Positions 1 to 22,096 of a stretch of DNA of 22,096 nt are shown one piece after another. Numbering within the stretch: the stretch's first letter is position 1; every line of letters begins with the position of its first letter. The notes under the pieces were generated by a model. The model saw only the letters and a program-made list of their open reading frames with translations. It was not told the origin of the DNA and ran no database searches. Source of the DNA: a virus; the IMG/VR virus record IMGVR_UViG_3300006030_000123, positions 1 through 22,096 of that record; one strand, 5' to 3'. Both the position numbers and the translations under genes were made by a program.

Positions 1-116
1 GTAATGCTAGCAACCATAACCAAGTCAGTGTATGTGCCAGAAATTGTAGAAAAAGTCACAGATGCTGTAGCAGTTGTTAGTGTTGTTGTTGCTATCGGTT
101 CATATGTCATTGGCAT
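1..116 (-). CDS. Tail protein of the same beta-domain type, cut by the left edge
   Basis: The first 38 residues of a further tail gene are visible: MPMTYEPIATTTLTTATASV followed by TFSTISGTYTDLVMVASI. This aligns with residues 28-58 of the preceding gene (FESIATTTVGSTSVANIEFT and ASTYTHLQLRV), so the same beta domain begins almost at once, without the 25-residue LVGN module. The ATG at 116 overlaps the previous TAA by one base, with AAGGTGG upstream. The rest lies outside the window. Confidence 0.72.
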   Translation of the reverse strand, partial: MPMTYEPIATTTLTTATASVTFSTISGTYTDLVMVASI

Positions 117-700
117 TATGAAGCCACCTTAATTCCATATAGGGCTATCTGTGAATACTGACCAAAGTTCTGGTCACTGCCATAAATTTTAATAGATGTA
201 ATAGCGTTAGTACTTTGCCATAGGCTTGAGGATAGTTGAATTTCTCCTGAGCCATTAAAGTCATTGCCAACTAAACCACGCATACTTTTGTACTTATTAG
301 TATTAGCATAGTCAAGAATATCAACAACTCCAGCAGTTGCATAGGTTGTTCTTATACCGCCTCTGTACCCAAAGAAACGACCATTGCTAGCCGATGTAGC
401 GCCATATGTATCTACTCCAGCACCATATCCTTGAAATAGATGGAACGCATAGTTAGAGCCAGTGTCTGAATTAAACTGTACATTTATTGAACCAGTTGCT
501 GTTGCATTAACACCAAATAAAAATACTCGTAATTGCAAATGAGTATAGGTACTAGCAATAGATGTAAACTCTATATTTGCAACACTGGTACTACCAACGG
601 TAGTAGTCGCAATAGACTCAAAGTCGGTAGGTATGTATGGGTCATTACCTACCAGCAGGTTACCCCTGCGTAGTTTATTCTTTATGCTGACTACAGCCAT
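116..700 (-). CDS. Beta-sandwich tail protein with LVGN anchor (194 aa)
   Basis: A 194-residue tail protein. Residues 1-25 carry the same N-terminal module as the Gly-rich pair (SIKNKLRRGNLLVGNDPYIP). Residues 28-194 form a beta-rich domain: ESIATTTVGSTSVANIEFTS, STYTHLQLRVFLFGVNATAT, then VVDILDYANTNKYKSMRGLV and the end QYSQIALYGIKVAS. I have seen this 'YTHLQ... DILDYANTNKYK... ALYGIK' domain in many phage tail or virion proteins, where binding a host surface is suspected but not shown. ATG at 700 overlaps the previous stop by one base; its own stop overlaps the start of the next, truncated gene, which has the same kind of domain. Confidence 0.8.
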   Translation of the reverse strand: MAVVSIKNKLRRGNLLVGNDPYIPTDFESIATTTVGSTSVANIEFTSIASTYTHLQLRVFLFGVNATATGSINVQFNSDTGSNYAFHLFQGYGAGVDTYGATSASNGRFFGYRGGIRTTYATAGVVDILDYANTNKYKSMRGLVGNDFNGSGEIQLSSSLWQSTNAITSIKIYGSDQNFGQYSQIALYGIKVAS

Positions 701-1074
701 TAGGCTACTACCTCATCCCAGGATAGGGTTTCCTCATTCCACTTGTACAACTTTGGATTCTCTGGGTCTACAATTGGGTGTGGAACTGGTGCCTGCCATT
801 TAGCATTAGCATCTAGTGTCCACGAAGGAAATGGCTGAGGTCCATAAAAGTAATCATTGACTGCATCATAGACAAAGCCGATGCCTGCATAGTTTTTACG
901 GATGTTGCCGTTGTAGGAAGTTTGCTTCCACTTAGTATCCTCACCAAAAAGTGACTTGCAGAAGATAACTCCTTTGGCTTCAGACTCAACGCCATCTAAT
1001 AGGAGTTCTTCATTAGCCACCACAATTACCTGTGTGACTACATTGTTGTCGTCTAGTTGTGCAAAGTGTGCCAT
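700..1074 (-). CDS. Conserved phage tail-region protein of unknown function (124 aa)
   Basis: A 124-residue protein: MAHFAQLDDNNVVTQVIVVA, then KWKQTSYNGNIRKNYAGIGF, VYDAVNDYFYGPQPFPSWTL and DANAKWQAPVPHP. I recognise this pattern ('MAHFA.ldnnvV..V..V', 'WKQTSYN', 'RKNYAGIG..Y', 'PFPSWTL...WQAP') from many phages, including cyanophages, where it lies near tail-fibre genes and has no established role. A tail-tip accessory is the natural reading. The C-terminus adds PKLYKWNEETLSWDEVVA, a Trp-rich strand pair. Its start overlaps the preceding Gly-rich gene by one base (TAATG). Confidence 0.8.
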   Translation of the reverse strand: MAHFAQLDDNNVVTQVIVVANEELLLDGVESEAKGVIFCKSLFGEDTKWKQTSYNGNIRKNYAGIGFVYDAVNDYFYGPQPFPSWTLDANAKWQAPVPHPIVDPENPKLYKWNEETLSWDEVVA

Positions 1075-1952
1075 TAGTAGGTTATACTCCCGCTTCCGTT
1101 GAACTGATAAATATGATAACTACCTGAAGTAGTATAAGTTGGGCTTCCTGTAGTAGATGCAGCAGCCTGAGTGGCACGGATAATAACTACCCCTGAGCCG
1201 CCTGCTCCTCCAGCATTTCCTCCAGCGCTACCTCCGCCACCGCTACCAGTATTTGCAGTACCAGCAGTTCCACTTACGGAGTTAGAGCCGTTACCGCCGC
1301 CACCAAGACCACCTGTTCCAGCGGCTCCAGGAAATGTATTATTATATTTTCCTCCACCGCCTCCGCCTGCATAGTAGGTTGATGTTCCTGTAATGGCAAC
1401 TGCAACTCCATTACCACCGTTACCAGCGATTGTTGGGTTTCCATCTGCTTGATAATTCTGTCCAACTTGACCAGCACCACCGCCACCACCGCCAGGGTTT
1501 GAGCCGCCGCCTGATGCGTTACCACCTGCATAACCTTGATTAGCAGTACCTGCTTTACCAGTTAGATATGTGCCGTCACCACCGCCGCCGCCACCAGAAC
1601 CACCAGTGTTAGCATCATTTACATCGTTAGCACCTCTACCACCACCTGTTGAAGTGATTGTAGAAAATATTGAGTTAGAGCCGTTTGTTAATGATGCTCC
1701 TCCTCCACCAACAGTAACAGTATATGCTGTTCCACTTGTTAGTGTTAAAGTTGATTCAAGGCTTCCGCCGCCACCAGTTGCACTTACTGTAGAGCGCAAA
1801 CCTCCAGCGCCACCACCTCCACCGCCACGGTTTCCACCCCCACCTCCACCAGCAATAACTAAATAATCAACAGTAACAGGAGGAAAATAAGCAGAGTTAC
1901 CAACAAGTAGGCTACGGCTAAATGTTCCGTTCTTAAGACTTCTAATTGCCAT
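1074..1952 (-). CDS. Gly-rich tail-tip / receptor-binding protein, copy 2 (292 aa)
   Basis: A 292-residue paralogue of the gene before it. It has the same N-terminal module (SLKNGTFSRSLLVGNSAYFP), VTVDYLVIAGGGGGG, a long Gly-rich centre that differs from copy 1 in loop lengths and sequence, and the shared C-terminal SPTYTTSGSYHIYQFNGSGS. The centre is the likely contact surface and the ends the attachment parts, so the pair may present two binding specificities on one virion. The start overlaps the previous stop by one base. The plus-strand frames running through it as proline-rich peptides are artefacts of the Gly codons. Confidence 0.8.
   Translation of the reverse strand: MAIRSLKNGTFSRSLLVGNSAYFPPVTVDYLVIAGGGGGGNRGGGGGGAGGLRSTVSATGGGGSLESTLTLTSGTAYTVTVGGGGASLTNGSNSIFSTITSTGGGRGANDVNDANTGGSGGGGGGDGTYLTGKAGTANQGYAGGNASGGGSNPGGGGGGAGQVGQNYQADGNPTIAGNGGNGVAVAITGTSTYYAGGGGGGKYNNTFPGAAGTGGLGGGGNGSNSVSGTAGTANTGSGGGGSAGGNAGGAGGSGVVIIRATQAAASTTGSPTYTTSGSYHIYQFNGSGSITY
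1114..1145 (-). repeat. Direct repeat A, copy in Gly-rich gene 2
   Basis: Exact 32-base match to 1992-2023, in the codons for the conserved C-terminal TTSGSYHIY segment. Flanking bases continue to match with scattered changes, so the similarity is the visible core of a longer paralogous end. Confidence 0.9.
1855..1884 (-). repeat. Direct repeat B, copy in Gly-rich gene 2
   Basis: Exact 30-base match to 2781-2810, covering the codons around PPVTVDYLVI at the entrance to the Gly-rich domain. Confidence 0.9.
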
Positions 1953-2881
1953 TAGTAAGTTATGCTCCCACTTCCAGTGAATTGATAAATGTGATAACTA
2001 CCTGAAGTAGTATAAGTTGGGCTACCTGTTGTTGAGGTTGCCGCGCTTGTTGCGCGAAGAATGACAATACCGCTTCCACCCGTACCGCCAGTTTGACCTG
2101 CGCCAGCACCACCAGCGCCGCCACCTGTATTAGCCGTTCCATTCCCACCAGTAGATGAATTTTGAGTACCGCCTGTTCCGCCGCCACCTGAACCACCCGC
2201 TCCGCCAACGGCACTTCCATTACTTGCGGTTGCTCCACCGCCACCTCCGCCAGCATAAGTGACAGAAGAACCACTTATGGAAACGGCAACACCTGAACCG
2301 CCAGCGCCGCCATAAGTATTATTAAATGCTCCATTGCCATCACCGCCAACACCATTAGCGCCACCACCGCCTCCGCCTACTTGATAACTGCCGCCACCTG
2401 CATTTTGCCCCTTACCGCCCGCATAACCTTGATTAGTTGTACCTGACCCAACATTATTTGGGTAATTATAAGAAGAACCACCGCCTGAACCACCTGTTGC
2501 GCCATTATCAATAGCGCCAGCACCGCCGCCACCGCCCGTTGAAGTAACAGTAGTTATGCCAGTTCCCGAAACAGATGAATTGTTTCCATTATTACCAACC
2601 GTATTATTAGAGCCACTTTTTGTTCCACCAGCGCCCACAGTAATTGTATAAGTTACGCCCTTTGTCATACTTAACGCAGTTTCTAAACTTCCTCCACCGC
2701 CCGTTGCAGTAACGGTAGAACGCAAACCACCAGCGCCAGCGCCACCACCCGCGTAATTACCACCACCACCTCCACCAGCGATAACTAAATAATCAACAGT
2801 AACAGGAGGAGAATAAGCAGCATTACCAACAAGTATGCTAGACGGTGAGATGTTACCAGTCTTGTAACTTGTAATGGACAT
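1952..2881 (-). CDS. Gly-rich tail-tip / receptor-binding protein, copy 1 (309 aa)
   Basis: A 309-residue tail-tip protein. The first 25 residues (SYKTGNISPSSILVGNAAYS) form an N-terminal module shared with two neighbours. Then comes VTVDYLVIAGGGGGG, the signature of the Gly-rich phage domain, followed by about 230 residues of Gly-rich loops (GGGGGGANGVGGDGNGAF and similar) likely to fold as a polyglycine-type sandwich, and a conserved end with SPTYTTSGSYHIYQFTGSGS. Such domains occur in receptor-binding tips of phages, so host recognition is the likely job. The gene is a diverged duplicate of the next one, with near-identical ends and a variable centre. Its ATG overlaps the previous stop by one base. 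Confidence 0.8.
   Translation of the reverse strand: MSITSYKTGNISPSSILVGNAAYSPPVTVDYLVIAGGGGGGNYAGGGAGAGGLRSTVTATGGGGSLETALSMTKGVTYTITVGAGGTKSGSNNTVGNNGNNSSVSGTGITTVTSTGGGGGAGAIDNGATGGSGGGSSYNYPNNVGSGTTNQGYAGGKGQNAGGGSYQVGGGGGGANGVGGDGNGAFNNTYGGAGGSGVAVSISGSSVTYAGGGGGGATASNGSAVGGAGGSGGGGTGGTQNSSTGGNGTANTGGGAGGAGAGQTGGTGGSGIVILRATSAATSTTGSPTYTTSGSYHIYQFTGSGSITY
1992..2023 (-). repeat. Direct repeat A, copy in Gly-rich gene 1
   Basis: Exact 32-base match to 1114-1145, at the same place in the paralogous gene, 878 bases away and in the same orientation. Confidence 0.9.
2781..2810 (-). repeat. Direct repeat B, copy in Gly-rich gene 1
   Basis: Exact 30-base match to 1855-1884, 926 bases away and in the same orientation. 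Together with repeat A it brackets the variable Gly-rich centre of each gene. Confidence 0.9.
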
Positions 2882-3207
2882 TAGACGCTAGCCTCATCTC
2901 CAAACGCTGCGAAAGCAAGGTTAGCAGTTGAAGCGTATACTGAAATCACATCCGTTGCTGCAAGGGTTAGACCAACAGTAATCAGTGTAGAGTCAGATGC
3001 ACCAACCGTAATGTCGTAACCAATGTAGTGTTGGTTAGCAATAGAAGCACCAGCAGGGCGTACTGCGATACGGAATGTCGCAGCAGTAGCAGTAAGGTTA
3101 GCAACAGAGATTGTTGATACTACTGCTTCCTTTGCTGAAGGTACTGTGTATAGGGTTGTGAGTGTTGTCGCAGATGGGTTTGATTGCCCAAGGACTTTTT
3201 TAGCCAT
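2881..3207 (-). CDS. Small beta-rich virion protein (108 aa)
   Basis: A 108-residue protein with alternating beta strands: GQSNPSATTLTTLYTVPSAK, EAVVSTISVANLTATAATFR, IAVRPAGASIANQHYIGYDI, and a C-terminal LAFAAFGDEASV. The small all-beta layout, with pairs such as TLYTVPSAKEAVVSTISV, is what I see in phage tail accessory or decoration proteins. It starts at ATG 3207 with a strong AAAGGAG about nine bases upstream, the best ribosome site of the tail genes, and its end is coupled to the Gly-rich gene by TAATG. A fibre-attached or capsid-surface accessory protein is likely; I cannot say which. Confidence 0.7.
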   Translation of the reverse strand: MAKKVLGQSNPSATTLTTLYTVPSAKEAVVSTISVANLTATAATFRIAVRPAGASIANQHYIGYDITVGASDSTLITVGLTLAATDVISVYASTANLAFAAFGDEASV

Positions 3208-3222
3208 TTAGTTATTTCTCCT

Positions 3223-5127
3223 TTAAGCGCCCATCAGCATAAATACTGACGGTGTTGGGTCGGTTACAATGGTTGACCAAGAAGCGGTTGTTCCGTTCGT
3301 AGTCAAATACTTTCCTGTGTTTCCAGTCTGACTTGGTAGAGCATCTACTGTTGCCCACTTGACTCCATCTGCCTGTGTGCTATCTGCCTGGAGGTATTGC
3401 CCGTTGGTTCCAACTGTCTGAGCAGCATAGGTTCCAGTTCCAGTACCTACAAGTATAACACCCTTGGCTGTATATTCTGCCTTAGGTACTGCAGCGTTGG
3501 CTGTAGTCTGGGCAGATGATGCAGCAGTGTTGGCTGTATTAGCCAAGTCGTATGCTGACTTAACTGAGTTAGGCGTAGCAGCAGTTGTGATAGATGTGCT
3601 AGCAGTAGAGTCGGTGAGTTGTACTGCACCTGACTGTGCTGTTGTTGCTGCTTGAATAGCAATGTTGACGCTGCCAGCAGTACCTCCACCTGTGATAGGT
3701 GCTGAGACTGTAACTGCCGTGATGTCACCTGTGTCGTTGGCAATCCACTCAAGTCCTGTAGCAGTTGCTGAGTTAACACTTAAGACATAGCCATTAGTTG
3801 TGGCTGCCGCTAGTCGGGCTGCTGTATCTGCAGCGCTAGCAACAATCAAGTCACCTTTAGCGTCAAGGATAGTTGCTTGAATTGCTCCTGCTAATACTGC
3901 AGCAGCAGATGCTGCCGAAGCAGCAGCACTGGTAGCAGAAGTTGCTGCGCTAGCAGCAGAGGTAGCAGCAGCAGTTGCACTGGCTGCAGCAGATGTTGCA
4001 CTTGTCGCAGCAGCACTGGCTGATGTAGCCGAAGCGCTTGCTGAAGTAGCAGAAGATGTAGCAGATGTGCTGGCTGAGTTAGCGCTAGTTAAAGCAGATG
4101 AGGCAGATGTTGCTGCTGAGGTAGCCGATGTAGCAGCAGCGGCAGCAGAGTTAGAAGCCGTAGTAGCAGAGGCAGCAGCGCTTGTGGCACTGGTTGCTGC
4201 TGCAGTCGCAGAAGCCGCTGCAGAGGTTGCAGAGGTGGCTGCTGCTGTGGCTGAGGTAGACGCACTGTTGGCGCTAGTTAAGGCGCTAGAGGCGCTTGTA
4301 GAGGCGCTAGAGGCACTCGTAGCGGCAGAGGCAGCACTGGTAGCAGCCGATGCTGCTGAGGTTGCTGCAGCCGTTGCTGAGCCTAGAATGCTATCTACAT
4401 AATCTTTAGGGGTAGCAGAGGATGCAATCATCCCTGCGCTAGATAGACCAGTGATGACTGGACTGCCCGAAATAGTAGGGCTGGTCAGAGTCTTATTAGT
4501 TAGGGTCTGAGTTGCATCTACGATAACTACGGTGCCCGTTGTGTTAGGCAAAGTAATCGTATTATCTTGAGTTGGGTCTACAACTGTCAGAGTAGTTTCG
4601 TATGCGTCTGCAGTTGTACCTTCAAATACCAATACGGCACCTGCTGAGGCGGTGCCTGTAATTGTTGGGTCAGAGATAGTTGGAGAGGTAAGGGTTTTGT
4701 TGGTAAGAGTTTGTGTCTTAAGTGTACCTACGACAACGCCTTCACCTGAACCGATACCGTGCATTGTATGACCAGAGCCAGCACCGTCATTATAATAAGC
4801 GTCTGCCTCTGCGTGGAGGTTTGCGTCACGAAGGTCTCGACCAATTGCCATATGTCGAACAACAGCACCCGCTGAGTGAGACTGAGCAGTTGAGCCATCA
4901 ATGGCTCGTGTTACGGTAAAAGTATTAGTAGATACCGCAGTGGCATCTACAATTTCTTCAAGCGCCGTATCTGGGTCAATAACAAGAGTAAATGTTCTGC
5001 CTGATGGAATCGTTACACCACCAAGGAGAGTTGTTCCAGAGACAACTGTAAATGACGTAGCGCCAGCGGTAATGGCACCTGTCAGCGTTGACTGCTGAGA
5101 GCGAGAGGAGTATTGGCGAGTTGTCAT
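3223..5127 (-). CDS. Tail fibre protein with a long heptad-repeat shaft (634 aa)
   Basis: A tail fibre that projects from the virion toward the host surface. Residues 1-100 hold a beta module (TSFTVVSGTTLLGGVTIPSG to STAQSHSAGAVVRHMA) that may attach it to the tail. Two TQTLTNKTLTSPTIS repeats (138-152 and 206-220), typical of phage fibres, flank a beta stretch. Residues 251-410 are an unbroken seven-residue Ala/Ser/Thr repeat expected to form a three-stranded coiled coil. After that come beta segments, GDLIVASAADTAARLAAATT and a C-terminal tip with TGNTGKYLTTNGTTASWSTI that could hold receptor contacts. AGGA lies six bases before the ATG at 5127. The C-terminal end, SVFMLMGA, is short, so a separate adhesin from the neighbouring genes may complete the tip. 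Confidence 0.85.
   Translation of the reverse strand: MTTRQYSSRSQQSTLTGAITAGATSFTVVSGTTLLGGVTIPSGRTFTLVIDPDTALEEIVDATAVSTNTFTVTRAIDGSTAQSHSAGAVVRHMAIGRDLRDANLHAEADAYYNDGAGSGHTMHGIGSGEGVVVGTLKTQTLTNKTLTSPTISDPTITGTASAGAVLVFEGTTADAYETTLTVVDPTQDNTITLPNTTGTVVIVDATQTLTNKTLTSPTISGSPVITGLSSAGMIASSATPKDYVDSILGSATAAATSAASAATSAASAATSASSASTSASSALTSANSASTSATAAATSATSAAASATAAATSATSAAASATTASNSAAAAATSATSAATSASSALTSANSASTSATSSATSASASATSASAAATSATSAAASATAAATSAASAATSATSAAASAASAAAVLAGAIQATILDAKGDLIVASAADTAARLAAATTNGYVLSVNSATATGLEWIANDTGDITAVTVSAPITGGGTAGSVNIAIQAATTAQSGAVQLTDSTASTSITTAATPNSVKSAYDLANTANTAASSAQTTANAAVPKAEYTAKGVILVGTGTGTYAAQTVGTNGQYLQADSTQADGVKWATVDALPSQTGNTGKYLTTNGTTASWSTIVTDPTPSVFMLMGA
3898..4377 (-). 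repeat. Coding repeat: 22 heptads (21-base units) in the tail fibre
   Basis: Codons 251-404 of the fibre form 22 perfect-phase 7-residue units of the type AxxAATS, plus a final partial unit to codon 410. Longer blocks recur: a 14-residue pair at 293-306 and 307-320, and a near-identical block at 279-292 and 342-355. The register never slips, so the shaft probably grew by duplication of 21- and 42-base units. The region is read through on the plus strand as a long open frame only because of its base pattern. Confidence 0.85.
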
Positions 5128-5135
5128 TCAGGTTC

Positions 5136-6053
5136 CTATCGGTTGAATCGAATGCGGGGAGGATATTGACCTTGGAAGGCGGAAATTTCTTCTCGTAGTC
5201 TTTGTGTGTATAGGGCAAAGATTTGACGTACTGCATTGTTGGCTGAACCAAATGGACGCTTAGCGTCAATCTCGTCAGCCTGTGGGCTAATCTGAGAAGC
5301 ACGTGCAGGGTCTAGGTAAGCAAGTAATCTGTAAGCAGCACCAAGAGTAATTACATCTCGTGCTGATTCAGGGTATCCTGTCTGGGTTGTAAATGTCTGG
5401 TCGTTAGATGTAAATGCTGTAGGCTGTGTTACATACATAACCTTGACGGTACGACCAGGTGTAATAAAGTCATAGATTGAAATAGTCTGGCTGCCTTCGC
5501 CCCACGTTGCAGTCTCTGCTAGCGGGTCAAAGTCATAACGCCCAACGCGAATCCACTCTTGAGATGGACCAGTATCTTGCCACATTACAGTCAAGATAGA
5601 TTCTATGTTGAGTGCCCCTAGGTCATATGTGGTCTGTGCAGCATTGAATGTAAATGTGGTCTGCTTCACAACCATCAACTGAGTTCCTACGGCACGGATT
5701 GTATCATTGATTGCCTTCTTAACCACATAACGTGGGAAGATAGGAGAGACAGTAACCTTTGTATCAACGGCTGCTGTAGCGGCTGTAGTGCCTAGATAGC
5801 CACGTCCATAAGGGGCGATAGTGGCTGTGTTAGCAACACGGTCAAATGAGTCAACCCACATCAACTCTTCGCCTACCTCAAGAACGCCTTTACCTACTGA
5901 GTCAGTAGAGCCTAGGCTTAGGATTGTAGGAGAAGAACTAGGAGAAGTTAATGTGGTGACTGCTGCAGTGAGATATGTGGAGCGGTCCTGCTGATATGTG
6001 TAGCCTGAGAGGTTAATCAAAACCTCATCAATCATATTACTGAGAGTTGTCAC
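5136..6053 (-). CDS. Tail adaptor / head-tail connector candidate (305 aa, GTG start)
   Basis: A 305-residue protein that fits the adaptor ring joining portal to the short tail. It opens with a helix (LSNMIDEVLINLSGYTYQQD), has a beta module at about 27-103 with VGEELMWVDSF and ATIAPYGRGYLGTTAATAAV, then a helical core (RYVVKKAINDTIRAVGTQLM), a beta region (FTFNAAQTTYDLGALNIESI) and a C-terminal helical bundle (SARDVITLGAAYRLLAYLDP) ending in basic residues. The layout of helices enclosing beta segments resembles gp4/gp11-like adaptors of short-tailed phages; this is resemblance, not a match. The start is a GTG at 6053 with AAGGAG nine bases upstream, forming GTGA with the previous stop. It leads directly into the fibre gene. 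Confidence 0.62.
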   Translation of the reverse strand: MTTLSNMIDEVLINLSGYTYQQDRSTYLTAAVTTLTSPSSSPTILSLGSTDSVGKGVLEVGEELMWVDSFDRVANTATIAPYGRGYLGTTAATAAVDTKVTVSPIFPRYVVKKAINDTIRAVGTQLMVVKQTTFTFNAAQTTYDLGALNIESILTVMWQDTGPSQEWIRVGRYDFDPLAETATWGEGSQTISIYDFITPGRTVKVMYVTQPTAFTSNDQTFTTQTGYPESARDVITLGAAYRLLAYLDPARASQISPQADEIDAKRPFGSANNAVRQIFALYTQRLREEISAFQGQYPPRIRFNR

Positions 6054-6325
6054 AGGTTAATACTCCTTAAGGCATCAGTCGGTGAAAGGTCTGTTGTTCC
6101 AGCAAGTTCATTGCAGACAGCGCCTAAGCCTTTGTATTCATCAGGCTGGCGAGTAGGGTCTGCTTCTAAATTAAGTGCACCCAAGAGTCCAAGCCCTGAG
6201 GTTCCAGAGTATTCATTGGCAGCACCGACAGGTGCAAGATATGCAGTCAATACTGGATATGTCCCACCATTAGCCAAACGATTAAGTTCGCTTGTAAATG
6301 AACTACCTGCTGTGCCTGTTGCCAT
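6050..6325 (-). CDS. Unknown protein before the tail adaptor (91 aa)
   Basis: A 91-residue protein, neutral and Ala/Gly/Leu-rich, unlike the basic genes before it: MATGTAGSSFTSELNRLANG, TYPVLTAYLAPVGAANEYSG, then TRQPDEYKGLGAVCNELAGT and a C-terminal LSPTDALRSINL. It starts at the ATG at 6325 with AAGG about seven bases upstream and a one-base overlap with the previous stop. The gene ends in a GTGA overlap with the tail adaptor gene, so the two are probably co-translated. No family recognised; a connector accessory is one option given its place. Confidence 0.72.
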   Translation of the reverse strand: MATGTAGSSFTSELNRLANGGTYPVLTAYLAPVGAANEYSGTSGLGLLGALNLEADPTRQPDEYKGLGAVCNELAGTTDLSPTDALRSINL

Positions 6326-6486
6326 TACTTGCCTTTCTTCTTGGCTACTGCTGCGTTGTCTACCAAGTTAGGGTAAGGACGTCCTGCTGCCTTAGCCCTT
6401 TTCTTTGCTGCTGCCTTTTGAGCAGGAGTAAGTTTCTTAGATGTCTTCTTTGGATTCTTTGTATCCCAGAATGCTTTCTTCTTCAC
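6325..6486 (-). CDS. Tiny Lys-rich protein with GRPYPNLVDN motif (53 aa, GTG start)
   Basis: A 53-residue protein with 16 Lys. It runs VKKKAFWDTKNPKKTSKKLT, then PAQKAAAKKRAKAAGRPYPN and LVDNAAVAKKKGK. The 'AKAAGRPYPNLVDN' motif is one I have seen repeated in small phage proteins. The start is the GTG at 6486, which makes a GTGA four-base overlap with the upstream stop and has AAGGTG upstream. The stop overlaps the next ATG by one base (TAATG at 6325). Function unknown. Confidence 0.72.
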   Translation of the reverse strand: MKKKAFWDTKNPKKTSKKLTPAQKAAAKKRAKAAGRPYPNLVDNAAVAKKKGK

Positions 6487-6782
6487 CACTTCACCTTATC
6501 TGCCCAATAGGCTGCGCTCATCTTGCCTTTAGCAATATTCTTTGAATGACGTGCCTTGAAAGATGCACGCTTCTTTTTCATTCTGTCAGACTCCCCAGCC
6601 TTAGGAGCACCAGCGGTCTTAGCGCCTTGCTCACCAAAACGAATAGTCTTTACTTTGTCCCCGACTTTAGCCACAACAATATGTGACTTCTTGGGATGGG
6701 TAGGAGTACGCTTAGGCTTATTGAAGCCTGATACGCCTGCTCGCTTAAGCCTTGGGTCTCTCTTGCTTTCCATATTCCCCAT
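6483..6782 (-). CDS. Conserved basic phage protein of unknown function (99 aa)
   Basis: A 99-residue, strongly basic protein. It carries the well conserved segments KRDPRLKRAGVSGFNKPKRT, HPKKSHIVVAKVGDKVKTIR and FKARHSKNIAKGKMSAAYWA. I recognise this pattern from many marine and freshwater phages, where it has no assigned function (I recall the name DUF6321 but cannot check it). The IVVAKVGDKVKTIRFGEQG part looks like a small beta domain and the C-terminus like a basic helix. ATG at 6782 has AGGA four bases upstream; another ATG three codons in (6773) is possible. DNA or RNA binding is suggested by composition and by the basic neighbours. Confidence 0.82.
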   Translation of the reverse strand: MGNMESKRDPRLKRAGVSGFNKPKRTPTHPKKSHIVVAKVGDKVKTIRFGEQGAKTAGAPKAGESDRMKKKRASFKARHSKNIAKGKMSAAYWADKVKW

Positions 6783-6894
6783 ACTTTCCTAATACTGTTT
6801 TGATTCTGCCATCTTTACGAAGCCTCACAACCATTCCATCTTTAATCTGGATTGGGTTAAACCCTCTGTGAGGCTTCAATTTTCCTGACGACAT
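6745..6894 (-). CDS. Tiny basic protein overlapping the next gene (49 aa)
   Basis: A 49-residue protein: MSSGKLKPHRGFNPIQIKDG, then MVVRLRKDGRIKTVLGKYGE and a short basic tail. The middle reads like a small beta hairpin (DGMVVRLRKDGRIKTVLG). Its ATG shares one base with the upstream stop (TAATG). Its last 38 bases overlap the start of the 99-residue gene in another frame, unusual here because other overlaps are 1 to 8 bases. The coupled start supports it as real. Function unknown. Confidence 0.6.
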   Translation of the reverse strand: MSSGKLKPHRGFNPIQIKDGMVVRLRKDGRIKTVLGKYGEYGKQERPKA

Positions 6895-7073
6895 TATTTC
6901 TTTTTCTTCTTTGCCATACCTGCTGAAGATAGGGCGATAGCAATTGCTTGCTTACGAGACTTAACTACTGGAGCCTTCTTAGGACCCTTTGGGTCTTTTC
7001 CTGAATGAAGAGTTCCAGCCTTATACTCGCGCATTACTTTTGCGACTTTCTTTTTTGCTGCTGACTTTTTCAT
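6894..7073 (-). CDS. Tiny Lys-rich protein, DUF6496-like (59 aa)
   Basis: A 59-residue protein with 18 Lys. Its core, VMREYKAGTLHSGKDPKGPK followed by VVKSRKQAIAIALSSAGMAK and a run of five Lys, is the pattern I know as a phage family of unknown function (DUF6496, from memory). I place the start at the ATG at 7073, which overlaps the upstream stop by one base, rather than at an in-frame TTG at 7085 inside the upstream gene. The KSRKQAIAIALS segment is a short helix with a basic face. DNA binding is plausible but unproven. Confidence 0.78.
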   Translation of the reverse strand: MKKSAAKKKVAKVMREYKAGTLHSGKDPKGPKKAPVVKSRKQAIAIALSSAGMAKKKKK

Positions 7074-7228
7074 TATTTCCACCAAGGATATTTCTGCTTC
7101 ATAATCTTGTCGAAGGTCTCACCTTGATTACCTTGAGCAGCAAACGTAGGCTGAGGTGTAGCAAGATTTCCAATACGAGTTTTGCCAGCCTTTGGCGTTG
7201 GCTTTGGTGTGGGTTTTGGATTCGGCAT
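7073..7228 (-). CDS. Tiny Pro/Lys-rich protein (51 aa)
   Basis: A 51-residue protein whose N-terminus is a Pro-Lys repeat (MPNPKPTPKPTPKAGKTRIG) and whose C-terminus is TFDKIMKQKYPWWK. The repeat is probably an extended, disordered basic arm, and the aromatic end a small anchor. The start abuts the upstream stop (TAAATG) and the stop overlaps the next start (TAATG at 7073), which supports a real gene despite its size. The family is unknown to me. Confidence 0.68.
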   Translation of the reverse strand: MPNPKPTPKPTPKAGKTRIGNLATPQPTFAAQGNQGETFDKIMKQKYPWWK

Positions 7229-7441
7229 TTACTTACCCATATTTCTATAAACAGGATTTACTTTAGCCTTACCATTAGCACTAGTGATTCCAGCCTCGAC
7301 TCGTCCCTGCTTGTAGAGTTTCTTCAACGCGGCTAGTTCCTTCTTAAGGTTAGCCTTTTCTTCAGGAGTCTCTGCTGTATCAATTAGCCAAGACCGTTTA
7401 TTCTCATATTCGGTATATGACATTCTAGGTACGTTTGGCAT
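7229..7441 (-). CDS. Small charged protein, helical (70 aa)
   Basis: A 70-residue protein: MPNVPRMSYTEYENKRSWLI, then a charged helix (TPEEKANLKKELAALKKLYK) likely to form a coiled coil, then a basic C-terminal tail (GKAKVNPVYRNMGK). I do not recognise the family. The ATG abuts the stop of the preceding Lys-rich gene (TAAATG) and its own stop abuts the next ATG, so it sits inside a coupled run of tiny genes. The helix could drive oligomerisation; nothing more specific can be read. Confidence 0.72.
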   Translation of the reverse strand: MPNVPRMSYTEYENKRSWLIDTAETPEEKANLKKELAALKKLYKQGRVEAGITSANGKAKVNPVYRNMGK

Positions 7442-7618
7442 TTACTTCTTCTTTCCCATTTTCTTGATTGACTTCTTGGCAGCCATCTTCTTCATACCTT
7501 TTTTGGCTTCCATTTTCTTTTCTGCTTTTGATTCCATTTTCTCGCCCATTGCATAAGCCTTGGCTGCTTTCTTGCCTTTTGCTGTGTATGGGAACTTCTT
7601 GCCGCCTACCATTGGCAT
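7442..7618 (-). CDS. Tiny Lys-rich basic protein (58 aa)
   Basis: A 58-residue protein with 21 Lys and no long hydrophobic run. It opens MPMVGGKKFPYTAKGKKAAK and ends in repeated Met-Lys-Lys and Ala-Lys-Lys groups. The N-terminal 'GGKKFPYTAKG' is a pattern I associate with small proteins encoded between capsid and tail genes of many phages. AGGAG lies seven bases before the ATG at 7618, a strong site, and the gene begins two bases after the upstream stop. Nucleic-acid binding is suggested by charge only. A second ATG two codons in (7612) is less well placed. Confidence 0.75.
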   Translation of the reverse strand: MPMVGGKKFPYTAKGKKAAKAYAMGEKMESKAEKKMEAKKGMKKMAAKKSIKKMGKKK

Positions 7619-7620
7619 AT

Positions 7621-7932
7621 CTATACTCCTAGTTCTTTCATTACTGCTGCGGATTTTTTGTTTATATGCTTTGCTGGAGGCATCTTCTCGGCGTTGTAAG
7701 GTTTGCCTAGTGTTTCACTAGCCTTAACTGCCTCTTGGATTTTGTCCATTGTTGTCCCAGCGGGTTGAATGCCCTGGTCTCTTGCTTCCCTGTAGGCATC
7801 CAATTCTTTGTTGTGACGCTTGTTAGTCATAAACTTACGACTGTCAGCATCTCCTGCGTTCATCTGAATACTTAGTCCCTTACATCCAAAGCAGGTTTCT
7901 ACTGGCTCAGGATGGTATTCCCAATGTTTCAT
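7621..7932 (-). CDS. Conserved phage protein with a CxxC motif
   Basis: A 103-residue protein. The N-terminus, HWEYHPEPVETCFGCKGLSI, contains Cys14 and Cys17 in a CFGCKG knuckle beside two His residues (3 and 7), so a small metal site is possible. The rest is helical and charged, with NKELDAYREARDQGIQPAGT and a C-terminal KKSAAVMKELGV. I recall similar proteins ('HWEYHPEPVE.CFGCKG... PYNAEKMP') from uncultured phages near capsid genes, always without a function. The ATG at 7932 overlaps the upstream stop by four bases (ATGA), indicating coupled translation. A zinc-binding or assembly role would be guesswork. Confidence 0.75.
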   Translation of the reverse strand: MKHWEYHPEPVETCFGCKGLSIQMNAGDADSRKFMTNKRHNKELDAYREARDQGIQPAGTTMDKIQEAVKASETLGKPYNAEKMPPAKHINKKSAAVMKELGV

Positions 7933-8204
7933 AGTTGAGTAAAGTTACTTTCTGTTACACCTACATTGCCTGCAATAAGCGCAGCCTTTGTAGCGTCATC
8001 AACTGTGTACTTATATCCACCGCGATATACCTGAGGATAATCAGGTAGTGACTCATCTAGTGGGTAACGTATCTGTTGATATGTCCCTGTATTTGGATTC
8101 ATTACGATTGTTATTCCTCGTGTCAGTTTGTAGAACTGAAACAACCGCTGAACACCTGTAAGTCCTTCATCCACTGTTGGTGGAAGAAATTGCCATTCAG
8201 CCAT
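7929..8204 (-). CDS. Small head-completion or connector candidate (91 aa)
   Basis: A 91-residue protein with a beta-rich centre: MAEWQFLPPTVDEGLTGVQR, LTRGITIVMNPNTGTYQQIR, a YPQVYRGGYKYTVDD segment and a C-terminal helix AATKAALIAGNVGVTESNF. I do not recognise the family. I chose ATG at 8204 because AGGAGG lies four bases upstream; the longer reading from a GTG at 8225 would start before that site and is less likely. It is the first gene after the capsid and its hairpin, a slot often used for head-completion or decoration proteins, but the sequence itself does not prove either. Confidence 0.72.
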   Translation of the reverse strand: MAEWQFLPPTVDEGLTGVQRLFQFYKLTRGITIVMNPNTGTYQQIRYPLDESLPDYPQVYRGGYKYTVDDATKAALIAGNVGVTESNFTQL

Positions 8205-8230
8205 AAGTCCTCCTAATGAACTCACCCCAA

Positions 8231-8256
8231 AGGGCAGACTTTCAAGGGTCTGCCCT
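8231..8256 (-). terminator. Hairpin just after the capsid gene
   Basis: A perfect 9-base-pair stem (8231-8239 with 8248-8256, AGGGCAGAC/GTCTGCCCT) encloses an 8-base loop, 13 bases past the capsid stop on the transcribed strand. Only a TTTGGGG follows, so the U-tract is too weak for a strong intrinsic terminator. A leaky terminator or a 3' stabiliser that raises capsid mRNA over the downstream tail genes is more likely. The stem is seen; the role is inferred. Confidence 0.55.
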
Positions 8257-8269
8257 CAGAGTCAATCAA

Positions 8270-9472
8270 CTAGAGAGCAGCGATTGAGGAACCTGAAGTA
8301 ATGCGATACAACGCTTCGTCACGGTAGACTGCGAAGCCGAGTACGCCGTACCAGCCCATAGGGCGGAAGCGCATCAACTTGTCAGTGACGTTACCGATAA
8401 CGACGTGTGGTTCTTCAGCGACGGCTTCTGCCATTGCTTGAGCACCGCAAACGATTGTATTGAATACACGGGTTACTGGAGTTACAGTTACAGTTGTGGT
8501 TGCAGTAACTGCACCAGTGTTTGCTGTATCTACAGTGAAGGTTGTGGTTGAGCCAGAGGTGCTGATTGCAGTAATCTTTGCACCAGAAGCGATACCAGTT
8601 CCAGCAATCTTGTCGCCAACTTCAGCACGAGTTGCGATAACAGCAGAAGAAGCAACACCGAAGGTGAAGCCTGCTGATGTACCTGCAACAGTTACAGCGG
8701 TTGTAGCGAGTGCGGTCTGGTCTGCACCTGACTTAGCATTGTAAAGACGTGGTGACTCTACGAAGAATGCGCCTTCGTAATCTCCGATTTCTCCAGCCCA
8801 GATGTTATCTACTGCTGGGTTTGAGTTAGCGTGAACAAAGTTCCAGCCCATATTTCCTGTTTCTGCACGAAGGTCGTGTGAAACTTGTGGGTGGATACCT
8901 GTCCAGTAAAGGCTTCCGCGACGTGCCTTTGCCTTGTTTGAACGAAGGCGAGCAACGGACTTACGGATGTCTGCTGAGTCAATTGTATCTGAAGCAGTAA
9001 TTCCAGCAACGGAAGTTGCGGTTCCTGCGAAGATGTTGTTTGAACCAGAGCGGAGAGTTGTCATTGCAACTGCATCAATTGAGTCAGCGAGGTTGTAAGC
9101 AATGATGTTTGCAATCGCTGGGTCAACGTCTGCGAGTGAGAACAACTCGAGAGCGCGGGTTACGAGAACTGCGTTACCGTACTCAGAAAGAGTAATGGTG
9201 ACGGAGGTTGGTGTTGAGAGTGCAACTGCATCTGGGTCTGTTGTTTCAGTGAGAGCAGTTGTTGCTTGTGCAAGGTCAACGTACTTCTGTAGAACTACTG
9301 TTGAGCCTGGGAATGCTTGACGGGCAGGACGCTTATCTGCAACCGAACGGATTAGGGGTTCGGAACGGAGAGCGAACTCGAGAAGACGGTCATACGCCTT
9401 CTGTACGAGACCTGCGCCACCAACGGAACCGCCGAGCGAGGTGCTCGACGTATCTGTATATGCGTTAGGCAT
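8270..9472 (-). CDS. Major capsid protein, N4-gp56-like
   Basis: A 400-residue major head protein. The N-terminal two thirds match the N4-gp56 type of HK97-fold capsids: LLEFALRSEPLIRSVADKRP, a GSTVVLQKY strand with ALTETTDPD, then VTITLSEYGNAVLVTRALEL and a helix with YNLADSIDAVAMTTLRSGSN, and later YWTGIHPQVSHDLRA. The C-terminal strand block resumes at about 335 (RVFNTIVCGAQAMAEAVAEE, RPMGWYGVLGFAVYRDEALY). Between about 248 and 334 lies a Thr/Ala/Ser-rich beta insert with VGDKIAGTGIASGAKITAIS, resembling surface beta modules of other phage proteins. ATG at 9472 follows AAGGAG by about 9 bases, a strong site. It follows the scaffold gene and precedes a hairpin, as expected for the most abundant virion protein. 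Confidence 0.88.
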   Translation of the reverse strand: MPNAYTDTSSTSLGGSVGGAGLVQKAYDRLLEFALRSEPLIRSVADKRPARQAFPGSTVVLQKYVDLAQATTALTETTDPDAVALSTPTSVTITLSEYGNAVLVTRALELFSLADVDPAIANIIAYNLADSIDAVAMTTLRSGSNNIFAGTATSVAGITASDTIDSADIRKSVARLRSNKAKARRGSLYWTGIHPQVSHDLRAETGNMGWNFVHANSNPAVDNIWAGEIGDYEGAFFVESPRLYNAKSGADQTALATTAVTVAGTSAGFTFGVASSAVIATRAEVGDKIAGTGIASGAKITAISTSGSTTTFTVDTANTGAVTATTTVTVTPVTRVFNTIVCGAQAMAEAVAEEPHVVIGNVTDKLMRFRPMGWYGVLGFAVYRDEALYRITSGSSIAAL

Positions 9473-9501
9473 TTAATTTAGTCTCCTTGACTATGAACGG
9501 A

Positions 9502-9972
9502 TTATTCTTGTGAACGGAGAAGACCCAGAATTTCTTCTGCTGAACTTGCGTTGTTTAGACGCATTTCAAAGTCTTCTGCCCTGTCGGGAGTAACCGCTCC
9601 CTGAGTAAGAACATCTTGATTGCGAAGTGCAGCAAGATTCTTCTTGTCTACTTCGGGGGCATCTGCTGTCTTAATACCGAATAAGTCTGCGTTATCTTCG
9701 AGCCAGGAATTTACTGTCTCTTCGTTAACGTCATCTAAGTCTTTCATAATAAGACGTGCAGCCTTTGCGTTTACGCCCTTCTTTTCTAGGACTTGACGGA
9801 CGGTGTTTTCTTTCTTCTCTTTGAGGAATCCCTCTAGTTGTTCAGAAAGTTCCTTGATACGTTTCTCGTCGGACCTTTTGGCTTTACGTAGTTTCTTAAC
9901 TAGGTCATTGCCATCTAGTACTTCGTTTGTGTCTATATCGTCGTCTTCGTCTTCCCAGTAGTTGTTGCTCAT
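9502..9972 (-). CDS. Capsid scaffolding protein (candidate)
   Basis: A 156-residue, highly charged protein. Residues 5-20 are almost all acidic (WEDEDDDIDTNEV), followed by a Lys/Glu-rich coiled coil at about 23-62 (KLRKAKRSDEKRIKELSEQL and onward) and a helical C-terminus ending SAEEILGLLRSQE. Short acidic coiled-coil proteins encoded directly before the major capsid gene are typically scaffolding proteins that guide procapsid assembly and then leave or are digested. The ATG at 9972 is preceded by GGGTGG about 10 bases upstream, a modest ribosome site, and by the foldable 125-base leader. If the HslV-like peptidase is a maturation protease, this protein is its most obvious substrate; that link is inference. 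Confidence 0.8.
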   Translation of the reverse strand: MSNNYWEDEDDDIDTNEVLDGNDLVKKLRKAKRSDEKRIKELSEQLEGFLKEKKENTVRQVLEKKGVNAKAARLIMKDLDDVNEETVNSWLEDNADLFGIKTADAPEVDKKNLAALRNQDVLTQGAVTPDRAEDFEMRLNNASSAEEILGLLRSQE

Positions 9973-10097
9973 AGCAACGTTCCACCCTTCTATTCGTTGT
10001 TAGTTCGTAAGCCTCAGTTGCCATTCGGGGAAATGGGCTGGCTCTTACTACCAGTCTTATACGCTGGCGGGGCTGGTCGGTCCGCTCAGGATTCTAT
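9973..10097 (-). promoter_or_regulatory. Foldable leader upstream of scaffold and capsid genes
   Basis: This is the largest noncoding gap in the window. Read on the minus strand it can form a nested structure: an outer stem between 10040-10048 and 10007-10013 (7 pairs with a two-base bulge) and an inner hairpin pairing 10032-10036 with 10021-10025 around a six-base loop. A TATAAG at 10061-10056 could be a -10 box placing a start near 10049, just before the outer stem, but no credible -35 box stands 17 bases upstream. Position and structure suggest independent expression or mRNA stabilisation of the heavily needed scaffold and capsid genes. This is inference from pairing alone. Confidence 0.33.
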
Positions 10098-11738
10098 TTA
10101 GAAAGCGCGATTTGCTCTGCGCTGCGATGCAAGTCCAAGTTCTGCTCGACCTGCTTTACCAGAGAAGCGACCAATTTCTTCTTCTCCGAGTTTCTTGATT
10201 GTCTCCATTGGTTGTGCGAGTCCACTGATAAGTGCTTGCTCTACTCCAACTTGACCAATATCTGCTGTCTTTGATATTCCAGCAAGTTTGCCAACAGTAG
10301 GAGTTACTTCTCTAACTTGTCCAAACTTAGGAAGAAGTTCGCTGTAACTATATCCAAGTCGAGCATAATTTTGTGCTCTGTCTTCTGTTACTCCGCCAAC
10401 TATGCCCTTAGCACCAAGTGCTCCGACTCCCTGTTGTTCTGCTGCAGCCAATACGTCATATTTATTGAGTTCATCAACAAGTTGGGCAACACCCTTTTCA
10501 CCCAAGAGAATTGTTTTAGCAAGAGTTGTTCTGTCAACCGTTGGGAAATAACGACTAAATACATCTTTGATTTCTTTTGGAGCCATATCAATACGCTGAT
10601 ATACGTTGCCTATTTTATCGGCAACAGTACTAACAGAATTTCCTTTACCAATAAGTTCTCCAGTAAACTGTTCAGTAGAAATATCTCCCAGCCCAGCCTC
10701 ATTAAGTATGTCAGCCATACCTTTTTGTGCTGCAACATACTCAGCAATAGTAGGTACGCTGACTGGCTTTCCAGCCTGTCTTAAGTCTTGAAGTGCGTAG
10801 ATACCCTTAAATCGGTCTGTGAATGCTTTGAGGTTAGGATTGTTACGGGCATCGAGAAGCGACATATTAAGCGCTTCAGATACTGCTACACCGTTTCTGT
10901 AGTACTTAGACACCACATTGTAAAGTTCATCCATCCACCCTTTAGTAAGTTCTGCTTCTCCAAAGAAAAGAGCAAGTGTTTGCTTGAATACATCTTTGGC
11001 TAGAGTTGGACCAGTCGGGGCTCCTGAACTAGAAAATCCAGTAGCACTGCTTCCACTAAATCCATTTCCGCTTCCAGTTACAACTCTTGCTGGAATTGTA
11101 GATGTAGTGCCATCACTATAAGTAATAGTTATACTACCGTCTGGATTTGTAACTCTTTTAACTTCTGTTTTTCCAGTTTTAGTTATAGTACCTGATTGAG
11201 GTTGAGTTGCATACCATTCTGCAGCCTTGTTAGGGTCTATAGTGCTGGTAACAATTTTTCCAGTTGCTGGGTCCACTTTTGCGCCAAGTGCAGCGGCGAG
11301 GGAAGCAGCATCTGCTTTTGCTTTTGCTAACGCGTCTGCCGCTTCTTTTTGTGCTGGAGTTAATCCAGTAACTGGGTCCTTTACATCTGAGCCAGTAACT
11401 GCAGTTACATCACCACGAAAACTTGTAGGACCAGACCACATTGATTGTGTAGCATCAGTTCTTTCACCAGTTGCGGGATTTACAATAGTATTAGTAGAGG
11501 CATCATAATATGGATTTGGATTTTTAATTAAATTATATTGACCAGTTGGGGCACCTACATCTTGCCTCCAAGCATAACTATATGTGTAAGCATCTGGTGC
11601 TGGAAGTTCTGGAGTTGCAGCCTCTGCTGCTGCTTTAGATTTTGCCTGTGTTTCAAAATATGCTTCCTTGCGGGCAGCAGACGCAGCAGCAACTTCTCTT
11701 GCAATACGAGCGCGGCGTTCTTCTTTTGTTTCAGCCAT
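10098..11738 (-). CDS. Virion-associated protein of unknown function (546 aa)
   Basis: A 546-residue protein. Residues 1-45 form a charged Ala-rich helix (KEERRARIAREVAAASAARK). About 50-235 is a low-complexity, partly beta region with Ala/Lys helices, a hairpin (NPDGSITITYSDGTTSTIPA) and a Gly/Ser linker (GSGNGFSGSSATGFSSSG). The C-terminal half is helical, with TRLxx-like segments such as TLAKDVFKQTLALFFGEAEL and FTDRFKGIYALQDLRQAGKP, ending in a basic tail (LGLASQRRANRAF). It looks like a second helical virion protein linked to its upstream neighbour, whose stop abuts this ATG (TAAATG) with GGAG upstream. It closes the block of three large unknown proteins before the 125-base leader of the scaffold gene. 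Not a recognised family; internal virion or head-tail accessory protein are the main options. Confidence 0.68.
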   Translation of the reverse strand: MAETKEERRARIAREVAAASAARKEAYFETQAKSKAAAEAATPELPAPDAYTYSYAWRQDVGAPTGQYNLIKNPNPYYDASTNTIVNPATGERTDATQSMWSGPTSFRGDVTAVTGSDVKDPVTGLTPAQKEAADALAKAKADAASLAAALGAKVDPATGKIVTSTIDPNKAAEWYATQPQSGTITKTGKTEVKRVTNPDGSITITYSDGTTSTIPARVVTGSGNGFSGSSATGFSSSGAPTGPTLAKDVFKQTLALFFGEAELTKGWMDELYNVVSKYYRNGVAVSEALNMSLLDARNNPNLKAFTDRFKGIYALQDLRQAGKPVSVPTIAEYVAAQKGMADILNEAGLGDISTEQFTGELIGKGNSVSTVADKIGNVYQRIDMAPKEIKDVFSRYFPTVDRTTLAKTILLGEKGVAQLVDELNKYDVLAAAEQQGVGALGAKGIVGGVTEDRAQNYARLGYSYSELLPKFGQVREVTPTVGKLAGISKTADIGQVGVEQALISGLAQPMETIKKLGEEEIGRFSGKAGRAELGLASQRRANRAF

Positions 11739-12860
11739 TTATACTCCAAATCCCATAGCGCTTGCTAAACCAGTAGCAAGGTCTCGTGCACCACTAATTG
11801 CCCAACTTGATTTTTCTGCATTTGGATGGAACTTAAGATACGTCTCAAAGTCAGCAAGGCTTCCCATAGCAACTTTGCCCGCTGTTCCATCTGGACGCAG
11901 GAACTTATCTAGGTCTGGATTAGATAGGTCAATTGTTGTTGGGTCTACTTCCCAATACTTAACCATTCTTCCAATATAAGGTTCAGCCAAATCCATTACT
12001 GTAAGGTTAGGGTTAGCCTTAAGACGGTCAGCAAAAAGTGGGTAAAGTTCTGCAGCCTTTGCATTGAATTGCTTCTTGAGGTCATCAAGAGTTGTCTCGC
12101 CTTTTGACAGTTGGAGAGCATAGTTAGCAATTTCTTTTTGACCTAGATAGTCAAGACCATTCATTTTAAGAACTGAGCGAAGAGCATCAATCTTGTTAAT
12201 AACCGTAGATGGGATAGTCTTTGGGTCTCCAATATTGACCTTAGCCCACAGGTAATTCTGGGCAAAAGCATTAGCATCAAAGCCACCAGGAGTGGTGATG
12301 ATTTCTTTAGTTCCGTCTGGACGGATAACTTCTTTGGTTTCTTTGCCAGAAGCCTTGGCTGCTTCAGTTAACTTGCCAAAAAAGTCAGTAAGGTCTTGTT
12401 CGCCAAACTGAGCAAATGAACCCTCAGCAAAACCTAATTGCTTGGCTGCATTACGAAGAATGGCATCAGATGTAATCTTGTCATAGTTCGTATAGTTGAT
12501 GGTTACGCCAGTTTGGGTTGGAGCATTGTCCAACTGAATCTGAAGTACATCCCAAGGGGTCTGCTTCTTGCCTTCTTTATACGAGGCTACGGCTGCATCA
12601 ATAAGGCTATTGAATAAAGTTTTACGGGCAGCATCGGTAGGCATACGATTCTGGGAGATAAGATATTGAGCAAGCGCTGCTTGTGCTGACTCTGATAGTT
12701 TAGCAAAAGTTTTCTTGACTATAGCAGAATCTTTTTTAACTAGATTACCATCTTTATCTGGCATCCAGATATAGTTAATTACCTTCTTACTACCCTTGTC
12801 TGGAAAATTAAAACCACTTGTAGAGGGAGGTGTTAATACCGTTTTTCTGTACCTACTCAT
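11739..12860 (-). CDS. Virion-associated protein of unknown function (373 aa)
   Basis: A 373-residue, largely helical protein, probably part of the same structural set as the giant protein before it. A basic N-terminus (MSRYRKTVLTPPSTSGFNFP) is followed by helical segments such as LSESAQAALAQYLISQNRMP, a short beta hairpin (KEVIRPDGTKEIITTPGG), and a C-terminal region with PYIGRMVKYWEVDPTTIDLS and GSLADFETYLKFHPNAEKSS. The C-terminal pattern (helix, 'DPxTIDLxxP', then a 'DFExxL+xxP' segment) is one I associate with conserved structural proteins of uncultured phages; I cannot name a function. The gene overlaps the giant gene by 8 bases and has a strong GGAGG six bases before the ATG, so it can be translated on its own. 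Ejection or internal core protein is a reasonable guess. Confidence 0.68.
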   Translation of the reverse strand: MSRYRKTVLTPPSTSGFNFPDKGSKKVINYIWMPDKDGNLVKKDSAIVKKTFAKLSESAQAALAQYLISQNRMPTDAARKTLFNSLIDAAVASYKEGKKQTPWDVLQIQLDNAPTQTGVTINYTNYDKITSDAILRNAAKQLGFAEGSFAQFGEQDLTDFFGKLTEAAKASGKETKEVIRPDGTKEIITTPGGFDANAFAQNYLWAKVNIGDPKTIPSTVINKIDALRSVLKMNGLDYLGQKEIANYALQLSKGETTLDDLKKQFNAKAAELYPLFADRLKANPNLTVMDLAEPYIGRMVKYWEVDPTTIDLSNPDLDKFLRPDGTAGKVAMGSLADFETYLKFHPNAEKSSWAISGARDLATGLASAMGFGV

Positions 12861-15800
12861 TTCCTACCTCCGTAAGTTGGTCATTTAAGAAATATCTGTC
12901 TAGAATATCTGCAAGTCTTGGGTCAACAACGTCTATCACTGATTCAACATATTGTTTCCAAGCGTTTTGAACTTTGCCTTTATAGCCGCTTGGAGCGTCT
13001 TTGTACAATTTAACGAAGTCATCACGATATTTCATCATTGCTTCAGTATGAGTCCAGAACTGGCTATTGCCGTGCTTTTCCATAAACTTCTCATCTTTGA
13101 CAATCTGCGTCAATCCCCAGGCATATGTATATGCTGTGTTCTTGCGAGCATTTTCTTTATATACATAACCCCAGTCAGGGCTGAATGCAGATAGGTCTTC
13201 TACATATTTGCGTAGAGCATCTTGGAGAACATCAACTGATGCATAACTGGCATAGCCTTTTGCTTTAGCCATATCATTGAGTTGCTTCTTGTATGCTGTA
13301 TAAGCCTTCCATACACGACCAACTTCAATATCTTTTTCTACATCCGCTATTGACTTAAGTGGCAAATTTAGCGTTGTTCCGTCAGGAAGAACTGTCCCTG
13401 GTTGATTTAAGATTCTGCTGATATTAGGGTCTGACTCTGAGCCCACAAGGTCAGCAGTAATAAGACCAATAAGGTTCTTATTCTTCTTTCCAAGTCTGTT
13501 AGCAAGACCAGAGAACTCTTCCCAAACTCGGGTATAACCCTCAACAGTTGGGACAATGTATGCCGATTTCTGTCTACGTCGTGCTCCGAATGATAAGCGC
13601 TCCATTGGGAATGGTTGTGTCGCCCCAAGGACTGCTGCTCGTTCATTAAGTTCAGTTTCTGCTGCAGCCTTAGCATCACGCTCGCTCATACCCTGAGCAA
13701 TATATTTATCTGTTGCTGCAGTAAAGTATGTGCGGAAGATACTATCTGGACGCATATCAACAACTGCTGGAGTTCCAAGTGGTGAAGCAAACTGCCAGAG
13801 AGCCTTCTCTAAGAACTTCTTTTTAGCATTCTTTGCTACGAGTTCTTCTGTTGGTTTCTTACCAATACCCATTTCATAAAGAGCCATCTGGTAGTTCCAC
13901 TCAGATGTAAACGAATCAACCCATTCTTTCTTTGATTCATCGCCCTTTACCCATACTAAGAAGTTTCTTAAGTATGCTGGTGTGAACGCTTGAGTCGCAG
14001 CGCGACCTAAATCTGATTCGATACCATATGGGAAAAGTTCTTCATATGAGTAACCAGGAAGTTTTCCGAATGTAGTATCAATAGCATTCTTGATTACCTT
14101 GTCATTACCTGGAGCAAGTTTGAGAACTTGACCCAAAGCAATTGGTACCGCATATGATGGACCAGCAAAGTTAGCAAGGAAGTTAATGGCTCGAGTACCG
14201 ACCATAATTCCTTGTCCATCTTTAAGACCAAGTTCTTTGGTTCCTGGGACAATTAAGTATTCGGCATCTAGTGGGTTTTCTACTGGATTGCCGTACTTGT
14301 CAACTCCGAAAGAGTTATAGATTCCATAGTATGAGTTCAAGAATCCAGCCATACGCTGTGGTGCTTTAGCAGCAAAACGGCTATAGCGATAGATACCGCT
14401 AGCAGATGCAGCAGGGAACGATAGAACAGTTCTTGCCATATACAAAGCACGGTTCTGGCGACGGATTGAGTAGAATGTCTTCTCAGCCTCTTTAACCATT
14501 TCAATCGCTGCAGCCTGACGAACAGAGTTTACAGTTGAAGTGGTAATCTCATATCCCTGAGATGCCAGCATTTCAAGTTTCTGAACTGTACGATTCTTAA
14601 GTTCTACGCTACCCCAAGCCCAACGAATGGCATTTTCAGGAGCACCTAACTTTGTCCAAGCCCAACCAGTTGCTCTATCAAAAGCCTCAATAAGGCTCTT
14701 TGATTGTTCAATTGCTGTTCCATACTTGTTATCCAAAGGATTGATTGGAGTAAGTCTTTCGAGTTTATCTCCAAGAAGTTGTGCTAATTGATTGCCACGA
14801 ACTTCGCCGCTTGCAGCAGCAGCCTTGGCTTCTAGTGTAGGTAGGTAGCGATTGACATATGCAATCTGGTCATCAATCATATCAATGATGTCAGAGGCAT
14901 CACGACCAAATTCTTCGGCGTATGTCTTGCCACCGCGCTTAAGACCCCAGTTTTGAATAATCTCATTACGTGTACGACCAGCAAGAATCTGGTCAACAAG
15001 AATATCGCCACGCATATAGTTATTTACTGTGTATGCCAACTCATCAAAATAAAGTGGGTCATAGACTGGAGTAATACGATTAGGTGTTCTGCGACCAAGC
15101 ATTTGAGTACGGGTAGCAAAAGCCTTATCTCCAAGGATTTCCATTTCGCGTGTATGACGGTTGGAAATTTCAGCCTTATATGAAGTGCCTAAGTGATTCT
15201 CGCTTTCAAGGCGAGGGATGTTTACGGTCTGTCCATTACTTAAGACATAACCTTTTTCATCCTGACGACCCTTGAGGCGAATGCGGGCATTATCTGCAAC
15301 TGACCACTCATCTGCTATAGCCTTACGAGTAGGACCCATATCAACAAGAATCTTGTCAATATCGTCATAAGCCTTCTTGATTGAAGCGTTCAGTTTATTC
15401 AAATCAGGAGCAAGAGTATTAATATCTCCTGCAGCGCGAGTAATAGCAAGTTCGGCTGCGCTAATCTCGGAAGCCAACTTAGGGTCATTTAGTGACTTAA
15501 GATATGCAGTTCTGCGAACTAATCCATAAAGCGTAGGGACTTCTTCGCGGACGGTATTAAATTCATCTGCTCTGTCACGAGCCTTCTTCTCTAGATTAGC
15601 AAGAAGACGCTCTGCTGCCCGTAGGTTATCCTTAACAATTTCTATGTTATCTGCTTTTGTTACAGGAGAACGACCCATTGGATTAACAAAGAAGTCTACC
15701 CATTCAGCAACAGCATAGTCAGCAATATCAACAGCCTGCTCAATTTGAGCGGTATACATTGAATACTCTTCTTTGAGAGCCTTCTTACGGGCATTGCTTC

Positions 15801-18084
15801 TAATATTAGCCTTATTGACCGCAGCAAAGAATCTATTCTTGTTGTTTACAATTGCATTCTTTGCAAAAGACTGCGTGCTATCAACTAAGAACTTAGAACC
15901 TTGAGACATAACTGCTGCGTTAAGTGGTTCAAAAATTGAGTTCTTTGGAATATATGCTGGGCGCACCAACTGTGAAAACGAGAATATTCTGTTTCCAGAT
16001 TCAAAAGCAAATCTTCCAGCGTCGGTAAATACGTTGCCCTTTGGATTAAAGTTACCCTTAACTCTAGCAACCTCACGGACAATCTTGCCCATTGGAATAA
16101 GAGGGGTTGCATTCGCTAGTTGACGCTGTGTCTGTGGGCTAACAACTAGTCGGTATCCGCTTGGGTCAATAGCAAAGGAGTCACGAGATAGGTCGCCGTG
16201 ATACTTGTTAATGCTTTCCATCATCTCATCTACAAATTGCTTAGCCTGAACTCGGCTTAAGCCCATTGTGTTGAGGACGTCCATAGCAACTTCATTATTC
16301 ATTTCTTTGAAAAATGCTGCTCTAGCACCATCTGTCTTTTGCATTAAGGCTTTTTCAATAATGTTGCGACGGTAATCTGCTGCTGAAATTGTACTGCCGT
16401 CGGAAAGTTTAATGGTTTTGGTGCCACGACGGAATAATGGAATATCATCTAGCCAAGCATTAATTTCTTCAATGGCATCTGATGGACGTAGACCTGAGTG
16501 GCTAACAATATTTCTTGGAAGTTTGCTTCCAGTAAAATGCATTAGAGCAGTTGCTGCTCCTCCACGCTTTCCGCTGCCAATAAGAATCTGAGCAACTCCA
16601 CCGACATCGCTATAGTCACGAACTTCTGTTGCTGCTGCCAACTTCTGCTTTGTCTCACGAAGTTTAATTACAGCGCCTCTACCGATAACTGGTTCAACTG
16701 GTTTGTACGCTGTGCCAAGAACACGAGGCTCTATAAGGAAGCGACCAGTTTGAGCGTCAAAGCGGTCTTGCATAAAAGCATCAAAGATGCTTCGAGATTC
16801 TGGATTCTTTGCAATCGCATCATCGAATGCCTTGCTCCAGCGTTCACGAGCCTGTTGGTTGTAAGAACGATAGGCTCCAGTTGTGGCGTAATCTGCTGCA
16901 ACTTCTGCTCCAGCATTGGATAGATACCATAAATCATCTGTCTTTTGAGCAGTTATTAGACGTTCAATTGCTGGACCATAACCCTTATCTGCAAGTATCA
17001 AGTCACGAACAAAGTTCGGGTCATTAGTTTCTTTGATTAATGTTGCGATTCTAGGGTTATTTGTGTGTGGCTTAAGAATCTTGTTGATTAAAACAATGTC
17101 TTGGGTATTGGCAAGATTAACAATATCTGTTCCAAATGTAGTCTGGCTGGTACCTGATATTTGGTCATCTGCTAGTTTCTCAAGTTTAGCAATAGCGTTG
17201 ACATCATATACGTTTAGTTTGTTGCTAAAGCCAGCCGCTCTGGCTGCTGTCTTAAGTGCTGAAACTGCCCCTGATGTAGCGCCAACAATTGCAACGTTTC
17301 CAATAATGGCATCAGTGAATCCAGTTAACCAGCGACCTGTTGTGTTTTCAGCAAAATTCTTTTGAATATCTTCATCGTCCCATAGGTTAACTCGGTCAAT
17401 ATCAATTCCGCCATCTTCAAGAATTGCATCCGATATTCCACTGACGTGAAATGGGTTGAGATAAGATTTAGTTAGGGCAACGCCTAGCGATACATCTTTG
17501 CTTCGATTATAGGCGGTCTGAATGTCGTCAAGTTGGATACCTTTACCATAAGCATCGTCCCTAAATAAAGGGCTTTCTGGGTCAGTTAGTAGAGCAACTG
17601 TAGAGATTGGACGCTTAACTACTGGACTAAATACTTTTTCCTCAAGAGCAACAGCAGCCTGGAGCATTGGGTCAAATGGAATTGCTGCTTCCGCTGCAGT
17701 CTGTGCAGCATATTGCCCCATACCATCTTTAAGTAAATCGTTTAGATTAGTGCTTGTGCCCTGAGTTATCTGTTGACCAACTTTAGTTGCGCCAATTCGT
17801 GCACCAGCCTGAAGCGCAGTACCTGCTTGGGTTGCACCTGGTTGTATGCCTAATGCTTGAAATGGAGCAAGAGCACCTTTACCTAGAAACCCAGCAGCCT
17901 TTGCAATTGGCTTAGTTACTGGCTCTGCTACTTTAGCAACATCTTTTGCGACACCTAAAACTCGTTTAGTATTTTCTTCTAGATTTCTTTTACCAATATT
18001 CCAGGGTGAAAGGGTGTCAACGATTTTCTGCATAGAGTCTTTATCGCCGCCAAGAGCCTTCTTAAAGTTATCCCAAAATGCCAT
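12853..18084 (-). CDS. Giant virion protein, candidate internal/ejection protein (1743 aa)
   Basis: A 1743-residue protein, nearly a quarter of the window. The N-terminus (about 1-150) is Ala/Gly/Lys-rich with helical repeats of the type VAKDVAKVAEPVTKPIAKAA, then a hydrophobic run at about 262-286 (GNVAIVGATSGAVSALKTAA). A long mostly helical middle follows, then a region with AFDRATGWAWTKLGAPENA, RYSRFAAKAPQRMAGFLNSY and a hydrophobic AINFLANFAGPSYAVPIAL, then a charged helical C-terminus. No lysozyme, transglycosylase, HExxH or polymerase motif is visible. Its size, helical character, isolated hydrophobic segments and position between portal and scaffold/capsid genes suit an internal virion protein that leaves the head with the DNA and helps it cross the envelope, as in short-tailed phages. 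That role is inference. The ATG at 18084 abuts the upstream stop and has GGAG nearby. Confidence 0.7.
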   Translation of the reverse strand: MAFWDNFKKALGGDKDSMQKIVDTLSPWNIGKRNLEENTKRVLGVAKDVAKVAEPVTKPIAKAAGFLGKGALAPFQALGIQPGATQAGTALQAGARIGATKVGQQITQGTSTNLNDLLKDGMGQYAAQTAAEAAIPFDPMLQAAVALEEKVFSPVVKRPISTVALLTDPESPLFRDDAYGKGIQLDDIQTAYNRSKDVSLGVALTKSYLNPFHVSGISDAILEDGGIDIDRVNLWDDEDIQKNFAENTTGRWLTGFTDAIIGNVAIVGATSGAVSALKTAARAAGFSNKLNVYDVNAIAKLEKLADDQISGTSQTTFGTDIVNLANTQDIVLINKILKPHTNNPRIATLIKETNDPNFVRDLILADKGYGPAIERLITAQKTDDLWYLSNAGAEVAADYATTGAYRSYNQQARERWSKAFDDAIAKNPESRSIFDAFMQDRFDAQTGRFLIEPRVLGTAYKPVEPVIGRGAVIKLRETKQKLAAATEVRDYSDVGGVAQILIGSGKRGGAATALMHFTGSKLPRNIVSHSGLRPSDAIEEINAWLDDIPLFRRGTKTIKLSDGSTISAADYRRNIIEKALMQKTDGARAAFFKEMNNEVAMDVLNTMGLSRVQAKQFVDEMMESINKYHGDLSRDSFAIDPSGYRLVVSPQTQRQLANATPLIPMGKIVREVARVKGNFNPKGNVFTDAGRFAFESGNRIFSFSQLVRPAYIPKNSIFEPLNAAVMSQGSKFLVDSTQSFAKNAIVNNKNRFFAAVNKANIRSNARKKALKEEYSMYTAQIEQAVDIADYAVAEWVDFFVNPMGRSPVTKADNIEIVKDNLRAAERLLANLEKKARDRADEFNTVREEVPTLYGLVRRTAYLKSLNDPKLASEISAAELAITRAAGDINTLAPDLNKLNASIKKAYDDIDKILVDMGPTRKAIADEWSVADNARIRLKGRQDEKGYVLSNGQTVNIPRLESENHLGTSYKAEISNRHTREMEILGDKAFATRTQMLGRRTPNRITPVYDPLYFDELAYTVNNYMRGDILVDQILAGRTRNEIIQNWGLKRGGKTYAEEFGRDASDIIDMIDDQIAYVNRYLPTLEAKAAAASGEVRGNQLAQLLGDKLERLTPINPLDNKYGTAIEQSKSLIEAFDRATGWAWTKLGAPENAIRWAWGSVELKNRTVQKLEMLASQGYEITTSTVNSVRQAAAIEMVKEAEKTFYSIRRQNRALYMARTVLSFPAASASGIYRYSRFAAKAPQRMAGFLNSYYGIYNSFGVDKYGNPVENPLDAEYLIVPGTKELGLKDGQGIMVGTRAINFLANFAGPSYAVPIALGQVLKLAPGNDKVIKNAIDTTFGKLPGYSYEELFPYGIESDLGRAATQAFTPAYLRNFLVWVKGDESKKEWVDSFTSEWNYQMALYEMGIGKKPTEELVAKNAKKKFLEKALWQFASPLGTPAVVDMRPDSIFRTYFTAATDKYIAQGMSERDAKAAAETELNERAAVLGATQPFPMERLSFGARRRQKSAYIVPTVEGYTRVWEEFSGLANRLGKKNKNLIGLITADLVGSESDPNISRILNQPGTVLPDGTTLNLPLKSIADVEKDIEVGRVWKAYTAYKKQLNDMAKAKGYASYASVDVLQDALRKYVEDLSAFSPDWGYVYKENARKNTAYTYAWGLTQIVKDEKFMEKHGNSQFWTHTEAMMKYRDDFVKLYKDAPSGYKGKVQNAWKQYVESVIDVVDPRLADILDRYFLNDQLTEVGNE

Positions 18085-18291
18085 TTAGAACTCCAAGTAA
18101 TCTGGGTTAAAGTTAGAAGGTTCTCCGCCTTTAACGTCTTGACCAGTGATTTCTCTAATAAAATTATCTCTATCTGTTGGGGTTTCCCAGGGAACCATCG
18201 AGAGCATAAAAGCAATGCCGAAGTTTTCGTAACCTAAAGAGTTACCGAACTTATCTAGATGGTCGAAGAATGTATTTTCTACCCATCTCAT
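18085..18291 (-). CDS. Small protein of unknown function
   Basis: A 68-residue protein with an aromatic-rich N-terminus (MRWVENTFFDHLDKFG), a central hydrophobic stretch (FGIAFMLSMVPWETP) and a polar C-terminus. The hydrophobic stretch is too short and interrupted to call a membrane span. The start ATG shares one base with the upstream stop (TAATG), and its own TAA abuts the ATG of the 1743-residue gene, so it sits in a tightly coupled run leading into that giant gene. I do not recognise the family. It could be a chaperone or assembly partner for the giant protein, but position is the only support. Confidence 0.7.
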   Translation of the reverse strand: MRWVENTFFDHLDKFGNSLGYENFGIAFMLSMVPWETPTDRDNFIREITGQDVKGGEPSNFNPDYLEF

Positions 18292-18797
18292 TACATTATC
18301 TCTCGCATAAGAGAGTTAATCATTCTCTTATATGAATCAGGAGCACCTGGAATACGGGCTGCATTGAGTAAGTCTGGTAGGTAACGCTTGATTAAATCTA
18401 CATTTTCAATTTGACGATTGTTTGGGTTAAGACTTTTAGGTATTACTTCGCTACCGCGACCTGAGTAACCATCAATACCGTCGGTAATGGGTCGGAATTC
18501 CTGTGGTTCAGAATCAAGTGGGTCAATAGCGCCAAGAATTTGAGCAATACCCTCGCCAGATGGCAACTTAGATGCTGGGTTTGCTGCATTTGCTGTTGTA
18601 GCCACATTACCACCTTCTGAAATTTGTTGAGATATAGCAGTATTCATTCCTTGAGTAAAGCCAGATGGACGAAGTTGTGCAGCCTTTGCTGCCTTTTCTG
18701 CTACAAACTTTCCTGATTGACCATTGCCACCAGTACCAGAAACAGAGAATGGATTGTTTTGCTCCGCCTCGGGGCGAAATCCTCCGCTAACCATCAT
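18291..18797 (-). CDS. Unknown Gly/Asn/Pro-rich protein in head gene block
   Basis: A 168-residue protein I cannot assign. The N-terminal half is low-complexity, rich in Gly, Ser, Asn and Ala and probably disordered (for example GFRPEAEQNNPFSVSGTGG); the end is a likely helical segment from about residue 130, QIENVDLIKRYLPDLLNAAR followed by a basic SYKRMINSLMREIM. A disordered arm plus a helical C-terminus would suit a head-assembly accessory, but that is only a guess from position. The gene overlaps its upstream neighbour by four bases (ATGA). Two adjacent ATG codons are possible; AGGAG is five bases before the second (18794) and two before the first (18797), so the second may be the one used. 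Confidence 0.72.
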   Translation of the reverse strand: MMVSGGFRPEAEQNNPFSVSGTGGNGQSGKFVAEKAAKAAQLRPSGFTQGMNTAISQQISEGGNVATTANAANPASKLPSGEGIAQILGAIDPLDSEPQEFRPITDGIDGYSGRGSEVIPKSLNPNNRQIENVDLIKRYLPDLLNAARIPGAPDSYKRMINSLMREIM

Positions 18798-19021
18798 TTC
18801 TCCTCTGGTGTGTATGAATATTCTTCAGCGCTCAATAGCATTCCTTTGGCTAACCAAGGATTCATATTGTCGCTAACGTCTGTCATTAAGTATCGAGTGC
18901 CTTCATAATCTGACCACTCGCTTACAAGAACCCATCCTGTACAGATTTGGCTCTCTGAATCTTCTAACTCTTCGGCAAGGATACGCATTGCCTTGTCTAT
19001 AGCCTCGTTAAACTTGCTCAC
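18794..19021 (-). CDS. Small acidic protein of unknown function (GTG start)
   Basis: A 75-residue acidic protein. An N-terminal helix (KFNEAIDKAMRILAEELEDS) is followed by a compact mixed segment with CTGWVLVSEWSDYEG and NPWLAKGMLLSAEEYSYTPEEK. I do not recognise a function; short proteins with a 'CTGWVLV.EW' core occur beside portal genes in other phages, as far as I recall. The start codon is GTG at 19021, forming a GTGA four-base overlap with the stop of the upstream peptidase gene. The Shine-Dalgarno match upstream is weak, so translation is probably coupled to the peptidase. That coupling hints at matched expression of the two proteins, but nothing shows that they interact. Confidence 0.75.
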   Translation of the reverse strand: MSKFNEAIDKAMRILAEELEDSESQICTGWVLVSEWSDYEGTRYLMTDVSDNMNPWLAKGMLLSAEEYSYTPEEK

Positions 19022-19554
19022 TTATATTGAATCTCTTCATAAAAGGGAGGCGCTGAATAAGCGCTAACCTTAGATGCAATCTCCATAGCCTGCATTGGTT
19101 CTGCTCCTGCGTAAAGAGCGCCTAATGCGAATGGACCACCGCTACCAATAGCGTATACGTTGTCTTCATTCTTCATTACCGATAGGTCTTCATCAACATC
19201 AAAGATTTCTCCACCGACTGAGATAAGGAACTGAAAGCGCATACCGTCTTTCTTATCCTCATCAAAGTTATAGCCATTATCTGTAAGGCATTTGCGAAGT
19301 GATGGCATAACCTTGGTAATCATAAAGCGATAGACGTCTTTCTTATCTTTCGCTGTAAACTGTGGCGGGTTCCAGATGTTCTGTGCTATATCGCACGGAG
19401 CAACTTCTCCAGCACCAGCAATAAGCAAAGCGCCTCGTTTAGCAATCTTTCTCATTACCTTATGAGCGTATACTCGACCTGAATCGTCAATAACACGACT
19501 ATCAGCAACTAGCACGCTCTTGTCGCCATATTCAATTCCGATAATCGTTGTCAT
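19018..19554 (-). CDS. HslV/proteasome-beta-like Ntn-hydrolase peptidase, candidate capsid maturation protease
   Basis: A 178-residue threonine peptidase of the proteasome/HslV fold. It begins MTTIIGIEYGDKSVLVADSR, so Met removal exposes Thr as the N-terminal nucleophile. Precursor numbering gives Thr2, Asp18 (ADSR), Lys32 (HKVMRKI, aligning with the catalytic Lys of HslV after a two-residue gap), the LLIAGAGE strand-turn (44-50), and YAIGSGGPFALGALYAG with Ser138. The C-terminal end FYEEIQYK resembles HslV. The length matches HslV. Start: ATG at 19554 with AGGAGG six bases upstream. It lies between portal and virion genes, the position of prohead proteases, and no S78-, U35- or ClpP-like protease is seen elsewhere here. 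Fold and active residues are seen; a role in capsid maturation is inference. It could instead act on host proteins or borrow a host unfoldase; no HslU-like ATPase is present in the window. Confidence 0.88.
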   Translation of the reverse strand: MTTIIGIEYGDKSVLVADSRVIDDSGRVYAHKVMRKIAKRGALLIAGAGEVAPCDIAQNIWNPPQFTAKDKKDVYRFMITKVMPSLRKCLTDNGYNFDEDKKDGMRFQFLISVGGEIFDVDEDLSVMKNEDNVYAIGSGGPFALGALYAGAEPMQAMEIASKVSAYSAPPFYEEIQYK

Positions 19555-19568
19555 TGTCCCCTCCTAAA

Positions 19569-21356
19569 TTATCGTCGTCGAATAGTTCTTACGCTTGCGT
19601 TTGCTTCGCCTGCTCCTGAAATACTTGATAGAAGACTTAAAATGTCTGGTGCACCTGCTGCTGGTGGTAGTTCTGGTGCTGCACCTGCTGGAAGAGCGCC
19701 TTCTACTGGAGCGCCTATGGGAGCAGGGGACGGTTGCTCAACCATTTCAGGGGCAACCCCAGCAGAAGGAACTTGTTCTGCAGCAGGGAATGCTTCTTCA
19801 ATCGCATCCTCTAGGGCAACACCTTTCTGGCGAGCCTTGATAACTGCAGCAATCTTACGCACAATATCAGATGCGTCTCCACCCTGTGTAGCCATTGCTG
19901 GAATTGCTTGTGTGTAAGCAGTCAATGAACCAAGCAACGCTTGGCGCATATTTTCAACTTCAATCTTTTCGAGTTCTTGTGTGACGTTAACTGTGAATGG
20001 AAGTTCACGCATAGCCAAATCTTTAGAGATAAGACCGCCACCGAGAGCCTGAAGCATAAAGATTAGACCTTGTGCTGGATTAAGACCAGCGAGCATTCCG
20101 TAACGGACATCTGCAGAGTAATCACCCTTGATGTCTTTGACTGGGCTGTAGGTGATTTCATAAGGTGAACCAGCATCTACACCGCGAATTGTCTTTGTCT
20201 CTGGGAAAATCTTTTCGTCTACTTCAAAGCAAATCTGAATTACATCGCGTAGTGCGCTAGCAAAGATTGCTTGAGCGCTCTTGACTTGGGTATCAAATGC
20301 ACCCATAAGAGCCTGTACGCCTTGACCAGTAACAATTGAGGCGTCAATGTTTCCTGTACGTCCTTCAGGATAACGTGCACCTACACGCATTTCTTGATTG
20401 AGCAATGTCTGCTCTGTGAATGCGCCTTGAGGAAGATTAAGTTCTACACGACGAACGCCCGCTGGTGAGTTGGTGCGGATAATCGCATCTCCACCAAGCA
20501 TAAGTTCTTGTACGTCTGTAGGCAGAACGATAGGAGCCTGAACAGATTTCTCTGCTGCTTCCATCGCAAGGAGAGCGAAGCGGTTGCGTAGCAACTGAAT
20601 ACCAATGATGTCATCGAATTGACCACGCATATCGCCATCAACAGATGGCTTCTTTGCGACAACAATCATCATCTTTCCAAGTGGATTCTTAGCAGTTGAA
20701 AGAACTAAGTTGCCCTTTGTTGGAAGATAAACAACCGATTGGTCTTTATCATAGTAGCGAATCATCTCAACCTGTTGAGTCAAATCTTGCTTGTAGCGTA
20801 ACTTGCCAAGCAGTTCGAACTCAAATTCAGGGAACAAGGAGACAAGTTCGCCTAGTGTCATTGTGTATCGTTTCGCAAAAGCAACGCACCGTCCGTAGCG
20901 GTCAAAATCAGGGTAAGCACCTATTGGGTTCTCTAGGCGTATGCGTGGCAGTTTTGCTTCTTCGTCGAGTTCTACTACGAACGGGACGAAACCATATGTG
21001 ATGTACCAGTCTGCGCCTTGATACATCTGTACAGATAAATCTGAGTGAGCAAAATAATTAGAGGCAATGCGAGTACGTGTATCAGCAAACTTACGAGCCC
21101 TATCAGAAACCGAATTCGCCGCGTTACAGTTAACCGCTGGTAGTGGAGCCATAACCTCTGAGAGGTCTCGCGCAACAATATCCACAAAATTTGCAACGAC
21201 ATTGGCATCTACCCCATCTGGAAAGAAGTCAGGGTATACAGAAGCAATCTGACCTTTGCGTACAGCAAGGACGTCAAGGTTGCGCTGGTCCCTGTCTACA
21301 GAGCGGTAGCGTAAAGACTCTACACGCGCTGCAATCTGCTCGATTGATAGTGCCAT
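19569..21356 (-). CDS. Portal protein
   Basis: Predicted portal (595 residues), the dodecameric ring at the head vertex through which DNA is packaged and ejected. The call rests on its place directly after terminase, its length, and an overall character typical of portals: a helical N-terminus, an alpha/beta core with segments such as YGFVPFVVELDEE and RLENPIGAYPDFDRYG, a helical region around GIQLLRNRFALLAMEAAEKS, and a disordered Ala/Pro-rich tail over about the last 75 residues ending in RTIRRR. I chose the ATG at 21356 because AGGA sits 7 bases upstream and the gene then follows terminase without overlap. An in-frame ATG at 21404 would overlap the terminase end and has no better ribosome site. 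Portals share little sequence, so a profile comparison would be needed to name the subfamily. Confidence 0.82.
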   Translation of the reverse strand: MALSIEQIAARVESLRYRSVDRDQRNLDVLAVRKGQIASVYPDFFPDGVDANVVANFVDIVARDLSEVMAPLPAVNCNAANSVSDRARKFADTRTRIASNYFAHSDLSVQMYQGADWYITYGFVPFVVELDEEAKLPRIRLENPIGAYPDFDRYGRCVAFAKRYTMTLGELVSLFPEFEFELLGKLRYKQDLTQQVEMIRYYDKDQSVVYLPTKGNLVLSTAKNPLGKMMIVVAKKPSVDGDMRGQFDDIIGIQLLRNRFALLAMEAAEKSVQAPIVLPTDVQELMLGGDAIIRTNSPAGVRRVELNLPQGAFTEQTLLNQEMRVGARYPEGRTGNIDASIVTGQGVQALMGAFDTQVKSAQAIFASALRDVIQICFEVDEKIFPETKTIRGVDAGSPYEITYSPVKDIKGDYSADVRYGMLAGLNPAQGLIFMLQALGGGLISKDLAMRELPFTVNVTQELEKIEVENMRQALLGSLTAYTQAIPAMATQGGDASDIVRKIAAVIKARQKGVALEDAIEEAFPAAEQVPSAGVAPEMVEQPSPAPIGAPVEGALPAGAAPELPPAAGAPDILSLLSSISGAGEANASVRTIRRR

Positions 21357-21363
21357 TAGTATC

Positions 21364-22096
21364 CTAACCGTATATTTCTTGCCATTGTTCTGCAACGGCT
21401 TCATCTAAATTAATTGTTGTACGTCGTTGAGTTTGTGCTCTAGTTGCCCAGCGATTTTGAACCCAGCGTTGTTGTTGAGTTCCTGATTGCATCATCTCGC
21501 GGATACGGATAACAGCGAACCATAAAGCCATCACGCAGTCGGTTGCGTTTCTTGTGTCAGGCTTCCAGGTAATCAATTGCTGAACTAGCGCCTTAAGACC
21601 TTCAGAGCCTTCATTGCTAGGTAGTTCTATTAAATTGTTATCTTGGAATCTTCCATCTCTAAGAGAGCCGAAAAGGCTTGCCATAGAAGCCACACCAAAG
21701 TTAGTATCCCACTTATTCCTACCAGTAAAGTGAGAGTTGAGTTGGCAGCCGTACATTGACAGCCAGTTTCGCAGTTCGTCGTCAAGGGCGTAGGCTTTCT
21801 GGTGAGCGTTAATTTCAATACGTAGTTCTTGTGGTTTATATCGTTGTACCCAGTCCTCAATCAAGTATCTGATTTTCATAGGAGTTGGGTCAACCATATT
21901 AACGCAATCAAGAATATAAATCATTGAGTCAACCTTGTTATAGGTTGCTATAACTGCTGCTGTGTTGCCCGTCATTGCTGGGTCAAGCCCTATAACGGTA
22001 TACCCCTCGAGGTGTTGTGGATGACCTGGAGCACCTGGTTTAAGCGGTCCGCGCTTTCGCATACCGTTGACACATCCTGCAACTGCTGCTGGCGCA
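21364..22096 (-). CDS. Terminase large subunit, C-terminal nuclease part (partial at 5' end)
   Basis: This is the nuclease half of the DNA-packaging motor, which cuts the concatemeric genome while the missing N-terminal ATPase half pumps it through the portal. The frame stays open past the ATG at 22062 to the window edge, so that Met is internal and the gene is truncated by the window. Counting from it, an RNase H-like core is visible: VIGLDPAMTGNTA with Asp27 as a likely first metal ligand, RIEINAHQKAY with Glu83 as the second, and a late ATDCVMALWFA helix supplying the third acidic residue. The linker before it (CVNGMRKRGPLKPG) fits the ATPase-nuclease junction. The next gene downstream is the portal, 7 bases away, the usual phage order. 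The ATPase Walker motifs lie outside the window, so the subfamily cannot be judged. Confidence 0.9.
   Translation of the reverse strand, partial: APAAVAGCVNGMRKRGPLKPGAPGHPQHLEGYTVIGLDPAMTGNTAAVIATYNKVDSMIYILDCVNMVDPTPMKIRYLIEDWVQRYKPQELRIEINAHQKAYALDDELRNWLSMYGCQLNSHFTGRNKWDTNFGVASMASLFGSLRDGRFQDNNLIELPSNEGSEGLKALVQQLITWKPDTRNATDCVMALWFAVIRIREMMQSGTQQQRWVQNRWATRAQTQRRTTINLDEAVAEQWQEIYG

Follow-up and report, generated by a model that had tools for sequence, protein, structure and literature searches.

Does a proteasome-fold peptidase encoded next to the portal gene mature the head of a tailed phage, or does it serve another function? The question is raised by a 22-kb virus record (IMG/VR record IMGVR_UViG_3300006030_000123), which we analysed over its whole length of 22,096 nucleotides (hereafter the window); near-full-length relatives are about 38-41 kb long. 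A first-pass annotation, made from the letters alone, had placed a proteasome/HslV-like Ntn-hydrolase at positions 19018-19554, in what it took to be the slot of the prohead protease. This ORF exists and encodes 178 aa on the minus strand, on which the annotation was silent. Its ribosome-binding site (AGGAGG, 19560-19565, minus strand), rated strong, lies 5 nt 5' of the ATG at 19554, the gap between the end of the portal gene and the start of the peptidase gene is 14 nt, and the peptidase stop codon shares a GTGA overlap with the GTG start of a 75-aa gene. Among the 130 window ORFs of at least 40 aa, taken in all six frames, it was the sole match to a profile built from distant homologs only (1.7e-54), which sets it far above chance. 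The gene is real, lies on the minus strand inside an operon between portal and virion genes, as had been proposed and as the profile annotation of the window genes bore out, and is under purifying selection, with dN/dS of 0.02-0.18 against relatives wherever dS is finite. The peptidase dS is often saturated in pairs whose portal dS stays below 1, a pattern suggestive of recombinational exchange.

In the order of transcription, the window encodes a terminase large subunit that the window end truncates to its C-terminal part, identified by profile matches (21364-22062), the portal (19569-21404; 611 aa as called, about 595 aa in relatives; PHROG 104, 5.3e-28), the peptidase, the 75-aa protein (18794-19021), a 168-aa virion-block protein (18291-18797) homologous to gp7 of the Beephvirinae, a 68-aa protein and a 1743-aa virion-block protein (12853-18084; PHROG 10618) in the position of Treat gp9 (1648 aa). 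The downstream block comprises genes for proteins of 373 and 546 aa, a scaffold-like protein of 156 aa (9502-9972; PHROG 7813, unnamed, with a weak match to the Pfam scaffold family DUF4355/Gp46), directly before the gene for a 400-aa major capsid protein of the N4-gp56 type (8270-9472; TIGR04387, 98 bits against a cut-off of 60; PHROG 1357), and then further genes, including tail-fibre-like ones. All the genes given here with coordinates lie on the minus strand. The nearest cultured relatives are the Beephvirinae (Treat, FlowerPower, Zeigle and Abafar), podophages of Streptomyces with which the virus shares the portal (about 45% over the matched part), the capsid protein, gp7 and other virion genes, in the window order.

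Several features of the neighboring genes deserve mention in their own right. The 75-aa protein has homologs in many relatives and a weak match to one unnamed PHROG. The 400-aa capsid forms carry an insertion of about 80 residues, which may be a surface domain; comparison of the window gene (8270-9472) with L148:13917-14870 and L145:8538-9494 showed that it is absent from the 317- and 318-aa forms of relatives G001 and G012, as it is from the 320-aa form of the Beephvirinae, and it does not track with the peptidase gene. A 634-aa protein (3223-5127) contains a long Ala/Ser/Thr-rich repeat region, and these repeats give rise, on the other strand, to long shadow ORFs (3464-3655 and 4067-4402).

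The earlier claim of a full-length Ntn-hydrolase agrees with both profile matches and predicted structure. The protein passes the curated cut-off of the Pfam Proteasome family (PF00227; 25.4 bits against 22.4) and matches PHROG 1040, "peptidase HslV family," over residues 1-171 (7.3e-28), whereas it scores far below the cut-offs of the equivalog models for HslV (TIGR03692; 23.5 bits against 157.75) and for the archaeal 20S beta subunit (TIGR03634; 27.2 bits against 224). By curated cut-offs, it is neither HslV proper nor a 20S beta subunit. Sequence matches in the PDB were headed by BPH, followed by HslV and 20S beta subunits. A single-chain AlphaFold2 model, for which an alignment of 45 homologs from the lineage served as input, reached a mean pLDDT of 93.2 and displays the four-layer alpha-beta-beta-alpha Ntn fold, with helices at residues 51-60 and 74-92. 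Its best structural match was again BPH (Z 18.6), with 20S beta and HslV chains at Z of about 17-18, and its viral matches include proteins named HslV peptidase subunit or proteasome subunit beta. In the superposition, residue 2 of the model coincides with the first residue of the BPH chain and of HslV from E. coli.

The active-site residues assigned earlier were largely recovered when 76 distinct homologs were aligned: Thr2 occurs in each of the 74 that are ungapped at this position, Asp18 in 76 of 76 and Ser138 in 75 of 76. The exception is the lysine, assigned to Lys32, a residue kept in just 38 of the 76 homologs, whereas Lys36 is found in every one of them. Lys36 directly precedes the Ile of the KI motif and is presumably the equivalent of the catalytic Lys33 of the proteasome, a lead that we draw from an alignment with HslV of E. 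coli and the beta subunit of Thermoplasma. Sequence, profiles and predicted fold, together with the conservation of the nucleophile, Asp and Lys, point to a threonine peptidase that has the proteasome/HslV fold and whose active site looks intact.

Proteasome homologs of phages have been reported before. Fuchs, Alva and Lupas described the phage-linked homologs PPH and AAH in 2021, with no informative gene context, no AAA+ partner and no Actinobacteria-specific phage carrying AAH (PMC8665760). Given this description and the match to PHROG 1040, the window peptidase belongs to a known kind. The window peptidase matches the PHROG 1040 profile over its full length and is like the family in fold and active-site residues, but named members (for example gp175 of phAPEC8 and gp49 of Jerseyvirus FSL SP-101) are encoded in metabolic or lysis blocks, whereas the window gene directly follows the portal gene. 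PPH and AAH are group I proteins of tailed phages that lack a propeptide and for which no AAA+ partner was found, and the window peptidase likewise falls into group I. We considered and rejected an assignment to PPH itself, because a length of 178 residues and the presence of helix H2, at residues 74-92, contradict the published definition of PPH as a protein of about 140 aa without this helix (PMC8665760). The best PDB match in both sequence and structure is the bacterial BPH (5ovs, 5ovt and 5ovu), at about 25% identity, and in both proteins the loop after H2 is extended; this loop is long and acidic in BPH, whereas HslV has a short linker (PMC5777263). In representatives of the viral homologs, the pore-loop stretch after H2 comprises 13-18 residues, 3-6 of them acidic; that of the window peptidase has 15 residues, four acidic and three basic, and with this mixed charge is less acidic than the loop of BPH. 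HslV, in turn, has the fold in common with the window peptidase but differs in its shorter pore loop.

A PPH query matched 461 phage records, and a motif-pattern search of GTDB genomes returned one locus, a 140-aa PPH adjoining terminase and lysozyme genes in Coralloluteibacterium, and no actinobacterial AAH. Short PPHs recur beside lysis genes (loci L131:1246-3855, L155:18947-20429 and L156:5001-6554): they follow terminase and lysozyme genes in Coralloluteibacterium and endolysin and o-spanin genes in phage L13.2, and lie 5' of the holins and endolysin in a Jerseyvirus.

To examine the gene in its own lineage, we searched IMG/VR with the portal, which yielded at least 599 stretches, at least 592 of them encoding portal relatives, and kept the best 80. 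Among these best 80 of at least 592, an HslV-like gene directly follows the portal gene in nearly every locus that reaches past the portal, and of the relatives, more than 70 of them distinct, almost all have the peptidase beside the portal. The exceptions are three contigs of a single side branch, L093, L095 and L097, in which a homolog of the 75-aa gene comes directly after the portal gene; a profile search of these three fragmentary records found no copy of the peptidase elsewhere. The peptidase splits into several classes, with identity to the window protein falling to about 35-39% where the portals are 78-86% identical. A portal tree in which several forks are weak requires at least 10 class changes, where eight states would call for no fewer than 7; classes B, C2 and D each turn up at separate places. 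This is consistent with a slot, in a presumably late operon, in which the peptidase has been exchanged for distant homologs and lost once.

Three further interpretations of this variation were considered and discarded. An arms race cannot be read from the speed of divergence of the peptidase, which is unspecific, the late genes for the 168-aa and 1743-aa proteins diverging as fast. Strict linkage of the peptidase to its 75-aa neighbor is contradicted by G001, which retains the 75-aa gene without the peptidase. The 1743-aa protein as the specific substrate was rejected because close peptidases (86-90%) accompany versions of it at both 40-46% and more than 70% identity. Elsewhere in the lineage, relatives G012 and G014 encode an Amidoligase_2 protein adjoining a class-II glutamine amidotransferase-like (Ntn-type) protein (L144:11560-13682 and L146:2369-4461), a possible peptide- or protein-modification pair without homologs in the 7 other relatives compared.

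Outside this lineage, homologs of the peptidase occupy other parts of phage genomes. They are found in the early block of the Microbacterium phage LeeroyJenkins, which has a separate capsid maturation protease, outside the head block of the Psychrobacter phage D'Alembert, which has a separate head maturation protease, amid metabolic genes in phAPEC8, in the lysis block of the Xanthomonas phage L13.2 and of a Jerseyvirus, and at the accessory end of the genome of the Arthrobacter phage Hum25. A Salmonella jumbo phage is reported to carry two HslV genes and three prohead protease genes, with no HslU (PMC7823757). As for the host of the window virus, relatives in the lineage carry WhiB and mycobacteriophage L5 gp49-like genes, and its cultured kin infect Streptomyces, so that the host is probably actinobacterial, probably a freshwater actinobacterium; GTDB genomes contained no relatives of the portal.

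These observations could also be explained by a protease for host takeover or counter-defence, one that breaks down a particular host protein and may be fed by a host AAA+ unfoldase, with alleles that track changing hosts. Such an enzyme would fit the deep class switching at a fixed place, a loss of the gene that leaves the head genes unchanged, the homologs in the early, metabolic and lysis blocks of diverse phages and the actinobacterial host markers. However, the operon is presumably a late one, which is late for takeover, and the equally fast divergence of the adjoining late genes takes away from the significance of the switching. We consider this role unlikely, if still credible.

Head maturation fares worse. 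It was the role first proposed for this gene, with a proteasome-fold ring that would act in the procapsid, digesting the scaffold or trimming capsid proteins or proteins inside the virion, and it has in its favor the fixed place directly after the portal in nearly all relatives. As the first-pass annotation had stated, no other protease is recognisable in the head block of the window by Pfam, PHROG or NCBIfam matches, nor do the families listed for G006, a near-full-length relative, include a recognisable prohead protease. The relatives, however, argue against it. The Beephvirinae share the head genes, but no peptidase gene is present anywhere in the complete genomes of Treat, FlowerPower and Zeigle, Treat having three small ORFs in its place, and Abafar has none between the portal and capsid genes, yet makes normal-looking podoviral virions with 60-nm capsids (PMC11536984). 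Likewise, contig G001, of a side branch of the window's own lineage represented by fragments, lacks the peptidase, and yet over their entire length its capsid and scaffold-like proteins can be aligned with their counterparts in relatives that carry the gene. In the capsid protein, the conserved core begins at about residue 20, which leaves no N-terminal delta domain to be removed, and the capsid termini are alike with and without the peptidase gene; the scaffold-like protein is encoded separately and is not fused to the capsid protein. The peptidase itself matches no known prohead-protease family in Pfam, PHROG or NCBIfam, and its homologs in other phages lie outside the head block, in LeeroyJenkins and D'Alembert alongside a separate maturation protease. 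Not every tailed phage needs such an enzyme, for T7-like podoviruses are not known to have one. In phages without the peptidase gene, a host protease may stand in for it. On comparative grounds, the assignment to the prohead-protease slot is not supported, and we regard a role in head maturation as improbable.

Least probable is that the protein is no longer a protease and uses the Ntn fold for another reaction, such as ligation, or as a structural ring: some proteasome relatives, for example connectase, do perform other chemistry (PMC8665760) and BPH was inactive in standard assays (PMC5777263), but all through the homologs the nucleophile, the Asp and the Lys are retained, and connectase lacks the first helix pair, which is present in the peptidase model.

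Our preferred reading, to which we assign a probability of roughly 0.6, is that the gene encodes a predicted catalytically competent group I peptidase on the HslV/BPH side, which would serve an accessory late function and not head maturation. The accessory character is suggested by the class changes, by the absence of the gene from the Beephvirinae and G001 and by the homologs that other phages encode away from the head block; the persistent place immediately behind the portal would fit a virion or assembly role too. Host methionine aminopeptidase would remove Met1 and expose Thr2, and the subunits would assemble into a ring, single or double, with Thr2 turned towards its cavity, the extended, acid-rich loop after helix H2 lining the entrance as in BPH. 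Judging by gene position, the enzyme would be expressed late, together with the portal and virion proteins, and its targets in the infected cell, probably that of an actinobacterium, would be unfolded proteins or specific ones. The enzyme might need no ATPase of its own or borrow one from the host, in which an HslU may be present. No unfoldase or HslU is present among the 25 families, of 27, listed for G006, in which the one AAA-type match considered as a phage unfoldase proved to be a DnaB-like helicase; this and the extended loop favor an ATPase-independent, BPH-like ring or the use of a host ATPase. Two further genomes, for which 25 of 37 matching families were listed, may yet encode one. 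The less acidic pore loop of the window peptidase, compared with that of BPH, speaks against this explanation, as does the lack of activity of BPH itself in standard assays (PMC5777263). A SprT-like protein (L137:18018-18698; 2.1e-6) is the clearest other protease-like match among those listed for G006.

Our literature search on freshwater actinophages and phage proteasomes returned the 2021 survey (PMC8665760) and genome announcements only, and we found no reported function for any phage proteasome homolog. What is new here is that, throughout a large lineage of environmental podoviruses, such a gene keeps a near-constant place beside the portal, along with class changes, replacement by distant homologs, one loss and a cultured sister group without the gene. 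This lineage supplies the gene context that the survey did not find (PMC8665760), and it shows that calling such genes prohead proteases from position alone is unsafe. A tentative and, in our estimate, rather unlikely proposal is that a proteasome-like ring acts in late virion production throughout a large freshwater actinophage lineage, where it would clear virion proteins that are misfolded or left unassembled, or else an inhibitor from the host, and has been repeatedly swapped for divergent versions in its slot. If true, this would be a viral proteasome whose operon is defined and whose substrate can be tested. The lineage brings the question of the substrate of a viral proteasome within reach in a laboratory actinobacterium.
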